From contig NZ_CP100470.1 of assembly GCF_030323145.1 (NCBI RefSeq), positions 930,001 to 994,000 of the forward strand: a DNA stretch of 64,000 nucleotides, written 5' to 3'. The notes beneath the pieces were generated by a model. That model was not told where the DNA came from. It ran no database searches and saw nothing but the letters and a program-made list of their open reading frames with translations. Source of the stretch: Mesorhizobium sp. C432A (lineage in GTDB: Bacteria; Pseudomonadota; Alphaproteobacteria; Rhizobiales; Rhizobiaceae). The position numbers and the translations under genes were made by a program. Shown here one piece after another: positions 1 through 64,000 of the stretch (position 1 is the stretch's first letter; each line of letters starts with the position of its first letter).

Positions 1-497
1 AAGTCCGGTGCCGTGATCTCGCGGGTGAAGATGGACATGTAGACCAGCGCCGAGATGCCGCGCCTGGTGAGCGCCGCAATGGCGCGCGGCTCCATGACGG
101 CGTCGCCCATGGTCTGCGCCACGAGCAACACATTGCCGGCGTTCCACGACGCCTGGCGCGCGCCCTCGATGGCGACAACGGCTTCCGGACTTGTCGCCAG
201 CTGGTCGACAGCGAAACCGATGACACCGTCAAGTCCATCGAAGGCGGGAACAGGTTTGCGCAGCGCCGAGAAGGCGGGTGCTGCGTAGCCGAGCGCACGC
301 GCGGCGTCGATCACCCGCTCGCGCGTCTGCTGCGACAGCCGGATGCCTGGCGAATCGTTGAGCACGAAGGAGACGGTCGCCTGCGAGCACCCGGCTGCCC
401 TGGCGATGTCGGTCATGGTGACGCGGCCGCCCTTGGCGGCTCTCGCCGGCGCCTTGCGCCGCTTCGCCGTGTCGTCCGGATCCCTCGTCTCGCTCAT
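1..497 (-). CDS. LacI-family transcriptional regulator (3' end outside window)
   Basis: Only the N-terminal 165 residues or so are in the window; the gene runs off the left edge. After a basic, disordered first 25 residues there is a LacI-type helix-turn-helix (about residues 28-48, with TDIARAAGCSQATVSFVLN) and the hinge region, followed by the start of a periplasmic-binding-protein-like effector domain. It is transcribed away from a sugar ABC importer that begins at 1078, which is the usual position for a local repressor responding to the imported sugar. The start ATG at 495-497 is chosen because the helix-turn-helix follows it at the normal distance. The effector cannot be predicted. Confidence 0.9.
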   Translation of the reverse strand, partial: MSETRDPDDTAKRRKAPARAAKGGRVTMTDIARAAGCSQATVSFVLNDSPGIRLSQQTRERVIDAARALGYAAPAFSALRKPVPAFDGLDGVIGFAVDQLATSPEAVVAIEGARQASWNAGNVLLVAQTMGDAVMEPRAIAALTRRGISALVYMSIFTREITAPD

Positions 498-1077
498 GGC
501 ATTGCGTCCCAATCCCCAGCCTGTCTAGTCGCAAGCCTGCCACACCGACAAGATGGTGTCGCGCCGTCGACCAATGGAAATAGTCGAAGGCGTTTATCTT
601 TATTAGCAGCTTTGAAGTTCGCCGCCATGCCGCTTCGGGCCGCGTGAAATTCGAGGACTGCAAGGCATCTGCTTGCGCGAAGCCGTGCTGCACCTCTTCG
701 GGCAAACTAGACCTAGGGCCACCGCCGAGTGTCCGCGCGAGACCTCTGCTAATACTGTTTACTAATACAAAACGACGCTGTAACGTCAATCCGCCGTGTC
801 CGGTCAGGTGGGACCCGTGCGGCGAGAAGTGCACGTGAATGGCCCGATGGCGAGCGGGGTTTGCCTCCGCAAGCCTGGTCTCAGACATGTGATATGTCAG
901 ACAAATCAGACTATTTACGAGCACGGGATGAGTCTCTAAAGTCCGTGATCGCGACCGACGACGCCATTCTTCAGCGCCGGGAACCCCTGAGGAGGAGGGC
1001 GTCCAAATCGCGAGCGGCAAGTCAGTGAATGCAAGATCGGTTCAGTCCGACGACTGAGCCAAAACGGGAGGTTGAAC
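498..1077. other. Intergenic region between divergent LacI gene and ABC importer
   Basis: This 580-base gap has no convincing reading frame. It must hold both divergent promoters. Visible elements are a direct repeat CTAATAC-N6-CTAATAC near 749-768 and an inverted repeat at 884-898. A Shine-Dalgarno GGGAGG lies just before the ATG at 1078. Confidence 0.5.
884..898. promoter_or_regulatory. Inverted repeat GACAT-N5-ATGTC upstream of ABC importer
   Basis: Perfect 5-base arms separated by 5 bases, with further TCAGAC-like flanks on both sides. It lies about 180 bases before the binding-protein gene. It may be an operator for the divergent LacI regulator or another factor; this is inference from symmetry alone. 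Confidence 0.35.
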
Positions 1078-2040
1078 ATGAAATCCTTGATACGACATGC
1101 ATCCGTGGCCACCGCAGCCCTGCTGCTTGGCCTGACCGCGACAGCCATTGCGCGCGCCGACGACAAGCCGACGCTGGCCTTCGTCGTCAACGGCGCTTCC
1201 GATTTCTGGAAGGCCGCCGAAGCCGGCGTCAAGAAGGCGCAGGCCGAATTGCCCGACTACAATCTCGAACTCAAATATCCCGAGCAGTCCTCGGTCGCCA
1301 TCCAGCAGCGGCTGATGGACGATCTGGTGACCGCCGGCGTCAAGGGCATCATGGTCTCGGCCGTCGATCCCAAGACCTCGACCGACGGTCTGAACAAGAT
1401 CGCGTCGGAAACGGCGCTGTTCACCACCGACTCCGATGCCCCGCAGACCAAGCGCGTTGCCTATATCGGCTCGTCCAATGTCGACGCCGGCAAGCAGGCG
1501 GCCGAGATCGCCAAGAAAGCGATGCCGGACGGCGGCAAGTGCCTCGGCTTCGTCGGCCTGCTCGGCGCCGACAATGCCAAGGAACGCATCCAGGGCATGA
1601 AGGACGGCCTCGCCGGCAGCAAGATCGAACTGGTGGACGTGCGCGGCGACGACATCGACCAGGCGCGCGCCAAGAAGAATGTCGAGGACGCGCTGGTCGC
1701 CAGCCCCGACATCACCTGCATGGTCGGCTTCTATTCCTACAACACGCCGCGCATCTATGAAGCGCTGCGCGACGCCGGCAAGCTCGGCTCGATCACCGTC
1801 GTCGGCTTCGATGACGATCCGATCACGCTGGGCGGCGTCAAGGAAGGCACCGTGGCGGCGACCGTCGTGCAGCAGCCCTTCGAATGGGCCTATCAGGGCA
1901 TGAAGCTGATGGCCGCCTATCTCAAGGGCGACAAATCAGGCATTCCGGAAGGCGGCCTGATCATCATCCCGACCAAGATCATCGGTAAGGACGATGTCGA
2001 CACCTATGCCGCCAATCTGAAGGCGATGTCCGGAAACTGA
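1078..2040 (+). CDS. Sugar ABC transporter periplasmic substrate-binding protein
   Basis: 320-residue periplasmic binding protein of the RbsB/type I sugar-binding fold. A Sec signal peptide is visible (MKSLIRHASVATAALLLG, cleavage likely after ALA-type residues near position 24, before DDKPTLAFVVNG). The mature protein starts with the usual first beta strand and ends with the repeat found in this family (VVGFDDDPITLGGV, then VQQPFEWAYQGMKLM). ATG at 1078 is preferred over the in-frame TTG at 1072 because GGGAGG is correctly placed in front of it. It is the first gene of an importer with the ATPase (2163) and permease (3746). The sugar is not identifiable from sequence. Confidence 0.92.
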   Translation: MKSLIRHASVATAALLLGLTATAIARADDKPTLAFVVNGASDFWKAAEAGVKKAQAELPDYNLELKYPEQSSVAIQQRLMDDLVTAGVKGIMVSAVDPKTSTDGLNKIASETALFTTDSDAPQTKRVAYIGSSNVDAGKQAAEIAKKAMPDGGKCLGFVGLLGADNAKERIQGMKDGLAGSKIELVDVRGDDIDQARAKKNVEDALVASPDITCMVGFYSYNTPRIYEALRDAGKLGSITVVGFDDDPITLGGVKEGTVAATVVQQPFEWAYQGMKLMAAYLKGDKSGIPEGGLIIIPTKIIGKDDVDTYAANLKAMSGN

Positions 2041-2055
2041 GACCACGAGCAGTTG

Positions 2056-2115
2056 CGCCGGCTCAGGGTTCGCCTTGAGCCGGCGATCGTGTTGACGGGC
2101 CGGCCAAGGCCCGTC
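2056..2115 (+). other. Two tandem hairpins after the binding-protein gene
   Basis: Perfect inverted repeats CGCCGGCTCA/TGAGCCGGCG (2056-2085) and GACGGGCC/GGCCCGTC (2094-2115). Neither is followed by a T run, so they look like transcript-stabilising hairpins rather than terminators. Such structures commonly keep binding-protein mRNA in excess over ATPase and permease mRNA. Confidence 0.5.
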
Positions 2116-2162
2116 AGTCTGTAGCCCACCGGCTGCTGGCAAGCCTGATCAAATATGGCGTG

Positions 2163-3701
2163 ATGAATTATTCCGACCCATCCATCGTCGCAACCGCCCC
2201 GTTCCTCGGCCTCGAGAACGTGCGCAAGACCTATCCGGGCGTGGTGGCGCTGGACGGCTTTTCCATGGAGGTCAGGCCGGGCGAGGTGATCGGCCTGGTC
2301 GGCGAAAACGGCGCCGGCAAATCGACCTTGATGAAGATCCTCGGCGGCGTCACCAGGCCGGACAGCGGCGCCATCACCGTCGACGGCGTTGCGCATGACG
2401 GGCTCACCGTCGAAGGCAGCCTGGGGTCGGGCATCGCCTTCGTCCACCAGGAACTCAATCTCTTCGAAAACCTCGATGTTGCCGCCAATATCTTCTTCGG
2501 CCGCGAGCCGTTGCGCGGCGGGCCGCTGAGATTGGTCGACCGCGCCAAGCTGCGCGAAATGGTGGCGCCACTGCTGAAGCGCGTCGGCGCCAATTTCTCC
2601 GCCGATACGCCGGTTGCCTCGCTGTCGCTGGCGCAGCAGCAGATGGTCGAGATCGCCAAGGCACTGTCGATCAAGGCGCGGCTGGTGATCCTCGACGAGC
2701 CGACGTCGAGCCTGCCGCTCGCCGAAACCGACAAGCTGCTCGACGTCATCAAGGCGCTGAAGGCCGATGGCATCAGCGTCATCTTCATTTCGCACCGGCT
2801 GCATGAAGTCGAGCGCGTCGCCGACCGCGTCGTGGTGCTGCGCGACGGCATGCTGGCTGGCACCTTGCCGAAGAGCGCCATCAACCACGACCAGATGGTC
2901 AAGCTGATGATCGGCCGCATGCTGAAGGAGCGCGAGAAGGCCTCCGAGGCGGCTCGGGCGCCGGGCGCCACGGCGCTCTCGGCCAAAGCCATCCGCACCC
3001 CCGCCTACCCTGCCCGGCCGGTCGACCTCGACATCAGGCGCGGTGAAATCCTCGGCCTGGCCGGCCTTGTCGGTTCCGGCCGCACCGAACTGGCGCGGGT
3101 GTTCTTCGGCATCGACAGCACGCTTGGCGGTGGGCTCGAACTCGACGGCAAGCCGCTTGTACTGGGTTCGGCGGCCGATGCGGTCGCGCATGGCATTTTC
3201 CTGGTTCCGGAAGACCGCAAGCTGACCGGCATTTTGCTTGACCTGTCGATCGCGCAGAACATCTCGCTGCCCAACCTGCCGGCGCATGCGAAGCGTCGAC
3301 TGGTGTCGGCAAGCTCCGAGGCCGCCACCGCAGAGAAGCAGAAGACGAATCTCGGCATCAAAGCGCCGTCGGTGCAGACGCGCACCGGCACGCTGTCGGG
3401 CGGCAACCAGCAGAAGGTGGTGCTGGGCAAATGGCTGGCGATGAACCCGAAGGTGATGATCCTCGATGAGCCGACGCGCGGCATCGATATCGGCGCCAAG
3501 GCCGAGATTTACGGGCTGATGCGAGCCTTGGCCGATGCCGGCGTCGCCGTGCTGATGATCTCCAGCGACATGGAAGAGGTGATCGGCGTGTCCGACCGCA
3601 TCGCCGTCATGCATGAGGGCCAGATCTCGGGCATTCTCGACAAGGAACAATTCAGCCAGGAAAACGTGCTGTTGCTGGCGGTCGGCAAGCCGGCAAACTA
3701 G
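2163..3701 (+). CDS. Sugar ABC transporter ATP-binding protein (two nucleotide-binding domains)
   Basis: About 512 residues with two ABC domains, the RbsA/MglA/XylG architecture. The first domain has a Walker A at about residues 47-55 (GENGAGKST), a non-standard signature LSLAQQQMVE and Walker B LVILDEPTSS. The second domain has a degenerate Walker A (GLVGSGRTEL), a canonical signature LSGGNQQKV and Walker B VMILDEPTRG. This asymmetry is normal for carbohydrate uptake transporters of this class. An in-frame GTG lies immediately before the ATG, so the start may be 2160. No strong ribosome site is visible, which fits a lower expression level than the binding protein. Confidence 0.93.
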   Translation: MNYSDPSIVATAPFLGLENVRKTYPGVVALDGFSMEVRPGEVIGLVGENGAGKSTLMKILGGVTRPDSGAITVDGVAHDGLTVEGSLGSGIAFVHQELNLFENLDVAANIFFGREPLRGGPLRLVDRAKLREMVAPLLKRVGANFSADTPVASLSLAQQQMVEIAKALSIKARLVILDEPTSSLPLAETDKLLDVIKALKADGISVIFISHRLHEVERVADRVVVLRDGMLAGTLPKSAINHDQMVKLMIGRMLKEREKASEAARAPGATALSAKAIRTPAYPARPVDLDIRRGEILGLAGLVGSGRTELARVFFGIDSTLGGGLELDGKPLVLGSAADAVAHGIFLVPEDRKLTGILLDLSIAQNISLPNLPAHAKRRLVSASSEAATAEKQKTNLGIKAPSVQTRTGTLSGGNQQKVVLGKWLAMNPKVMILDEPTRGIDIGAKAEIYGLMRALADAGVAVLMISSDMEEVIGVSDRIAVMHEGQISGILDKEQFSQENVLLLAVGKPAN

Positions 3702-3745
3702 CGGGCTTCAGGCGATTGCCGGTCCGGCGCATTGGGGAGAAGACG

Positions 3746-4732
3746 ATGAGCAAAAAAGATCTCGGCCTGCTGATCCTGATCCTGGCGGTCGGCGCCGTGG
3801 TGACCGCCATCAACCCGCGCTTCCTTTTGCCGATCAACCTCGCCAACACCTCGAACCTGATCGGCCTGTTCGGGATCCTCGCCATCGGCCAGGCCTTCGT
3901 CATCATTACCGGCGGCATCGAATTGTCGGTGGGATCGCTGGTGGCGCTGCTCGGCACGCTGTTCATCGATTTCATCGCCGTGCGCGACATGCCATGGCCG
4001 GTGGCGCTGCCGCTGATCCTGGTGCTGGGCGGCATCATCGGGCTGGCGCATGGCTGGCTGATCACAAGGCTGAAATTGCAGCCCTTCGTGGTGACGCTGT
4101 GCGGCCTTTTGATCTATCGCGGGGTCGCCCGTTTCTATACCGCCGACGGCACCGCCGGCTTCGCCTTCGGCCAGAATTTTCCCGAGCTCGAATTCCTCAC
4201 CGCGGGCCGCAGCTATGGCGTGCCCAACAGCTTCATCGCACTGATCGTCATTTCGATCGTCATGTGGGTGGTGCTGCACCGCTCGGTGTTCGGACGCTAC
4301 CTCTATGCCATCGGCAAGAACGAAGAGGCGGCGAAATATTCGGGAATTCGCACCGGCCGTGTCGTCATGGCCGCCTATGTCATCTGCGGCGTGCTGACGG
4401 CGCTGTCGGCGATCTATTTCGCCATGTACACGCGCTCGATCTCGCCGGCCAGCCACGGCCAGTTCTACGAGCTCTACGCCATTGCCGCCGCCGTTCTCGG
4501 CGGCTTCTCGCTGCGCGGCGGCGAAGGCTCGCTGGTCGGCGTCATCCTGGGCACCGTGCTGCTGCAGGAGTTGCAGAACCTGGTCAATCTGCTCGGCATC
4601 CCGTCCTCGCTCAACTTCGCGGTGATGGGCGGCGTGATCCTGATCGGCGTGCTGGTCGACCAGCAATGGGGCGTGTTCCGCGCAAGGCGGCTGATGCTCG
4701 ATGCCAGCCGGAAGACTGTCGCGGCGGAGTAG
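3746..4732 (+). CDS. Sugar ABC transporter permease
   Basis: 328-residue inner-membrane permease of the RbsC/BPD_transp_2 type. It is very hydrophobic, with roughly eight to ten membrane segments beginning at LGLLILILAVGAVVTAI. The characteristic segment GGIELSVGSLVALLGT and the late GAYAIAAAVLGG-like and GGEGSLVG motifs of the family are present. ATG at 3746 has a good ribosome site (GGGGAGAAG). It follows the ATPase by 44 bases and closes the importer operon. The gene ends two bases before the convergent phnN stop, so the two transcripts meet tail to tail. Confidence 0.92.
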   Translation: MSKKDLGLLILILAVGAVVTAINPRFLLPINLANTSNLIGLFGILAIGQAFVIITGGIELSVGSLVALLGTLFIDFIAVRDMPWPVALPLILVLGGIIGLAHGWLITRLKLQPFVVTLCGLLIYRGVARFYTADGTAGFAFGQNFPELEFLTAGRSYGVPNSFIALIVISIVMWVVLHRSVFGRYLYAIGKNEEAAKYSGIRTGRVVMAAYVICGVLTALSAIYFAMYTRSISPASHGQFYELYAIAAAVLGGFSLRGGEGSLVGVILGTVLLQELQNLVNLLGIPSSLNFAVMGGVILIGVLVDQQWGVFRARRLMLDASRKTVAAE

Positions 4733-4734
4733 CG

Positions 4735-5361
4735 CTACATCACGCCGGATATATCCGAGAAGGCCATCGCATTGCGCAGCACCTCGGCGAAGCGTTCTCC
4801 GGCGGCTTCGCGCTGGCCGCCATTGTCGATCGAGGTGACGCCGGAGCCGGACAAAGCGATATTGGCGCTGCGGGCGAGCCGAGCCAGCACTTCGCCGCGC
4901 GATTCGCGGCCGCGCTGGGCGAGACGCTCGGCGAGGATTTCCGGCGAGGCGGTGATCTCGACGACAGCCAGATTGGCATAGCGCTCCCGCAGCACCGGGA
5001 TGACTGCGCGCGAGACATTGGCGACCGCGACATAGCCGTTGGCGATGGACGAGTCGACATCGGCCGGAATGCCGTAGCGCAGGCCGTGCGCCTCCCAGGA
5101 AATGGCGAAGGCGCCGTCGGCCTCGGCTTCGACAAAGGCCGCGTCGGCCAGCGTGTCGTGATCCTCGCTTGCCGCATCGCTCGGCCTGGTGATGACCCGG
5201 CGGACGAACTCCAGCCTCGTCTCGTCGGCAAACAAGGTGCGGGCATAACCGATTACCGTATCCTTGCCGGCGCCACTCGGGCCGACGACGGCGACAAACA
5301 CGCCGTTGCGGAGCGGAAAGGCCTCGCTGCTGAGTTCGCGCTCGATCGACGCCGAGACCAT
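4735..5361 (-). CDS. phnN: Ribose 1,5-bisphosphate phosphokinase PhnN
   Basis: 208-residue kinase of the guanylate-kinase-like P-loop fold. It has a Walker A (GPSGAGKDT, residues 27-35) and RRVITRPSDAASEDHDTL, the conserved guanylate-kinase-like segment of PhnN. The enzyme converts ribose 1,5-bisphosphate to PRPP, the last step of the carbon-phosphorus lyase pathway. The start codon overlaps the phnM stop by one base, so the two are translationally coupled. The C-P lyase core genes phnGHIJKL are not in this window, so they must lie elsewhere or the module may serve another ribose-phosphate salvage role. Confidence 0.9.
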   Translation of the reverse strand: MVSASIERELSSEAFPLRNGVFVAVVGPSGAGKDTVIGYARTLFADETRLEFVRRVITRPSDAASEDHDTLADAAFVEAEADGAFAISWEAHGLRYGIPADVDSSIANGYVAVANVSRAVIPVLRERYANLAVVEITASPEILAERLAQRGRESRGEVLARLARSANIALSGSGVTSIDNGGQREAAGERFAEVLRNAMAFSDISGVM

Positions 5362-6515
5362 CAGGCGACCCGGCGCCCTTGGCGCCAGACAGTGCGCACG
5401 ACCGGCACATGGTCGTCGACGCGCACACGCACGAGGTCGGCGCGGCGGCCCTGTTCGATGACGCCGCGGTCGTTTAGGCCGATCGCCTCGGCCGGATTCT
5501 TCGACACCATCGCAACCGCCTGCGGCAGGGAAATGCCCTCGACGACGTCGCCGAGGAAGAAGGCCGACTGGATCAGGCTGAAGGGAATGTAGTCGGACGA
5601 CAATATGTCGAGCAGGCCGTCGCCGGCCAGCGTGCGGGCCGAGACATTGCCCGAATGCGAGGAGCCGCGCATGACGTTGGGCGCGCCCATCAGTACGCCG
5701 AGCCCGGCATCCTTCGAGGCCTTGGCGGCTTCCAGCGTGGTCGGGAATTCCGCGACGCGCACGCCCTGCTCGATCGCCTCGTCGACATGGCCTGATGTGG
5801 CGTCGTCATGGCTCGCCAGCACAATGCCCCGCTCGTTGCAGGCGGCTGATATCGCCACCCGGTTCGGTCCCGAATTCTTCGCCGATTCCGACATCCGCTT
5901 TTCGCAGAACAATTGGAAGTCGCGATCGGTCAATTTCAGCTTGCGCTGATAGTAATGGGCGTAGGTCTCGAGATTGACGAACTGACGCTGTCCCGGCGCA
6001 TGGTCCATCAGCGAGGCCAGCTTGACCCGCTCGTCGCCATCGAAATTGGCGAAAGCCCGCAAGCAATCCGGCGCCGAGACCTCGCAGCGCAGGTGCAGGA
6101 AATGGTCGGCCCGCAACCGGTCTTTCGCGACGCTGTCCTCGATCGCGCCGGCGAGCTTGCGGATGTCGTCGGAGGTAATATTCGCGTCCTCGTCCATGCC
6201 GACACGCAACGCGTCGAGGACGGTGGTGATGCCGGCGGTGGCCACCTGCGCGTCATGGGCAAGGACGGCGGCGATCGGGTTCCAGCGCACTTTCGGGCGC
6301 GGCGCATAGTGGCCTTCGAGATGGTCAGTGTGCAGCTCGACCAGGCCGGGAATGATGTAGTCGCCGCCCATGTCCTCGCCGCCCATGCTCCCGCCGGTGT
6401 GGCCGGTGCCGGCGTCGACGCCGGAGATAAAACCGTCGCGCAGCACGAGCGACCCTTCGACGATCTCGTCGGCAAGCACGATGCGGGCGTTGTGGAGAAC
6501 AGTTTCGGCGGTCAT
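5361..6515 (-). CDS. phnM: Alpha-D-ribose 1-methylphosphonate 5-triphosphate diphosphatase PhnM
   Basis: 384-residue amidohydrolase-superfamily protein of usual PhnM length. The metal-binding signature GLVELHTDHLEGHYAPRP follows an N-terminal beta-sandwich part (TVLHNARIVLADEIVEGSL). The C-terminus returns to the sandwich (RGVIEQGRRADLVRVRVDD). It removes pyrophosphate from the ribose methylphosphonate triphosphate before C-P bond cleavage. It lies between the DUF1045 gene (34-base gap) and phnN (one-base overlap), a common phosphonate sub-operon in Rhizobiales. Confidence 0.92.
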   Translation of the reverse strand: MTAETVLHNARIVLADEIVEGSLVLRDGFISGVDAGTGHTGGSMGGEDMGGDYIIPGLVELHTDHLEGHYAPRPKVRWNPIAAVLAHDAQVATAGITTVLDALRVGMDEDANITSDDIRKLAGAIEDSVAKDRLRADHFLHLRCEVSAPDCLRAFANFDGDERVKLASLMDHAPGQRQFVNLETYAHYYQRKLKLTDRDFQLFCEKRMSESAKNSGPNRVAISAACNERGIVLASHDDATSGHVDEAIEQGVRVAEFPTTLEAAKASKDAGLGVLMGAPNVMRGSSHSGNVSARTLAGDGLLDILSSDYIPFSLIQSAFFLGDVVEGISLPQAVAMVSKNPAEAIGLNDRGVIEQGRRADLVRVRVDDHVPVVRTVWRQGRRVA

Positions 6516-6549
6516 TCAGGCAGTCCTTGCTTACTCGGACGAATTGCGG

Positions 6550-7257
6550 TCAGGCGGTTTTTCGGGCAGCGCGGCGGCCGAGCGCATGATGCGAAAGCAC
6601 CATGAACGGAGCGCCCGGTTCGGTTTCGACGAACAGCGTCAGCGCATCCACCAGCACCGGCTGCTGCAGCACATCGGCGAACAGGCTGTCAATTGCCGCG
6701 CGCAGACGTTGGCTTTCCTGCGGCCCGGCCCGGCCGGACAGTGTCATGTGGAAGCGAAAGGTCTCAAACACATAGGGATAGCCCCACTGGCAGAGATTGC
6801 GGAACTCGGCCGGCTTCAGCGAATCCGGGCTGCGCCGCTCGATCTCGGCCTCGGTGAGCGGCGCGCGAAAACGGTCGAAGCTAAGCACGACATCATCGGC
6901 GAAACGGTTGAGCGGCGGCAGCGGGCCTTCCGGCAGCAAAGCGAAGAAACCATCGATCTGGCTGACGACCAGGCGCGGGATGGTGACCGTCGGCGTTGCT
7001 TCGGCAAAGGCGTCCAGCGCCGCGCGCAACGAGCTTTCGGTTTCGTTGGCGGCCAACCGGAAGGGCGCTTTCAGCGTCGCATGAAAACCGTAGCGCCGCG
7101 CCGATGCGGTGTGAAAGGCGACTTCGGCCGCCGACAGCTCGCCCACCGCCTCGACCGGCCTGGTGGCGGCGCCAAAGGGGTCGCGGCCCAGCCAGTTGGC
7201 GGCGATCCGCGCCAGCGGTTCGTCCTGCCTCGGGGTGAAATAAATGGCGTAGCGCAT
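6550..7257 (-). CDS. DUF1045 phosphonate-operon protein, 2H phosphoesterase-like
   Basis: 235 residues. Two HxT motifs of the 2H phosphoesterase fold are visible: FHATLKAPF in the first half and FHMTLSG in the second. This matches the DUF1045 family found in phosphonate operons. The exact reaction is not known to me; by fold it may open a cyclic ribose phosphate or phosphodiester formed during C-P lyase catabolism. It is the first gene of a DUF1045-phnM-phnN unit. Confidence 0.85.
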   Translation of the reverse strand: MRYAIYFTPRQDEPLARIAANWLGRDPFGAATRPVEAVGELSAAEVAFHTASARRYGFHATLKAPFRLAANETESSLRAALDAFAEATPTVTIPRLVVSQIDGFFALLPEGPLPPLNRFADDVVLSFDRFRAPLTEAEIERRSPDSLKPAEFRNLCQWGYPYVFETFRFHMTLSGRAGPQESQRLRAAIDSLFADVLQQPVLVDALTLFVETEPGAPFMVLSHHALGRRAARKTA

Positions 7258-7408
7258 CGAAAATCCTCGTCAGCCCGCTGCCATAGGTGATTTCCATGAC
7301 GGATTGACGAAGCTTATGCGGGTTTTCGAAGGCAAATCGACCCCATGGATCGTTAGCCGACGATTTTTTCCTGCTGGACCAACAGCTTCCGCCGCAAGCG
7401 AAGGCCGA

Positions 7409-8221
7409 TCAGGCCTTCATCAGCCATTCGTGCTCGAGCGCGTTGTGGAACTTCCACGTCCGCTTCGGCCCGGCCATGACGTTAAGGTAATAGAGGTCGT
7501 AGCCGTGGCAGGCGGCGCAGGGGTGATAGCCCTTGGGCACCAGCACAACATCGCCGTCCTCGATCGCCATGGCTTCGTCCAGCTCGCGGGCGCCGGTCTT
7601 GTCGGCGTCGGTGTAGACGCGCTGGAAGGCAAAACCCTGCGGCGGGTTGAGGCGGTGGTAGTAGGTTTCCTCAAGATAGGATTCGGCCGGCAGATTGTCC
7701 TGGTCGTGCTTGTGCGGCGGGTAGCTCGATGTGTGGCCGCCGGGCGTGATGACCTCGACCACCAGCAGCGAGTCGGCGGGCTTGCCCTCGGGCAATATGT
7801 TGGTGACGTAGCGCGTGTTGGTGCCTTTGCCCCGAGTCTCCTGGCCGAGGTCGTGGGGTGCGATGACGCGAACGGGCAAGCCGCCGCCCAGGCCCGGCGC
7901 CGAGCAGACCGCGAGTTCGAGATCGGTGTCGGCGGTGACCGACCAGTCCGAACCCTCCGCAATATAGACCGACCACGGCTTGCCCTCGAAGGGCGACATG
8001 CGCTCGCCGAGCAGGCCGAGTTCCTGGCCGCCGGCCCTTGCCGTGCCCTTGCCGGTGACGAACACCAGGCAGACTTCGCGACCGCCCGTCTTACCCGAGG
8101 CGTTTTCGCCGGGCTTCAAACGGTGCAGGTCGAAGCCGACATAGGTCCAGCCGGCGCTTTTGGGCGTGACATGGGCGACGCGGCCATGGCCCTTGTCGGC
8201 TTTGACGAGCAGTTTCGACAT
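7409..8221 (-). CDS. iolB: 5-deoxy-glucuronate isomerase IolB
   Basis: 270-residue cupin-type isomerase, the normal IolB length. The family's metal-binding stretch is visible (SSYPPHKHDQDN, then a glutamate in ESYLEETYYHRLNP), and the second cupin repeat contains HPCAACHGYDLYYLNVMAG. It converts 5-deoxy-glucuronate to 5-dehydro-2-deoxy-gluconate in the cytoplasmic myo-inositol pathway. It is the last gene of the iolRCDEB run and is separated from the small DUF3329 gene by 192 bases that include a palindromic repeat. Confidence 0.95.
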   Translation of the reverse strand: MSKLLVKADKGHGRVAHVTPKSAGWTYVGFDLHRLKPGENASGKTGGREVCLVFVTGKGTARAGGQELGLLGERMSPFEGKPWSVYIAEGSDWSVTADTDLELAVCSAPGLGGGLPVRVIAPHDLGQETRGKGTNTRYVTNILPEGKPADSLLVVEVITPGGHTSSYPPHKHDQDNLPAESYLEETYYHRLNPPQGFAFQRVYTDADKTGARELDEAMAIEDGDVVLVPKGYHPCAACHGYDLYYLNVMAGPKRTWKFHNALEHEWLMKA

Positions 8222-8264
8222 GTTTTGTCTCTCCTATCGCAAGTCTTCGAGGTCGGCCTCTCAA

Positions 8265-8326
8265 CTTCGTCATCCTAGGGCGAAGCAGGAGCGAAGCTCC
8301 GTCGCGAAGACCCTAGGATGACGAAG
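8265..8326. repeat. Palindromic intergenic repeat, CTTCGTCATCC family (compact copy)
   Basis: Perfect 16-base arms (CTTCGTCATCCTAGGG and its complement) enclose a 30-base centre that contains a second small hairpin (GAGCGAAGCTC). It lies just upstream of iolB. A longer member of the same family is at 19721-19906. Confidence 0.75.
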
Positions 8327-8413
8327 CGAGGGACGTTCCGCCCAATCACCGACGTAGGCGATACGCCAGGTGTCCAGTGTCCGACCCGCAAGCCCTTCCG
8401 AGCCACGGCCGCT

Positions 8414-8662
8414 TCATTCCTTCGGTTCGGCGTCCGCCTTCGCTTCGCCGGTCTTCGGTCGATCAGGCGCAGCCTTGCTCTCCTCCACCGGCTTGTAAAG
8501 GTAGAAGAACTGCCAGACGGCGTAGGCGGCAAAGCCGAGCGCAATGATGCCCCAGAATGGGGTGCCGGAGGCGAATTCTATTCCGGCCCAGATCACGCAG
8601 ACGGCGACGACGGCAACGCGCCGCCACAGCGGCCGGAAGAACGGGTGCTCGTAATCCTTCAT
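8414..8662 (-). CDS. DUF3329-type small membrane protein
   Basis: 82 residues. It begins MKDYEHPFFRPLWRRV, followed by two hydrophobic segments (VAVVAVCVIWAGIEFA and WGIIALGFAAYAVWQFFYLY), then a charged Lys/Glu/Ala tail. This looks like the DUF3329 family of small inner-membrane proteins common in Rhizobiales. It starts 9 bases after iolE stops and so is probably co-transcribed with the iol genes. Its function is unknown; a role in the pathway is not established. Confidence 0.8.
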   Translation of the reverse strand: MKDYEHPFFRPLWRRVAVVAVCVIWAGIEFASGTPFWGIIALGFAAYAVWQFFYLYKPVEESKAAPDRPKTGEAKADAEPKE

Positions 8663-8671
8663 CGGACCGGC

Positions 8672-9589
8672 TTACGCATTGGGAAAGCCTTGCGTCTCGA
8701 CCGTGTAGCCGGCCGCCGTCATCACCCGCATCAGCTCCTTGTAACCCACTTGGGCCATCTTCAGCGGCGGGTTCTTTTTCGGGTCCTGCTCGGCCTCGAC
8801 GACGAACCAGCCTTCATAGCCATGGTCGGCGAAGCGCTGCACGATGGCGCCGAAATCCAGCGAGCCGTCACCCGGCACGGTGAAGGCGCCGAGCGCAACG
8901 GCATCGAGGAACGACTGTTTGGTGCGATCGAGCCCGTCGATCACGGCCATGCGCACATCCTTCACATGGACATGGCTGATGCGCTTGTGGTGGTTGTCGA
9001 TGGCGCGCAGCACGTCGCCGCCGGCAAAGGCGAGATGCCCGGCATCGAGCAGCAGCGGAATGCCTTCGCCGGAATGGCGCATGAAGGCATCGAGCTCCGG
9101 CTCGGTCTCGACCACTGCCGCCATGTGGTGATGATAGGACAGCGGCATGCCTTGCTCTGCGCACCATTCGCCGAATTCGGTCAGCCGCCTTGCATAGGCC
9201 TTCATCTCGTCACTGGTGAGTTTCGGCTTGGTGGCGAGCGGCCTGGAGCGGTCGCCCTGGATCGAGCGGCCGACCTCGCCATAGACGATGCAAGGCGCGT
9301 TGACCGCCTTGAACAGGTCGATCATCGGCTGGATGCGGTCCTTGTTCTTACCCATATCCTCATCGACCAGCGTGCCGGAGAACCAGCCGCCACACAGCGT
9401 CACGTCGGCCTGCTTCAGGATCGGCAGCATGACAGCGGGGTCGTTGGGAAAACGCCGGCCCATTTCCATGCCGGTGAAGCCGGCCGAGCGCGACTGGCGC
9501 AGACATTCTTCCAGCGAGACGTCATCGCTGAGTTCGGCAAGATCGTCGTTCCACCACGCAATGGGGGACATGCCCAGTTTGGCTTTCAA
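8672..9589 (-). CDS. iolE: Myo-inosose-2 dehydratase IolE
   Basis: 305 residues of the xylose-isomerase-like TIM barrel. Visible metal-site segments are LSYHHHMAAVVET, PLLLDAGHLAFAG and ISHVHVKDVR. It dehydrates 2-keto-myo-inositol to the trihydroxycyclohexane-dione acted on by IolD. The start is a TTG (9587-9589) giving MKAKLGMSPIAWWNDD; a GGAG ribosome site seven bases upstream supports it. MocC of rhizopine catabolism belongs to the same family. The position between iolD and iolB favours IolE. Confidence 0.94.
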   Translation of the reverse strand: MKAKLGMSPIAWWNDDLAELSDDVSLEECLRQSRSAGFTGMEMGRRFPNDPAVMLPILKQADVTLCGGWFSGTLVDEDMGKNKDRIQPMIDLFKAVNAPCIVYGEVGRSIQGDRSRPLATKPKLTSDEMKAYARRLTEFGEWCAEQGMPLSYHHHMAAVVETEPELDAFMRHSGEGIPLLLDAGHLAFAGGDVLRAIDNHHKRISHVHVKDVRMAVIDGLDRTKQSFLDAVALGAFTVPGDGSLDFGAIVQRFADHGYEGWFVVEAEQDPKKNPPLKMAQVGYKELMRVMTAAGYTVETQGFPNA

Positions 9590-9610
9590 GTTTTAGCTCC
9601 GGTTCTTGTT

Positions 9611-9716
9611 TACCCTCCCCCCTGTGGGGAGGGTCGCTGCGAAGCAGCGGGGTGGGGGTGCGGCGCCAGACCCCCCACCCGGACCTGCGGTCCGACCTCC
9701 CCACAAGGGGGAGGTA
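9611..9716. repeat. 106-base palindromic rhizobial intergenic repeat, TACCCTCCCC family
   Basis: Begins TACCCTCCCCCCTGTGGGGA, contains GGGTCGCTGCGAAGCAGCGG, and ends in the complementary CCTCCCCACAAGGGGGAGGTA. It fills the gap between iolD and iolE. A nearly identical copy is at 29870-29972. It can fold into a long G+C-rich hairpin in the iol transcript. Confidence 0.85.
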
Positions 9717-9735
9717 GGGGCCGGGTGCATGTACA

Positions 9736-11586
9736 TCAATCGCCGATGGTCTGCATCTGCCGCTTTTCGTCATAGGCCTTGCGGGCTGCGTTGACCTGGC
9801 TGCGCACTGACACTTCCGGCACCGCCACATCCCACCAATGGCCGCCGGCATCGGTGGAAACCAGTGGATCTGTGTCGATGACCAGAACGGTCGTGCGGTC
9901 GTTCTTTTTTGCTTTCTGCAGCGCGTTTTCCAGGCCGGCGATCGACGGCACTTTTTCCGATATCGCGCCCATGCTCGCCGCATGCGCGGCAAAGTCGATG
10001 TCGGGCAGGATCTCGTGGCGCGAGTCCTTCAGGAGGTTGTTGAAGTTGGCGCCGCCGGTGGCCATCTGCAGCCGGTTGATGCAGCCATAACCCCTGTTGT
10101 CGAGCACCACGATGGTCAGCTTCAGGCCAAGCATCACCGACGTGGCGATTTCGGAATTCATCATCAGGTAGGAGCCGTCGCCGACCATGACGACGATTTC
10201 CTGGTCGGGCTTGGCCATCTTGGCGCCGAGCCCGCCGGCAATCTCGTAGCCCATGGTCGAGAAACCATATTCGCCATGGTACGAGCCGGGCGCGCCTGCC
10301 TGCCAGAGCTTGTGCAACTCGCCCGGCAGGCCGCCCGACGCGTTCAGCAAGGTCACGCCGGACCCCAGCGCGCGCTGCACAGCGCCGATCACCTGCGCAT
10401 CCGAAGGGAAAGCTGCGTTTGTCGAGGCCGTCACCTTGCCCGCGTCGACCTGCCAGGCCTTCTTGCCGGCAGCCGAATTGTCGGTCCAGGCGGAAGGCGC
10501 CTTCCAGCCGCCCAGCGCCGCACCCAGTTCGACAAGCGCTTCGGCCGCATCGGCGACCAGCGGCAGCGCGCGGTGCTTGCCGGCGTCGAAAGGCTGCACG
10601 TTGAGCCCGATGATGGTCTTGCCGGAATTCTTGAACAGCGCCCACGAGCCGGTGGTGAAATCCTGCAGGCGCGTGCCGATGGCCAGCACGACATCGGCCT
10701 CTTCCGCCAGCCGGTTGGCCGCGGACGTGCCGGTGACGCCGACTGCCCCCATGTTGAGCGGATGCGTATCCGGCAGCGAGGATTTGCCGCCTTGCGTCTC
10801 GCAGGCCGGAATGCCGGCCCCCCCGGCGAATTTCGCCAATTCGCTAGAGGCCTGCGAATAGAGCACGCCGCCACCGGCGATGATCAGCGGCTTCTTCGCG
10901 CCCTTCAGCGCCGCCACCGCAGTGGCAAGCTCATTCCGGTCCGGACGCGGCCGGCGCTGATGCCAGACGCGCTCGGCGAAAAAGCTCTCGGGATAGTCAT
11001 AGGCCTCGGCCTGCACGTCCTGGCAGAGCGACAGCGTCACCGGGCCGCATTCCGCGGGATCGGTCAGCACCTGCATGGTCCGCGCCAATGCCGGGATGAT
11101 CTGCTCGGGACGGGTGATGCGGTCGAAATAGCGCGACACCGGACGGAAGCAGTCATTGACCGTCGCGGTGCCGTCGGAAAAGTCCTCGGCCTGCTGCAGC
11201 ACCGGATCGGGGATGCGGTTGGCGAAGACATCGCCCGGCAAAAACAGGACGGGCAACCTGTTTACGTGGGCGAGCGCCGCCGCCGTCACCATGTTGAGCG
11301 CACCGGGGCCGATCGAAGAGGTCGCGGCCATGAAGCGGCGGCGGAAATTGGCCTTGCCATAGGCGATCGCCGCATGCGCCATCGCCTGCTCATTGTGGGC
11401 GCGGAAGGTCGGCAATTCGTCGCGCAGCTGGTACAGCGCCTCGCCGATGCCGGCGACATTGCCGTGACCGAAGATCGCCCAGACACCGCCGAAGATGGGC
11501 ACTCGTCTGCCGTCGATCTCGGTCATCTGCTTGCTGAGAAAGCGGGTCAGCGCCTGCGCCATCGTCAGGCGGATTGTCTTGCTCAT
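9736..11586 (-). CDS. iolD: 3D-(3,5/4)-trihydroxycyclohexane-1,2-dione acylhydrolase IolD
   Basis: 616-residue thiamine-diphosphate enzyme of the acetolactate-synthase fold and usual IolD length. The N-terminal pyrimidine-binding domain contains the conserved glutamate region (GIGEALYQLRDELPTFRAHNEQ). The C-terminal domain carries the ThDP motif GDGSYLMMNSEIATSVMLGLKLTIVVLDN. It opens the ring to 5-deoxy-glucuronate. It lies 33 bases downstream of iolC and is transcribed with it. Confidence 0.96.
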   Translation of the reverse strand: MSKTIRLTMAQALTRFLSKQMTEIDGRRVPIFGGVWAIFGHGNVAGIGEALYQLRDELPTFRAHNEQAMAHAAIAYGKANFRRRFMAATSSIGPGALNMVTAAALAHVNRLPVLFLPGDVFANRIPDPVLQQAEDFSDGTATVNDCFRPVSRYFDRITRPEQIIPALARTMQVLTDPAECGPVTLSLCQDVQAEAYDYPESFFAERVWHQRRPRPDRNELATAVAALKGAKKPLIIAGGGVLYSQASSELAKFAGGAGIPACETQGGKSSLPDTHPLNMGAVGVTGTSAANRLAEEADVVLAIGTRLQDFTTGSWALFKNSGKTIIGLNVQPFDAGKHRALPLVADAAEALVELGAALGGWKAPSAWTDNSAAGKKAWQVDAGKVTASTNAAFPSDAQVIGAVQRALGSGVTLLNASGGLPGELHKLWQAGAPGSYHGEYGFSTMGYEIAGGLGAKMAKPDQEIVVMVGDGSYLMMNSEIATSVMLGLKLTIVVLDNRGYGCINRLQMATGGANFNNLLKDSRHEILPDIDFAAHAASMGAISEKVPSIAGLENALQKAKKNDRTTVLVIDTDPLVSTDAGGHWWDVAVPEVSVRSQVNAARKAYDEKRQMQTIGD

Positions 11587-11619
11587 GGTGTTTTCCTCCG
11601 CAGTCCTCTTGCCGCGCCT

Positions 11620-13554
11620 TTATGCTGCTTTACGGCCACGCGCGGCAAGCCACGCTTCGGTCAACTGTTCGAAGCGCGCGGCCATGTCGGCGATAGCCTC
11701 GTCATCCGTCATCTTGCCGGCCAGCCATTGTTCCGCGGCGTGGACGAAGATGGTGCGGCCGACGGCAAAGCCCTTGACGATCGGCGCCTTGGCGGTGGCG
11801 GCAAAGGCCGCTTCCAGTTCGTCCTGCGGCGCTTCGAGACCCAGCAGCACGACGCCGCGGCACCACGGATCGTGCTTCAGGATCACCGCTTCGATCTTGG
11901 CCCAGGCGCCGGCCGACGCCTGCGGTTCGAGCTTCCACCAGTCCGGCTTGATGCCAAGCGCATAGAGTTCTTCCAGGGCGCGCGGGATCGTCGTGTCATC
12001 GAGCTTGCCGTGCTTGCCGGCGATGATCTCGACCAGAAGCTCCCGGCCGACCTTCCGCGCGGCTTCGAACAGCGAGCGCAGCTTCTGCTGCTGCTCTTCC
12101 TTGAGCGCTGCCGGATCGTCGGGGTGATAGAAGCACAGGCATTTGATGCAGTGGTCGACCGGCCATTCCACCAGTTGCGAGCCGATGTCCTGCGAGAACT
12201 CGAAGCGCAGCGGCCGGGAGCCCGGCAGTTCGACGGGACGGCCGAGCCAGGCAAAGGGGTGGCGGGCGAACTCGAACATCGCCTCGCGACCGTGCTTCTC
12301 GTCGATCAGCATGCCATAGCCGTCGCGGCCGGCGGCGACTTTCGCCGCGGCCTTGACCGCCAGCACCTTGAAATCGCGGATGCGCGCCGGATCGGCGCCG
12401 GTCTTTGCCGCGACGTCCTCGAGCTGCACACGGTGGTCGCAGGCGAGCGCCATCATCGAGGGGATATCGCGGCGGCGGGTCGTCGCCCAATGGATGTGGT
12501 TGATCGCCTCGTCCTTGCGCAGAGCGAGATGCTTGCTGCCGTTCTTGAGGAAGAACTGCAATTCCTCGAAGGTCGGATATTCCGGCGCGCAGAGCAGCCG
12601 CGACACGGCGAAGGCGCCGCAGGCATTGGCCCAGGTCGCCGCTGTCGCATGATCTTCGCCACCCAGCCAGCCGCGCAGGAAACCGGACATGAAGGCATCG
12701 CCGGCGCCCAGCACATTATAGATCTCGATCGGAAAGCCCTTGCCGACGATACCGTCTTCCAGATCGTCGCTGATCGGCCCGTCATAGACGATGCAGCCCA
12801 TGGCGCCGCGCTTCAGTACGATGGTTGCCTTGGACAGCGCGCGGATCGTCTTCAGCGCGCTCAGGCAATCGTCGGCGCCCGAGGCGATCATGATCTCTTC
12901 CTCGGTGCCGACGATGAGGTCGCAATCGGGCAGCACCGTCTTCAGCTGGGCCGAGACGCGGTCGGATTTGACATAGCGCTCAAAACCCTCGGCATGGCCT
13001 GCGAGTCCCCAGAGGTTGGGGCGGTAGTCGATGTCGAACACCACCTTGCCGCCCCTGGCCTTGATGATGCGGATCGCCTTGCGCTGGGCGGCGTCGCTGT
13101 TGGGTCGGGAAAAATGCGTGCCGGTGACGACGATGGAACGGGCCGAGGCGATGAAGGCTTCATCGATGTCTTCTTCGGCGAGCGCCATGTCGGCGCAGTC
13201 GCTGCGATAAAAGATCATCGGCGAGACGCCTTCGCTCTCGACCGAAAGCAGCACCAGAGCCGTCAGCCGTTCCTTGTCGGTCTTCAGCCCGTCGACATTG
13301 ACGCCTTCGCGCCGCAGCTGCTCGCGGATGAAGCGGCCCATCTGCTCGTCGCCGACGCGGGTGAGCAGCGCCGAGCGCAGGCCTAGTCTCGCCGTGCCAA
13401 CCGAGATGTTGGCCGGGCAGCCGCCGACCGATTTGGCAAAGGAGGTGATGTCCTCCAGCCGCGAGCCGATCTGCTGGCCGTAAAGGTCGACGGAAGCGCG
13501 ACCGATGGTGATGACATCGAGCGTCGCCTGTTTGGCGTCCACGGCTTCGCTCAT
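11620..13554 (-). CDS. iolC: 5-dehydro-2-deoxygluconokinase IolC fused to DUF2090 domain
   Basis: 644 residues. Residues about 1-330 are a PfkB-type sugar kinase (DVITIGRASVDLYGQQIG near the N-terminus; anion-hole motif NVLGAGDAFMSGFLRGW). Residues about 340-640 are a DUF2090, aldolase-like TIM-barrel domain (MMALACDHRVQLEDVAAK). This long form is standard in rhizobia; the second domain may act as the IolJ-type aldolase, though I infer this from fold. ATG at 13552-13554 has a perfect GGGAGG site upstream; a longer in-frame extension lacks one. It is the first structural gene of the operon, with two operator-like palindromes just upstream. Confidence 0.95.
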   Translation of the reverse strand: MSEAVDAKQATLDVITIGRASVDLYGQQIGSRLEDITSFAKSVGGCPANISVGTARLGLRSALLTRVGDEQMGRFIREQLRREGVNVDGLKTDKERLTALVLLSVESEGVSPMIFYRSDCADMALAEEDIDEAFIASARSIVVTGTHFSRPNSDAAQRKAIRIIKARGGKVVFDIDYRPNLWGLAGHAEGFERYVKSDRVSAQLKTVLPDCDLIVGTEEEIMIASGADDCLSALKTIRALSKATIVLKRGAMGCIVYDGPISDDLEDGIVGKGFPIEIYNVLGAGDAFMSGFLRGWLGGEDHATAATWANACGAFAVSRLLCAPEYPTFEELQFFLKNGSKHLALRKDEAINHIHWATTRRRDIPSMMALACDHRVQLEDVAAKTGADPARIRDFKVLAVKAAAKVAAGRDGYGMLIDEKHGREAMFEFARHPFAWLGRPVELPGSRPLRFEFSQDIGSQLVEWPVDHCIKCLCFYHPDDPAALKEEQQQKLRSLFEAARKVGRELLVEIIAGKHGKLDDTTIPRALEELYALGIKPDWWKLEPQASAGAWAKIEAVILKHDPWCRGVVLLGLEAPQDELEAAFAATAKAPIVKGFAVGRTIFVHAAEQWLAGKMTDDEAIADMAARFEQLTEAWLAARGRKAA

Positions 13555-13634
13555 TTGAACCTCCCGTCGGTCTTGTTGTCTTGAGCAACGTAGTTGGGGG
13601 ACACGCGCGAGCGGCAGCGTGGCGCCGGGAATAT

Positions 13635-13680
13635 GAAATAATAATTCCAATCCATAGTCAATATGGAATGAGCATTCCTC
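13635..13680. promoter_or_regulatory. Tandem operator-like palindromes before iolC (IolR-type)
   Basis: Two sites fit TGGAAT-N4-ATTCCA: TGAAATAATAATTCCA at 13635-13650 and TGGAATGAGCATTCCT at 13665-13680. Their centres are exactly 30 bases apart, about three helical turns, so two dimers could bind on the same face. A closely related site precedes the importer operon (25723-25738). The S. meliloti IolR target is, as I recall, GGAA-N6-TTCC, which the second site matches exactly and the first with one mismatch. Confidence 0.65.
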
Positions 13681-13706
13681 CGCGAATTCGAGCGCCGGGC
13701 GCCGGC

Positions 13707-14552
13707 CTAGGCCTTACGCTTCTTGCCCGTGCTGCGCCGCTTCTCGCCGACGCCGACGGTGAGCGCCATGGCCAGCGCCATGGTGGCCGACAGCGAGCGG
13801 AAGCCGGCAAAATCGGCCTCGGCAACCTCGAACCAGACCTTGGCGAACTGCGCTAGTGGCGAAAACGAACTGTCGGTGATGGCGATGATCGGCACGCCCT
13901 GTTCGGAAATGGTGCGGGCCTCCTCGATGGTGGCCGGCGCATAGGGCGAGAAACTGATGGCAATGACGGCGTCCGCCGGGGTGGCGAAGGCGACCATCTC
14001 GGCATTGAGGCCGGCGGCGGATTCGATCAGCTGGTTGCGGATCTTCAGCTTGCCCAAGGCATAGGCAATGTAGCTCGCCACCGGGTAGGAGCGGCGCTTG
14101 GCCAGGACATAGATGGTCTCGGCCTTGGCCAGCAGCGAGATCGCGTCTTCCAGATGCGCCTCGTCCAGCGAGCGCGAAATGTCGTTGAGCGAAGTGCTGG
14201 CGGCGGCGACGAAGCCGTCGAAGATGGCTCGGTGTCCAGCACCCGCATCGGCCTTGGCGCGCAGCGCCTGCAGGCGTTCGTCATAAGAGGAATTGCGCTC
14301 GCGCAGCCGCTCGCGAAACACCTGCTGCAGGCTGGTGAAGCCGTCAAAGCCTAGTTGCTGGGCAAAGCGGATCAAGGTGGACGGCTGCACGCCCGCCGAA
14401 GCGGCGATGCTGGCGGCGGTGCCGAAGGCGATGTCATCGGGATTGTCGAGCGCATAGGCGGCGATCTGGGCGATGCGCTTGGGCAAGGTTTCACGGCGAT
14501 CGAGGATCGTGGCGCGCAGCGTCTCGAAGTCGCGAGGTACCCGTTCGTCCAT
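13707..14552 (-). CDS. iolR: MurR/RpiR-family regulator, IolR-like
   Basis: About 281 residues. An N-terminal RpiR helix-turn-helix (TAASIAASAGVQPSTLIRFAQQLG) is followed by a SIS sugar-phosphate-binding domain (AETIYVLAKRRSYPVASYIAYALGKL). In Sinorhizobium the inositol repressor IolR is of this family and is encoded directly upstream of iolC, the same place as here. ATG at 14550-14552 is preferred because GGGG lies five bases upstream; an ATG 21 bases earlier abuts a palindromic repeat and has no ribosome site. The likely effector is a phosphorylated intermediate such as 2-keto-5-deoxy-gluconate 6-phosphate. Confidence 0.9.
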   Translation of the reverse strand: MDERVPRDFETLRATILDRRETLPKRIAQIAAYALDNPDDIAFGTAASIAASAGVQPSTLIRFAQQLGFDGFTSLQQVFRERLRERNSSYDERLQALRAKADAGAGHRAIFDGFVAAASTSLNDISRSLDEAHLEDAISLLAKAETIYVLAKRRSYPVASYIAYALGKLKIRNQLIESAAGLNAEMVAFATPADAVIAISFSPYAPATIEEARTISEQGVPIIAITDSSFSPLAQFAKVWFEVAEADFAGFRSLSATMALAMALTVGVGEKRRSTGKKRKA

Positions 14553-14575
14553 CGTCGCCCCGTCCAAGCTCATCT

Positions 14576-14626
14576 AGAGCATGATGCCGAAAAGTGTGCA
14601 GCGGTTTTCGGACGACATCATGCTCT
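14576..14626. repeat. AGAGCATGAT-type palindromic repeat
   Basis: Outer arms AGAGCATGATG/CATCATGCTCT enclose the inner pair CCGAAAA...TTTTCGG. Related copies are at 39280-39332, 45518-45566 and 50461-50533. This copy lies directly upstream of the iolR coding region. Confidence 0.8.
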
Positions 14627-14719
14627 CTTTAACCCAAGTGACGTCCTCTCTGCCCCATCATAGCGAGCCTGCGCAAGAAGGCCATAAAAAATGAGCAGAC
14701 ATTCCATTCGGAGAAGAAA

Positions 14720-14735
14720 TGGACTAATTCATCCA
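14720..14735. promoter_or_regulatory. Candidate IolR operator before the iolY-like gene
   Basis: TGGACTAATTCATCCA fits TGGAAT-N4-ATTCCA with two mismatches, and keeps ATGGA/TCCAT arms at 14719-14736. A further ATTCCA half-site is at 14701-14706, about 30 bases away, echoing the tandem spacing seen at iolC. Confidence 0.45.
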
Positions 14736-14764
14736 TCGATCGCTTCAGGTATTGGGAGAAAGAA

Positions 14765-15874
14765 ATGGTCGGCGTTGGTCTTATCGGCACGGGTTTCATG
14801 GGCAAATGCCACGCCATTGCGTGGAGCGCCGTCGGCGCCGTCTTTCCCGATGTCGCCAAGCCGAAGCTGGTCCATCTCGGCGAGGTCAACGAGGAGCTGG
14901 CCAAGCGCAAGGCCGGTGAGTTCGGCTTCGCCAAGGCGTCGGGCGACTGGCGTGCCGTCGTCAACGACCCCGAGGTCGATATCGTCTCGCTGACCACGCC
15001 CAACCAGTTCCATCCGGAGATGGCCATCGCTATTCTCGAAGCCGGCAAGCATCTGTGGTGCGAGAAGCCGATGGCGCCGAGCTTTGCCGAAGCAGCGGCG
15101 ATGGCGGCCGCGGCGAAGAAGTCCGGCAAGGTCGCAGCGCTTGGCTACAACTACATACAGAGCCCGGCCATCCGCCACATCGGCGCGCTGCTCGAGGAAA
15201 AGATCATCGGCGAGGTCAACCATCTGCGCATCGAGATGGACGAGGACTTCATGGCCGACCCCGAAGCGCTGTTCTTCTGGAAGCATGAGGCCGCATCCGG
15301 CTATGGCGCGCTCGACGATTTCGCCGTGCATCCGCTGTCGCTGGTCTCGACGCTGTTCGGCCGCGTCGCAAAAGTCATCTGCGACATGGCCAAGCCCTAT
15401 GTCGACCGCAAGCTGGCCGGCGGCGGCCGCCGTGCGGTGGAGACCTACGACATCGCCAGCGTTTTGATGCATCTGGAAAACGGCATTGCCGGCACGCTGC
15501 TGGTCAACCGCTCGGCCTGGGGCCGCAAGGGCCGCATCGCCATACAGATTTTCGGCTCCAAGGGATCGATCCTGTTCGACCAGGAGCGGATGAACGAAAT
15601 CCAGCTCTACGTCACCGCCGATCGCCCGACCGAACAGGGCTACCGCACCATATTGATGGCGCCGCACCACAAGCCTTACGACGCCTTCCTCCCGGCGCCG
15701 GGCCATGGGCTCGGTTTCAACGACCTCAAGATCATCGAGTGCCACGAATTGCTGACGCGGCTTGCCGGCAAGCCGGCACGGGTCATCGAATTTGCCGAAG
15801 GGCTGGAGATCGAGCGCACCGTGCACGCGATGGCGAGGTCGTTCGAGGAGAAGCGCTGGGTGGATGTGCGGTAA
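14765..15874 (+). CDS. iolY: Gfo/Idh/MocA-family oxidoreductase, IolY-like inositol dehydrogenase
   Basis: 369 residues. The NAD-binding Rossmann motif GLIGTGFMGKCHA begins at residue 5, and the conserved EKP motif of the family (LWCEKPMAPSF) follows at about residue 98. The C-terminal substrate domain is intact. It is divergent from iolR, the position held in Sinorhizobium by iolY, needed for scyllo-inositol use; I assign the name by context and family. A GGGAG ribosome site precedes the ATG. It could instead act on another polyol. Its stop lies eight bases from the convergent WYL-regulator stop. Confidence 0.8.
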   Translation: MVGVGLIGTGFMGKCHAIAWSAVGAVFPDVAKPKLVHLGEVNEELAKRKAGEFGFAKASGDWRAVVNDPEVDIVSLTTPNQFHPEMAIAILEAGKHLWCEKPMAPSFAEAAAMAAAAKKSGKVAALGYNYIQSPAIRHIGALLEEKIIGEVNHLRIEMDEDFMADPEALFFWKHEAASGYGALDDFAVHPLSLVSTLFGRVAKVICDMAKPYVDRKLAGGGRRAVETYDIASVLMHLENGIAGTLLVNRSAWGRKGRIAIQIFGSKGSILFDQERMNEIQLYVTADRPTEQGYRTILMAPHHKPYDAFLPAPGHGLGFNDLKIIECHELLTRLAGKPARVIEFAEGLEIERTVHAMARSFEEKRWVDVR

Positions 15875-15882
15875 GATCCGCT

Positions 15883-16581
15883 TCAGCCGCCAGCGACAGC
15901 GTTCGCCTCCCAGCCACTGACCCAGACCTGGCGCAGGCGATCGCCTTCGCCCTTGAAGCGCAGCCCGGTCGCCCGGCAATTCGCGATGCGGTCGCTGCGG
16001 AAATTGCGGATGGCCTGGCGCAATTCGCACCAGGCGACGATGTTGGCGGTCTCTGAATAGTAGATCAGCGCGATCGGACGGATCAGCCGCTCGGAGGCGC
16101 GGCCGATTTCGTCGCGATAGGACAGGTCGAGCTTTTCCTCGTCGCGGATTGCGCGGCGCACCAGCGCCAGATCGATGGTGCCGATTGCCGGTGCAGCGAA
16201 CCCCCAGACATGCAGTGCGTTGGCGTCGAACGCCTGGCGCAACGGCGGCGGCACGGCGCCGGCGATCTTGGCGCTGACGCGCTTGGCCGCCTGCTTGAGC
16301 TCGCTGTCTCCCGTGCGCTCCAGCAGCGCCAGCGACAGGACGATCGCCTCCATCTCCTCGATCGAAAACATCAGCGGCGGCAGGTCGAAGCCGGGCCGCA
16401 ATATATAACCGATACCGCGCCCGCCTTCGATCGGCACGCGCATCGCCTGCAGTGCGGCGATGTCGCGATAGATCGAACGCATCGTGACTTCCAGCTGCCC
16501 GGCGATCATGGCCGCCGTCACCGGCTGCCGCGCCAGCCGCAGGATCTGGATGATCTCGAACAGGCGCGACGCCTTGCGCAT
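15883..16581 (-). CDS. YafY-type HTH_11/WYL-domain transcriptional regulator
   Basis: 232 residues. The N-terminal HTH_11 is clear (ASRLFEIIQILRLARQPVTAAMIAGQLEVTMRSIYRDIAAL), followed by the usual linker (IEGGRGIGYILRPGFDLPPLMFS) and a C-terminal WYL domain (ALIYYSETANIVAWCELRQAIRNFRSDRI). It is divergently transcribed from a LysE-type exporter gene starting at 16709 and may control it. The ligand is unknown. Confidence 0.88.
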   Translation of the reverse strand: MRKASRLFEIIQILRLARQPVTAAMIAGQLEVTMRSIYRDIAALQAMRVPIEGGRGIGYILRPGFDLPPLMFSIEEMEAIVLSLALLERTGDSELKQAAKRVSAKIAGAVPPPLRQAFDANALHVWGFAAPAIGTIDLALVRRAIRDEEKLDLSYRDEIGRASERLIRPIALIYYSETANIVAWCELRQAIRNFRSDRIANCRATGLRFKGEGDRLRQVWVSGWEANAVAGG

Positions 16582-16708
16582 TTCCTCTTCCCTGATGAAA
16601 CGCTACTGACACATCCCCGTCAGTTGGGATGATTTATTGACTGCCTATCGGGTTGAAAATCAACAAATTCCTCAACGGCACCCCAGCAGGAAGCGACAGG
16701 CAACTGAC

Positions 16709-17344
16709 ATGAGTTACGCGGAAAATCTCTGGCTGTTCTTTATCCTGCTGTCCGGCATCATCATCGTGCCCGGCATGGACATGCTGTTCGTGCTTGCCAA
16801 TGCGCTCACCGGCGGCCGCGACCGGGGCCTCGCCGCCACCGGCGGCATCATGGTCGGCGGCATCGTGCACACGCTGAACGGCGCCATCGGCGTCGGCCTG
16901 CTGATGCATTTCGTACCGATCCTGTACAAGCCGCTGCTGATAGCCGGCGCCGCCTACATGGCCTTCATCGGCATCTCGCTGATGCGCAGTTCCATCACCG
17001 TCGGCCATGACGGGCCCGCCGGCAGCCGTACGGCCTGGAAGGCCTTTCGCCAGGGACTGGTGACCTGCCTGATCAACCCGAAGGCCTATCTCTTCATATT
17101 TGCCGTCTATCCGCAGTTCCTGAAGCCGGATTACGGCCCGATCTGGATGCAGGCGACGGTCATGGGCTTGCTGACGGTGGCGACTCAGGCCGCGATCTAT
17201 GGCGGGCTCGCCATCACCGCCGGCCGCAGCCGCAATCTGCTGGTGGCCAATCCGCGGAAGACCGCGTTTGCGGGCCGGGCGGCCGGACTGCTGCTGTTTG
17301 CGGTCTCGGTGTTTACGGCATGGGAAGGGTTGAGGGCAGCGTGA
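16709..17344 (+). CDS. LysE/RhtB-family amino-acid exporter
   Basis: 211-residue inner-membrane protein with about six membrane segments, the size of LysE/RhtB translocators. Typical family features are the opening IIIVPGMDMLFVLANALTGGRDRGLAATGGI and the NPKAYLFIFAVYPQF segment in the middle. ATG at 16709 opens directly onto the first membrane helix. The exported substrate, probably an amino acid or analogue, cannot be assigned. The WYL regulator is divergent. Confidence 0.88.
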   Translation: MSYAENLWLFFILLSGIIIVPGMDMLFVLANALTGGRDRGLAATGGIMVGGIVHTLNGAIGVGLLMHFVPILYKPLLIAGAAYMAFIGISLMRSSITVGHDGPAGSRTAWKAFRQGLVTCLINPKAYLFIFAVYPQFLKPDYGPIWMQATVMGLLTVATQAAIYGGLAITAGRSRNLLVANPRKTAFAGRAAGLLLFAVSVFTAWEGLRAA

Positions 17345-17354
17345 TCCCGATCAA

Positions 17355-17459
17355 GCGATGACGCCGCGTTTCTTCGCCTCGGCGCGGCGCTTGCGGATCA
17401 CTGTCCCGGTCTTTTCGTCGTCGAGGGCGGCAGCTACCCCGTCCGCGAGACCGATGACG
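17355..17459 (-). pseudogene. Possible remnant of a reading frame after the AHSA1 gene
   Basis: In the minus-strand frame following the AHSA1 stop there is an open stretch ending ...VIRKRRAEAKKRGVIA and a TGA, with a coding-like composition but no start codon or ribosome site. It may be the C-terminal scrap of a lost gene. I do not recognise the family. Confidence 0.2.
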
Positions 17460-17975
17460 TCATGACCGCCTCACGCCTTCGCCCAAGACGACGAGAAGCT
17501 CGTCCAATTGCTCGAACGTCTCGCCCATCGCATCCGCCGCCCCGGTACCGGCCGCGTCGAGAGCCTCCTTCGAGGGATAGAGTTCGTGCATGACCAGCAG
17601 CGTATTACCACCCTTTTCCTCGAAGGTCAGCGTGGTGACGGGTCCACCGTCACCACCTTCGTCATTGGTCCAGACAAGGCGTGAGTGCGGTGTCACTTCG
17701 ATATACCTGCCGAAGAATTCGTGAAGGTCCGAGGCGTCGTGGCCGAACACCAGGCGGTACGTGCCTCCGGTACGAGCATCCATCTCACATGAACGCAGGA
17801 ACATGCCCATCGACTTCGGCACCCACCACTGCTTGAACAGCTCGGGCTTGGTCCACGCCTCGAACACGATGCGCGCCGGACCGTTGACTGTTCGCGTGAC
17901 GACCAGCTCGCGCTCGGACTTCCGTTCGACCGTCGTGCGGTTGTTCGTGGGCTCACTCTCGGTTCTTTGGCGCAT
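17460..17975 (-). CDS. SRPBCC (AHSA1-type) domain protein
   Basis: 171 residues with the AHSA1/Aha1-like START fold: VTRTVNGPARIVFEAWTKPELFKQWWVP at the front and ...LTFEEKGGNTLLVMHELYPSKEALDAA near the end. Proteins of this type typically pair with a small ArsR regulator; here the ArsR gene lies upstream and the coding regions overlap by 23 bases, so they are translationally coupled. The ligand is unknown. The role is inferred as a stress-inducible small-molecule-binding or chaperone-like protein. Confidence 0.85.
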   Translation of the reverse strand: MRQRTESEPTNNRTTVERKSERELVVTRTVNGPARIVFEAWTKPELFKQWWVPKSMGMFLRSCEMDARTGGTYRLVFGHDASDLHEFFGRYIEVTPHSRLVWTNDEGGDGGPVTTLTFEEKGGNTLLVMHELYPSKEALDAAGTGAADAMGETFEQLDELLVVLGEGVRRS

Positions 17976-18312
17976 CGGCTTTCTCCTTCCGTTTCAATTC
18001 CTCGACAACCTTGTCCAACTCGTTGAAGCGTGCGTCCCAGAGCAGGCGGTGCCGCTCGATCCAGGCCGCCTCTTCCTCCAGTCCGCGCAGGCCGAGCTTG
18101 CAGGTCCGCACGCGGCCAACCTTCTGCGTGGTGACGAGCCCCGCCTGCTCCAGGACGCCGACGTGCTTCTTCATGCCCGTGAGGGTCATGTGGAACTTTC
18201 CGGCAAGCTCGGTGATCGAAGCGTCTGCGCGTCCGAGCTGCTCCAGAACGCCACGCCGGGTGGCGTCCGAGAGCGCGGCGAACGAGGAATCCAAGTCGGT
18301 ATACTGAACCAT
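17953..18312 (-). CDS. ArsR-family winged-helix regulator
   Basis: 119 residues, a compact ArsR/SmtB-type winged helix (FAALSDATRRGVLEQLGRADASITELAGKFHMTLTGMKKHVGVLEQAGLVTTQKVGRVRTCKL). No metal-binding CxC motif is present, consistent with the non-metal subgroup paired with AHSA1 proteins. The ATG (18310-18312) lies inside a perfect palindrome, suggesting tight autoregulation and a very short or absent leader in the mRNA. Confidence 0.9.
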   Translation of the reverse strand: MVQYTDLDSSFAALSDATRRGVLEQLGRADASITELAGKFHMTLTGMKKHVGVLEQAGLVTTQKVGRVRTCKLGLRGLEEEAAWIERHRLLWDARFNELDKVVEELKRKEKADAPKNRE

Positions 18313-18324
18313 ACGGTTCAGTAT
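18301..18324. promoter_or_regulatory. Palindromic operator overlapping the ArsR start codon
   Basis: Perfect 10-base arms ATACTGAACC (18301-18310) and GGTTCAGTAT (18315-18324) with a 4-base spacer. The ArsR start codon sits at 18310-18312 within the site. Binding of the ArsR protein here would block its own transcription. Confidence 0.65.
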
Positions 18325-18387
18325 TTAGCAGACCGGTTGCCGGGGTGCAAGGGGAGCCGCAGCGTCCTTCCCGCGCATCGCCTCGTA

Positions 18388-19479
18388 TCAGGCGGCGCCC
18401 GGCCGGTTCTCCATCATGGCGCGGCGGGCTGAGCGGCGCCATTCTACGGCGCCGGCGAGGCCGTGCAGCACAGTCTCTGTGGTCGCCCAGTCGATGCAGC
18501 CATCTGTGATGCTCTGGCCATAGACGAGCGGCTTGCCTGATACCACGTCCTGCCGGCCGGCGACGAGATTGCTCTCGATCATGACGCCGATGATACGCTC
18601 GTCCCCTGCTGCCACCTGGCCGGCGACATCGGCCGCCACCTTCGGCTGGTTCTCCGGCTTCTTGCTCGAGTTGGCGTGGCTGACATCGATCATCAGACGG
18701 GGGGCGACGCCGATGCGGGCAAGTTCGACCGAGGCCGCCTCGACGCTCGCCGCATCGTAATTCGGCTGAACGCCGCCGCGCAGGATGACGTGGCAGTCCT
18801 CATTGCCGGTAGTAGTCGCAATGCCGCTGCGTCCGCCCTTGGTCACCGCCATGAAATGATGCGGCTGGGCGGCGGATTTCACCGCCTCGGCGGCGATCCT
18901 GAGATTGCCGTCGGTGCCGTTCTTGAAGCCGACCGGGCAGGACAGGCCGGAAGCCAGTTCGCGGTGGATCTGGCTCTCGGTGGTGCGCGCGCCGATGGCG
19001 CCCCAGGCGACGAGGTCGGCAATGTATTGCGGCGTCGTCATGTCGAGAAATTCGGTGGCCGAGGGCAGGCCGAGATTGTTGACCGCCGACAGCACGTTGC
19101 GCGCCATCCGCAGCCCCTTGTCGATGTTGAAGCTGCCGTCGAGATCGGGATCGTTGATAAGGCCCTTCCAGCCGACAGTCGTGCGCGGCTTTTCGAAATA
19201 GACCCGCATGACGATCTCCAACCGGTCGGACAGGGTCTCGCGCAGCGCCACTAGCCGGCTGGCATAGTCAACGGCCGCGACCGGGTCGTGGATCGAACAC
19301 GGGCCAACGATGACAAGCAGCCGGTCGTCGGTGCCGTTCAAGATGGCATGGGTGGCGTTGCGTGATGCGCTCACGGTGCGCGTTGCCGTCAGCGTGCGCG
19401 GGATCTCCCGCATCACCTCGTCCGGCGTACTCAATTCTCGGATTTCCTTGACCCGAAGATCGTCTGTGGTGGTCAACAC
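18388..19479 (-). CDS. aroG: 3-deoxy-7-phosphoheptulonate synthase (class I DAHP synthase)
   Basis: 363 residues of the AroF/AroG/AroH class I type. Diagnostic segments are LLVIVGPCSIHDPVAAVDYA, RVYFEKPRTTVGWKGLINDPDLDGSFNI, GARTTESQIHRELASGLSCPVGFKNGTDG and DVSHANSSKKPENQ. It condenses phosphoenolpyruvate with erythrose 4-phosphate, the entry step of aromatic amino-acid synthesis. The start is a GTG at 19477-19479 with AGGAG ten bases upstream. Transcription appears to be controlled by an attenuator with a Tyr-Trp-Tyr-Phe leader peptide (19521-19649). The symbol is generic; which of the AroF/G/H feedback types it is cannot be told. Confidence 0.95.
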   Translation of the reverse strand: MLTTTDDLRVKEIRELSTPDEVMREIPRTLTATRTVSASRNATHAILNGTDDRLLVIVGPCSIHDPVAAVDYASRLVALRETLSDRLEIVMRVYFEKPRTTVGWKGLINDPDLDGSFNIDKGLRMARNVLSAVNNLGLPSATEFLDMTTPQYIADLVAWGAIGARTTESQIHRELASGLSCPVGFKNGTDGNLRIAAEAVKSAAQPHHFMAVTKGGRSGIATTTGNEDCHVILRGGVQPNYDAASVEAASVELARIGVAPRLMIDVSHANSSKKPENQPKVAADVAGQVAAGDERIIGVMIESNLVAGRQDVVSGKPLVYGQSITDGCIDWATTETVLHGLAGAVEWRRSARRAMMENRPGAA

Positions 19480-19520
19480 GGCTTTCTGCTCCTGTTTTTA
19501 GGAGACCTGCCGGCTGATAC

Positions 19521-19545
19521 AAAAAAGCCGCCAGGTCTGGCGGCT
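19521..19545 (-). terminator. Attenuator terminator before DAHP synthase
   Basis: On the minus strand, AGCCGCCA and TGGCGGCT pair as an eight-base stem around a GACC loop and are followed by six T residues. It begins 24 bases after the leader-peptide stop and ends about 40 bases before the structural gene. Its 5' arm can instead pair with CTGGCGGC inside the leader coding region (19591-19598), which would prevent termination. Confidence 0.85.
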
Positions 19546-19568
19546 GTTCGGACTTGTTGCTGCAATCT

Positions 19569-19649
19569 TCAGATCGAGCGCAATCCTCCCGCCGCCAGCG
19601 AGCTGCTAAAGTACCAATAGGTGGCGGTCAGGTTGATCATCAGGCTCAT
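19569..19649 (-). CDS. Leader peptide of DAHP synthase attenuator
   Basis: A 26-codon frame starting MSLMINLTATYWYFSSS. Codons 11-14 are Tyr-Trp-Tyr-Phe, all three aromatic products of the pathway the downstream gene starts. Codons 8-10 contain CCGCCA (complement at 19622-19627), which can pair with TGGCGG in codons 18-20 (19591-19598). That same segment can alternatively pair with the 5' arm of the terminator. This gives the classical 1:2 or 2:3 then 3:4 choice. Ribosome stalling at the aromatic codons would mask segment 1 and favour antitermination. The ribosome site is weak and the ATG at codon 4 is an alternative start. Confidence 0.75.
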   Translation of the reverse strand: MSLMINLTATYWYFSSSLAAGGLRSI

Positions 19650-19720
19650 ATAGTCGATGCCGAGGCGCTTGTCACGTGGGGTATGCGGAGACAATTCGGG
19701 ATGGGCCGAATCCTCGCGAT

Positions 19721-19906
19721 TTCGTCATCCCTGGGCGGAGCAGGAGCGAAGCTCCGTCGCGGAGACCCTGGGATCCATTCCGTGACCTGGGCCGTGGAGT
19801 GCGGCGGAGCAGAATTCTGGACCGTAGCAGCGCTCTGAAGTCGCGGCATGGATCCTCGGGTCTGCGCTGCGTCGCTACGCTCCTTGCTCCGCCCGTGGAT
19901 GACGAA
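19721..19906. repeat. Long inverted-repeat element, TTCGTCATCC family
   Basis: TTCGTCATCC at 19721-19730 and GGATGACGAA at 19897-19906 bound a 186-base element. Both ends carry the motifs of the compact repeat at 8265-8326 (GGCGGAGCAGGAGCGAAGCT on the left; its diverged complement on the right). The centre is an unrelated insert-like stretch of about 60 bases. No coding function is apparent. Confidence 0.6.
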
Positions 19907-19952
19907 GTGCCGGCGGTTTCGCCAATCGCCAACACGTATAACGCGGAGCGGC

Positions 19953-20375
19953 TCATGCCGTCCAGGGATCGAAGAGTTCAAGCCCAAAGCCTTCGAAATC
20001 TTTCGTATTGCACGTTGCCAAGGTGAGCTCGTGCGCAATCGCAGTGGCTGCGATCAGGCCGTCCATCGACGACAGACCACGACCGCGGCGCTTCGCAAGA
20101 CCCATCAGGTCGCCCCAGGCCAAGGCAACCGCATCGTTCACCGGCAAAACCCGCTGTTCGAAGCGCTGGGGCAGGTCCCGGGCAAGCCATTCGGCCAGCG
20201 CCTCGCGTTTGCGGCCCTCATCCATCAGAGAGACGCCGCGCCGGATCTCGGCGATCGACACTACGCTGATGAAGGAGCGGTCCTCATCAAGCTCGTCCAG
20301 CCAGCCCAGGACACGTGCGTCAGGCGCTAGCCTCGTCACCTCGGACAGGACATTCGTGTCGAGCAGCAGTCTCAC
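19953..20375 (-). CDS. PIN-domain toxin, VapC/FitB-like ribonuclease
   Basis: 140 residues. It opens with the PIN motif LLLDTNVLSEV, has a central acidic segment (SVVSIAEIRRGV) and the C-terminal SSMDGLIAATAIAHELTLATCNTKDFEGFGL, so the acidic metal-binding residues appear intact. The predicted product is an Mg-dependent endoribonuclease toxin. The start is a GTG overlapping the upstream Phd-type antitoxin stop (GTGA), a normal coupled arrangement. The antitoxin frame is damaged near its start, which makes the state of this locus interesting. Confidence 0.87.
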   Translation of the reverse strand: MRLLLDTNVLSEVTRLAPDARVLGWLDELDEDRSFISVVSIAEIRRGVSLMDEGRKREALAEWLARDLPQRFEQRVLPVNDAVALAWGDLMGLAKRRGRGLSSMDGLIAATAIAHELTLATCNTKDFEGFGLELFDPWTA

Positions 20376-20627
20376 GGCGGCAGGTCACGCGGTTCGTCGC
20401 GCTGACGTTCAAGCTCGAGATCGGCGCCGCGCAGCGGCGAGTCCAGCAGGAACTCGGCAAGCGTACCCTTGCGTGCGATCTTGCGCTGCCATTCCTCGGC
20501 CGAGACGACAACCACGCTTGGTTTGCCGTTCTTGGTGATCGTCTGCGGCGAGGACTGTGCGCGCTCGATGACCTCGGAGAGCCGGGCTTTTGCCCCGGCA
20601 ACCGTCCAGTTGGGATGACGTTAGCAT
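20372..20627 (-). pseudogene. Phd/YefM-type antitoxin with a broken start region
   Basis: About 77 residues of a clear Phd/YefM antitoxin are readable: WTVAGAKARLSEVIERAQ, then TITKNGKPSVVVVSAEEW, then a toxin-binding tail ending in EPRDLPP. In that frame there is no ATG, GTG or TTG before the DNA-binding region: upstream comes TAA at 20621-20623. The ATG at 20625-20627 is in another frame, one base out, and would give MLTHPNWTVAG... if a single T in ACGTCAT were removed. Either a one-base insertion or a nonsense change (ATG CGA TGC TAA from 20632) has disabled it. A sequencing error cannot be excluded. Confidence 0.6.
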
Positions 20628-20698
20628 CGCATGCTCGTGACTAGCCTGACTATCATGACTATGTGGGAATGGCGATGTTGCTGCAACAGGGTTTGAGG

Positions 20699-21493
20699 CT
20701 ACTCCGGCGAGGTCCCCGCGACGTTCTGGTCGTAGTCAACCAGCGAGCCGGTCATGACACCGGATTGCGGGCTGGCCATGTAGCTGATCAGCCGCGCCAG
20801 TTGGTCGGGCTTCACCAGTTGGCCCATGGGCTGGCCGGCCTCTGCCTTTGCCAGCCAGTCGTCGGAGGCACCGTGCCATTTCTTCTGCACGATGTCCTCG
20901 CCCTCGGTGTCCATCCAGCCCGGCAGCACGGCGTTGCAGCGGATGCGGTTGAAACGATAGGCGTTGGCGACGTTCTTGGTCAGCGTCGCCAGCGCGCCCT
21001 TGCTGGAGGAATATGGCGCCAGGAAGGACTGGCCGCAATGCGCCGACATCGACAGCACGTTGACGATCGAGCCCGGCGCCTTCTTGTCCAGCAGATGCGC
21101 CACCACGCCCTGCATCAGGAAGAAGGGACCACGCACATTGGTGTGGAAAATCTGGTCGAACACCTCTTCCGAAGTTTCGACAAGTGAACCACGCGCGGAC
21201 GTGGCGGCGGCGTTGACCAGCGCGTTGATGGTGTCGAAATGCGAGATCGCGGTTGCCACCGCGCGCTTGCAGTCCGCCACTTTCGAGACGTCGGCGCTGA
21301 TGAAGATCGCATCGACGCCGGCCTTCTTGAAGTGGGCGACCGCCTTGTCGCCCTTCTCCTGCGAGCGGCCGATGAGCGCCAGCGCTTTGCAGCCCTCGTC
21401 GGCCAGCGCTTCGGCGACGGCAAAGCCGATGCCTTGCGCGCCGCCGGTGACGATGGCGCGCGTCTTCGAATTGCGATCGGCGGATGTGCTCAT
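20699..21493 (-). CDS. SDR-family NAD(P)-dependent oxidoreductase
   Basis: 264 residues of the classical short-chain dehydrogenase type. The cofactor motif TGGAQGIGFAV is near residue 17, the NAAA-type NAG motif is NALVNAAATSAR, and the catalytic Ser and YxxxK are in VLSMSAHCGQSFLAPYSSSKGAL. It lies 30 bases downstream of iolG and so is probably transcribed with the inositol importer operon. A polyol or inosose-type substrate is a reasonable inference from that context, but the sequence alone does not specify it. Confidence 0.88.
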   Translation of the reverse strand: MSTSADRNSKTRAIVTGGAQGIGFAVAEALADEGCKALALIGRSQEKGDKAVAHFKKAGVDAIFISADVSKVADCKRAVATAISHFDTINALVNAAATSARGSLVETSEEVFDQIFHTNVRGPFFLMQGVVAHLLDKKAPGSIVNVLSMSAHCGQSFLAPYSSSKGALATLTKNVANAYRFNRIRCNAVLPGWMDTEGEDIVQKKWHGASDDWLAKAEAGQPMGQLVKPDQLARLISYMASPQSGVMTGSLVDYDQNVAGTSPE

Positions 21494-21523
21494 CGCTCTG
21501 CTCCTGTGCCTTGGTTCCGGTTC

Positions 21524-22519
21524 TTACTTGTCGAGACGGACGGTCTTGCCTGATGTCGCCGACTTCAGCGCGGCATCGGCCAGCTTCAGCGCCACGAGGC
21601 CGTCGGCGCCGCTTGGCGATGCCTTCTTGCCCGAGGTTGCAGCAGTGATGAAAGCGGCAATCTCGATGGCGTAGGCGTCGAGATAGCGGGTCATGAAGAA
21701 GTCGTGCAGCGGCGGGCGCGTATAGCCCTTCTCATTGGCGACCTCGATCGACACCGGCCGCTGGTTCTCGGCGGCGACCATGCCCTTGGAGCCATGCACC
21801 TCGATGCGCTGGTCGTAGCCATAGGTGGCGCGGCGCGAATTGGAGATGACGGCCTGCTTGCCGGACGCGGTTTCGAGGATGACGCTGACAGAGTCGAAAT
21901 CGCCCGCTTCGCCGATCTTCTCGTCGACCAGAACCGAGGCATGGGCGCTGACCGCGACCACCTCTTCGCCGAGCAGGAAGCGCGCCATGTCGAAATCGTG
22001 GATTGTCATGTCGCGAAAGATGCCGCCCGAGCGCTTGATGTAGTCGACGGGCGGCGCACCTGGATCGCGCGAGGTGATGGTGACCATCTCGACCTTGCCG
22101 ATGGCGCCGTCGTCGATCGCCTTGCGCACGGCGGCGAAATGCGGATCGAAGCGGCGGTTGAAACCGACCATCAGCGTCGCCTTGGCCTTGTCGACCACCG
22201 CCAGGCATTTCTCGACGCGCTTGACGTCGAGGTCGATCGGCTTCTCGCAGAAGATCGCCTTGCCGGCCTTGGCGAAACGCTCGATCAGATCGGCATGGGT
22301 GTCGGTCGGCGTGCAGATGACCACGGCGTCGACGTCCTTGGCCTTCTCGATCGCGTCGATGGTGCGCACTTCGGCGCCATAGGCGGTTGCCAACTCGGTC
22401 GCGGCCTTTTCAAAAGCGTCGGCAACGGCCACCAGTCTGGCCTGCGGGTTGGAGCCGACGGCGCGGGCATGGACCTTGCCGATGCGGCCGGCACCGAGGA
22501 GGGCGAAACGAACAGTCAT
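21524..22519 (-). CDS. iolG: Inositol 2-dehydrogenase IolG
   Basis: 331-residue Gfo/Idh/MocA dehydrogenase of normal IolG length. The Rossmann motif is FALLGAGRIGKVHARAV, followed by the catalytic-region AIFCEKPIDLDV with the family EKP lysine, then VGFNRRFDPHFAAVRKAID and the histidine-containing GGIFRDMTIHDFDMARFLLGE. It oxidises myo-inositol to 2-keto-myo-inositol with NAD. It follows the importer ATPase gene by 113 bases that contain two hairpins, and precedes the SDR gene. Rhizopine MocA is a relative, so activity on related cyclitols is possible. Confidence 0.92.
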   Translation of the reverse strand: MTVRFALLGAGRIGKVHARAVGSNPQARLVAVADAFEKAATELATAYGAEVRTIDAIEKAKDVDAVVICTPTDTHADLIERFAKAGKAIFCEKPIDLDVKRVEKCLAVVDKAKATLMVGFNRRFDPHFAAVRKAIDDGAIGKVEMVTITSRDPGAPPVDYIKRSGGIFRDMTIHDFDMARFLLGEEVVAVSAHASVLVDEKIGEAGDFDSVSVILETASGKQAVISNSRRATYGYDQRIEVHGSKGMVAAENQRPVSIEVANEKGYTRPPLHDFFMTRYLDAYAIEIAAFITAATSGKKASPSGADGLVALKLADAALKSATSGKTVRLDK

Positions 22520-22613
22520 GGGGTATTTCCTCTAGGGGGATGGGTTCGAGAGAGTTGTGTCTCCACCTTCCTTTTGAGAAAGGTGGCAAGATAATTTTTC
22601 GAGCACGCCAGAA

Positions 22614-22633
22614 AACAGGATGACCATCCTGTT
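22614..22633 (-). terminator. Hairpin immediately after the importer ATPase gene
   Basis: On the minus strand, AACAGGAT and ATCCTGTT pair around GGTC, followed by TTC. The run of T is short, so it may be a partial terminator that reduces read-through into iolG. A second hairpin (CCACCTT...AAGGTGG) lies at about 22563-22586. Confidence 0.45.
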
Positions 22634-23415
22634 CAGGCCGCGAGTTCCGCCTCCCCGGTCTTGGCGCCGGTGATGTAGGAGACGATGTCGTTGCCGTCGG
22701 TGTTTTCCTTGCGCAGGTTGGCGACGATGCGGCCGCGCCGGAAGACGACGATGCGATCGCACAGGTCGAACACCTGGCGCATGTTGTGGCTGATCAGGAT
22801 CAGCGGCTCGCCATTGTCCTTCAGCGTGCGGATGATGTTCTCGACCTGCGCCGTCTCCTGCACGCCAAGGGCTGCCGTCGGCTCGTCCATGATGATCAGC
22901 TTGGAGGCGAAGGTCGCGGTCCGGGCGATCGCAACGCACTGGCGCTGGCCGCCCGACATGTGGCGAATGGTGTTCGACAAATTGGGGATTTTCACTGCCG
23001 TGCGGATCAGCGCCGCCTCGGTCGCCTTGCGCATGTATTTGCGGTCGAGGATCGAGAACGGCCCGAGATTGAAAAGCACCTTTTCGCGGCCGAGGAACAG
23101 GTTCGACGGCACGTCGAGATCGTCGGCCAGCGCCAGGTTCTGGAACACGGTCTCGATGCCCGCCGTGCGCGCTTCGATCGGCCCGGCAAAATTCACTTCC
23201 CTGCCGTCGAACCAGATCTGGCCGCTGGTGCGTTGCTCGACGGCGGTGATCTGGCGCACGAAGGTCGATTTGCCGGCGCCATTGTCGCCCATGATGGCGA
23301 CATGCTCGCCCTTGCGCAGCTCGAAATTCGCGCCTTCCAGCGCGTGCACGCCGCCATAACGCTTGGTCAGGTTTTCGGTCTTCAGGACGATGTCTGTCGT
23401 GGAGATATCTGGCAT
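22633..23415 (-). CDS. iatA: Inositol-type sugar ABC transporter ATP-binding protein
   Basis: 260 residues with a single ABC domain: Walker A MGDNGAGKSTFV, signature HMSGGQRQCVAIARTATF and Walker B LIIMDEPTAALGV. Single-domain ATPases of this kind partner type I sugar-binding proteins in the FrcA/IatA-like subgroup. ATG at 23413-23415 is chosen because homology begins there (MPDISTTDIVLKTENLTKRYGG); it lies two bases after the permease stop. Assignment to inositol rests on the operon with iolG and the nearby iol genes. Confidence 0.88.
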   Translation of the reverse strand: MPDISTTDIVLKTENLTKRYGGVHALEGANFELRKGEHVAIMGDNGAGKSTFVRQITAVEQRTSGQIWFDGREVNFAGPIEARTAGIETVFQNLALADDLDVPSNLFLGREKVLFNLGPFSILDRKYMRKATEAALIRTAVKIPNLSNTIRHMSGGQRQCVAIARTATFASKLIIMDEPTAALGVQETAQVENIIRTLKDNGEPLILISHNMRQVFDLCDRIVVFRRGRIVANLRKENTDGNDIVSYITGAKTGEAELAA

Positions 23416-23417
23416 GG

Positions 23418-24494
23418 TCAAGCCCTCAATGCCCGCATGCGCTGGCGCCATTGGTCGAGAACGACCGCGCCGACGATGATCACGCCCTTGACCATCTCCT
23501 GATAGTAGGCGTCGAGGCGCAGGAAGGTGAAGCCGGAAATGATGACGCCGAAGATCAGCGAGCCGATCACGGTGCCGACGATCGAGCCGCGGCCGCCCGA
23601 CAAAGAGACGCCGCCGATGACCGCCATTGCGATGGCGTCGAGCTCGTACATGACGCCCATGCCGGACTGTGCCGTCAGGTTCTTGGAGGAGAGCACGATG
23701 GCGGCCAGCGCGGCGAGGATGCCGGCAATGACGTAGACGAGGATCTTGTGGTTGGCGATCTTGATGCCGGACATGCGCGCGGCATCCTCGTTGGAGCCGA
23801 TGGCATAGCAATGCTTGCCGTAGCGTGTGTAGGTCATGATCAGCTGGAACAGCACCGCCAGCGACAGGAAGATGATGACCGGCATCAGCCCCTTGCCGAT
23901 ACCAGCGAAACTTTCGGTCGGAAACGAGATCGGCTGACCCTTGGACCACCATTTGGCAATGCCGCGCGCGGTCACCATCATGCCGAGCGTGGCAATGAAC
24001 GGCGGAATGCGCGTGTATGCAATCAAGGAGCCGTTGACGAGACCGGCGAGCAGACCGCAGCCGATGGCGACTAGTACCGGCACGATGACCGGCAGGTCGG
24101 TCCAGCCTTGCGCCAGGAACATCGCCTTGGGGTTGGGGTTACCGTTGACCGTCGCCACCTGGGCAAAACTCATGGCGATCATGGCGGTGGCGCCGACGAT
24201 CGAGCCCGAGGACAAGTCGATGCCGCCGCAAATGATCACCTGCGTGACGCCGATGGCGATGATGCCGACGATCGACACCTGCAGGATGATGATCTGCAGG
24301 CGGGCCTCATTGAAGATCCCGGCGACGTTGTCGCGCGTGTTGAACAGGAAGCTGTCGCCAAGAAAGATGCGGCCGATCATTTCGAAGATGACGACCAGAA
24401 TGACCAGCGCCAGGAAGACGTTGAATTCGGCCGGCCATGTCCGCCTCTTCGCGTCATAGCTGACCCCGCCGACGCCATGAGATGTCTGTGACAT
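23418..24494 (-). CDS. iatP: Inositol-type sugar ABC transporter permease
   Basis: 358-residue inner-membrane permease of the BPD_transp_2 family with about ten hydrophobic segments. Typical features are IICGGIDLSSGSIVGATAMIAM in the first half and IGSNEDAARMSGIKI before the last helices. The later GGVSLSGGRGSIVGTVIGSLI is also the family pattern. It is encoded between the binding-protein and ATPase genes on the minus strand, with tight spacing to the ATPase. Substrate assignment to inositols is by context. Confidence 0.89.
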   Translation of the reverse strand: MSQTSHGVGGVSYDAKRRTWPAEFNVFLALVILVVIFEMIGRIFLGDSFLFNTRDNVAGIFNEARLQIIILQVSIVGIIAIGVTQVIICGGIDLSSGSIVGATAMIAMSFAQVATVNGNPNPKAMFLAQGWTDLPVIVPVLVAIGCGLLAGLVNGSLIAYTRIPPFIATLGMMVTARGIAKWWSKGQPISFPTESFAGIGKGLMPVIIFLSLAVLFQLIMTYTRYGKHCYAIGSNEDAARMSGIKIANHKILVYVIAGILAALAAIVLSSKNLTAQSGMGVMYELDAIAMAVIGGVSLSGGRGSIVGTVIGSLIFGVIISGFTFLRLDAYYQEMVKGVIIVGAVVLDQWRQRMRALRA

Positions 24495-24552
24495 GTCTGT
24501 CCTCCGTGAGGCGGCATTTGCCCTCCCGCACGTAAGGGCGGTGAGGGAAACG

Positions 24553-24579
24553 GGAGCGGCGCGATTGATGCGCCGCTCC
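24553..24579 (-). other. Hairpin between binding-protein and permease genes
   Basis: Perfect ten-base arms GGAGCGGCGC/GCGCCGCTCC with a seven-base loop and no T run. As in the first importer (2056-2115), this is probably an mRNA-stabilising or processing structure that favours binding-protein expression. Confidence 0.5.
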
Positions 24580-24601
24580 GTTAGTCGAACGAGTCGCCGG
24601 C

Positions 24602-25543
24602 TCAGTTCTTCTTCAGGAACTTGTCGATGTTGGCTGGCGTCACGAGTTGGAAGGGCACGTAGACCTTGTGCTCGACCTTCTCGCCCTTGGCGAGCTTCAG
24701 CGCTGCGTCCAGAGCGCCGGCGCCCTGGCCGGCCGCATCCTGGAACACGGTGGCATCGAGGTCGCCGGCCTGCATGGCGGCAAGCGCGTCCTGCGTGGCG
24801 TCGACACCGCCGACGACGACCGTCTTCATGTCGATGTTGGCGGCCTTCATCGCCTGGATGGCGCCGATGGCGCTTTCGTCATTGTTGGCGATGACGCCGT
24901 CGAACGGCTTGCCGGTCGACAGCCAGTTGGTCATCAGGTTCTGCGCTTCGTCGCGGTTCCAGTTCGAAGTCTGCTTGTCGATGATCTTGATGAAGCTGCA
25001 CTCCGGCGTGGCGATCACCTCTTCGATGTCCTTGGTGCGCTGCACGGCGGCCTGGTTGGAAAGCTCGCCCATGATGACATAGACATTGGCCTCCTTCTTG
25101 CCGGCCTCGGTGAACAGGCGGCAGACTTCCTTGGTCTCGAGCGTGCCGGAATCGGCCTCGTTCGACGCGACGAAGGCCTGGTTGTCCGGCAGCGTGTCGA
25201 CATTGACCGGCTGGCGGTTGACATAGACCAACGGGATCTTGGCGGCTGCGGCGGCGTCCGACATCGCCTGCGTGGCCGAGGTATCGACCGGGTTGACGAT
25301 GATGGCGTCGACGCCCGAGGCGGCGAAGTTCTTGATCTGGTCGAGCTGCTTGGCGACGTCGTTCTGCGCGTCCTCGACCTGCAGTTCCACGCCGCTCATG
25401 CCCTTGGCCTGCTCGATCATGCCGTTGCGCAGCACGGTGAGGAAGTTGTCGTCGAACTTGGCCATCGACACGCCGACCTTGGCGGCAAAAGCGGACGAAC
25501 TCATCAGCGCCGCAAAGGCGACGCCCAAAATCAGTTTCTTCAT
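24602..25543 (-). CDS. ibpA: Inositol-type sugar ABC transporter substrate-binding protein
   Basis: 313 residues: a short Sec signal peptide (MKKLILGVAFAALMSSSAFAA) then a type I periplasmic sugar-binding protein (KVGVSMAKFDDNFLTVLRNGM; VDAIIVNPVDTSATQAM; VIANNDESAIGAIQAMKAANI; VVGGVDATQDALAAMQAGDLDATVFQDA). ATG at 25541-25543 has GGAGGAG in front of it. It heads the operon ibpA-iatP-iatA-iolG-SDR, and its 372-base upstream gap holds both IolR-type and LacI-type operator-like sites. Inositol as ligand is inferred from the operon and regulation. Confidence 0.88.
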   Translation of the reverse strand: MKKLILGVAFAALMSSSAFAAKVGVSMAKFDDNFLTVLRNGMIEQAKGMSGVELQVEDAQNDVAKQLDQIKNFAASGVDAIIVNPVDTSATQAMSDAAAAAKIPLVYVNRQPVNVDTLPDNQAFVASNEADSGTLETKEVCRLFTEAGKKEANVYVIMGELSNQAAVQRTKDIEEVIATPECSFIKIIDKQTSNWNRDEAQNLMTNWLSTGKPFDGVIANNDESAIGAIQAMKAANIDMKTVVVGGVDATQDALAAMQAGDLDATVFQDAAGQGAGALDAALKLAKGEKVEHKVYVPFQLVTPANIDKFLKKN

Positions 25544-25722
25544 TGTGTTTCTCCTCCACATTGGTGTCCGGCTGCACCGATCTACCCGGAATCCCCGATA
25601 GCCCGAGGAATCGCTCCCTGATGCCTTCCTGTTCCGTATGGCGTTTTGTCCAAGGGATGGAACGCCAGGCTCCCAGTTTGAAACAGATGTTCCGGAACGA
25701 AAGAACCAAAATACCAATCTGA

Positions 25723-25738
25723 TGAAATATTTATTCCA
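25723..25738. promoter_or_regulatory. Candidate IolR operator before the importer operon
   Basis: TGAAATATTTATTCCA differs from the site at 13635-13650 before iolC at only three central positions and fits TGGAAT-N4-ATTCCA with one mismatch. Thirty bases away, 25693-25708 (CGGAACGAAAGAACCA) is a degenerate partner with the same spacing as the iolC tandem. Confidence 0.6.
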
Positions 25739-25858
25739 TTTTTTCGCAAGACGTCAAGAGCGATTCCTAAGTCGGAAAGCGGATTTTCGGTCGCCGCGCC
25801 GCAATTTCACGTCGAATCGAGGCCGACAGCGGCCCAGGCCGAGTCTGAAGGCAGAATC

Positions 25859-25873
25859 TGATAGATTCTATCA
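25859..25873. promoter_or_regulatory. LacI-type operator TGATAGA-T-TCTATCA
   Basis: Perfect 7-base arms around a single base. Near-identical half-sites occur between the LacI gene and the MocD-like gene (26998-27032). Its place upstream of the importer operon suggests that the LacI regulator encoded next door controls uptake as well as the oxygenase trio. Confidence 0.65.
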
Positions 25874-25915
25874 TCGCCGGAGAGCCCACGCCGAACGGGT
25901 CGGCGCGGCAACGCG

Positions 25916-26947
25916 TTAGATATTTTCCGGCAGATAGATGTCGAAGGGCAGAAAGGTCTGGCCCGGCGCGTTGGCGGCGCCGGCCTCGATGGAATGCGCC
26001 ATCAGGTCGACAAGCTCGCGGCACAAGGCGGCGAGCGGCGTCGAGATCACCATTGTCAGGATGTTGTCGGCGAGTGCCGCGCGCGATTCGGCGTTGATCT
26101 CGTTGCAGACGACCACCGGCATGTTTGCGGGCTTCGCTGCGCGCAGCGCCGAGACCGCGCCTTCCATGCCGCCGCCGGCGACATAGCAGCCGGCAAGATC
26201 CGGATACCGCACCAGGAGATCGATCATCGCATCGTGGGTGACCTGGTTGGCTTCCAGATTGACCAGCGTTTCCATCACCGTGAAGTCCGGCGCATGTTCG
26301 CGGAAGAAGGAGCGAAATCCGATCTCGCGCAGTTCATGACCGTGGAAGCGATGACTGCCGACGAAAAGGGCGACCTTGCCGGGGTTCTTTGCCGCCCTGG
26401 CGATCATCCAGGCCGCGGTGCGACCGACCTTGCGATTGTCGAGGCCGACATATCCCTCACGGATGCCAGCGGCAAAGTCGGACAGCAGCGAGAAGACAGG
26501 TTGCCCCCTCGCTTTCAGCGACTCCACGACCGCCGTCAGCGTCGGATGGTCCGGACCGACAACGGCGATTGCTCTGGATTTCGCTGCCAGCTTGCGCATT
26601 TGGGCGGCGATCTCGTCGGCGGCTAGCGAGCTGGCGAAATCGATGGTGGCGACGCCGCGGAAGCGCTGCGATTGCGAGACCGCCATTTCTAGCTCCCTCG
26701 CGAAATCGCCGTAAAAAACATCATTGCCCCGCAGCAGCAGAAAGCCGAGGCGGTATTCCGGCAATTCCTGGCGCATGCGCCGCTTGATCAGCCCGGCGGC
26801 GTGGTAGCCGATGCCGGTCGCCGCCTCATAGACGCGGCGCGCGGTTTCCTCGCGCACCGGCAGCCGGTTGTTCAGCACCCTGTCGACAGTGGCGACGCTA
26901 ACGCCGGAGATGCGCGCCAGATCGGTGATGGTTGGCCGTTTTGCCAT
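25916..26947 (-). CDS. LacI-family transcriptional regulator
   Basis: 343 residues. The LacI helix-turn-helix and hinge are at the N-terminus (RPTITDLARISGVSVATVDRVLNNRLPVREETARRVYEAA), followed by a periplasmic-binding-protein-like effector domain (GYVGLDNRKVGRTAAWMIARAA, then VAGGGMEGAVSALR). ATG at 26945-26947 puts the helix-turn-helix at the normal position. It is divergent from the MocD-like gene and immediately upstream of the importer operon on its own strand. Matching palindromes in both control regions make it the likely regulator of both, with an inositol derivative as inducer. Confidence 0.92.
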   Translation of the reverse strand: MAKRPTITDLARISGVSVATVDRVLNNRLPVREETARRVYEAATGIGYHAAGLIKRRMRQELPEYRLGFLLLRGNDVFYGDFARELEMAVSQSQRFRGVATIDFASSLAADEIAAQMRKLAAKSRAIAVVGPDHPTLTAVVESLKARGQPVFSLLSDFAAGIREGYVGLDNRKVGRTAAWMIARAAKNPGKVALFVGSHRFHGHELREIGFRSFFREHAPDFTVMETLVNLEANQVTHDAMIDLLVRYPDLAGCYVAGGGMEGAVSALRAAKPANMPVVVCNEINAESRAALADNILTMVISTPLAALCRELVDLMAHSIEAGAANAPGQTFLPFDIYLPENI

Positions 26948-26997
26948 GACTGTCCCGCATGAGTGCCTGCAACTGCTTACATCGTTCTGATGGAAAA

Positions 26998-27032
26998 TGA
27001 TAGAAACTATCTTTGTGATATTGAGACTATCA
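26998..27032. promoter_or_regulatory. Two LacI-type operator-like sites between the LacI gene and the MocD-like gene
   Basis: TGATAGAAACTATCT (26998-27012) and TGATATTGAGACTATCA (27016-27032) resemble the perfect site at 25859-25873. The two are 18-19 bases apart centre to centre. They lie 51-90 bases from both start codons and are well placed to repress both divergent promoters. Confidence 0.6.
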
Positions 27033-27121
27033 CCGCATGGCGCTATTTTGCGCTCGGACACAAGCGCCTGTAATGGACATATCCGTCCTGACGGATGCTG
27101 TGGCCGACGGAGGCAGCCCCT

Positions 27122-28225
27122 ATGGAAGCGACACTATCCACACCACCGTCCCGGCGCGACTACAGCCTGATGGGCCGCGATTCCAAGCTCGCCGTCGAGA
27201 CCGGGCTGGCGGCGGCCGAGTGGTATCACACTGATATTCCGCGCAAGCAGATGAAGGAGCTGATGCAGCGCTCCGACGGGCCGGCGATCCGCGACACCGC
27301 GATCTGGCTGGCCGCGCTGATCCTGAGTGCCGCCGGCGGCGCCTGGTTCTGGGGCAGCTGGTGGTGCGTGCCGTTCTTCTTCGTCTATGGCGTGCTCTAC
27401 GGCTCCTCCACCGACTCACGCTGGCACGAATGCGGCCACGGCACCGCCTTCCGCACCCAGTGGATGAACGACGCGGTTTACCAGATCGCCTGCTTCATGA
27501 TCATGCGCAATCCGGTGACCTGGCGCTGGAGCCACACCCGCCACCACACCGACACCATCATCGTCGGCCGCGACCCGGAAATCTCCGTCATGCGGCCGCC
27601 GGATCTGTTCCGGGTCGCGCTTGGCTTTATCGGCGTGCTGGATGCCTGGCATGCGATGTCGGACATGCTGCGCAATGCCGCCGGCAATATCAGCGCGGCG
27701 GAAAAGACTTTTATCCCCGAACAGGAGCAGCCTAAGGCCATTCGCATCGCCCGCATCTGGACGGCGATCTATGCCGTGACGATCGCGCTGGCGCTTTATT
27801 TCGGTTCATGGCTGCCGCTGATGCTGGTCGGGCTGCCCCGGCTCTACGGCGCCTGGCATCATGTCATGGTCGGCCTGCTGCAGCATGGCGGGCTGGCGGA
27901 AAATGTCATCGACCACCGGCTGAACAGCCGCACCGTCTACATGAACCCGGTCAGCCGCTTCATCTACTGGAACATGAACTATCACGTCGAACACCACATG
28001 TTCCCGATGGTGCCCTATCATGCGCTGCCTAAACTGCATGCGCTTATCAAGCACGATCTGCCGGCGCCGACGCCGTCGATCCTGGCCGGCTACCGCGAGA
28101 TGATCCCGGCCTTTTTGCGCCAGCTGCGCAACGAGGACTATTTCCTCAAGCGCGAACTGCCGCCAACGGCGCGGCCCTATCGCGAGGAACTCCACAACGA
28201 CGCCGTCGCCGCCGCGGCGGAATGA
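27122..28225 (+). CDS. MocD-like fatty-acid-desaturase-family oxygenase
   Basis: 367 residues of the membrane-bound di-iron desaturase/hydroxylase family. The three histidine boxes are complete: HECGH (102-106), HTRHH (138-142) and HVEHH (288-292). Paired membrane segments flank them (IWLAALILSAAGGAWFWGSWWCVPFFFVYG; IYAVTIALALYF). The ATG has GGAGG eight bases upstream. The next two genes encode a Rieske ferredoxin and a ferredoxin reductase, giving a complete three-component oxygenase. The same trio (MocD, MocE, MocF) acts in rhizopine catabolism of Rhizobium leguminosarum, where demethylation of 3-O-methyl-scyllo-inosamine is its proposed role. An O-demethylase for a methylated inositol is my inference. 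Confidence 0.87.
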   Translation: MEATLSTPPSRRDYSLMGRDSKLAVETGLAAAEWYHTDIPRKQMKELMQRSDGPAIRDTAIWLAALILSAAGGAWFWGSWWCVPFFFVYGVLYGSSTDSRWHECGHGTAFRTQWMNDAVYQIACFMIMRNPVTWRWSHTRHHTDTIIVGRDPEISVMRPPDLFRVALGFIGVLDAWHAMSDMLRNAAGNISAAEKTFIPEQEQPKAIRIARIWTAIYAVTIALALYFGSWLPLMLVGLPRLYGAWHHVMVGLLQHGGLAENVIDHRLNSRTVYMNPVSRFIYWNMNYHVEHHMFPMVPYHALPKLHALIKHDLPAPTPSILAGYREMIPAFLRQLRNEDYFLKRELPPTARPYREELHNDAVAAAAE

Positions 28226-28310
28226 TCGCGCGATTAAGCTTTTGTTTTGTCGCAACTCCGAACGGAAAACCGCAACGCACTTTTCCTGGAATTGCTTTTG
28301 GGAGGAACAC

Positions 28311-28625
28311 ATGAGCGACTGGATCGAGGCCTGCGCCGCCGGCGACATCGACGAAGAAGATGTGATGCGCTTCGACCATGGCGGCCGCACCTTCGCCATC
28401 TATCGCAGCCCTGACGACGATTATTTCGCCACCGATGGCCTGTGCACGCACGAAAAGGTGCATCTGGCCGACGGGCTGGTGATGGACGACATCATCGAGT
28501 GCCCCAAGCACAATGGCCGCTTCAATTACAAGACGGGGGCGGCACGGGGCGCGCCGGTTTGCGTCAATCTCGCCACCTATCCGGTAAAGGTCGAGGCCGG
28601 CAAAGTGCTGATCCAGATCGGATAG
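28311..28625 (+). CDS. MocE-like Rieske-type [2Fe-2S] ferredoxin
   Basis: 104 residues, essentially a single Rieske domain. The cluster ligands are Cys45 and His47 (CTHEK) and Cys64 and His67 (CPKH), the normal CxH...CxxH spacing for a soluble bacterial Rieske ferredoxin. A strong GGGAGG ribosome site precedes the ATG. It should carry electrons from the downstream flavoprotein to the desaturase-like oxygenase. MocE of rhizopine catabolism is the closest functional precedent known to me. Confidence 0.9.
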   Translation: MSDWIEACAAGDIDEEDVMRFDHGGRTFAIYRSPDDDYFATDGLCTHEKVHLADGLVMDDIIECPKHNGRFNYKTGAARGAPVCVNLATYPVKVEAGKVLIQIG

Positions 28626-28629
28626 GACC

Positions 28630-29859
28630 ATGCAGGCGGGAATGGTCATCATTGGCGCCGGCGAGTGCGGCGGGCGGGCAGCGCTGACACTGCGCGAGCT
28701 GGGCTATGACGGGCCGGTGACGCTGGTGGGTGACGAACCCCATCTGCCCTATGAGCGGCCGCCCCTGTCCAAGGACGCAATGACGAGCGACGCGGCCGAG
28801 ATCAAGACGATCGCCAGCGACGAAATTCTGGCCGAGAAATCGATCCGGCATATCCATTCCGTTCAAGCGGTGGCGATCGACCGCCCGGCGCATATGGTGC
28901 GGCTGTCGGACGGTTCGGCCCTGCCCTACGACAAGCTGCTGCTGGCGACCGGCTCGACACCGCGCAAGCTGCCGATGCCGGGATTGGGTCCGCGCTGCGT
29001 CTACCTCCGCACCTTTGCCGACGCGCTGGCCATTCGTGCCCACCTCAGCCCGGCAAACCGCATCGCCATCATTGGTGGTGGCTTTATCGGCCTGGAGCTC
29101 GCCGCTTCGGCGCGCAAGCTCGGGGCCAGCGTCACGGTCATTGAGGCGCAGCCGCGCATCCTCATGCGCGGGGTGCCGGCGGAGATCGCTGAAATCATCC
29201 ATCAGGCGCATGAGGCCGAAGGCGTGACCGTGCTCACCGGTCAGGGCATCGCTGATATCGCCGACGACGGCGCTGAGGTGCACATCATGCTCGCCGATGG
29301 GCAGGACATCGTCGCCGATCTCGCCGTCATCGGCATCGGCGCCGTGCCGGTGACCGGGCTTGCCGCGGAAGCGGGCCTGACCGTCGATAACGGCATCGCC
29401 GTCAATGGCGAACTCCAAACAATCGATCCCGACATCTTCGCCGCCGGCGATTGCTGCTCGTTTCCGCTCGCTGTCTATGCTGGCCGGCGGGTGCGGCTGG
29501 AAGCCTGGCGCAATGCGCAGGAACAGGGTGCGCTGGCCGCGAAGAACATGTTGGGCGCCCGCGAAGCGCATGCCGCGGTGCCATGGTTCTGGTCGGATCA
29601 GTATGGTTTGTCGCTGCAGATCGCCGGCCTTTCGGACGAGGGCAAAAGCACGGTCCGCCGCGATCTCGGCGACGGTGCTTTTATTCTGTTTCATCTGGCC
29701 GAGGATGGCAGGCTGGTGGCGGCGAGCGGCCTCGGTACGGGCAATGCCGTGGCGCGCGACATCAGGCTGGCCGAGATGCTGATCGCCAAGCGGGCTAGGC
29801 CGGCGCCGGAGGCGTTGGGGTCGCCGGATGTGAAGCTGAAGTCGTTGCTGGCAGCGTGA
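28630..29859 (+). CDS. MocF-like FAD-dependent ferredoxin reductase
   Basis: 409 residues of the rubredoxin/ferredoxin reductase flavoprotein type. The N-terminal FAD-binding motif is MVIIGAGECGGRAALTLRE, the NAD-binding motif is IAIIGGGFIGLELAASARKLG, and the second FAD contact is IDPDIFAAGDCCSFPL. It begins four bases after the Rieske gene and completes an oxygenase-ferredoxin-reductase operon. The expected role is to pass electrons from NAD(P)H to the Rieske protein. Confidence 0.9.
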   Translation: MQAGMVIIGAGECGGRAALTLRELGYDGPVTLVGDEPHLPYERPPLSKDAMTSDAAEIKTIASDEILAEKSIRHIHSVQAVAIDRPAHMVRLSDGSALPYDKLLLATGSTPRKLPMPGLGPRCVYLRTFADALAIRAHLSPANRIAIIGGGFIGLELAASARKLGASVTVIEAQPRILMRGVPAEIAEIIHQAHEAEGVTVLTGQGIADIADDGAEVHIMLADGQDIVADLAVIGIGAVPVTGLAAEAGLTVDNGIAVNGELQTIDPDIFAAGDCCSFPLAVYAGRRVRLEAWRNAQEQGALAAKNMLGAREAHAAVPWFWSDQYGLSLQIAGLSDEGKSTVRRDLGDGAFILFHLAEDGRLVAASGLGTGNAVARDIRLAEMLIAKRARPAPEALGSPDVKLKSLLAA

Positions 29860-29869
29860 AGGACTGACT

Positions 29870-29972
29870 TACCCTCCCCTTGTGGGGAGGGTCGCTGCGA
29901 AGCAGCGGGGTGGGGTGCGGCACCGGCCCCCACCCCGACCTGCGGTCCGACCTCCCCACAAAGGGGGAGGTA
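29870..29972. repeat. 103-base palindromic rhizobial intergenic repeat, TACCCTCCCC family
   Basis: Second copy of the element at 9611-9716, with the same ends (TACCCTCCCC, GGGGGAGGTA) and the same internal GGTCGCTGCGAAGCAGCGGG. It lies between the convergent ferredoxin reductase and DUF1402 genes, where its hairpin could act as a bidirectional transcription stop. Confidence 0.85.
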
Positions 29973-29991
29973 GACGGCTGAGCTAAGCCCG

Positions 29992-30948
29992 CTAAAACAG
30001 CGCCTTCAGCTCGTCCAGCTTGTCGTTGACCAGCCAGCCGTAATAATTCTCTTCCGGCAGTTTGACCGTCTCACCCGCCGCGCGGCGCTTGTCGTTCTCT
30101 GCTTTCAGCGCATAGGCGCGCTGCTCGGGATTGCCGACATTGTAGAGCGTGGCGGTCAGCCCCGGATTGCCTGAGATGTCGAAGCCGGCAATGTTTTTGT
30201 AGGCGTCGATCGACTTCCTGATCGTCGCTGCGACGTAGGGCAATGTCAGATCCGGATCCATGATGGTCTTGTAGACCCCATTGGGATCGCCGACATCGAG
30301 TTCGGGCAGCCCCGACACCTTGTGCACCAGATCGCTCATCTGCAGCGCGGTCAGCGGGTTGAGCTGGCCGAGGCCAAAGGTCTGGCCGGCATAATAGGGC
30401 TGGAAGAAGGTGGCGCCGAAGCGGTCGTTGGGAAAGCTGGTGCCGTCGACGGTCTTGCCGCGGAAGGAGCGGTTCCACACCTGCTCGCGGCATTCCCACA
30501 GGTCGTAGCTGTCCGACATTGTGCACTTCTTGAATTCCGGCCGCTGCACGAAATCGGTGATGTCCTCGCCGTCATAGGCGAAGGACAGCTTGCTGGAGAG
30601 GTAGGAGATCGCCTTGACGTAGTAGGTCTGCAGCCGGTCGTAGGCATCGACATTGTAGGTGTGCTCGCCGACGATGGCGCCGACGATGTGCAAGGGGTTG
30701 ATGCCGTAACCGGCAGCCGCCTTCCTGATCTTGGCGCGCAATTCGGCGTCGTTCTGCAACAGAGCGTAGACCTTGCGGTATTTGGCCTGGAAGGTGGTGT
30801 TGGTCGCCTGGGTGCGGCGGCTGGAGGCGCCCGGTATGTCAGGCTGCACGACATTGCGGTTGCCCGCCGGCACCAATGTCGCCGCGTCAGCCGCGAACAG
30901 CGTCGCCGCCAGCGTCAAGCCGAGAATGAGCAGGATCAGTTTTTTCAT
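29992..30948 (-). CDS. DUF1402-family exported protein, lysozyme-like motifs
   Basis: 318 residues with a signal peptide (MKKLILLILGLTLAATLFA). This matches the DUF1402 family of Rhizobiales. Within it, a glutamate in HIVGAIVGEHTYN, the segment FGLGQLNPLTAL and LTATLYNVGNPEQR follow the order of the catalytic-glutamate, GxMQ and AYNxG motifs of lytic transglycosylases. I therefore suggest a lysozyme-like fold acting on peptidoglycan in the periplasm. This is inference; no experimental role is known to me. Confidence 0.8.
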   Translation of the reverse strand: MKKLILLILGLTLAATLFAADAATLVPAGNRNVVQPDIPGASSRRTQATNTTFQAKYRKVYALLQNDAELRAKIRKAAAGYGINPLHIVGAIVGEHTYNVDAYDRLQTYYVKAISYLSSKLSFAYDGEDITDFVQRPEFKKCTMSDSYDLWECREQVWNRSFRGKTVDGTSFPNDRFGATFFQPYYAGQTFGLGQLNPLTALQMSDLVHKVSGLPELDVGDPNGVYKTIMDPDLTLPYVAATIRKSIDAYKNIAGFDISGNPGLTATLYNVGNPEQRAYALKAENDKRRAAGETVKLPEENYYGWLVNDKLDELKALF

Positions 30949-31090
30949 GCGCCGCCGCCTAGAGAATTGCCGCGCAAACTAGGTAAAGCTCCCGGTCGAG
31001 TCGAGAGCGCCCTTGCAGCCGGCAAGACGAAAGATGGCCGCATGATACCATCCGGCCACACACGATGATGTTTGCCGGAAACTGTTGCCT

Positions 31091-31194
31091 AAGCATCGGC
31101 CCAAAAATCGAAACCGATTTTTGGAAAGTCCGATGCGTCGATTCAATACTGTTAGAGCGACCTTTGCGCGTCCAAAGGACGCGCGGCGCTCTAA
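31091..31194. repeat. Two adjacent palindromic repeats between hslU and the DUF1402 gene
   Basis: The first (31091-31136) has arms GCATCGG/CCGATGC around CCAAAAATCG/CGATTTTTGG. The second (31152-31194) has arms TTAGAGCG/CGCTCTAA around GCGCGTCC/GGACGCGC. Both sit after the hslU stop and may end its transcript. They resemble the generic rhizobial palindromes seen elsewhere in the window. Confidence 0.65.
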
Positions 31195-31224
31195 TACCGG
31201 CGCCGGATGAACCGGCGCCCTCGT

Positions 31225-32538
31225 TTAAAGGATGAATCGCGACAAATCTGTGTTTCGCGAGAGGTCGCCGACATGCTTTTCCACATAGGCGGCATCGATG
31301 GCGACGCTGGTGCCGTTGCGGTCGGGCGCGTCGTAGGAGATCTCGTCCAGCACGCGCTCCATCACCGTCTGCAGGCGTCTCGCTCCGATGTTTTCGACGC
31401 TGGCGTTGAGGTCGACAGCGATGCCGGCCAGCGAATCGATGGCATCGTCGGTGAAGGTGAGGTCGACGCCTTCGGTCTTCATCAGCGCGATATACTGCTT
31501 GATGAGGCTGGCCTCGGTCTCGGTGAGGATGCGAATGAAATCGTCCTTCTCCAGCGCCCGCAACTCGACACGGATCGGCAGGCGGCCCTGCAATTCCGGC
31601 AACAGGTCGGACGGCTTGGAGACATGGAAGGCGCCCGAGGCGATGAACAGTATGTGGTCGGTCTTCAACGGTCCGTATTTGGTCGCCACCGTCGTGCCTT
31701 CGATCAGCGGCAGCAGGTCGCGCTGCACGCCTTCGCGCGAGACGCCGGCGCCCATGCCGCCTTCGCGCGAGGCGATCTTGTCGATCTCGTCGAGGAAGAC
31801 GATGCCGTCATTTTCGGTCGCGTCGAGCGCCCGGCGCACCACCTCGTCTTGGTCGAGCAGCTTGTCGGACTCGTCGTTGACCAACAGCGCGTAGGACTCC
31901 TTGACCGTCGTCTTGCGCGCCTTGGTCTTCTTGCCACCCATCGCCTTCGACAGCATGTCGTTGATGTTGAGCACGCCGATATTAGCGCCCGGCATGCCGG
32001 GGATCTCGAAGCCGGGCATGCCGCCGGTGCCGGTGTCGGCAACCTCGATCTCGATCTCCTTTTCGTCGAGCTCGCCGTCGCGCAGCTTCTTGCGGAAGGA
32101 ATCGCGGGTCGCCGGGCTCGCCGTCTTGCCGACCAGGGCTTCCAGCACGCGCTCCTCGGCATTGAGGTGCGCGCGCGCCTTCACGTCCTCGCGCATCTTC
32201 TCGCGCACCAGGCCGATGGCGATCTCGACCAGGTCGCGGATGATCTGCTCGACATCGCGGCCGACATAGCCGACTTCGGTGAACTTGGTGGCCTCGACCT
32301 TGACGAAGGGCGCACCGGCGAGTCGCGCCAGGCGGCGCGAGATCTCGGTCTTGCCGACGCCGGTCGGGCCGATCATCAGGATGTTCTTCGGCATCACCTC
32401 TTCGCGCATCTGGCCTTCCAGCTGCTGGCGGCGCCAGCGGTTGCGCAAGGCAATGGCCACGGCGCGCTTGGCGTCCTTCTGGCCGATGATGAAGCGGTCG
32501 AGTTCCGAAACGATTTCACGGGGAGAGAAGGTGGTCAT
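31225..32538 (-). CDS. hslU: ATP-dependent protease ATPase subunit HslU
   Basis: 437 residues, normal HslU length. Walker A is GPTGVGKT (residues 57-64), Walker B is [10 protein letters not shown], and the C-terminus ends SRFIL, the tail that inserts into HslV. It unfolds substrates for the HslV peptidase in the cytoplasm. ATG at 32536-32538 is chosen because conserved sequence begins [17 protein letters not shown]; a GTG five codons upstream is possible. It begins five bases after the DUF2585 stop and is the last gene of the hslV-GNAT-DUF2585-hslU run. Confidence 0.96.
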
Positions 32539-32542
32539 ATCA

Positions 32543-33142
32543 CTAGATTCCACTTTGCCACTGCTTGATGGACTCGAACGGATGCAGCAGCATGATCACG
32601 TTGAGCGTCAGATTGTCCCGGATGAGGTAGCCGACACCCAGTTCGAAGATGAGGGCGAGGCCGACGATGCTCCATATAGGTAGCTTTCGCGCCATCACAA
32701 ATCCCAGCACCATGGCCAGCGTGTCGGACACCGAATTGATGATCGAGTCGCCATAGTAATCCAGCGAGATGGTGCCGGCGCGGTAGCGCTCGATGATGAA
32801 CGGGCTGTTTTCCAGGAGTTCCCAGCCGCCCTCGATGACGACGGCGAATGCCAGGCGCAGACCGATTGGCGAGCGCGGGAACAGGAACCAGGCCAAGGCG
32901 TAGAACAGGAAGCCGTGGATGATGTGCGAGAACGTGTACCAGTCGGAAATATGCTGGGAATTCTCCGAACTGTTCACCACACCGTGCCAGAGTTTGACGT
33001 AACCGCAGGTGCAGATCGGCGTGCGGCCCATGCCGTAAAGCGCGCCGGCCTGGAAGATGAGCAGAGCGAGCACGAGCAGAAGCCCCATCCGCCAGCTGTC
33101 TTCATAGGCCGAGTAATTTTTGGCAGTGCCCGGTGTCGCCAT
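32543..33142 (-). CDS. DUF2585 (UPF0314-type) membrane protein
   Basis: 199 residues with three to five hydrophobic segments ([52 protein letters not shown]). The conserved core [16 protein letters not shown] and [18 protein letters not shown] is typical of the DUF2585 family of alphaproteobacterial membrane proteins. ATG at 33140-33142 has a GGGGA ribosome site. The gene sits between a GNAT gene and hslU, with spacings of only a few bases. Its function is unknown. Confidence 0.88.
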
Positions 33143-33146
33143 CAAC

Positions 33147-33674
33147 TCATTCCCCTTCTTCCGCGTCGCTCTCTTCGGCATCGACGGCCATCAGCACGAC
33201 GTCCCCATATCTAGAGTGTCTGCGATCGATAGCCCTGAAGCCCGCCTTTTCATAGGCGCGGATGGCGCGGCCATTGTCGGGATGCGGATCGATGATGACG
33301 CGCGGCGCGCCTTCCTCGAACAGTTGCTCGACGAATTGCCTGACGATAGCCGAGCCATGACCTTTGCCAACCAGGTCCGGCACGCCGATCGACAGGTCGA
33401 TGCCGAGCGTGCCGAACGGCTGGTCGGCATAGGGATGGCCGTCCTCCAGATGCGGATCGTAGCTCTGCAGATAGGCGATCGGCCTGCCCTCGAGCTCGAC
33501 GATCAGCGGCTCGACCGAAATCGAGTCGATGTTCTCCCTGATACCGGCAATTTCCGTCTCGGGGTCGTCCCACCATTCGGCGACATGCGGCTCGGCCAGC
33601 CAGCCGGCGATCATCGGCAGGTCTTTTTCGGTAACCGGTCGAAAATCATAGAGCACCGGCGGGTTAGCCGGCAT
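33147..33674 (-). CDS. GNAT-family N-acetyltransferase, AAC(6')-like
   Basis: 175 residues. The first half has the aminoglycoside-acetyltransferase-like [24 protein letters not shown], and the acetyl-CoA-binding part is [22 protein letters not shown], followed by [18 protein letters not shown]. The start (33672-33674) overlaps the end of hslV by 11 bases, so translation is coupled. The true substrate is unknown; family resemblance to AAC(6') does not by itself imply antibiotic resistance. Confidence 0.85.
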
Positions 33675-34215
33675 CGAGCGTTTCGACAACAAAGTTGTTG
33701 TTGGTGTAGACGCAAATGTCGGAGGCGATCTGCATCGCCTTGCGGGCGATCTCCTCGGCATCCTTGTCGCTATCCATCAGCGCGCGGGCAGCGGCCAGCG
33801 CATAGTTGCCGCCGGAACCGATGGCCATGACGCCGAATTCGGGCTCCAGCACGTCGCCGGTGCCGGTGAGCGCCAGCGAAACCGACTTGTCGGCCACCAG
33901 CATCATCGCTTCCAGCCGGCGCAGATAACGGTCGGTGCGCCAGTCCTTGGCGAGCTCGACGCAGGCGCGCGTCAACTGGTCCGGATATTGTTCGAGCTTG
34001 GCTTCGAGCCGCTCCAGAAGGGTGAAAGCGTCCGCCGTGGCGCCGGCGAAACCGGCAATGACATTGCCGCCTTTGCCGATGCGGCGCACCTTTTTGGCGT
34101 TGCCTTTCATGATGGTCTGGCCAAGGCTGACCTGGCCGTCGCCGGCGATCACCACCTTGTTGCCCTTGCGCACCGTCACAATGGTCGTGGCGTGCATACT
34201 CAGTTCATTGGACAT
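33664..34215 (-). CDS. hslV: ATP-dependent protease peptidase subunit HslV
   Basis: 183 residues, normal for HslV. The catalytic N-terminal threonine of the mature enzyme is Thr10 in [23 protein letters not shown]. Other proteasome-beta features are [23 protein letters not shown] and [17 protein letters not shown] at 34213-34215 is preferred; a much longer upstream extension in frame has no homology. It forms the dodecameric peptidase paired with HslU, whose gene lies two genes downstream. Confidence 0.95.
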
Positions 34216-34471
34216 CTGCTGCTCCGATTCGCGCGATCCCGATGAGGCGATTGGCGCGGGATTTCGATCGGCCATATGTATGCATGGGGCTAACGATTGC
34301 AAACCGCCTCCGCCACGGCCGATAGCGATCCGCATCGCAACTGGCTATCGCCGGATCATGCTGCTAGAAGGCTTTCGTTTTCAAGCAAATGAGCGCCTGG
34401 AGGCATTGTCTTTTCGTTTCGCCCCGGTCAGTTGCCAAAAGTGTCGTATGCCCAAAGACAAGGACAAGGTC

Positions 34472-35071
34472 ATGGCGTCCCGTTCCGCCGAAGTCAGCCG
34501 CAAGACCAAGGAAACCGAGATCAGCGTCTCGGTCGATGTCGACGGCACCGGAAAATCCGACATGTCGAGCGGCGTCGGCTTCTTCGACCACATGCTGAAC
34601 CAGCTGTCGCGCCACTCGCTGATCGACATGACGGTAAAGGCCAAGGGCGACCTGCACATTGACGACCACCACACGGTCGAGGACACCGGCATTGCGATCG
34701 GCCAGGCGCTGGCCAAGGCGCTGGGCGAGCGGCGCGGCATCATGCGCTATGCCTCTGTCGACCTTGCCATGGACGAGACGCTGACGCGGGCCGCGATCGA
34801 CGTGTCGGGCCGTCCGTTCCTGGTCTGGAATGTCGCCTTCTCGTCGCCCAAGATCGGCACGTTCGACACCGAACTGGTGCGTGAATTCTTCCAGGCGCTG
34901 GCGCAGAATGCCGGTATCACGCTGCATGTCACCAATCATTATGGCGCCAACAATCACCATATTGCCGAGACCTGCTTCAAGGCGGTGGCGCGCGCGCTGC
35001 GTTTCGCACTGGAGCGCGACCCGCGCCAGCCGGAAGCGGTTCCCTCCACCAAGGGATCTCTGAAAGGGTAG
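34472..35071 (+). CDS. hisB: Imidazoleglycerol-phosphate dehydratase HisB
   Basis: 199 residues; the monofunctional form typical outside enterobacteria. The metal-binding duplicated motifs are visible: [16 protein letters not shown] with [21 protein letters not shown], and later [31 protein letters not shown] at 34472 follows an AAGG site and gives the conserved [17 protein letters not shown]; an ATG eight codons earlier (34448) is possible. It is the first gene of the his operon and is divergent from hslV. It performs the sixth step of histidine synthesis. Confidence 0.95.
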
Positions 35072-35075
35072 GCTG

Positions 35076-35552
35076 ATGGCCATCTATGTCGTGATGGAAC
35101 CGCCAGGCCGCACCGAGGCGGCCGACGCAACGATTTTGGTCCGCGACGGTTTTTCCTGGCTGGCTTTCCTGGTGGCGCCGCTGTGGCTCGCCTGGCACCG
35201 GCTTTGGATCGAGGCGGGGCTCGCTTTCGTCGCCATGGGCCTGCTTTCGCTGCTTGGCGAAAGACTGGGGCTGGATTGGGCTGGCTCGGCGCTGTCGCTG
35301 CTGGTGTCGCTCTATATCGGGCTGGAAGGCCAAGGGTTGCGGCTCGCAGCGCTGCGCCGCGGCGGCTGGCATGAATGGGGCGTCGTCGAAGCCGACAATC
35401 CTGACGATGCCGACATCCGCCAGTCACTGGACGCCGAGGCCCTTGCCGATGAGCCGGCGCCGCTGCCGCGCATCGTGCCGGACGCCAGCCTGGCCCGGCC
35501 GGCGCAGACCGGGCTGACGCTGGGCCTGAGCCATACGCCGGGAAAAGCCTGA
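35076..35552 (+). CDS. DUF2628-family membrane protein in his operon
   Basis: 158 residues. Three closely spaced hydrophobic segments lie between residues about 25 and 85 ([54 protein letters not shown]), followed by a [16 protein letters not shown] tail. This fits the DUF2628 family. It begins four bases after hisB and ends one base before hisH, so it is co-expressed with histidine synthesis. No function is known to me. Confidence 0.85.
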
Positions 35553-35553
35553 G

Positions 35554-36204
35554 ATGCGGGTCGCGATCATCGATTACGGGTCGGGCAATCTGCGCTCGGC
35601 CACCAAGGCCTTCGAGCGCGCCGCGCATGAAGCCGGCATTGCGGCTGCCATCGAGCTGACCGCCGATGCCGAGCGTGTGCGCAGCGCCGACCGCATCGTT
35701 TTGCCCGGCGTCGGCGCCTATGCCGATTGCGCGGCGGGCCTGCGCGGCGTCGCCGGCATGTGGGAAGCGGTGGAAGAGGTAGCGATCGCCAAGGCGCGGC
35801 CGTTCCTCGGCATCTGCGTCGGCATGCAGCTGATGTCGCAGCGCGGCCTGGAAAAGACCGTGACCAAGGGCTTCGGCTGGATTGCCGGCGACGTCAAGGA
35901 GATCACGCCCGCCGATCCGGCGCTGAAGATCCCGCAGATCGGCTGGAACACGATCGACCTCGACCGCAAGCACCCGCTGTTTTCCGGTATTGCGACCGGG
36001 CCCAAGGGTCTGCACGCCTATTTCGTTCATTCCTACCATCTCGACGCGACAAGGCCGGACGAAGTGCTGGCCGTTGCCGATTATGGCGGCCCGGTAACGG
36101 CGGCGGTCGAGCGCGGCAACCTTGCCGGCACGCAATTCCATCCGGAAAAGAGCCAGGCGCTCGGCCTGGCACTGATCACCAACTTCCTGCGCTGGAGGCC
36201 TTGA
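35554..36204 (+). CDS. hisH: Imidazole glycerol phosphate synthase glutaminase subunit HisH
   Basis: 216 residues of the class I glutamine amidotransferase type. The nucleophile cysteine is in [14 protein letters not shown], and the His-Glu dyad partner is in [14 protein letters not shown]. The N-terminus [17 protein letters not shown] is typical. It supplies ammonia to HisF, encoded three genes downstream. The start follows the DUF2628 stop by one base. Confidence 0.96.
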
Positions 36205-36205
36205 G

Positions 36206-36496
36206 ATGAGCAAGAAGGGCTACTGGATGGCGATGGTCGATGTGACCGATCCGGAAAACTATCCGAAATACATCGCCGCCAACAAAGCGGCGTTCGACAA
36301 ATACGGCGCGAAATTCCTGACGCGAGGCGGTCAGTCGTCAAGCCCGGAAGGGCCATCCGGCAATCGCCATGTGATCGTCGAGTTCGAAAGCTACGAGGTC
36401 GCGCTGGCTTGCTTCCATTCCCCCGAATACCAGGCAGCGCTGAAATTCCGGCGCGCTTGTTCGACCTCGCATTTCGCCATTGTGGAAGGGGTCTGA
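36206..36496 (+). CDS. DUF1330 family protein
   Basis: 96 residues. A dimeric alpha-beta barrel (DUF1330) is recognised from KGYWMAMVDVTDPENYPKYIAANKAAFDKYGAKFLTRGG and HVIVEFESYEVALACFHSPEYQAAL. The start lies one base after hisH and hisA begins three bases after the stop. Proteins of this family have no firmly established reaction; co-expression with histidine genes is the only clue here. Confidence 0.9.
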   Translation: MSKKGYWMAMVDVTDPENYPKYIAANKAAFDKYGAKFLTRGGQSSSPEGPSGNRHVIVEFESYEVALACFHSPEYQAALKFRRACSTSHFAIVEGV

Positions 36497-36499
36497 ACG

Positions 36500-37246
36500 G
36501 TGATCCTGTTTCCGGCCATCGACCTCAAGGACGGCAAGTGCGTGCGGCTGAAGCACGGCGATATGGCGACCGCGACCATCTACAATGACGACCCTGCGGC
36601 CCAGGCCAAGGCCTTCGAAGAGCAAGGGTTTGAATGGCTGCATGTCGTCGACCTCAACGGCGCCTTCAAGGGCCAGAGCGTCAACAGCGCGGCGGTCGGC
36701 GCCATCCTCAAGGCGACGAAAAACCCGGTGCAGCTCGGCGGCGGCATCCGCACGCTGGCGCAGATCGAGGACTGGCTCGACCGCGGGCTGGCCCGCGTCA
36801 TCCTCGGCACGGTGGCGGTGCGCGATCCCGACCTGGTCCGGGAAGCCTGCAAGGAATTTCCTGGAAAGATCGCCGTGGGCATCGACGCCAAGGGCGGCAA
36901 GGTGGCGGTCGAAGGCTGGGCCGAGGCCTCCAGCCTCGGCGTCATCGAACTGGCGCGGAAATTCGAAGGCGCCGGCGTTGCCGCCATCATCTACACCGAT
37001 ATCGACCGCGACGGCGTTCTGACCGGCATCAACTGGGATGCCACGATAGATCTCGCCGACGCGGTCTCGATCCCGGTCATCGCCTCGGGCGGGCTGGCTT
37101 CGATCGCCGACATCGTGCGCATGACCATGCCCGACGCGAAGAAACTGGAAGGCGCCATCTCCGGTCGCGCGCTCTATGACGGGCGCATCGATCCGGCCGA
37201 GGCGCTGGCGGTGCTGCAGCGCAAGGCGATGGAGACCCGGCCGTGA
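36500..37246 (+). CDS. hisA: ProFAR isomerase HisA
   Basis: 248 residues of the HisA TIM barrel. The two phosphate-binding and catalytic aspartate regions are clear: [21 protein letters not shown] at the start and [17 protein letters not shown] in the second half. GTG is the start codon (36500-36502). The stop overlaps the next gene's GTG start (GTGA), indicating translational coupling. It isomerises N'-formimino-5-aminoimidazole carboxamide ribotide. Confidence 0.95.
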
Positions 37247-38079
37247 AAATCTCCATCATCCTGGCCTCCTATGACAGCGGCCACTATCACGGCGGCATGG
37301 GCCGAGGCCCGGATGCACTCATCGCCGGCGGGCTTGTCGACGCGCTGACGCTCTCCGGGCATGACGTCGTCGTCACCGATATCGGCAGGGTTGGCGACGA
37401 ACAGCAGCGCGAGATCGCCACCGGCTTTGCCGTGTGCGGTGCCGTCTCCGGCGAGGTCCGCATCGCCATAGACCGCGGCCGGTTTCCCATCGTGCTGGCC
37501 GGCAATTGCCTGACATCGGCCGGTGCGGTTGCCGGCGAGGATGCCGATGCGATCATCTGGGCCGACCAGCATGGCGATCTCAACACGCCGGAGACGTCCA
37601 TCTTCGGCTTTCTCGACGGCATGGCGCTGGCCACGGTTCTCGGCCTGTGCTGGAAGCCGATGGCCTCGGCCATCCCCGGCTTCAGGCCGATCGATCCGGC
37701 GCGCTGCGTGCTGGTCAACGCGCGCGATCTCGATCCGGCCGAAATGGAGCTGTTGAAGACGTTGCCGGTCATCCGCACCGAATGCCCGGACTGGGCGACG
37801 GCGAGCGGCAGGCTGAAGGCGCCGGATGCGAAGCGGGTGCACCTGCATCTCGATCTCGACGTGCACGACCCCGGTGCGCTGCAGGCCAACCGCTACACCA
37901 CGCCCGGCGGCCCGGAGCCGAAACAGCTGCGCCAGGCTGTCTGCGGCATGGCCGGCCTGCTGCCGATTTCCGGCATCACCATTTCCGCCTACGATCCGGC
38001 GTTCGATGCGCAGGCCGAGGTTCCGCCGCTGGTCGGCGAACTGCTAAGCGAGTTGCTGGCGACGATGGAGAAGGGCTGA
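37243..38079 (+). CDS. Arginase-fold protein encoded between hisA and hisF
   Basis: 278 residues of the arginase/ureohydrolase fold. Two metal motifs are present: [14 protein letters not shown] (DxHxD, Asp108, His110, Asp112) and [13 protein letters not shown] (DxDxxDP). The first motif, normally GGDHS with a metal-ligand histidine, is replaced by AGNCLTS, with Cys89 in the histidine position. Binuclear manganese binding may therefore be altered. The start overlaps the hisA stop (GTGA) and the stop overlaps the hisF start by one base, so it is fully coupled to histidine synthesis. Substrate unknown; a link to nitrogen metabolism or formimino chemistry would be inference. Confidence 0.85.
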
Positions 38080-38882
38080 TGCTGAAGGCCCGAATCATCC
38101 CTTGCCTCGACGTCAAGAACGGCCGTGTCGTCAAGGGCGTCAATTTCGTCGACCTCATCGATGCCGGTGATCCGGTCGAGGCGGCCAAAGCCTATGACGC
38201 GGCCGGCGCAGACGAGCTTTGCTTTCTCGATATCACCGCGTCGTCCGACAACCGTGAAACCATCTTCGACGTCGTCGCCCGCACCGCCGAACAATGCTTC
38301 ATGCCGCTGACCGTCGGCGGCGGCGTGCGCCAGGTCGCCGATATCCGTAAACTGTTGCTGGCCGGCGCCGACAAGGTGTCGATCAACACTGCGGCGGTGA
38401 AGAACCCCGATTTCGTCGCCGAAGCCGCCGACAAGTTCGGCAACCAGTGTATTGTCGTGGCCATCGACGCTAAGAAGGTGTCGGCGCCGAAAGAGCCCGG
38501 CCGCTGGGAGATCTTCACCCACGGTGGCCGCGAAAAGACCGGCATCGATGCGGTCGAGTTCGCGCGAAAAATGGTCGATCGCGGCGCTGGCGAGATCCTG
38601 CTGACCTCAATGGACCGCGACGGCACCAAGGCCGGTTACGACATTGCGCTGACCCGCGCGATAGCGGATGCGGTGCGCGCGCCGGTGATCGCGTCGGGCG
38701 GCGTCGGCACGCTCGATCATCTGGTCGAGGGCATTCGCGACGGCCATGCCGGCGCCGTGCTCGCCGCCTCGATCTTCCATTTCGGCACTTACACGATTGC
38801 GGAAGCCAAGGCGCATATGGCCGCGGCCGGGCTACCGATGCGGCTGGACTACCCGGTTCAATCCACTCCACAAAGGCAGTAG
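38079..38882 (+). CDS. hisF: Imidazole glycerol phosphate synthase cyclase subunit HisF
   Basis: 267 residues; a TIM barrel with the catalytic Asp in [21 protein letters not shown] and the second catalytic Asp in [17 protein letters not shown]. With HisH it forms imidazole glycerol phosphate and AICAR. The ATG overlaps the previous TGA by one base. The length has the small insertion [14 protein letters not shown] seen in many alphaproteobacterial HisF. Confidence 0.96.
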
Positions 38883-38890
38883 GCTGCGCC

Positions 38891-39214
38891 ATGGCTGAAT
38901 TTTCGCTGTCCGATCTGGAAACAATCATTGGCGAACGCGCCCGTTCCGGCGACCCGGACTCGTGGACGGCAAAACTGTTCGCCAAAGGCATCGACAAGGC
39001 GGCGCAGAAGCTTGGTGAAGAGGCAGTCGAGACCGTCATTGCCGCCGTCAAGGGCGACGAGAAAGCCCTCGTTTCCGAAAGTGCCGATCTCATATATCAT
39101 TGGCTCGTCGTGCTTGGCATGGCCGGCGTTTCGCTGGGCGAGGTGCTGAAGGAGCTTGAGGGCCGCACCGGCCGTTCGGGCGTCACTGAAAAGGCATCCC
39201 GGCCTAAAGGCTGA
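38891..39214 (+). CDS. hisE: Phosphoribosyl-ATP pyrophosphatase HisE
   Basis: 107-residue all-alpha MazG-like pyrophosphatase. The metal-binding EExxxE-type motif is in [42 protein letters not shown]. It hydrolyses phosphoribosyl-ATP. It closes the his operon, eight bases after hisF, and is followed by a palindromic repeat before coaA. Confidence 0.95.
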
Positions 39215-39279
39215 CCGCTAGAGCCGGATGATTTCGGGCCGAGGCCTTAAATCTGAATCCGTCTCTCAATTGATAGAGG

Positions 39280-39332
39280 GAGCATGATGTCGCCCGAAAA
39301 CCGCTTCACACTTTTCGGCCTCATGCTCTAGA
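39280..39332. repeat. AGCATGAT-type palindromic repeat between hisE and coaA
   Basis: Outer arms AGCATGA/TCATGCT enclose CCCGAAAACCGCTTCACACTTTTCGG. It is an inverted-orientation copy of the repeat at 14576-14626 and may separate the his and coaA transcripts. Confidence 0.75.
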
Positions 39333-39346
39333 GGGCAGGAAACTCG

Positions 39347-40306
39347 ATGGACCAGCTCGCTCCGACCGAGAAATATTCCCCCTATCGTTTCTTCTCGGCC
39401 GAGCAATGGTCGAACTTCCGCGCCGACACGCCGATGACGCTGGGCGAAGACGAGATCAACCGTCTGCGCTCGTTGAACGATCCGGTCGACCTGGAAGAAG
39501 TCAAGCGCATCTATCTGTCGCTCTCGCGGCTGCTTTCGGCGCATGTCGAGGCCAGCCAGCTGCTGTTTCGCCAGCGCCAGGCCTTCTTCAACGCGCTGGA
39601 TGTGGTCAAGACACCGTTCATCATCGGCATTGCCGGTTCGGTTGCGGTCGGCAAATCGACCACGGCGCGCGTGCTGAAGGAGCTTCTGGCGCGCTGGCCG
39701 TCGAGCCCCAAGGTCGATCTCATCACTACCGACGGGTTCCTGCTGCCCAACAAGGTGTTGCGACGCGACAATCTGATGGAGCGCAAGGGCTTTCCCGACA
39801 GCTACGATGTCGGTGCGCTGCTGCGTTTCCTCTCGGGCATCAAGTCGGCCCAGCGCAATGTCCGCGCGCCCGTCTATTCGCATTTGACCTATAACGTCAT
39901 CCCCGGCGAGTTCGTCACCATCGACCGGCCCGACATTCTGATCTTCGAAGGCATCAACGTTCTGCAACCCGGCAAATTGCCGAAGGACGGCAAGATAGTG
40001 CCGTTCCTGTCGGATTTCTTCGATTTCGCCATTTATATCGACGCCGACGAAAAGCTGATCCACCAATGGTACATCGCCCGCTTCATGCGCCTGCGCGAGA
40101 CGGCCTTCCGCAATCCGGACTCCTTCTTCCACCGCTATTCGCAGCTTTCGGAAGACGCCGCGCGTGCCATTGCGGAAGGCTTGTGGGCCAACATCAACCT
40201 GAAAAACCTGCGCGAGAACATCGTGCCGACACGAGCGCGCGCCGACCTCATCCTGCGCAAGGGCGCCAATCATCTGGTCGAGGAAGTGGCGCTCAGGAAA
40301 CTGTGA
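39347..40306 (+). CDS. coaA: Type I pantothenate kinase CoaA
   Basis: 319 residues, normal for the bacterial type I enzyme. Walker A is GSVAVGKST (residues 97-105); the conserved [16 protein letters not shown] and [33 protein letters not shown] follow. It phosphorylates pantothenate, the first step of coenzyme A synthesis. It follows the his operon across a repeat element. Its end overlaps the convergent PAP2 gene by 14 bases. Confidence 0.96.
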
Positions 40307-41438
40307 CGGCCGCCTCCGGGCGGCTGCCGCCAGCCGCCGATTGCCGGGCCGGGCCTGGCATCAGGATTTCGCCGTCGGGTACCAGCTTGCGGACGGCCGC
40401 ACATAGGGCGATCGTGAGCGCGACCGCCGCATAACCATCGATCGCATAGTGCCAACCAAGATAGACCGAACTCGCGACTATGAAGGCGACATACAGAAAT
40501 GCGATGGCGCCCAACCGCTGGTCGTACTCCCAGGTATACACCGCATTCAGGGTGATCAAGGCGACATGAACGCTTGGAAATGCCGATATTCCCGACGCGA
40601 GTCCAGTCACACCCTCGGTCTGGAGCGTCCACAGATACTGCTGGTACACGGCGGCGGAACTCGCCGACGGGCTTTGCGCAAGAAACGAAAGCTGTTCACC
40701 GAAGCGTGGCACATCGCCGGTGACATAGCCGTAGAACGCCGGTCCGGCCGACATGAACAGCCCGGCCAGGATGTTTCCGACGACTACCCACACCACCATG
40801 AAGGACAGCACATAGCGTCTCTTCAGATGCGTGGTGCGTGGTGACGTGACCATGAAAAACAGCATGCTGTAGCAAATGATGAACCACAGCATGTCGTAGT
40901 TCCATCCGACGGATTCCCGTACCCAGTCATGCTTGCCGATAACGTAGAGCCATCGCCACGGATCAGTGCCGAAATGCAGATAGGCATCGATATCTGCCAA
41001 GGCGCGATCATAGGGGAAACCTTTCCACAGGACGGACATGCCGTTCTTGACCGAGGTGAAGGTGCTTTGGAAAATCATGATGCCCATCAACAGACATATG
41101 CCGGAAAAGAGAACCGCCATCCGCTCGGCTGAGAACATCTTGCCCGCAGCAAATTTCCGCCGACGCTCAAATCGATGCAAAAGCCAGCCGGTTTCCAGGA
41201 GAAGCGATACCGCCGGCAGCACGAAACCGAAAACCATAAGCCATATCGGCACGTAGGTCTGGTATGCGGTGCGATGGAGCGCGCCGACCCAAGCCAGAAA
41301 CCCCAGCCCCGTTGCAGTGTAGATGCCAATGAACAGGTAGAGCGATGCATCCGAGCGGGCGATCGAAACCGTGCGCCATGCGGCATTTCGAATGTAGCGC
41401 CAAATCACTTCGGATTCGATTTCGAGCATGGTATCCAC
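40293..41438 (-). CDS. PAP2-superfamily membrane phosphatase or lipid transferase
   Basis: 381 residues with about six to eight membrane segments. The PAP2 catalytic motifs are [10 protein letters not shown] and, 40 residues later, [16 protein letters not shown]. The N-terminal half (to about residue 200) is an additional membrane region, giving an arrangement seen in inositol-phosphorylceramide-synthase-like or AUR1-type PAP2 proteins. A phospholipid head-group phosphatase or transferase in the inner membrane is likely. The start may be GTG at 41438 or the ATG three codons later; neither has a strong ribosome site. Confidence 0.8.
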
Positions 41439-41552
41439 ACCGGGAATGATGACGTTTTGGCGCAGACTAGCGGCCGAAACCTTAAATTCCGTTAGGGACT
41501 TTTATTCGCAAGGTCAGTGGTTCAGTAAGTGCAAGAATGCACTCTCACCTCT

Positions 41553-42182
41553 TCAAGGCAAGGTCACCCGCCGCAGCGTCAGATTGATCCGGCCGCCTTT
41601 TTTCAGCAGCGCCGAGGTCGACGGATAGATGCGGTCGACGCCGTGGAAGCAGAGCCGGCCTTCGCCGCCGAGCACGACGACGTCGCCGCTTTTCAGGCGG
41701 AACGATTTGGTACCGCCGTCGCGTGTGGCCCCCCTGCCCGTCACTTGGCCGACCCGGAACAGGCAATCGTCGCCAAGTGACACCGAGACCACTGGGGCCG
41801 AGAAATCGGCTTCGTCGCGATCCTGGTGCAGACCCATTTTGGCGTCCTGCGTATAGAAATTGACCAGGCAGGCCTCCGGCGGATTCGGATAGGCGGCGAC
41901 CTCCCGCCACAATTGCAGCAGCGCGTCCGGGATCGGCGGCCATGGCTCTCCGGTGAGTGGGTGCGTTGGCTGGTAGCGATAGCCCAGCTCCTTGTCGGTG
42001 ACCCAGCCGAGCGTGCCGCAATTGGTCATGCGCACGCTCATCTCCTTGCCGGTCCGCGGCATCGCCGGCACGTACAGCGGCGCCCGCTGTACAATTGTCC
42101 TCACCTCTTCGACCAGCGCTTCCTGCGCCGCGCGGGACAGATAACCAGGCAAGTGGCGGACGCCTTTGGGCAGAACGAGCAT
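41553..42182 (-). CDS. alkB: DNA oxidative demethylase AlkB
   Basis: 209 residues of the Fe(II)/2-oxoglutarate dioxygenase AlkB family. The iron ligands are His119, Asp121 (LHQDRDE) and His180 (CFHGVDRI); the 2-oxoglutarate-binding arginines are in GGRINLTLRRV. ATG at 42180-42182 has a GGAGG site seven bases upstream and is preferred over an earlier in-frame start. It removes methyl lesions such as 1-methyladenine and 3-methylcytosine from DNA. Confidence 0.94.
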   Translation of the reverse strand: MLVLPKGVRHLPGYLSRAAQEALVEEVRTIVQRAPLYVPAMPRTGKEMSVRMTNCGTLGWVTDKELGYRYQPTHPLTGEPWPPIPDALLQLWREVAAYPNPPEACLVNFYTQDAKMGLHQDRDEADFSAPVVSVSLGDDCLFRVGQVTGRGATRDGGTKSFRLKSGDVVVLGGEGRLCFHGVDRIYPSTSALLKKGGRINLTLRRVTLP

Positions 42183-42332
42183 GACTTCGCCTCCGGTTGA
42201 TACTGAAACCATGCCACCGCCAATCAGAACGGCGACCCGAAAGCCACCGTTGTCGGCCTCCCTTTCTGTGGCAATGGCGAAACCTTGCGGCTGCGGCAGG
42301 GGAGGCCGCTTTATGCGCAGTCGGCGCGGTCC

Positions 42333-42767
42333 TTAGTCGTTCTCTACCCGGCCGCGCAGCTTTTTGATCGTGCCGCGCCCTGCCTTGCTTTGCAGCCGCC
42401 GCTCCACCGAGCCTTTCGACGGCCTGGTCTTCTTGCGCGGCGGCGGCGGCGGTTCCGCGGCCTTGGCGACCAGCGCCGTCAGCCTTGCCCGGGCATCGGC
42501 CCGGTTCTGCTCCTGGGTGCGGAAGCGGCCGGCCTCGATGACGATGACGCCGTCCTTGGTGGCGCGCTGGCCGGCGAGCTTGATCGTGCGCGCGCGCACG
42601 CGTTCGGACAGGCCAGCTGCATTGGCGGCGTCGAAGCGCAATTGGACGGCGGTCGCCACCTTGTTGACGTTCTGGCCGCCGGGACCCGACGAGCGGATGA
42701 AATCCTCGTGCAGGTCGCCCGGATGGATTACGGCTTCGTCTGATATGATGATGTCGTCGATAGGCAT
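42333..42767 (-). CDS. arfB: Alternative ribosome-rescue peptidyl-tRNA hydrolase ArfB
   Basis: 144 residues. The catalytic GGQ is at residues 30-32 (SSGPGGQNVNKV), and the C-terminal basic tail (PRKKTRPSKGSVERRLQSKAGRGTIKKLRGR) is the part that inserts in the empty mRNA channel of a stalled ribosome. It releases nascent chains from non-stop ribosomes. It stands alone between alkB and pckA on the minus strand. Confidence 0.93.
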   Translation of the reverse strand: MPIDDIIISDEAVIHPGDLHEDFIRSSGPGGQNVNKVATAVQLRFDAANAAGLSERVRARTIKLAGQRATKDGVIVIEAGRFRTQEQNRADARARLTALVAKAAEPPPPPRKKTRPSKGSVERRLQSKAGRGTIKKLRGRVEND

Positions 42768-42853
42768 GCCGCAGTCATGGCGCGGCGGACCAAAAAAGAA
42801 AAGGCCCGATCGAGACCGCGCCTTTCAAGGATGCTTCGGTGAAGATGCCTGGA

Positions 42854-44464
42854 CTATTCCGCAGCTTCCTGCAGGCGGGGTGCTGCGCCGAGCACGACGG
42901 CATCGACATGGCTCTCGAATTTCTCGAAGTTGACGGCGAACATGCCGACCAATCGCGCTGCCTGCCGGTCATAGGCTGCCTTGTCGGCCCAGGTCGAACG
43001 CGGGTCGAGAATGGCGCTCTCGACGCCAGGCACAGCAACCGGCACCTCGAAGCCGAAATTGGCGTCAGTGCGGAAACCGGACGCCTTCAGCGAACCGTCA
43101 AGCGCTGCGGCCAGCAAGGCGCGCGTCGCCTTGATCGGCATGCGCTTGCCGGTGCCGTAGGCGCCGCCGGTCCAGCCGGTGTTGACCAGCCAGCAATCGG
43201 CGCCGTGGCGGGCGATCAGCTCGCGCAGCAGATTGCCGTATTCCTTGGGGTGGCGCGGCATGAACGGGGCGCCGAAGCAGGTCGAGAACGTCGCTTCCGG
43301 CTCGGTAACGCCCTTCTCGGTGCCGGCCACCTTGGCGGTGTAGCCGGAGAGGAAGTGGTACATCGCCTGCGCCGGGGTCAGCCGTGCGATCGGCGGCATG
43401 ATGCCGAAGGCATCGGCGGTCAGCATGATGATGTTTTTCGGGTGGCTGGCCCGTCCGCTCTTCGAGGCATTGGGGATGAAATCCAGCGGATAGGCGCAGC
43501 GCGTGTTTTCGGTGAGCCGGCCGTCGTTGAAGTCCGGCACGCGGTCGGCGTCGAGCACGACATTTTCCAGCACCGTGCCGAAACGCTGCGTGGTGGCGAA
43601 AATCTCCGGCTCGGCCTCGGCCGACAGCCGGATCGTCTTGGCGTAGCAGCCGCCTTCGAAGTTGAAGATGCCGTGCGGTCCCCAGCCGTGCTCGTCGTCG
43701 CCGATGAGCGTACGTGACGGATCGGCCGACAGCGTCGTCTTGCCCGTCCCGGAAAGCCCGAAGAAGATCGCTGCGTCGCCGCCCGGACCCTCATTGGCCG
43801 AGCAGTGCATCGGCATGACGCCCTTTTCCGGCAGCAGATAGTTGAGCATGGTGAACACCGATTTCTTCATCTCGCCGGCATAGGAAGTGCCGCCGATGAG
43901 CACGATCTTGCGGGTGAGATCGACCGCAATCACCGTTTCGGTGCGGCTGCCGTGGCGGGCCGGATCGGCGCGGAAGGACGGCAGGTCGATGATCGTCATC
44001 TCCGGCACGAAATCCTCGAGCTCGGCGGCCTGCGGGCGGATCAAAAGATTGCGGATGAACAGCGAGTGCCAGGCGAATTCGGTGATGACCCGCGTCGGCA
44101 GCTTCAGCTCGGCATCGGCGCCGCCGACGAGGTCCTGCACATAGAGATCGCTATTCGCGGCGTGGACAAGGAAATCGGCGAGCAGCATTTCGAACTGGCC
44201 CGCCGAAATCGCCTTGTTGTTGTCCCACCAGACATGGGGCTCGGTGGCGCCATCGCGGACGACAAACTTGTCCTTGGGCGAGCGGCCAGTGTGCTGGCCG
44301 GTCTCGGCAAGCAGCGCGCCGCCGGCGGTCAACCGGGCCTCGCCACGACGGATCGCTGCCTCATAAAGGGCGGCCGCACCAAAATTATAATGCACCGTGC
44401 CGGTGGTTTTCAGGCCGATACGATCGATCGCGCAAGCAGAATTGCGTTTGCCGACTTCCGACAT
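42854..44464 (-). CDS. pckA: ATP-dependent phosphoenolpyruvate carboxykinase PckA
   Basis: 536 residues, normal for the ATP-type enzyme. The kinase P-loop is [11 protein letters not shown], preceded by the metal-binding histidine region [11 protein letters not shown] and followed by [21 protein letters not shown]. It converts oxaloacetate to phosphoenolpyruvate and is required for growth on C4-dicarboxylates. ATG at 44462-44464 ([14 protein letters not shown]) is preferred; the earlier in-frame start lacks homology. It is divergent from chvI; the long A+T-rich gap contains a candidate operator. Confidence 0.96.
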
Positions 44465-44811
44465 CAAGGGTCCCTTCTTCTGGATTCGCCGCACTTTGCC
44501 GGCGCGTTTCCGGCGAGCCCGCGTTAGGGGCTGAGACGGTGAGAACCAGAAAACTCGAATGATATCAAATCATTAATCGATTTAAAAATTTTGAAAGTTG
44601 TTTAAATCGTTTATATGTGCAAAAAATCACGGTGGTTGCCCAAAGGATTGGCACACAGTGTTCGTCCAACCCCGTGTAGAGGTTCCGATGGGGCCGCCGG
44701 CAAGCCGTCCGCGACAGCGGGTGGAGCCTGTGCCACATTTTGTACCTAATTTGTCCTGCAAAAGCCCCTTCTCTAAGACAGAAGGGACAGCTCATGAGGG
44801 AGCCGCTTGAA
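44465..44811. other. Intergenic region between divergent pckA and chvI
   Basis: 347 bases with a strongly A+T-rich stretch from about 44558 to 44625 in an otherwise GC-rich window. It must hold promoters for pckA and chvI. No additional gene is apparent. Confidence 0.5.
44572..44609. promoter_or_regulatory. Candidate operator region upstream of pckA
   Basis: ATTAATCGATTTAA (44572-44585) is a near-palindrome centred on CG, as LacI-family operators usually are. CGATTTAAA (44578-44586) and TTTAAATCG (44601-44609) also form perfect nine-base arms. In Sinorhizobium pckA is controlled by the LacI-type PckR; the assignment here is inference. Confidence 0.4.
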
Positions 44812-45513
44812 ATGGCAACAATCGCGCTTGTCGATGACGACCGCAACATTCTGACATCGGTGTCGATCGCCCTCGAGTCCGAGGGGTATCGCGTCGAGAC
44901 CTACACGGATGGTGCGTCGGCGCTGGAAGGCCTGGCGGCGCGGCCGCCGAATCTCGCCATCCTCGACATCAAGATGCCGCGCATGGACGGCATGGAGCTG
45001 TTGCGCCGGATGCGGCAGAAGTCCGACCTGCCGGTGATCTTCCTGACCTCGAAGGACGATGAGATCGATGAGCTTTTCGGCCTCAAGATGGGCGCCGACG
45101 ATTTCATCCGCAAACCGTTCTCGCAGCGCCTGCTGGTCGAGCGGGTGCGCGCCGTGCTGCGCCGCGCCAGCGCCCGCGAAGCTGCGGCAAAGGCGCCCAG
45201 CCAGCAGGCCCGTTCGCTGGAACGCGGCCAGCTCGTCATGGACCAGGAACGCCATACCTGCACCTGGAAGGGCGAGCCGGTGACGCTGACGGTCACCGAA
45301 TTTCTCATCCTGCACTCGTTGGCGCAGCGCCCCGGCGTGGTAAAAAGCCGTGATGCGCTGATGGATTCCGCCTATGATGAGCAGGTCTATGTCGACGACC
45401 GCACCATCGATAGCCACATCAAGCGGCTGCGCAAGAAGTTCAAGGCCGTCGATGACGACTTCGAAATGATCGAAACCCTTTACGGAGTCGGATACCGGTT
45501 CCGCGAAGCTTGA
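44812..45513 (+). CDS. chvI: Response regulator ChvI
   Basis: 233 residues of the OmpR type. The receiver phosphorylation site is Asp52 ([13 protein letters not shown]) and the conserved lysine is in [11 protein letters not shown]. The C-terminal winged helix contains [29 protein letters not shown] and ends YGVGYRF. ATG at 44812 gives the conserved [12 protein letters not shown]; an ATG six codons upstream is possible. With ChvG (45599) it controls envelope, acid-stress and symbiosis genes in rhizobia. The gene order pckA, chvI, chvG is conserved. Confidence 0.96.
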
Positions 45514-45517
45514 GTTG

Positions 45518-45566
45518 ATGCATGTCGCCCAAAAGTGGTCGCGGTTTTTGGGACGACGACATGCAT
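45518..45566. repeat. ATGCATGTCG-type palindromic repeat between chvI and chvG
   Basis: Outer arms ATGCATGTCG/CGACATGCAT enclose CCCAAAAGTGGTCGCGGTTTTTGGG. It belongs to the same broad family as the repeats at 14576 and 39280. It could dampen read-through from chvI to chvG. Confidence 0.75.
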
Positions 45567-45598
45567 AAAACCAAAGACTAGGCGGGAGCTGCTATTCG

Positions 45599-47380
45599 AT
45601 GGCAGTGGATGTACAGCGGAGCAGACGAACGAGCGCTGTCAGGCGGTCGCGGATTCTGCCCGCATTCCTGTCGAGGTTGACGGTGCCGATGCGCCGCTTC
45701 CTCGGCCACCACATCTTTTCCAGCCTGACCCGGCGCATCCTGTTCCTCAACCTGGCCGGCCTCGCCGTGCTGGTCACCGGCATCCTCTATCTCAACACCT
45801 TCCGCGACGGGCTGATCGACGCCCGCGTCGAAAGCCTGATGACGCAGGGCGAGATCATCGCCGGCGCCATTGCCGCGTCGGCGACGGTCGAGACCGATTC
45901 GATCAGCATCGATCCAGAAAAACTGCTTGAACTGCAGGCCGGCGAAAGCCTGGGGCCGGGCTCCGACCAGCTCGACAATCTGGATTTCCCGATCAATCCC
46001 GAGCGCGTGGCGCCGGTGCTGCGGCGGCTGATTTCGCCGACGCGCACCCGGGCCCGCATCTATGACCGCGACGCCAATCTGCTGCTCGATTCGCGCCATC
46101 TCTATTCGCGCGGCCAAATCCTGCGCTACGACCTGCCGCCGGTCGAGGACGAGCAGCCGGATATGCTGGAGCGCGTGCAGAAATTCGTCTTCGACTTCTT
46201 CCGCAACAAGGACCTGCCCGTCTACCATGAGCAGCCCGGCGGCAACGGTGCGGCCTTCCCGGAAGTGGTCAAGGCGCTGACCGGCAGTCCATCGACGATC
46301 GTGCGGGTGAGCGAACAGGGCGAGCAGATCGTTTCGGTGGCGGTGCCGATCCAGCGCTTCCGTGCCGTCCTCGGCGTGCTGATGCTGTCGACGGAAGGCG
46401 GCGACATCGACAAGATCGTCGCCGCCGAACGCAAGGCTATTTTGCGCGTGTTCGGCATCGCCGCCCTGGTCACCGCCATCCTGTCGATGCTGCTCGCATC
46501 CACCATCGCCAATCCGCTGCGCCGCCTATCGGCGGCGGCAGTGCGGGTGCGGCGCGGCGTCAAGAGCCGCGAGGAGATCCCCGACTTTTCCGACCGCCAG
46601 GACGAGATCGGCAATTTGTCGGTCGCGGTGCGCGACATGACCAATGCGCTCTATGCCCGCATCGAGGCGATCGAAAGCTTCGCCGCCGATGTCTCGCACG
46701 AGCTGAAGAACCCGCTGACCTCGCTGCGCAGCGCGGTGGAGACCTTGCCGCTTGCCAAGAACGACAATTCACGCGGCAGGCTGATGGAGATCATCCAGCA
46801 CGATGTCCGGCGTCTCGACCGGCTGATCACCGACATTTCCGATGCCTCGCGCCTAGACGCCGAACTGGCGCGTGAGGATGCCGCCACGGTCGATTTGAAG
46901 AAATTCATCACCGATCTCGTCGCCGTGTCGCGCGAAGCGACGCGCAACAAAAAGGCTGTCGAGATCGAATTCAAGGCCGCCAAGCTGCCGCAAGGCGTCA
47001 AAGGCTATTTCGTCACCGGCCATGATCTGAGGATCGGCCAGGTCATCACCAATCTGATCGAGAATGCCCGCTCCTTCGTGCCGGAGGACCACGGCCATAT
47101 CGCCATTTCCCTGGCACGCTCGGGCAAGGTCAACATCGTCACCGTCGACGACAACGGCCCCGGAATCCGCGCCGACGCCATCGACCGCATCTTCGAGCGC
47201 TTCTACACCGACCGCCCGGCCGGCGAGGCGTTCGGCCAGAATTCGGGGCTTGGCCTGTCGATATCCAGGCAGATCGTCGAAGCCCATGGCGGCACGCTGA
47301 CCGCCGAGAACATCCCCGGCACCAAGCCCGGCGACATCAAGGGCGCGCGCTTCGTCGTTACGCTGCCGGCCGAAGGCTGA
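45599..47380 (+). CDS. chvG: Sensor histidine kinase ChvG
   Basis: 593 residues. A cytoplasmic N-terminus is followed by a first membrane segment (ILFLNLAGLAVLVTGILYL), a periplasmic sensor region of about 200 residues, and a second membrane segment (FGIAALVTAILSMLLASTI). Then come HAMP and a kinase core. The phospho-accepting histidine is His367 in FAADVSHELKNPLTSLRSAVE; N, G1 and G2 boxes are NLIENARSF, VDDNGPGI and SGLGLSISRQI. ATG at 45599 has GGGAG ten bases upstream. It partners ChvI and is repressed in Sinorhizobium by the periplasmic protein ExoR. Confidence 0.95.
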   Translation: MAVDVQRSRRTSAVRRSRILPAFLSRLTVPMRRFLGHHIFSSLTRRILFLNLAGLAVLVTGILYLNTFRDGLIDARVESLMTQGEIIAGAIAASATVETDSISIDPEKLLELQAGESLGPGSDQLDNLDFPINPERVAPVLRRLISPTRTRARIYDRDANLLLDSRHLYSRGQILRYDLPPVEDEQPDMLERVQKFVFDFFRNKDLPVYHEQPGGNGAAFPEVVKALTGSPSTIVRVSEQGEQIVSVAVPIQRFRAVLGVLMLSTEGGDIDKIVAAERKAILRVFGIAALVTAILSMLLASTIANPLRRLSAAAVRVRRGVKSREEIPDFSDRQDEIGNLSVAVRDMTNALYARIEAIESFAADVSHELKNPLTSLRSAVETLPLAKNDNSRGRLMEIIQHDVRRLDRLITDISDASRLDAELAREDAATVDLKKFITDLVAVSREATRNKKAVEIEFKAAKLPQGVKGYFVTGHDLRIGQVITNLIENARSFVPEDHGHIAISLARSGKVNIVTVDDNGPGIRADAIDRIFERFYTDRPAGEAFGQNSGLGLSISRQIVEAHGGTLTAENIPGTKPGDIKGARFVVTLPAEG

Positions 47381-47392
47381 TCGCGGCTGCGC

Positions 47393-47854
47393 ATGCCCGA
47401 TCCCACCGCGGAACCCGAGAACATCCATGCCACCGCAGTCCTGATTGGCGAGCGGGGCGTCCTGATCACCGGGCCGTCCGGCTCGGGCAAGACAACGCTG
47501 GCGCTGGCGCTCATCGACCATTTCAGCCGGCTCGGGCTGTTTGCCCGGCTGATCGGCGACGACCAGCTGTTTGTCGCGGCGCGTTTCGGGCGGCTGGTCT
47601 GCCATGCGCCCGCCAGCATTGCCGGCCTCGCAGAGGTGCCCGGACTTGGTCCGAAGCCGCTTTTGTTCCAATCTGTGGGAGTCATCGACCTTACGATCCA
47701 GCTGGTTGCCGCTAACGCTGTGGAGCGTTTCCAGGAAGAGTCGAGCGCGACCATTGCCGGCTGTGTGGTGCCGCGCATCGACCTCGTTCAGCGCAACGTC
47801 ACTGCGGCTTTGCCGGCGGTAATGGCGCGGCTGGCGATTGCGCCTTTCGTATGA
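47393..47854 (+). CDS. hprK: Short HPr kinase/phosphorylase HprK
   Basis: 153 residues, about half the length of Firmicutes HprK. Only the C-terminal kinase domain is present: Walker A GPSGSGKT (residues 27-34), then LIGDDQLFVAARFGRLVCHAP. This short form is usual in alphaproteobacteria, where the N-terminal domain is absent. It should phosphorylate HPr at serine. It lies 12 bases after chvG and upstream of the PTS EIIA and HPr genes, tying the PTS to the ChvG/ChvI locus. Confidence 0.92.
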   Translation: MPDPTAEPENIHATAVLIGERGVLITGPSGSGKTTLALALIDHFSRLGLFARLIGDDQLFVAARFGRLVCHAPASIAGLAEVPGLGPKPLLFQSVGVIDLTIQLVAANAVERFQEESSATIAGCVVPRIDLVQRNVTAALPAVMARLAIAPFV

Positions 47855-47878
47855 TCCGCCGCCGGTTTTTTGCTGCAA

Positions 47879-47940
47879 TGCGTCAAATTGGCCATGGCCG
47901 ACGCAATTTTGGGCTTGTCAACGCGCCGCGCGTCGACAAG
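47879..47940 (+). other. Two tandem hairpins between hprK and the EIIA gene
   Basis: TGCGTC/GACGCA (47879-47905, with an inner GGCC/GGCC pair) and CTTGTC/GACAAG (47914-47940, with an inner ACGCG/CGCGT pair). No T run follows. They may shape the transcript and set different levels for hprK and the PTS genes. Confidence 0.45.
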
Positions 47941-48018
47941 ATAGCGCTCCCGCCGCCTGGGATGGCCGGCGAGCATAAAAAGCGCCTGTGAAGCGGCGAT
48001 GACGGGAGCCACCATAGA

Positions 48019-48420
48019 ATGATCGGACTCGTGCTTGTAACGCACGGTCAACTGGCCGCCGAGTTCCGCCATGCCGTGGAACATGTCGTGGGGCCACAAG
48101 ACAATTTCGAAACCGTGGCAATCGGCGCCGACGACGATATGGAGCAGCGTAGGCGCGATATCGTCGACGCCGTCGGCCGCGTCGACACCGGGACCGGCGT
48201 CATCGTTCTGACCGATATGTTCGGCGGCACGCCTTCCAACCTCGCCATTTCGGTGATGGAATCCGGTCGCACCGAGGTCATCGCCGGCATGAACCTGCCG
48301 ATGCTGATCAAGCTGTCGTCGATCCGCAAGGGCGACAACATGGCGACCGCGCTCGACGAGGCGCAGGCCGCGGGGCGCAAATACATCAACGTCGCAAGTC
48401 AGCTGCTGAGCAGCAAATGA
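48019..48420 (+). CDS. PTS mannose-type EIIA protein
   Basis: 133 residues of the EIIA-Man fold. The phosphorylation-site histidine is His9 (IGLVLVTHGQLAAEF), and LTDMFGGTPSNLAISVM is the family signature. No membrane EII components are nearby, so it is a regulatory phosphocarrier as in other alphaproteobacterial PTS systems. Its stop overlaps the HPr start by four bases (ATGA). Confidence 0.92.
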   Translation: MIGLVLVTHGQLAAEFRHAVEHVVGPQDNFETVAIGADDDMEQRRRDIVDAVGRVDTGTGVIVLTDMFGGTPSNLAISVMESGRTEVIAGMNLPMLIKLSSIRKGDNMATALDEAQAAGRKYINVASQLLSSK

Positions 48421-48707
48421 ACGCGCTGTCGCCCGGTGAGATCGTGCGCGAGTTCCCGATCGTCAACCAGCGCGGCCTGCATGCGCGCGCCTCGGCGAAG
48501 TTCGTCCAGGTCGCCAGCGGCTTCGACGCCACCGTCCATGTCGAGAAGGATGGTCTCAAGGTCGGCGGCACCTCGATCATGGGGCTGATGATGCTGGCGG
48601 CGAGCCCCGGTTATTCGATCCGCGTCACCGCCAGCGGCGCTGAAGCCGCAGCGGCGATGGACGCGCTGGAGCAGCTGGTCGCCTCGCGCTTCGGCGAAGA
48701 GTGCTGA
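48417..48707 (+). CDS. ptsH: Phosphocarrier protein HPr
   Basis: 96 residues. His22 in the active site (RGLHARASAKFV) accepts phosphate from EI; Ser53 in GGTSIMGLMMLA is the position modified by HprK. It carries phosphate to the EIIA proteins. It is coupled to the EIIA gene by a four-base overlap. A diverged half-copy of a palindromic repeat follows before ahcY. Confidence 0.94.
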   Translation: MNALSPGEIVREFPIVNQRGLHARASAKFVQVASGFDATVHVEKDGLKVGGTSIMGLMMLAASPGYSIRVTASGAEAAAAMDALEQLVASRFGEEC

Positions 48708-48786
48708 AGTTTTTGCTTTGGACGCCGTTGTCCCAAAACCGCCGGATACTTTTGGGCGGCATGCATCCCCGTAAACACATACGCGC

Positions 48787-48802
48787 ATAAAGATTTCTTT
48801 AT
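48787..48802. promoter_or_regulatory. Palindrome upstream of ahcY, SahR-like
   Basis: ATAAAGA-TT-TCTTTAT, 7-base arms, about 110 bases before the ahcY start. SahR, an ArsR-family repressor responding to S-adenosyl-homocysteine, recognises A+T-rich sites of this kind in proteobacterial SAM-cycle genes, as far as I recall. The assignment is inference. Confidence 0.45.
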
Positions 48803-48913
48803 ATCCCATTGTCGTCTTGGCGGCGATCTGCTAGTCAGGCCGGCATTCCGCGCCCTTCGACGCGCCGTGTGGCGCAGGCGCATTCTGAAGACAAATCACA
48901 CCGGAGCACTGCC

Positions 48914-50314
48914 ATGACAGGTAGCAAGGACTATGTGGTCGCCGACATCTCGCTTGCCGGCTGGGGCCGCAAGGAACTCGATATCGCCGAAACCGAAATG
49001 CCGGGCCTGATGGCCTGCCGCGAGGAATTCGGCGACAAGAAACCGTTGAAAGGTGCGCGCATCACCGGATCGCTGCACATGACCATCCAGACGGCGGTGC
49101 TGATCGAGACGCTGAAGGCGCTTGGCGCCGATATCCGCTGGGCCTCGTGCAACATCTTCTCGACCCAGGACCATGCGGCCGCGGCCATCGCCGAGGCCGG
49201 CATCCCGGTGTTCGCCGTCAAGGGCGAGTCGCTCGAGGAGTACTGGGACTACACCGACAGGATCTTCCAGTGGGCCGATGGCGGCCTCTCCAACATGATC
49301 CTCGATGATGGCGGCGACGCCACGATGTACATACTGATCGGCGCCCGCGCCGAAGCCGGCGAGGACGTGCTGTCCAACCCGCAGAGCGAGGAAGAGGAAT
49401 ACTTCTACGCCCAGGTCAAGAAGCGCCTGAAGGCTTCGCCCGGCTTTTTCAGCAAGCAGAAGGAAGCCATCCGCGGCGTCACCGAAGAGACGACGACGGG
49501 CGTCAACCGGCTCTACCAGTTGCAGAAGAAGGGCCTGCTGCCCTTCCCGGCGATCAACGTCAACGACTCGGTCACCAAGTCGAAGTTCGACAACAAATAT
49601 GGCTGCAAGGAATCGCTGGTCGACGGCATCCGCCGCGGCACCGACACCATGATGGCCGGCAAGGTTGCGGTCGTCTGCGGCTATGGCGACGTCGGCAAGG
49701 GCTCGTCGGCTTCGCTCAAGGGCGCCGGCGCCCGCGTCAAGGTCACGGAAGTCGATCCGATCTGCGCGCTGCAGGCGGCGATGGACGGCTTTGAAGTCGT
49801 CACGCTGGAAGATGCCGCACCAACCGCCGACATCGTCATCACCACCACCGGCAACAAGGATGTCGTCACCCTCGACCACATGCGCTCGATGAAGGACATG
49901 GTGATCGTCGGCAATATCGGCCACTTCGACAATGAGATCCAGGTCGCGTCGCTGCGCAACCTGCAATGGACCAACGTCAAGCCGCAGGTCGACATGATAA
50001 CCTTCCCGGACGGCAAGCGGATGATCCTGCTGTCCGAGGGGCGCCTGCTCAACCTCGGCAACGCGACCGGTCATCCGAGCTTCGTGATGTCGGCCTCGTT
50101 CACCAATCAGGTGCTGGCGCAGATCGAACTCTACACCAAGCCCGGCCAGTACCAGAACCAGGTCTATGTGCTGCCCAAGCACCTCGACGAGAAGGTGGCG
50201 CGTCTGCATCTCGACAAGCTTGGAGCCCGCTTGACCGAACTTTCCGGCGAACAGGCCGCCTATATCGGCGTGACCCCGCAGGGTCCGTTCAAGCCGGAAC
50301 ACTACCGCTATTAG
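48914..50314 (+). CDS. ahcY: S-adenosyl-homocysteine hydrolase AhcY
   Basis: 466 residues, the bacterial long form. The NAD-binding motif is [21 protein letters not shown], the catalytic stretch [25 protein letters not shown] carries the lysine and cysteine, and the C-terminus ends PFKPEHYRY as in all family members. It hydrolyses S-adenosyl-homocysteine to adenosine and homocysteine. ATG at 48914 has GGAG eight bases upstream. An intrinsic terminator follows at 50342. Confidence 0.96.
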
Positions 50315-50341
50315 CCAAAGCGGCGTTTACCACTAGATATT

Positions 50342-50379
50342 GAAGCCGGGCGATTGACTTTTCGCCCGGCTTCTTTTTT
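50342..50379 (+). terminator. Intrinsic terminator of ahcY
   Basis: Perfect twelve-base stem GAAGCCGGGCGA/TCGCCCGGCTTC with an eight-base loop, followed by six T residues. It starts 28 bases after the stop codon. Confidence 0.9.
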
Positions 50380-50460
50380 GCGCGGATGATTCTTCACGCC
50401 GATTCCAGCACGCGCTATTGTGCTGATTCGTGGGCCGGGGACGAGGCCGGCGTACGCATC

Positions 50461-50533
50461 GAGAGCATGATTCGAACCGAAGGACCGCGTCAGCGAAAAG
50501 TGGGAAGCGGTTTTCGGAAAAGATCATGCTCTT
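50461..50533. repeat. AGAGCATGAT-type palindromic repeat upstream of divL
   Basis: Outer arms AGAGCATGAT/ATCATGCTCT enclose the shared core GCGAAAAGTGGGAAGCGGTT. Related to the elements at 14576-14626 and 39280-39332. Confidence 0.75.
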
Positions 50534-50622
50534 TAGAAAAGAGTTAGGTCAGAAGGGCGTTTCCATCAAACGTGATCCTGATCTAGGCGGTCTTGCATTC
50601 AGGCGGCGAAGAGGACCAAGGC

Positions 50623-53187
50623 ATGCCGGGGGAAAACCCGCCTCGCGCGGGATCGGCCGTTTCCGGCGGCCATGACGATTCCGATAGCAATGGCTCCGTC
50701 ACGACAGGCGGTGGCCTGAAGAGGCGCGTTGGCGCCCGCACCGCCGGCTTTCTTGCCACCTCAGCTCTTGCCGGCCCGCTTACCTCGTTTGCCGCCCATG
50801 CCGAGCCGGCCATTGCGCAGAAGGCCGGACTGTCGGTCAGCGCGGTCGAAGTCATCCAGCTCGCCATGTTCGTCGGCGTCATGGGCGCGGCACTGGTCTC
50901 GGCCATCTTCCTGATCCGCGAAAGAGCCCGCACCTCGGCGCAGAATGTCGAACTCAGAGCCCGCATTGCCGACATCAATGCGGCGCTGCAGCGCTCCGAG
51001 GCGCTGCTCAATCTGCGTGACCAGCGCGTCATCGTCTGGGCGTCGGAGAACAAGAAGCCGGAGCTGATCGGCACGCTGCCGCTGGAAAGCGGTGCGCCGG
51101 ACGACCGTGCAGCCTTCCTCGCCTTCGGCCGCTGGCTGATGCCGCGCTCGGCGGCGGCGCTCGAAAATGCCGTCGCTGGTCTGCGCGAGAAAGCGAAACC
51201 CTTTGATCTCGTGATCGAATCGCAGGCCGGGGCGCCGCTTGAAGTGCATGGCCGCAAGAGCGCCGCGCATGTGCTGGTGCGCTTCGTCTCGCTGTCGGAA
51301 ACTCAGAGGAGCCAAGCCAGGCTGAAGATCGAGAACCAGCGTCTGGCCGCCGACTACGAGACCATGATCGGCCTGCTCGACGCCTTGCCGATGCCGGCCT
51401 GGCTGCGCGCCACCGACGGGCGGCTGAAATGGGTCAACCGTGCCTATGCCGGAGCGGTCGAGGCACCGAACGCCGAGACCGCCGTGCGCGAAGCCAAGGA
51501 ATTCCTCGGCGGCCAAGCGCGCGAACAGATCGCCGCGCAGCACAAATCGCGCCCAATCTTCGAACAAACGCTGTCGACAGTGATCGAGGGCGACCGCCGC
51601 GTGTTCGCCGTCACCGACTTCGCCGGTGCGGACGGCTCGGCCGGCCTTGCCTGCGACACCAGCGCCACCGAAACCATTCGCGGCGAATATGAGCGCACGG
51701 TGCGCAGCCATGCCGACACGCTCGACCAGCTCAACACGGCGGTGGCGATCTTCGATGCCAACGAGAAGTTGCGCTTCTTCAACCAGGCGTTCCAGAAACT
51801 GTGGGGGCTGGACCCGGGCTTCCTGCACAGCGCGCCCGACAATGCGCTGCTGCTCGACCGGCTGCGCAGCGAAGGCAAGATCGCCGAGCAGCCGGAATGG
51901 CGGCGCTGGAAAGAAGGCCTGCTTGGCGCCTACCGCGCGGTGGAATCGCAAGAGCATTGGTGGCATCTGCCCGACGGCAAGACCATCCGCGTGGTGGCCA
52001 ACCCGCAGCCGAAGGGCGGCGTGACCTGGGTGTTCGAGAACCTGACCGAGAAGATGGACCTGGAAAGCCGCTACCAGACGGCGGTGCGGGTCCAGGGCGA
52101 AACGCTCGACAATCTGGCCGAAGGCGTCGCGGTGTTCGGCCCCGATGGGCGGCTGCGCCTGTCGAACCCGGCCTTTGTCGCGCTGTGGGGACTGAGCCAG
52201 GATGTGATCAAGCCCAACGTCCATGTCTCGGCGATCCGCGATCTCAGCGACCAGCGCGCCGTCGACAGCCCGTGGGGCGGGTTCGTCGCCGCCATCACCG
52301 GTTTCGACGACGAGCGCCGCGACCGCCATGGCCAGACCGAACTGAAGAACGGCACAGTGCTCAGCTACGCCGTCATCCCGCTGCCCAACGGCCAGGTGAT
52401 GATGACCTTTGTGGACGTCACCGACAGCGTCAATGTCGAGCGCGCGCTGAAGGACAAGAACGAAGCGCTGCAGAAATCCGACCAGCTGAAGAACGAGTTC
52501 GTGCAGCACGTCTCCTACGAGCTGCGCTCGCCGCTGACCAACATTATCGGCTTTACCGAGCTTCTGTCGCTGCCGGCGACCGGGCCGCTCAGCCCAAAGC
52601 AGCGCGAATATGTCGAGCATGTCGGCTCGTCATCCTCGGTGCTACTCACCATCGTCAACGACATACTCGACCTCGCCACCGTCGACGCCGGCATCATGCA
52701 GCTCGACATTTCGGAAGTAAGCGTCGAGCGCACCATCGAGGCCGCGGCCGAACTGGTCGCCGACCGGCTGCAAGAACATTCGATCAAGCTCCGGATCGAC
52801 GCCGCTGCGGCGCCGAAGAGTTTTCACGGCGACGAGACCCGGGTTCGCCAGATCCTCTACAATCTGCTCAGCAACGCCGCCAATTACGCGCCGGAGGCGA
52901 GCACTATCACGCTTGCCTGCCGGCATTTGGAGCAAGGTGTGGAATTCTCCGTCCATGACAACGGCCCCGGCATGCCGCCGGACCTGCTCGATTCGGTGTT
53001 CCGCCGCTTCGAGCCGCGCACCAATGGCGGGCGCCGGCGCGGTGCGGGCTTAGGCCTGTCGATCGTCAAGAGCTTTGTCGAGCTGCACGGCGGCAGCGTG
53101 CGCATCGAGACCGGCAAGGACAAGGGCACCACCGTCATCTGCACCTTCCCCGATGCACCGTCGGGCATCCGCGCCGCGGCCGAGTAG
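50623..53187 (+). CDS. divL: DivL-type PAS-domain pseudo-histidine (tyrosine) kinase
   Basis: 854 residues. A hydrophobic segment (VEVIQLAMFVGVMGAALVSAIFLI) anchors the N-terminus; several PAS-like domains follow (GLLDALPMPAWLRATDGRLKWVN; LDQLNTAVAIFDANEKLRFFN; LDNLAEGVAVFGPDGRLRLSN), then a kinase core. The phospho-acceptor position of the H box is Tyr632 (VSYELRSPLTNIIGF) instead of histidine, the defining feature of DivL. N, G1 and G2 boxes are intact. DivL regulates CckA-CtrA and cell-cycle polarity in alphaproteobacteria. ATG at 50623 is preferred, with GAGGA upstream. Its neighbour tsaE is conserved downstream. Confidence 0.9.
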   Translation: MPGENPPRAGSAVSGGHDDSDSNGSVTTGGGLKRRVGARTAGFLATSALAGPLTSFAAHAEPAIAQKAGLSVSAVEVIQLAMFVGVMGAALVSAIFLIRERARTSAQNVELRARIADINAALQRSEALLNLRDQRVIVWASENKKPELIGTLPLESGAPDDRAAFLAFGRWLMPRSAAALENAVAGLREKAKPFDLVIESQAGAPLEVHGRKSAAHVLVRFVSLSETQRSQARLKIENQRLAADYETMIGLLDALPMPAWLRATDGRLKWVNRAYAGAVEAPNAETAVREAKEFLGGQAREQIAAQHKSRPIFEQTLSTVIEGDRRVFAVTDFAGADGSAGLACDTSATETIRGEYERTVRSHADTLDQLNTAVAIFDANEKLRFFNQAFQKLWGLDPGFLHSAPDNALLLDRLRSEGKIAEQPEWRRWKEGLLGAYRAVESQEHWWHLPDGKTIRVVANPQPKGGVTWVFENLTEKMDLESRYQTAVRVQGETLDNLAEGVAVFGPDGRLRLSNPAFVALWGLSQDVIKPNVHVSAIRDLSDQRAVDSPWGGFVAAITGFDDERRDRHGQTELKNGTVLSYAVIPLPNGQVMMTFVDVTDSVNVERALKDKNEALQKSDQLKNEFVQHVSYELRSPLTNIIGFTELLSLPATGPLSPKQREYVEHVGSSSSVLLTIVNDILDLATVDAGIMQLDISEVSVERTIEAAAELVADRLQEHSIKLRIDAAAAPKSFHGDETRVRQILYNLLSNAANYAPEASTITLACRHLEQGVEFSVHDNGPGMPPDLLDSVFRRFEPRTNGGRRRGAGLGLSIVKSFVELHGGSVRIETGKDKGTTVICTFPDAPSGIRAAAE

Positions 53188-53195
53188 CGCGCTCG

Positions 53196-54707
53196 ATGAC
53201 TGTTGTTGTGCTGGAGCGTTTTCTCGCCGACGAGGCTGCGACCGCAAGGCTCGGCGAGGACCTGGCCATGGCGCTGCGGCCGGGCGACGTGCTGGCGCTC
53301 AAGGGCGATCTCGGCGCCGGCAAGTCGACGCTGGCGCGGGCCCTGATCAGGGCGCTGGCCGATGATGCCGGCCTCGATGTGCCGAGCCCTACCTTCACCT
53401 TGGTGCAAAGCTACGACACGCGCATCCCCGTGCACCATTTCGATCTCTATCGCCTGTCCTCGGCCGGCGAGATGGACGAGCTGGGTTTCGACGAGGCGCT
53501 GCTGCAGGGCGCTGCCCTTGTCGAGTGGCCGGAACGGGCGGAGGCCGCTCTTCCGAGAACGTCGATCTGGATCGAACTCGTCCATCAGGACGAAGGACGA
53601 TTGGCGAAACTATCGGGCCAAGGCGTTGCCTTCGAACGCGTGGCGCGATCGCTGGCGATGCGCGATTTCCTCAAAACGGCCGGTTGGGGCGACGCCGCGC
53701 GGCGCCATTTCGTCGGCGACGCCTCGGCGCGCTCTTACGAGATTGTTTCGCTCGCCGGCCTTGCGCCGCGCGTGCTGATGAATTCGCCGCGGCTGGTGCT
53801 GGGGCCGCCGGTGCGCGACGGCAAGCCCTATGCCGTGATCGCCCACACGGCGCAGTCGGTCACCGCTTTCGTCGCCATCGACAAGGCGCTGCTGGCGCAA
53901 GGTGTCAGTGTCCCAAGAATCCATGCCGAGGATCTCGAACGGGGCTTTCTGCTGCTGGAGCATCTGGGCTCGGAAGGTTTTCTCGACGGCAATGATGAGC
54001 CGGTGGCCGAGCGCTACGCGGCAGCGGCCGAATTGCTGGCGATGATGCATGGGAAGACCTGGCCGCAGCGCATGGAGGCCGTGCCGGGCGTCTTCCACGA
54101 GGTGCCGCCCTTCGATCGCGCCGCCATGCTGATCGAAGCCGATCTCTTGGTCGATTGGTATGTGCCGATGGTGACCGGCAGCCCGGCAAGCGAGGCTTTA
54201 CGCGCCGGCTATCACAGGGAATGGAACGCGGTTCTCGACCGGCTGGACACACAGGAATACACGCTGATGCTGCGCGACTTCCATTCGCCCAACATCATCT
54301 GGCGCGGTGACCGCAAAGGCCACGACCGCCTCGGCATCGTCGACGTCCAGGACGCGCTGATGGGTCCGGCGGCCTATGATGTTGCGTCGCTGGCCATGGA
54401 TGCCCGCGTCACCGTTTCGCCCGATATCGAGCAGCGGACCGTGGACGCCTATGTCGCTGCGCGCCACGCCGCCGTCGGCTTCGATGAGGACGCCTTCCGC
54501 GCGGCCTATGCGATCATGGCGGCGCAGCGCAATTCAAAGATCCTCGGCATTTTCGTGCGGCTCGAAAAGCGCGACGGCAAGCCCTATTATCTCCGACACC
54601 TGCCGCGCATCCGCGATTATCTCAGGCGGGCGCTGGCGCACCCGGCGCTGGCTCAGCTGAAGGAGTTTTACATGGCACATGGCCTGCTGGAGGAACGGCT
54701 CCCGTGA
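53196..54707 (+). CDS. tsaE: Fusion of TsaE and an AmgK-like phosphotransferase
   Basis: 503 residues in two parts. Residues 1 to about 150 are TsaE, the ATPase of the threonylcarbamoyl-adenosine tRNA modification complex, with Walker A GDLGAGKST (37-45) and the conserved PTFTLVQSYDTR and HFDLYR. Residues about 155-503 form an aminoglycoside-phosphotransferase-fold kinase with LRDFHSPNIIWR (catalytic Asp) and GIVDVQDALMGPAAYD. The C-terminal half resembles AmgK, the anomeric kinase of MurNAc recycling, and the next gene is murU-like. The stop overlaps the murU start (GTGA). Confidence 0.9.
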   Translation: MTVVVLERFLADEAATARLGEDLAMALRPGDVLALKGDLGAGKSTLARALIRALADDAGLDVPSPTFTLVQSYDTRIPVHHFDLYRLSSAGEMDELGFDEALLQGAALVEWPERAEAALPRTSIWIELVHQDEGRLAKLSGQGVAFERVARSLAMRDFLKTAGWGDAARRHFVGDASARSYEIVSLAGLAPRVLMNSPRLVLGPPVRDGKPYAVIAHTAQSVTAFVAIDKALLAQGVSVPRIHAEDLERGFLLLEHLGSEGFLDGNDEPVAERYAAAAELLAMMHGKTWPQRMEAVPGVFHEVPPFDRAAMLIEADLLVDWYVPMVTGSPASEALRAGYHREWNAVLDRLDTQEYTLMLRDFHSPNIIWRGDRKGHDRLGIVDVQDALMGPAAYDVASLAMDARVTVSPDIEQRTVDAYVAARHAAVGFDEDAFRAAYAIMAAQRNSKILGIFVRLEKRDGKPYYLRHLPRIRDYLRRALAHPALAQLKEFYMAHGLLEERLP

Positions 54708-55426
54708 CCTTGACCACAGCGATGGTGCTGGCGGCTGGTCTTGGCAAGCGCATGCGGCCGATCACCGACACCATGCCGAAGCCGCTGGTGCGGATAGCCG
54801 GCAGGACCTTGCTCGACTGGGGGCTGGACAGTCTCGAAGCGGCCGGCGTCGAGAAAGCCATCGTCAACGTGCACTATCTGCCGGACCAGATCGTCGCCCA
54901 TATCGCCCACAGGCGGGCGCCAAAGATCGTCATTTCCGACGAGCGCGACGCGCTGCTGAATTCGGCGGGTGGCATCGTCAAGGCATTGCCGCTGCTGGGT
55001 GCCGGACCCTTCTACATCATCAACGCCGATACGTTCTGGATCGACAGCGGCCAGCCCAGCCTCGAGCGCCTTGCCCTTGCATGGGACGGCGCGAAAATGG
55101 ATATTCTGCTGATGCTTACCGATCTCGACTCGGCCACCGGACACGGTGTCGGCACGGATTTCCTGATGGCGCCGGATGGCGGCCTGCGGCGCTCGAAAGG
55201 CGATCCGGCCGGGTTGATCTATGCCGGAGCGGCAATCGTCAATCCCGCCATCTTCAGGGATGCGCCGGCCGGGGCGCATTCGCTCAACACCTATTTCGAC
55301 AAGGCAATCGCCTCTGGCCGTCTGTTCGGCATGCAGATGCGCGGAAGCTGGATCACCGTCGGCACTCCCGACGCCATTCCGCAGGCGGAAGCGGCGGTCG
55401 CCGACGCTCTCGCGAAGGTGGTATGA
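54704..55426 (+). CDS. murU: MurNAc-alpha-1-phosphate uridylyltransferase-like nucleotidyltransferase MurU
   Basis: 240 residues of the nucleotidyltransferase Rossmann-like fold. The nucleotide-binding signature is MVLAAGLGKRMRPITDTMPKPLVRIAG, followed by YIINADTFWIDSGQPS. Placement after an AmgK-like kinase matches the AmgK-MurU pair that returns anomeric MurNAc to UDP-MurNAc without passing through de novo synthesis. GTG is the start, overlapped by the preceding stop; the stop overlaps the addB start by two bases. Substrate specificity is inferred from this pairing. Confidence 0.88.
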   Translation: MTLTTAMVLAAGLGKRMRPITDTMPKPLVRIAGRTLLDWGLDSLEAAGVEKAIVNVHYLPDQIVAHIAHRRAPKIVISDERDALLNSAGGIVKALPLLGAGPFYIINADTFWIDSGQPSLERLALAWDGAKMDILLMLTDLDSATGHGVGTDFLMAPDGGLRRSKGDPAGLIYAGAAIVNPAIFRDAPAGAHSLNTYFDKAIASGRLFGMQMRGSWITVGTPDAIPQAEAAVADALAKVV

Positions 55427-58400
55427 GCGGCGCGCGCCGCGTTCTTTCGATCCCGCCCGGAGCGCCATTCCTGCCGACTCTGGCCGAGGCCTTGCTGGCC
55501 GGACGGCTGGTGCCCGGCTTCCGGTTCGACGGCGATCCGCTGGCGCTGGCTGATGTCACCATCTATGTGCCGACACGGCGCGCGGCCCGTGCGCTGCGCG
55601 GCGCTTTTGTCGACGCGCTTTCGGGACCGGGAGGGAGCCGCCGTTCGGCGATCCTGCCGGTCATCCGCCCGCTCGGAGAGTTCGACGAGGACGAAGCCGC
55701 CTTCGACGCCGGCACGCCGACCGAGCTTGAAATGGCGCCGCCGATCGCAGCCATCGAACGCCTGCTGCTGCTGGCGCCGCTGGTGCGGGCCTGGAAGCGC
55801 ACCTTGCCGGCGCATGTCCTTGATATGTTCAACGAAGAGATCGTCGTGCCGGCCTCCGCCGCCGATGCGATCTGGCTGGCGCGCGACCTCGCCCGGCTGA
55901 TGGACGAGATCGAAACCGAAGGCACGGACTGGACCAGGCTTGCCGATCTGGTCACCGGCAATCTTGCCGGATGGTGGCTTGTGACGCTCGATTTCCTCCG
56001 TATCGTCACCGAGGCCTGGCCGAAATTGCTGGAGGAGCGCGACCGCTCCAACCCGGCCGCGCACCGCAATGCGCTGATCCGGCGCGAGGCGAAGCGGCTG
56101 GAACGCAACCCGCCCAAAGGCCCGGTGATCGCCGCCGGCTCGACGGGCTCTATTCCCGCCACGGCCGAACTGCTTGCCACGGTCGCCAGCCTGCCCAACG
56201 GCGCCGTGGTGCTGCCCGGGCTCGATGGGATGCTGGACGAACCGTCTTTTGCCGCGATTGGGGCGCCCGGTGCGCGGCCGGCACTGCTTGGCCACCCGCA
56301 ATACGGCATGGCCAAGCTGATCGGCAAGATTGGCGTGCTGCGTGGCGATGTCGAGGAAGTGGTCTCCGCCGAGCCCGCACTGGCGCTCCGCGCGGCCCTT
56401 GTCGGCGAGGCGCTGCGGCCGGCCGAGACCACGGAATTATGGGCCGAGACCCGCATATGCTTCAACGCCGTAGACATCGCCGAGGCCTTCGCCCACGTGA
56501 CGCTGGTCGAAGCCGCCAGCGAACGCGACGAGGCGGCGGCGATCGCCATCGCGCTGAAAACCGCCGTGGAACAGCCGGGGCACAGGGCAGCGCTCGTTAC
56601 CGGCGACCGCGGGCTGGCGCGGCGCGTCTCGGCCGAGCTGTTGCGCTTCGGTGTGATCGCTGACGATTCCGGCGGCACGCCGCTCGCCAACACGCCTGCA
56701 GCCAGCCTGCTGCGGCTCACACTTCACGCGGTATTCCGGCCCGGCGATCCCGTCGACCTTTTGTCGCTGCTCAAGCATCCGCTGCTCGGGCTCGGACTTG
56801 AGCGCACCGGCGTGCGCCATGCCGCCGAGCTCATCGAACTCGTGGCGCTGCGCGGCGGCACCGGACGCCCCGACATCGCCGCCTTGCCAGCACTGTTCGA
56901 GGAGCGTCTCGCCGGGCTGAGCGGGGACAAGCGCCAGCCCTTCTGGTTTTCGCGCCTGAGCGTGCGCGGCATCGACGATGCCCGCGATATGCTGAGCCGG
57001 CTTGTGGCGGCGCTGGCGCCGCTGACTGCCTTTCGCGGTGAAGAGAATGCCGATCTCGTCGCGTTGACCAGAGCGAGCGTCGCCGCACTGGAAAATCTCG
57101 GCCGCACGGCGGAGGGCAGCCTGGCTGAATTTTATGCCGGCGACGCCGGCGAGAAACTCGCCGAGCTGCTGCGCGGTGTGGTCGCCGCGTCTGCATCGTT
57201 AGACTTCCCGGCCGACGAATGGCCTGATGTGATGGACGCGCTGGTAGCACCGGAAACGGTCAAGCCGGGGCAAGGCACAGACCGCAACATCGCGATATGG
57301 GGCGCGCTGGAGGCACGGCTGCAGAGCGTCGACACGCTTGTCATTGGCGGGCTGAACGAAGGCGTGTGGCCACGCAAGCCGGAAAGCGATCGCTTCATGT
57401 CGCGGTTGATGAAGACCGGCATCGATCTCGAGCCGCCGGAGCGGCGCATCGGCCTTGCCGCCCACGACTTCCAGATGGCGATGGGGGCGAAAAAGGTGGT
57501 GCTGACGCGCTCCGCCCGCGCCAGCGACGCACCGGCGGTGCCGTCGCGCTGGTTGCAGCGCATCCTCACCTTCATCGGCAAGGATCCTGCAGCCGCACTG
57601 CGCGGACGCGGCGACGAATTGCTTGCCTGGGCGCGCGCGCTCGATGCCGGCGAGCGGCAGCATTTCGCGCCGCGACCGCAGCCGAAACCGCCGCTGAGCA
57701 TGCGGCCCACCCACTTCTCGGTGACCGAGATCGAGACGCTGCGCCGCGACCCCTATGCGGTCTATGCAAGGCGTATTCTGAGCCTTCTGCCGCTCGAACC
57801 GGTGATCCGCGATCCCGGTGCGGCCGAGCGCGGCACGCTGTTTCATGACATCCTGCATCTGTTCTCGACAGAGGTTGCCGACCCGCGCGCGCCGGAAGCT
57901 CTGGAGAGACTCATCTCGGCTGGCCGCAGGTGCTTTGCCGACATTGCCCTACCCGCCGATGTCGAGGCGGTGTGGTGGCCGCGCTTCGAAAAGCTCGCCG
58001 CCAACATCATCGAATGGGAGCGCGGCCGCGCCCCTGCCGTCGCCCGGCGGCATGCCGAGGAGCGCGCCGAAAAGACGGCTGTCGGCCGTACCGGTGTGAC
58101 GCTGTCCGGCTATGCCGACCGCGTCGACCTTTTGGCCGGTGGCATGGCCGACATTCTCGATTACAAGACCGGCTCCTCGCCATCCAAGGCGCAGGCGCAC
58201 ACGCTGCTGGCGCCACAGCTGGCGCTCGAAGGGGCGCTGCTCCGGCGCGGCGCCTTCAAGGGGCTTGGCGCGCGCGAACCCTCGCAGCTTGCATTCGTGC
58301 GGCTGAAGCCGAATGGCGAAGTGTTCGAGGAATCCATCCTCGACTACAACCGCCAGCCCCGGACCGCCGAAGACCTCGCCGAGGAGGCCTGGGCGCGGCT

Positions 58401-58560
58401 GGAAAAGCTGCTGGTCCATTATGCCGATCCGACGACCGGCTACCTGTCGCGGGCGCTGCCGTTTCGCGAGGGCGAGAGCGATGGCGATTACGACCATCTG
58501 GCGCGCGTGCTCGAATGGTCGGCCGGTGGCGACAGCGATGACGAGGCGGGGGAGGCATGA
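55423..58560 (+). CDS. addB: Double-strand break repair nuclease subunit AddB
   Basis: 1045 residues, the alphaproteobacterial AddB. The N-terminus (RVLSIPPGAPFLPTLAEALLAG) and the central inactivated helicase-like part match the family. The C-terminal nuclease domain contains LAGGMADILDYKTGSSPSKAQAHT, the DxxDYK-type motif. With AddA it forms the RecBCD-like complex that resects breaks in preparation for RecA loading. ATG at 55423 overlaps the murU stop. The 3' end overlaps the addA start (ATGA). Confidence 0.94.
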   Translation: MSGARRVLSIPPGAPFLPTLAEALLAGRLVPGFRFDGDPLALADVTIYVPTRRAARALRGAFVDALSGPGGSRRSAILPVIRPLGEFDEDEAAFDAGTPTELEMAPPIAAIERLLLLAPLVRAWKRTLPAHVLDMFNEEIVVPASAADAIWLARDLARLMDEIETEGTDWTRLADLVTGNLAGWWLVTLDFLRIVTEAWPKLLEERDRSNPAAHRNALIRREAKRLERNPPKGPVIAAGSTGSIPATAELLATVASLPNGAVVLPGLDGMLDEPSFAAIGAPGARPALLGHPQYGMAKLIGKIGVLRGDVEEVVSAEPALALRAALVGEALRPAETTELWAETRICFNAVDIAEAFAHVTLVEAASERDEAAAIAIALKTAVEQPGHRAALVTGDRGLARRVSAELLRFGVIADDSGGTPLANTPAASLLRLTLHAVFRPGDPVDLLSLLKHPLLGLGLERTGVRHAAELIELVALRGGTGRPDIAALPALFEERLAGLSGDKRQPFWFSRLSVRGIDDARDMLSRLVAALAPLTAFRGEENADLVALTRASVAALENLGRTAEGSLAEFYAGDAGEKLAELLRGVVAASASLDFPADEWPDVMDALVAPETVKPGQGTDRNIAIWGALEARLQSVDTLVIGGLNEGVWPRKPESDRFMSRLMKTGIDLEPPERRIGLAAHDFQMAMGAKKVVLTRSARASDAPAVPSRWLQRILTFIGKDPAAALRGRGDELLAWARALDAGERQHFAPRPQPKPPLSMRPTHFSVTEIETLRRDPYAVYARRILSLLPLEPVIRDPGAAERGTLFHDILHLFSTEVADPRAPEALERLISAGRRCFADIALPADVEAVWWPRFEKLAANIIEWERGRAPAVARRHAEERAEKTAVGRTGVTLSGYADRVDLLAGGMADILDYKTGSSPSKAQAHTLLAPQLALEGALLRRGAFKGLGAREPSQLAFVRLKPNGEVFEESILDYNRQPRTAEDLAEEAWARLEKLLVHYADPTTGYLSRALPFREGESDGDYDHLARVLEWSAGGDSDDEAGEA

Positions 58561-61500
58561 AAAAAGCCTATCCCGTCCCGAGCGAAACCGCCGCCAACCA
58601 GGCGCGCGCTTCCGACCCGAAGAACTCGGCCTGGGTGTCGGCCAATGCCGGCTCGGGCAAGACGCATGTGCTGGCCCAGCGCGTCGTCCGGCTGCTGCTC
58701 AACGGCACCGATCCGTCGAAGATCCTGTGCCTGACTTATACGCGGGCGGCCGCCGCCAACATGTCGAACCGCGTGTTCTCGACCCTGTCGGAATGGACAG
58801 CGCTCGGCGATGCCGAGCTTGCCACAAAGATTGAGGCGGTGGACGGCCGCCGGCCCGACCGCGACACGATGCGGCGGGCGCGCCGGCTGTTTGCCGAAGC
58901 GCTGGAAACGCCGGGCGGGCTGAAAATCCAGACCATCCACGCCTTTTGCGAATCGGTGTTGCACCAGTTCCCGCTGGAGGCCAACATCCCGGCGCATTTC
59001 GAAATGCTCGATCCGCAGATGGAGGCCTCGCTGTTCGCCGCGGCGCGACGCGACATGATTTCGGGCACGTCAGCCGGAGACACCGGACTGGCCGAGGCCT
59101 TTGCCACCGTGCTGGAGCGCGGCGGCGAACACGGGCTCGACGCGCTGCTCGCCGAAATCGTGCGCAAGCGCGACGGCTTACGCGGCTTCATCGATGCGGT
59201 CCGGCGCGACGGCGCCGGCTTTCGGGCCCTGTTCGACGAATTCCATTTTCGCCCCGGGCAGAACGCCGAAGACATAGCGGCATCGGTATGGCCGCTGCCG
59301 GGTTTCCTGCTGGACTTCTTTGCAGTGTTCGCCAGTGCCGCCGAGGCCGCCGACGCCCGCACCGTGCTCAACAATCTCTTGCCCTATGCCCGCTTGGCCT
59401 TTGCCGAGACGGACCCGACCCGCCGGCTGCAGATGCTCGGCAAAGCCTTTCTCAAGGCCGATGGCGACCCCTATGATCCCTCAAAGTTGTTCAAGAAGGC
59501 GCTGCTCGGCCGGCTGCCCGACCTTCCCGAGCGCTATCTGGCGGCCGTCAAGGCGATAACAGAGGTCTCCGACCGGCTGGCGCTGTTCCGGATGCTGGAA
59601 GGCACGGTCGCGGCGTTGACCATAGCCGACTGGCTGATCGTGCGGTACGAGCGCCTGAAGCGCAGCCGCGGCTTTCTCGACTTCAACGACCTCATCACCC
59701 GCACCGTCAACCTTCTGGCGCGGCCGGATGCCGGACCCTGGGTGCAGTACAAGCTCGACCAGGGTATCGACCACATCCTGCTGGACGAGGCGCAGGACAC
59801 CAGCCCCGACCAATGGGAGGTGGTGAAGCGGCTGGCGGAGGAGTTCTTTGCCGGCCACGGCCAGCGCGGCACGACCAATCGCACGGTGTTCGCCGTCGGC
59901 GACGAAAAGCAGTCGATCTATTCCTTTCAGGGTGCCGCGCCGGATTCCTTCGCCGACAGCCGGCTCTTGTTTTCCGGACGCGTGAACGCCGCCAATGCTT
60001 CGTTTGCCGACCTGAAACTGACCTGGTCGTTCCGGTCGACCGACGACGTGCTTGCCGCCGTCGACCGCGTCTTTGCCGATCCGGGCGTGCGGCGCGGCAT
60101 CAGCCATGACCCCGATCCGCTCGACCATAAGGCGATCCGCAACGACGCGCCTGGCTATGTCGAGGTCTGGCCGTCGCTCGGCTCTGACGCCGTCGAGGAG
60201 CCCGACGACTGGACGTTGCCGGTCAACCATGCCAGCGCGCCGGCTGTGCGGGTGGCCGAGCACGTGGCTGCGACCATCCAGGCCTGGCTCAAGGACCGCG
60301 AGATCATCGAGGGCAAGGGACGCAGGCTGAGGGCCGGCGACATTCTTGTGCTGGTGCGCAAGCGCGACCGCTTCGTCCATGCGCTGTCGCGCGCGCTGAA
60401 GGACCGCGATATTCCCGTCGCCGGCGCCGACCGGCTGAGCCTGCCCGGCCACATCGCGGTCAAGGACCTGATCGCACTCGGCCATTTCCTCATCCAGCCG
60501 CAGGATGACATGTCGCTCGCCGCCGTGCTGCGCAGCCCGGTTTTCGACGTGTCGGAGGAGACGCTTTTTACGCTTGGCGCCGGACGGCCAGCCGGAACAT
60601 CGCTGATCGCCTCATTACGCCAGCATGCTGGCGACAATACCGCGCTGACCGATGTCGTTGCCCGGCTCGACGGCTGGGCCAACGAGGCGGCGTTCCGGCC
60701 GGTGTTCGAATTCTACGCCGGGGTGCTGGCGCGCGACGGCCTGCGCAAGAAGATGATCGCCCGGCTTGGACCGGAAGCCGGCGATATTCTCGACGAGTTC
60801 CTGAGTTTCTGTCTGGCCGAAGAACGCACCGGCTTGCCGGGGCTGGAGGCTTTCCTGGCGACGCTGGAAAACACCGGCCCGGAGATCAAGCGCGAGATGG
60901 ACCAGACGCGCGACGAGGTCCGCGTCATGACCGTGCATGCCGCCAAGGGCCTGGAAGCGCCTGTTGTCTTCCTGGTCGATGGCGGTTCGGCGCCGTTCAG
61001 CGACCAGCATCTGCCGCGGCTCATGCCGTTCGACGCTTCGGGCCGCAATTTCGACGGCAAGGGCTATCTCTGGCGCTCGGCCGCCGATGTCGCCAACGGC
61101 TTCTCCAAGGCGGCCTCGGCCAGGGCGCGGGAGCTTGCCGACGACGAATACCGGCGGCTGCTCTATGTCGGCATGACGCGCGCCGAGGACCGGCTGATCG
61201 TCTGCGGCTATCACGGCAAGCGTCAGCCCAGCACCGGCACCTGGCATTCGATCGTCAGCCGCGCGCTGACAGGTGCACCCGAAAGCACCGAGCGCCGCCA
61301 CCCCGCCAGCAGCGAGCCGGTGCACCGTTTCGTCATGACCAAGCTTCCGCCGGTGGCGCAAGCGGCAGCCGACGAGTCGCGGCTGCCGCAACAGGTGCCG
61401 CCGCTGCCGGTGGGCTTGTTCCGGCCCTTGCCGCCTTATGAGGAGCTGCCGCGCCCGCTGTCGCCTTCCGGCGCGTCGGCGCTGATCGACGAGGGCAAGG

Positions 61501-62075
61501 AGGCGGTCGTCGATACGCGTTCGCCGGTGCTGGACAGCGAAGCGGAGCCCGGTTTTGCCGTGATGCGCGGGCTGGCGCTGCACAAGCTGCTGCAGATGCT
61601 GCCCGGTTTTGCCGAAGACGAACGGCAAGGCGCGGCGGCGCAGTATCTCATTCGAGCCGGCGCCGACTGGCCGGAGGCCGAGCGCAACAAGGCGCTGGCT
61701 TCGGTGATGGCGATCCTCAGAGATTCGCGTTTTGCCGGGCTGTTTTCGCGCTCGTCCCGCGCCGAAGTGGCCGTCATGGGCAGTATCGAGGTCAAGGGCA
61801 GGCTGCGCTCGATCTCCGGCAAGATCGACCGGCTGGCGGTGACGCCCGGGCGCGTATCGATCGTCGACTACAAGACCAACCGGCCGGCGCCCGCAGGCCT
61901 GGCCCAGGTGCCGCCGGCCTATATACTGCAGCTGGCGCTCTACCGCGCGCTGCTCAAGCCGCTTTACCCCGGCCGCGCAGTGACGGCGGCGCTGCTGTTT
62001 ACCGAGGCGCCGAGGCTGATCGAACTGCCGGCGCAGGCGATGGATGACGCCCTTGCCCGACTCACGGGAGCGTGA
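58557..62075 (+). CDS. addA: Double-strand break repair helicase-nuclease AddA
   Basis: 1172 residues of the UvrD-like superfamily 1 with a C-terminal nuclease. Walker A is ANAGSGKT (residues 29-36) and motif II is LLDEAQDTSPDQWE. The motif AVGDEKQSIYSFQGA and MTVHAAKGLEAPVVFLVD are further helicase motifs. Nuclease motif VSIVDYKTNRPAP lies near the C-terminus. It is translationally coupled to addB and followed by trxA. Confidence 0.95.
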   Translation: MKKAYPVPSETAANQARASDPKNSAWVSANAGSGKTHVLAQRVVRLLLNGTDPSKILCLTYTRAAAANMSNRVFSTLSEWTALGDAELATKIEAVDGRRPDRDTMRRARRLFAEALETPGGLKIQTIHAFCESVLHQFPLEANIPAHFEMLDPQMEASLFAAARRDMISGTSAGDTGLAEAFATVLERGGEHGLDALLAEIVRKRDGLRGFIDAVRRDGAGFRALFDEFHFRPGQNAEDIAASVWPLPGFLLDFFAVFASAAEAADARTVLNNLLPYARLAFAETDPTRRLQMLGKAFLKADGDPYDPSKLFKKALLGRLPDLPERYLAAVKAITEVSDRLALFRMLEGTVAALTIADWLIVRYERLKRSRGFLDFNDLITRTVNLLARPDAGPWVQYKLDQGIDHILLDEAQDTSPDQWEVVKRLAEEFFAGHGQRGTTNRTVFAVGDEKQSIYSFQGAAPDSFADSRLLFSGRVNAANASFADLKLTWSFRSTDDVLAAVDRVFADPGVRRGISHDPDPLDHKAIRNDAPGYVEVWPSLGSDAVEEPDDWTLPVNHASAPAVRVAEHVAATIQAWLKDREIIEGKGRRLRAGDILVLVRKRDRFVHALSRALKDRDIPVAGADRLSLPGHIAVKDLIALGHFLIQPQDDMSLAAVLRSPVFDVSEETLFTLGAGRPAGTSLIASLRQHAGDNTALTDVVARLDGWANEAAFRPVFEFYAGVLARDGLRKKMIARLGPEAGDILDEFLSFCLAEERTGLPGLEAFLATLENTGPEIKREMDQTRDEVRVMTVHAAKGLEAPVVFLVDGGSAPFSDQHLPRLMPFDASGRNFDGKGYLWRSAADVANGFSKAASARARELADDEYRRLLYVGMTRAEDRLIVCGYHGKRQPSTGTWHSIVSRALTGAPESTERRHPASSEPVHRFVMTKLPPVAQAAADESRLPQQVPPLPVGLFRPLPPYEELPRPLSPSGASALIDEGKEAVVDTRSPVLDSEAEPGFAVMRGLALHKLLQMLPGFAEDERQGAAAQYLIRAGADWPEAERNKALASVMAILRDSRFAGLFSRSSRAEVAVMGSIEVKGRLRSISGKIDRLAVTPGRVSIVDYKTNRPAPAGLAQVPPAYILQLALYRALLKPLYPGRAVTAALLFTEAPRLIELPAQAMDDALARLTGA

Positions 62076-62147
62076 CACAAGTTCTGCTTGAAGAAGGGCT
62101 GCTCAACCACCACATTTGGTGCGAGATAAATTTCGAAAGGATTTCGC

Positions 62148-62471
62148 ATGGCCACCGTCAAGGTCGACAAGAGCAATTTCCAGGCCGATGTGCTCAACGC
62201 CTCGCAGCCCGTCGTCGTGGATTTCTGGGCCGAATGGTGCGGCCCCTGCAAGATGATCGGTCCGTCGCTGGAAGAGATCGCCAACGAACTCGGCGACAAG
62301 ATCAAGATCGCCAAGCTGAACATCGACGAGAACCCCGAGCTTGCCGCCCAGTTCGGCGTGCGCTCGATCCCGACGCTGATGATCTTCAAGGGCGGCGAAG
62401 TCGCCGACATGAAGGTCGGCGCCGCCCCGAAGACCGCGCTGTCGCATTGGATCAACGGCAGCCTCGCCTGA
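62148..62471 (+). CDS. trxA: Thioredoxin TrxA
   Basis: 107 residues with the active site WCGPCK (Cys31, Cys34) and the cis-proline region [12 protein letters not shown]. It is the general cytoplasmic dithiol reductant. It lies 72 bases after addA and upstream of the folC region, the normal rhizobial order. A strong intrinsic terminator follows. Confidence 0.97.
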
Positions 62472-62494
62472 GCTGACTGATTTCCGAGATCCGA

Positions 62495-62523
62495 AGCCCG
62501 GCCCTCGCGCCGGGCTTTTTCTT
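62495..62523 (+). terminator. Intrinsic terminator of trxA
   Basis: Stem AGCCCGGC/GCCGGGCT around a six-base loop, followed by a T-rich run. It begins 24 bases after the trxA stop. Confidence 0.9.
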
Positions 62524-62603
62524 TGGCGTCATCGCCCGACCGCCTCTGGCCCTCGCATCGGCGCACTCCATGTCATCTGCTTGTTGCAGGACAGGAGAGA
62601 CAA

Positions 62604-62885
62604 ATGACCGGATCCGCCAAGGCCACCGTCTTCATCGACAATGAGCGCGTCATCGTCACCGAATATCGCTTCCAGCCCGGCGACAACACCGGCTGGCACC
62701 GGCATGGCCATGACTACGTCGTGGTGCCGCTGATGGACGGCAAGGTGAAGCTGGTGACCAAGGACGGCGAGAGTTTTGCTGAAATGAAGAAGGGCGCGCC
62801 CTACTTCCGCAAGGAAGGCGTCGAGCACGACGTCATCAGCGCCAATGACGGCGAGTATGCCTTCATCGAGATTGAGCTAAGGTGA
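62604..62885 (+). CDS. Small cupin-domain protein
   Basis: 93 residues, a single cupin. The metal-type motif is PGDNTGWHRHGHDYVVVPLMDGKV and the second motif YFRKEGVEHDVISAND. ATG at 62604 has a GGAGA site. It stands alone between trxA and an antitoxin gene. The substrate or partner is not known. Confidence 0.85.
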   Translation: MTGSAKATVFIDNERVIVTEYRFQPGDNTGWHRHGHDYVVVPLMDGKVKLVTKDGESFAEMKKGAPYFRKEGVEHDVISANDGEYAFIEIELR

Positions 62886-62958
62886 TGGCTTGCCATCCTC
62901 TGCCATCTTGATGGCTCGTCCTAAATGGGGGATATATTTTCTCGAAGGCATTTTTGAA

Positions 62959-63207
62959 ATGGCCGAACCCCGGCTTTCCGTCCGCAGCGCAAAAGCACGA
63001 GATCTTGCGCATCGTCTTGCTCATCGCGAAAACCGCTCGATAGCGGATATCGTCGAACGCGCGCTTGAATCCTATGAGATTCGGGAGGCGGGGCGAGAAC
63101 CGGCGTCCACCTTCTACTCCCGCCTGACGGCAAGCAGTGGCGCGGATATCGATCTGGAAGAAATCATCCGGAAAAGCCGCAAGGTCCATACAGGGCCGGA
63201 GCTTTGA
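62959..63207 (+). CDS. Orphan VapB-type antitoxin
   Basis: 82 residues. The N-terminal MAEPRLSVRSAKARDLAHRLAHRENRSIADIVERALESYE resembles the VapB/PSK-type antitoxins that bind DNA as dimers; the acidic C-terminal part would grip a PIN-domain toxin. The expected toxin gene is reduced to eight codons (63204-63227) overlapping this stop. It is therefore an antitoxin left without its toxin. It might still regulate or neutralise related toxins. Confidence 0.75.
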   Translation: MAEPRLSVRSAKARDLAHRLAHRENRSIADIVERALESYEIREAGREPASTFYSRLTASSGADIDLEEIIRKSRKVHTGPEL

Positions 63208-63227
63208 TCCTCGTCGACACCAACACA
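63204..63227 (+). pseudogene. Truncated VapC toxin remnant (first eight codons)
   Basis: TTG start overlapping the antitoxin stop, then ILVDTNT, the N-terminal strand and first acidic residue of PIN-domain toxins. Homology ends there, at the 3' end of the convergent VOC gene (stop at 63230-63232). A deletion has evidently joined the two. Confidence 0.6.
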
Positions 63228-63229
63228 GC

Positions 63230-63649
63230 TCACCAGTCGGCGATGCGGTCGCCTCCGGTAAATTGCGCGCTTTTGGCGGTGTATTCGAACAGCTCTATCT
63301 TCACGCCGTTGGGATCGCGGATCCAGGCCTGAAAAGTGTCGTCGCAGGCGTGCTTCTTGGCGGTAACGTCGATGCTCTTCGATTTAATGTGGGCGATCGC
63401 CGCGTCTAGATCTTCGACCTCAAGGCAGAAATGATTGATCTGGTTCTGCTCGCTATATGCAGTGCCGTCCTTCTGGAACACCTCGACATGGCTGCGGCCG
63501 CCGCAATTGAGGTAGAAGCCGAAGACCTTGTCGTCGCGCAGGAAATTGAACTGCGTGTCGAGGCCAAGCACGTCGCGGTAGAAGCTTCGCGTCGCCTCCA
63601 GATCATGCGCGAAGATGCAGACATGGGCGAGTTGCTTGACCTTGATCAT
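63230..63649 (-). CDS. VOC-family (glyoxalase-like) protein
   Basis: 139 residues of the vicinal-oxygen-chelate fold. Paired beta-alpha-beta modules begin KVKQLAHVCIFAHDLEATRSFYRDVLGLD and NQINHFCLEVEDLDAAIAHIKSK; candidate metal ligands are His9, Glu56, His73 and the glutamate in VKIELFEY. It may be a lyase or dioxygenase-like metalloenzyme, but no substrate can be given. It is transcribed from the same strand as folC, 26 bases downstream of it. Confidence 0.85.
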   Translation of the reverse strand: MIKVKQLAHVCIFAHDLEATRSFYRDVLGLDTQFNFLRDDKVFGFYLNCGGRSHVEVFQKDGTAYSEQNQINHFCLEVEDLDAAIAHIKSKSIDVTAKKHACDDTFQAWIRDPNGVKIELFEYTAKSAQFTGGDRIADW

Positions 63650-63675
63650 GATGGGCTCCTCGCAGTGAAATGGCT

Positions 63676-64000
63676 TCAGGTTGGCGGCGTGCCGTTTTCG
63701 GCCAGCACCGCGCCGGCGAGATATAACGACCCCCCGATCAGGATGCGTGGCGCCGGCCCGTCCCAGGTGTCGCGCAGCAGCATCAGCGCACTGGCGACGG
63801 AACTGACCGGTTCGGCCGTGAGGCCGGCTTCGGTCGCCCGCACCGCCAGCTCGTCATTCGGCACGCCGGCATCGCTCATGCTCACCGGCACGGTGTAGAC
63901 GTGCCGAGCCAGGCCCTTGAAGGCGTGGAAGTAGCCGCTCTGGTCCTTGGTGTTGATCATGCCGGAGATCAGAAACAGCGGCCGCGGGTTCTTTTCCTCC
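63676..64000 (-). CDS. folC: Folylpolyglutamate synthase/dihydrofolate synthase FolC, C-terminal part (5' end outside window)
   Basis: The visible 107 or so residues begin EEKNPRPLFLISGMINTKDQSGYFHAFKGLARHVYTVPV and end LIGGSLYLAGAVLAENGTPPT. This matches the C-terminal Mur-ligase-like domain of FolC, including the late GSLYLAG motif. The gene continues past the right edge. It joins glutamate to dihydropteroate or folate. Its place near trxA and addA is the conserved rhizobial order. Confidence 0.88.
   Translation of the reverse strand, partial: EEKNPRPLFLISGMINTKDQSGYFHAFKGLARHVYTVPVSMSDAGVPNDELAVRATEAGLTAEPVSSVASALMLLRDTWDGPAPRILIGGSLYLAGAVLAENGTPPT

Follow-up and report, generated by a model that had tools for sequence, protein, structure and literature searches.

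The closest published case that we found is the aroR leader of C. glutamicum, which, according to the parts of its description that are available, precedes the DAHP synthase gene aroF, encodes Phe-Tyr-Phe, and controls transcription through ribosome stalling (PMC11802643, PMC4046766), with an effect that is enhanced under Phe limitation and unaffected by Tyr availability (PMC11802643). By that description, aroR resembles the Mesorhizobium leader analyzed here in setting a stalling-controlled aromatic leader peptide ahead of a DAHP synthase gene and is unlike it in its Phe-Tyr-Phe code, with no Trp reported, and in its actinobacterial origin. A second relative is trpL of rhizobia, which in S. 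meliloti is reported to be a leaderless ORF, with rnTrpL and peTrpL acting in trans (PMC7298713, PMC10117765); as far as the available accounts go, it shares with our locus a small ORF at the 5′-end (leaderless there and probably here), control codons, and a terminator, but it has Trp codons only and precedes anthranilate synthase, not the gene for the enzyme that opens the common pathway. The Phe leaders found at pheA and pheST carry a comparable run of Phe (and Tyr) codons, and some are weakly matched by the covariance model described below; however, they precede other genes, and the Rfam family Phe_leader (RF01859) does not reach its gathering score of 55 at our leader, where it is far below at 16.4 bits (E 3). 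In the ilvGMEDA and thrABC attenuators of E. coli, one leader likewise carries codons for more than one amino acid from a single pathway; they differ from this leader in that these are branched-chain or Thr/Ile codons. Finally, database entries collected in Table 7 of PMC1173090 include predicted attenuators of unstated kind ahead of aroA-I-alpha > tyrA in Vibrio, which are similar in that an attenuator is predicted before a proteobacterial DAHP synthase gene; unlike the present case, no leader peptide is named in the available part of that paper, and three Vibrionaceae loci inspected here (L098, L101, and L104) are without a leader by our criteria.

Control of DAHP synthase transcription in E. 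coli is attributed, in the sources partly available to us, to TyrR and TrpR. In the accessible portions of the open-access literature we found no proteobacterial DAHP synthase gene described as attenuated through an aromatic leader peptide (such an account may exist in subscription papers) and no DAHP synthase leader that joins Phe, Tyr, and Trp codons; the available parts of PMC1262725 and PMC5343134 describe no attenuator of the former kind, and the main text of PMC2965389, on premature terminators, is without aroF, aroG, aroH, or "aromatic." The original prediction for this locus, made from sequence alone, knew of no described Tyr-Trp-Phe version; no leader with all three was found, but aromatic-leader attenuation had already been reported at C. 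glutamicum aroF in the text available. The mechanism is classical; the novelty lies in the gene controlled, in the mixed code, and in how widely the arrangement occurs.

The window is a stretch of 64,000 nucleotides from Mesorhizobium sp. C432A (contig NZ_CP100470.1), and the features of interest, listed in the direction of transcription, are:

19670–19675, minus strand: −35-like hexamer GTGACA, its spacing conserved in relatives.
19647–19652, minus strand: −10-like hexamer TATATG, 17 nt after the −35 hexamer and holding ATG 19649 (sequence, spacing in relatives).
19569–19640, minus strand: leader ORF, likeliest start ATG 19640, 23 codons MINLTATYWYFSSSLAAGGLRSI plus stop, probably leaderless (sequence, relatives).
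19622–19627, minus strand: segment 1, CCGCCA, a possible protector arm for segment 2 (folding).
19608–19619, minus strand: control codons Tyr-Trp-Tyr-Phe, codons 8 to 11 of the 23-codon frame (conservation).
19591–19598, minus strand: segment 2, CTGGCGGC, within the leader ORF, the antiterminator 5′ arm (pairing with segment 3).
19537–19544, minus strand: segment 3, GCCGCCAG, common to antiterminator and terminator (covariation).
19521–19534, minus strand: 3′ half of the terminator, comprising segment 4, CTGGCGGC (19534–19527), and six T (19526–19521) (covariation, folding, terminator scan).
19505–19514, minus strand: GCCGGCAGGT, a conserved motif 3′ of the terminator (conservation in relatives).
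19489–19493, minus strand: AGGAG, Shine-Dalgarno sequence of the DAHP synthase gene (sequence).
18388–19479, minus strand: class I DAHP synthase (aroFGH type), GTG start, 363 residues (profile match).

The complementary segments named by the original prediction were all located on the minus strand, as was its intrinsic terminator with six T residues, which is the only terminator detected between 19470 and 19960 (shuffle mean 0.2). Its central proposal, classical attenuation at a DAHP synthase gene, is supported by the comparison across relatives presented below, and we consider it highly probable, from the conservation of the sequence, that this region is a ribosome-mediated transcription attenuator of the class I gene.

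The product of that gene scores 521.8 bits against TIGR00034 (aroFGH; cut-off, 173.2), as expected of a class I DAHP synthase, but 539.8 against the AroG model NF006723, below the cut-off of 568, and we therefore refer to it as class I DAHP synthase rather than by the originally proposed name aroG. Its nearest named relatives are from Mesorhizobium, with 97% identity in M. ciceri WSM4083. The same genome also encodes a class II DAHP synthase, and none of the small ORFs listed for its upstream 600 nt (counted from the match) carries a run of at least three aromatic codons; the genome also has a Trp leader, MNMRSIKTIWWWAR, ahead of trpE(G).

We inspected 142 class I DAHP synthase loci, mostly the closest relatives returned by searches rather than a random draw, and scored a leader where a terminator of sufficient score was accompanied by at least four aromatic residues within eight. 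These criteria select 117 of the 142 loci, from Bradyrhizobium, Devosia, Methylosinus, Bordetella, Burkholderiaceae, Oxalobacteraceae, Xanthomonadales, and others in addition to Mesorhizobium; the 25 excluded loci probably include two missed leaders (L074 and L082) and perhaps two more (L095 and L117). No leader was found by the same criteria at nine enterobacterial or Vibrionaceae loci (L097, L098, L100, L101, L102, L104, L105, L106, and L109). The upstream alignment that the original prediction had proposed bears it out: aromatic codons, terminator, and complementarity between segments 2 and 3 recur in Mesorhizobium, Bradyrhizobium, and Devosia and, more widely, at many beta- and gammaproteobacterial loci. 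On this comparison of sequences, the conserved elements are the frame, the aromatic codons, the terminator, the 2:3 complementarity, the spacing, and the linkage to the gene.

Within the genus, 37 loci yield 23 distinct leader ORFs, in which codon 8 is Tyr (13) or Phe (10) and codons 9, 10, and 11 are Trp, Tyr, and Phe, respectively, in all 23; the aromatic class of codons 8 to 11 is therefore kept throughout, with synonymous changes at codons 8 and 10 and an invariant TGG at codon 9, and some genomes add further aromatic codons behind these four. Beyond the genus, the idea that all three aromatic amino acids are read together holds for Phe and Tyr, which are present in 117 of 117 runs, but Trp is facultative (92 of 117). 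With groups assigned by hand, by name and likeness, Trp is found in the runs of all 37 Mesorhizobium, 13 Bradyrhizobium, 5 Devosia/Hyphomicrobiales, and 12 Xanthomonadales-group loci, in 13 of 17 of the Burkholderia group, in 1 of 14 of the Oxalobacteraceae group, and in 11 of the 19 others. Such a distribution lends some credit to a reading in which the leader is an attenuator that in practice responds to only one or two amino acids (Phe and Tyr, for instance, or the one with the slowest tRNA) and carries its Trp codon as a passenger. The near absence of Trp from the Oxalobacteraceae group fits this well, as does C. glutamicum aroR, where Tyr lies within the Phe-Tyr-Phe code and its availability is nevertheless reported, in the available text, to be without effect (PMC11802643). 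On the other hand, complete retention of Trp in four groups would be unlikely for a passenger, and so would a codon 9 that is TGG in every distinct Mesorhizobium ORF. We regard a restricted response as a possibility of some substance, though on balance a tentative one, and infer that in Mesorhizobium each of the three amino acids counts; a leader of this kind should lose its response to one amino acid when the corresponding codon is changed.

The leader ORF most likely begins at ATG 19640. The frame of 26 codons originally described, from ATG 19649 to a stop ending at 19569 and including Tyr-Trp-Tyr-Phe, is present, but ATG 19649 lies inside the probable −10 hexamer and is missing in relatives that keep the second ATG (e.g., L025, L027, and L029), so that a start at 19640, with 23 codons, is the more probable. 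TATATG ends 6 nt upstream of this ATG. It was not called by a strict sigma-70 consensus scan, which found no promoter. In relatives, a −35-like TGACA (TCGACA at two loci) begins 34 to 36 nt upstream of the leader start codon at 52 of 55 loci from three alphaproteobacterial groups (Mesorhizobium, 37/37; Bradyrhizobium, 10/13; Devosia/Hyphomicrobiales, 5/5). The three exceptions, all from Bradyrhizobium, have another in-frame ATG 6 nt farther upstream, from which the usual distance is regained. In these groups, the hexamer that best resembles a −10 box ends 6 to 7 nt before the ATG at 32/37, 9/13, and 2/5 loci, respectively, and in the Xanthomonadales group such a box ends 7 to 9 nt upstream in 8/12. 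In the Burkholderia (17/17) and Oxalobacteraceae (11/14) groups, the best box lies 22 to 40 nt upstream, and leaderless starts would therefore mark only some groups. A Shine-Dalgarno-like sequence precedes 1 of 117 leader starts (scanned 4 to 16 nt upstream; 0 of 37 in Mesorhizobium) versus 110 of 117 DAHP synthase starts, for which the scanned range, 4 to 18 nt, was 2 nt wider. The spacing of 6 nt in the window and the missing Shine-Dalgarno sequence agree with the pattern of rhizobial trpL-type leaderless ORFs (−10 box ~6–8 nt before the ATG, no Shine-Dalgarno sequence). With a promoter so placed, transcripts would start on ATG 19640 or no more than about two bases from it, and leader translation, lacking a Shine-Dalgarno sequence, would probably initiate at the very 5′-end.

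To follow the leader in whole genomes, we used a covariance model (R1) built from an alignment (A1) of 56 leaders, three of them from Mesorhizobium, from which one locus (L145) was omitted as too long and alike rows had been thinned. Full-length R1 matches with E <1e-18 occur in 134 of the 140 genomes of the genus. The remaining six (G006, G013, G573, G586, G587, and G611) have no strong R1 match, no class I DAHP synthase at E ≤1e-20, and in every case a class II enzyme; in four small genomes with a match, the class I gene lies directly behind the leader. Since the six genomes without a leader match are also without the class I gene, leader and gene are present together or absent together in the genomes checked. 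With a threshold of E ≤1e-80, class I DAHP synthase is scattered through the class (8 of 241 genomes of an even sample, our own included) and common in the phylum (168 of 299 sampled genomes). The 299 phylum genomes contain 43 R1 matches with E ≤4e-8, of which 42 precede a class I DAHP synthase gene and one precedes pheS, match and gene positions having been compared by hand. Five weaker matches elsewhere precede pheS (L209, L210, L211, and L213) or a chorismate mutase/prephenate dehydratase gene (L212); most matches with E above ~1e-6 in the phylum sample are confined to the 3′ part of the model, and the large genome searches used stricter filters that lose weak matches. In a quick, midpoint-rooted protein tree of 116 rows (26 of the 142, all same-genus, were thinned out, and L074 and L082 were labeled leader-positive by hand), the leader label needs nine changes versus a shuffle mean of 21.4. 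A simple reading of these sequences is that the leader is of old origin and was later lost in places.

Covariation is strong for the terminator pairs and moderate for the antiterminator pairs. For the terminator, 96.2% of the A1 cells are paired, four of nine pairs are changed on both sides, and none of 500 shuffles is as high on any of five measures; however, loci were chosen for having a terminator, so its conservation is partly by selection, and only the antiterminator result is independent. For the latter (segments 2:3), 84.8% of cells are paired, with two-sided changes at four of eight pairs (11/500 shuffles as high), ten further pair types (18/500), and a covariation score that no shuffle equals (0/500); five pairs at its core hardly vary, and pairing is lost in 30 of 56 rows at the loop-side position and in 17 and 14 rows at the two outer ones. 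The originally proposed set of three mutually complementary segments thus stands for 2:3 but not for the pairing of CCGCCA with segment 2 across the phylum, where 1:2 pairing in the 56 sequences is at shuffle level (75.6% versus 75.0%) and shows no covariation, so that this hairpin was rejected as a phylum-wide feature. The consensus structure predicted for the alignment is the terminator only, and folding of the single sequence is modestly better than that of shuffles (z −2.08; 9/200 as good); it is the comparison of relatives that carries the case. In the window, no Rfam match attains the gathering score of its family, and five subthreshold matches on the leader region (RNAI, Phe_leader, BjrC1505 twice, and isrK) were set aside as chance or mere likeness. 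Past the terminator, a GCCGGCAGGT-type motif occurs within 40 nt at 35 of 37 Mesorhizobium and 13 of 13 Bradyrhizobium loci, and GCCGGCAGG occurs there at none of 67 other loci. Its assignment to a downstream hairpin was rejected, as read-through folds are no better than those of shuffles (10 to 28 of 100 as low, eight loci).

The spacing of these elements suggests how they would work together. In 80 of the 117 leaders, the last aromatic codon ends 9 nt upstream of segment 2, and for folding the front of a ribosome was taken to lie 12 nt past the first base in its A site. If Tyr-, Trp-, or Phe-tRNA is short, a ribosome would halt at codons 8 to 11 with its front at the edge of segment 2, leaving this segment free to pair with segment 3, which would block the terminator and allow transcription of the DAHP synthase gene. 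With the assumed footprint, segment 2 is wholly free when the ribosome stands at Tyr8, Trp9, or Tyr10 and is free in all but its first base at Phe11; the RNA then exposed as far as the end of segment 3 folds as the 2:3 helix, at −29.9 kcal/mol in the first three positions and −27.9 kcal/mol in the last. With all three amino acids plentiful, the ribosome would reach the stop codon, segment 2 would be occupied (in this genus probably by segment 1 behind the ribosome), and segments 3 and 4 would pair, stopping transcription after ~120 nt; a ribosome in that position leaves just segments 3 and 4 free, which form the terminator hairpin at −14.4 kcal/mol. Behind it, the stretch that ends at its assumed trailing edge, and in which segments 1 and 2 could pair, folds at −12.3 kcal/mol. 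Segment 2 lies 19 nt from the stop codon at all 37 same-genus loci and, by the usual footprint, ends about at the trailing edge, where it is just cleared and not covered; termination in the genus therefore probably depends on the 1:2 hairpin, itself unproven. In a textbook attenuator, the ribosome that has reached the stop codon covers segment 2, and the Burkholderia and Oxalobacteraceae groups, with the stop codon 4 to 13 nt past segment 2 in 12 of 17 and 8 of 14 loci, respectively, would be closer to that layout. For a ribosome standing at Trp9, equilibrium folding of the RNA through the U tract gives the terminator form, and the model thus needs the RNA to fold in the order of its transcription.

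DAHP synthase governs entry into the synthesis of all aromatic amino acids, and the leader would, very probably, let Mesorhizobium turn on this first-step enzyme when these amino acids run short. If so, a genome like this one, which also has the class II enzyme, could leave its class I enzyme unexpressed until starvation; and in other bacteria, a leader whose codons combine Phe and Tyr, often with Trp, would explain how the first step is matched to all three end products. In its most extended form, the proposal would make one leader an OR gate on the charging of Phe, Tyr, and Trp tRNA for entry into the shikimate pathway, ancestral to a large proteobacterial class I clade, leaderless in rhizobia, and perhaps releasing a terminated RNA that acts in trans like rnTrpL; as a whole, this chain of statements is unlikely.

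Action in trans may also be considered by itself, as an addition in which the released leader RNA or peptide works like S. meliloti rnTrpL or peTrpL. The last 12 leader codons, stop included, are nearly invariant at the nucleotide level across Mesorhizobium, beyond what the 2:3 helix alone would need, and the rhizobial precedent is of this kind in the available text (PMC7298713, PMC10117765); however, the peptide tail varies between clades, and the constraint on the RNA could be structural, so that we consider such a function unlikely. Far less probable is a constitutive terminator that merely follows a conserved small protein gene, with no regulatory coupling: the evidence for coupling comes from sequence, but across groups the small ORF keeps little beyond its aromatic codons and the segment 2 core, and the 2:3 complementarity is maintained, a pattern that speaks against this reading. 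A ligand-binding riboswitch or protein-binding leader is the least credible of all, as it could at most draw on the motif at 19505–19514 and nothing specific favors it, while Rfam offers no family, the alignment predicts only the terminator, and conservation follows the codons.

Around the attenuator, the minus strand of the window carries, downstream of the DAHP synthase gene (17460–18312), an HTH regulator (PF12840) followed by an AHSA1-domain protein (PF08327). On the far side, a VapC-like PIN-domain protein (PF01850) is encoded at 19953–20375, also on the minus strand, and a short ORF just upstream of it (20372–20515) has a translation without a Pfam match. Between this gene and the leader promoter, 19725–19905 is a repeated intergenic element with 37 matches in its own genome (E ≤1e-3), several of which represent a single site read on both strands; apart from itself, its closest copies show 91 and 90% identity.

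Variants of the leader were also observed at individual loci. In Rhizobium tropici and two genomes of the same family as ours (L086, L141, and L144), the leader contains RFYSYRCSQR or RFYWYRCSQR, and CCGCT replaces CCGCC in segment 3 together with AGCGG in segment 2, a matched change. A Chloroflexota MAG (Anaerolineae; L095) has a small ORF with YFSFFSWYGYF before its class I DAHP synthase gene, with no terminator by our criteria. Finally, R1 led to aromatic leaders (e.g., FFAFYFWFS) before DAHP synthase in one family of the phylum sample (f177; L216–L222), outside the 142 loci.
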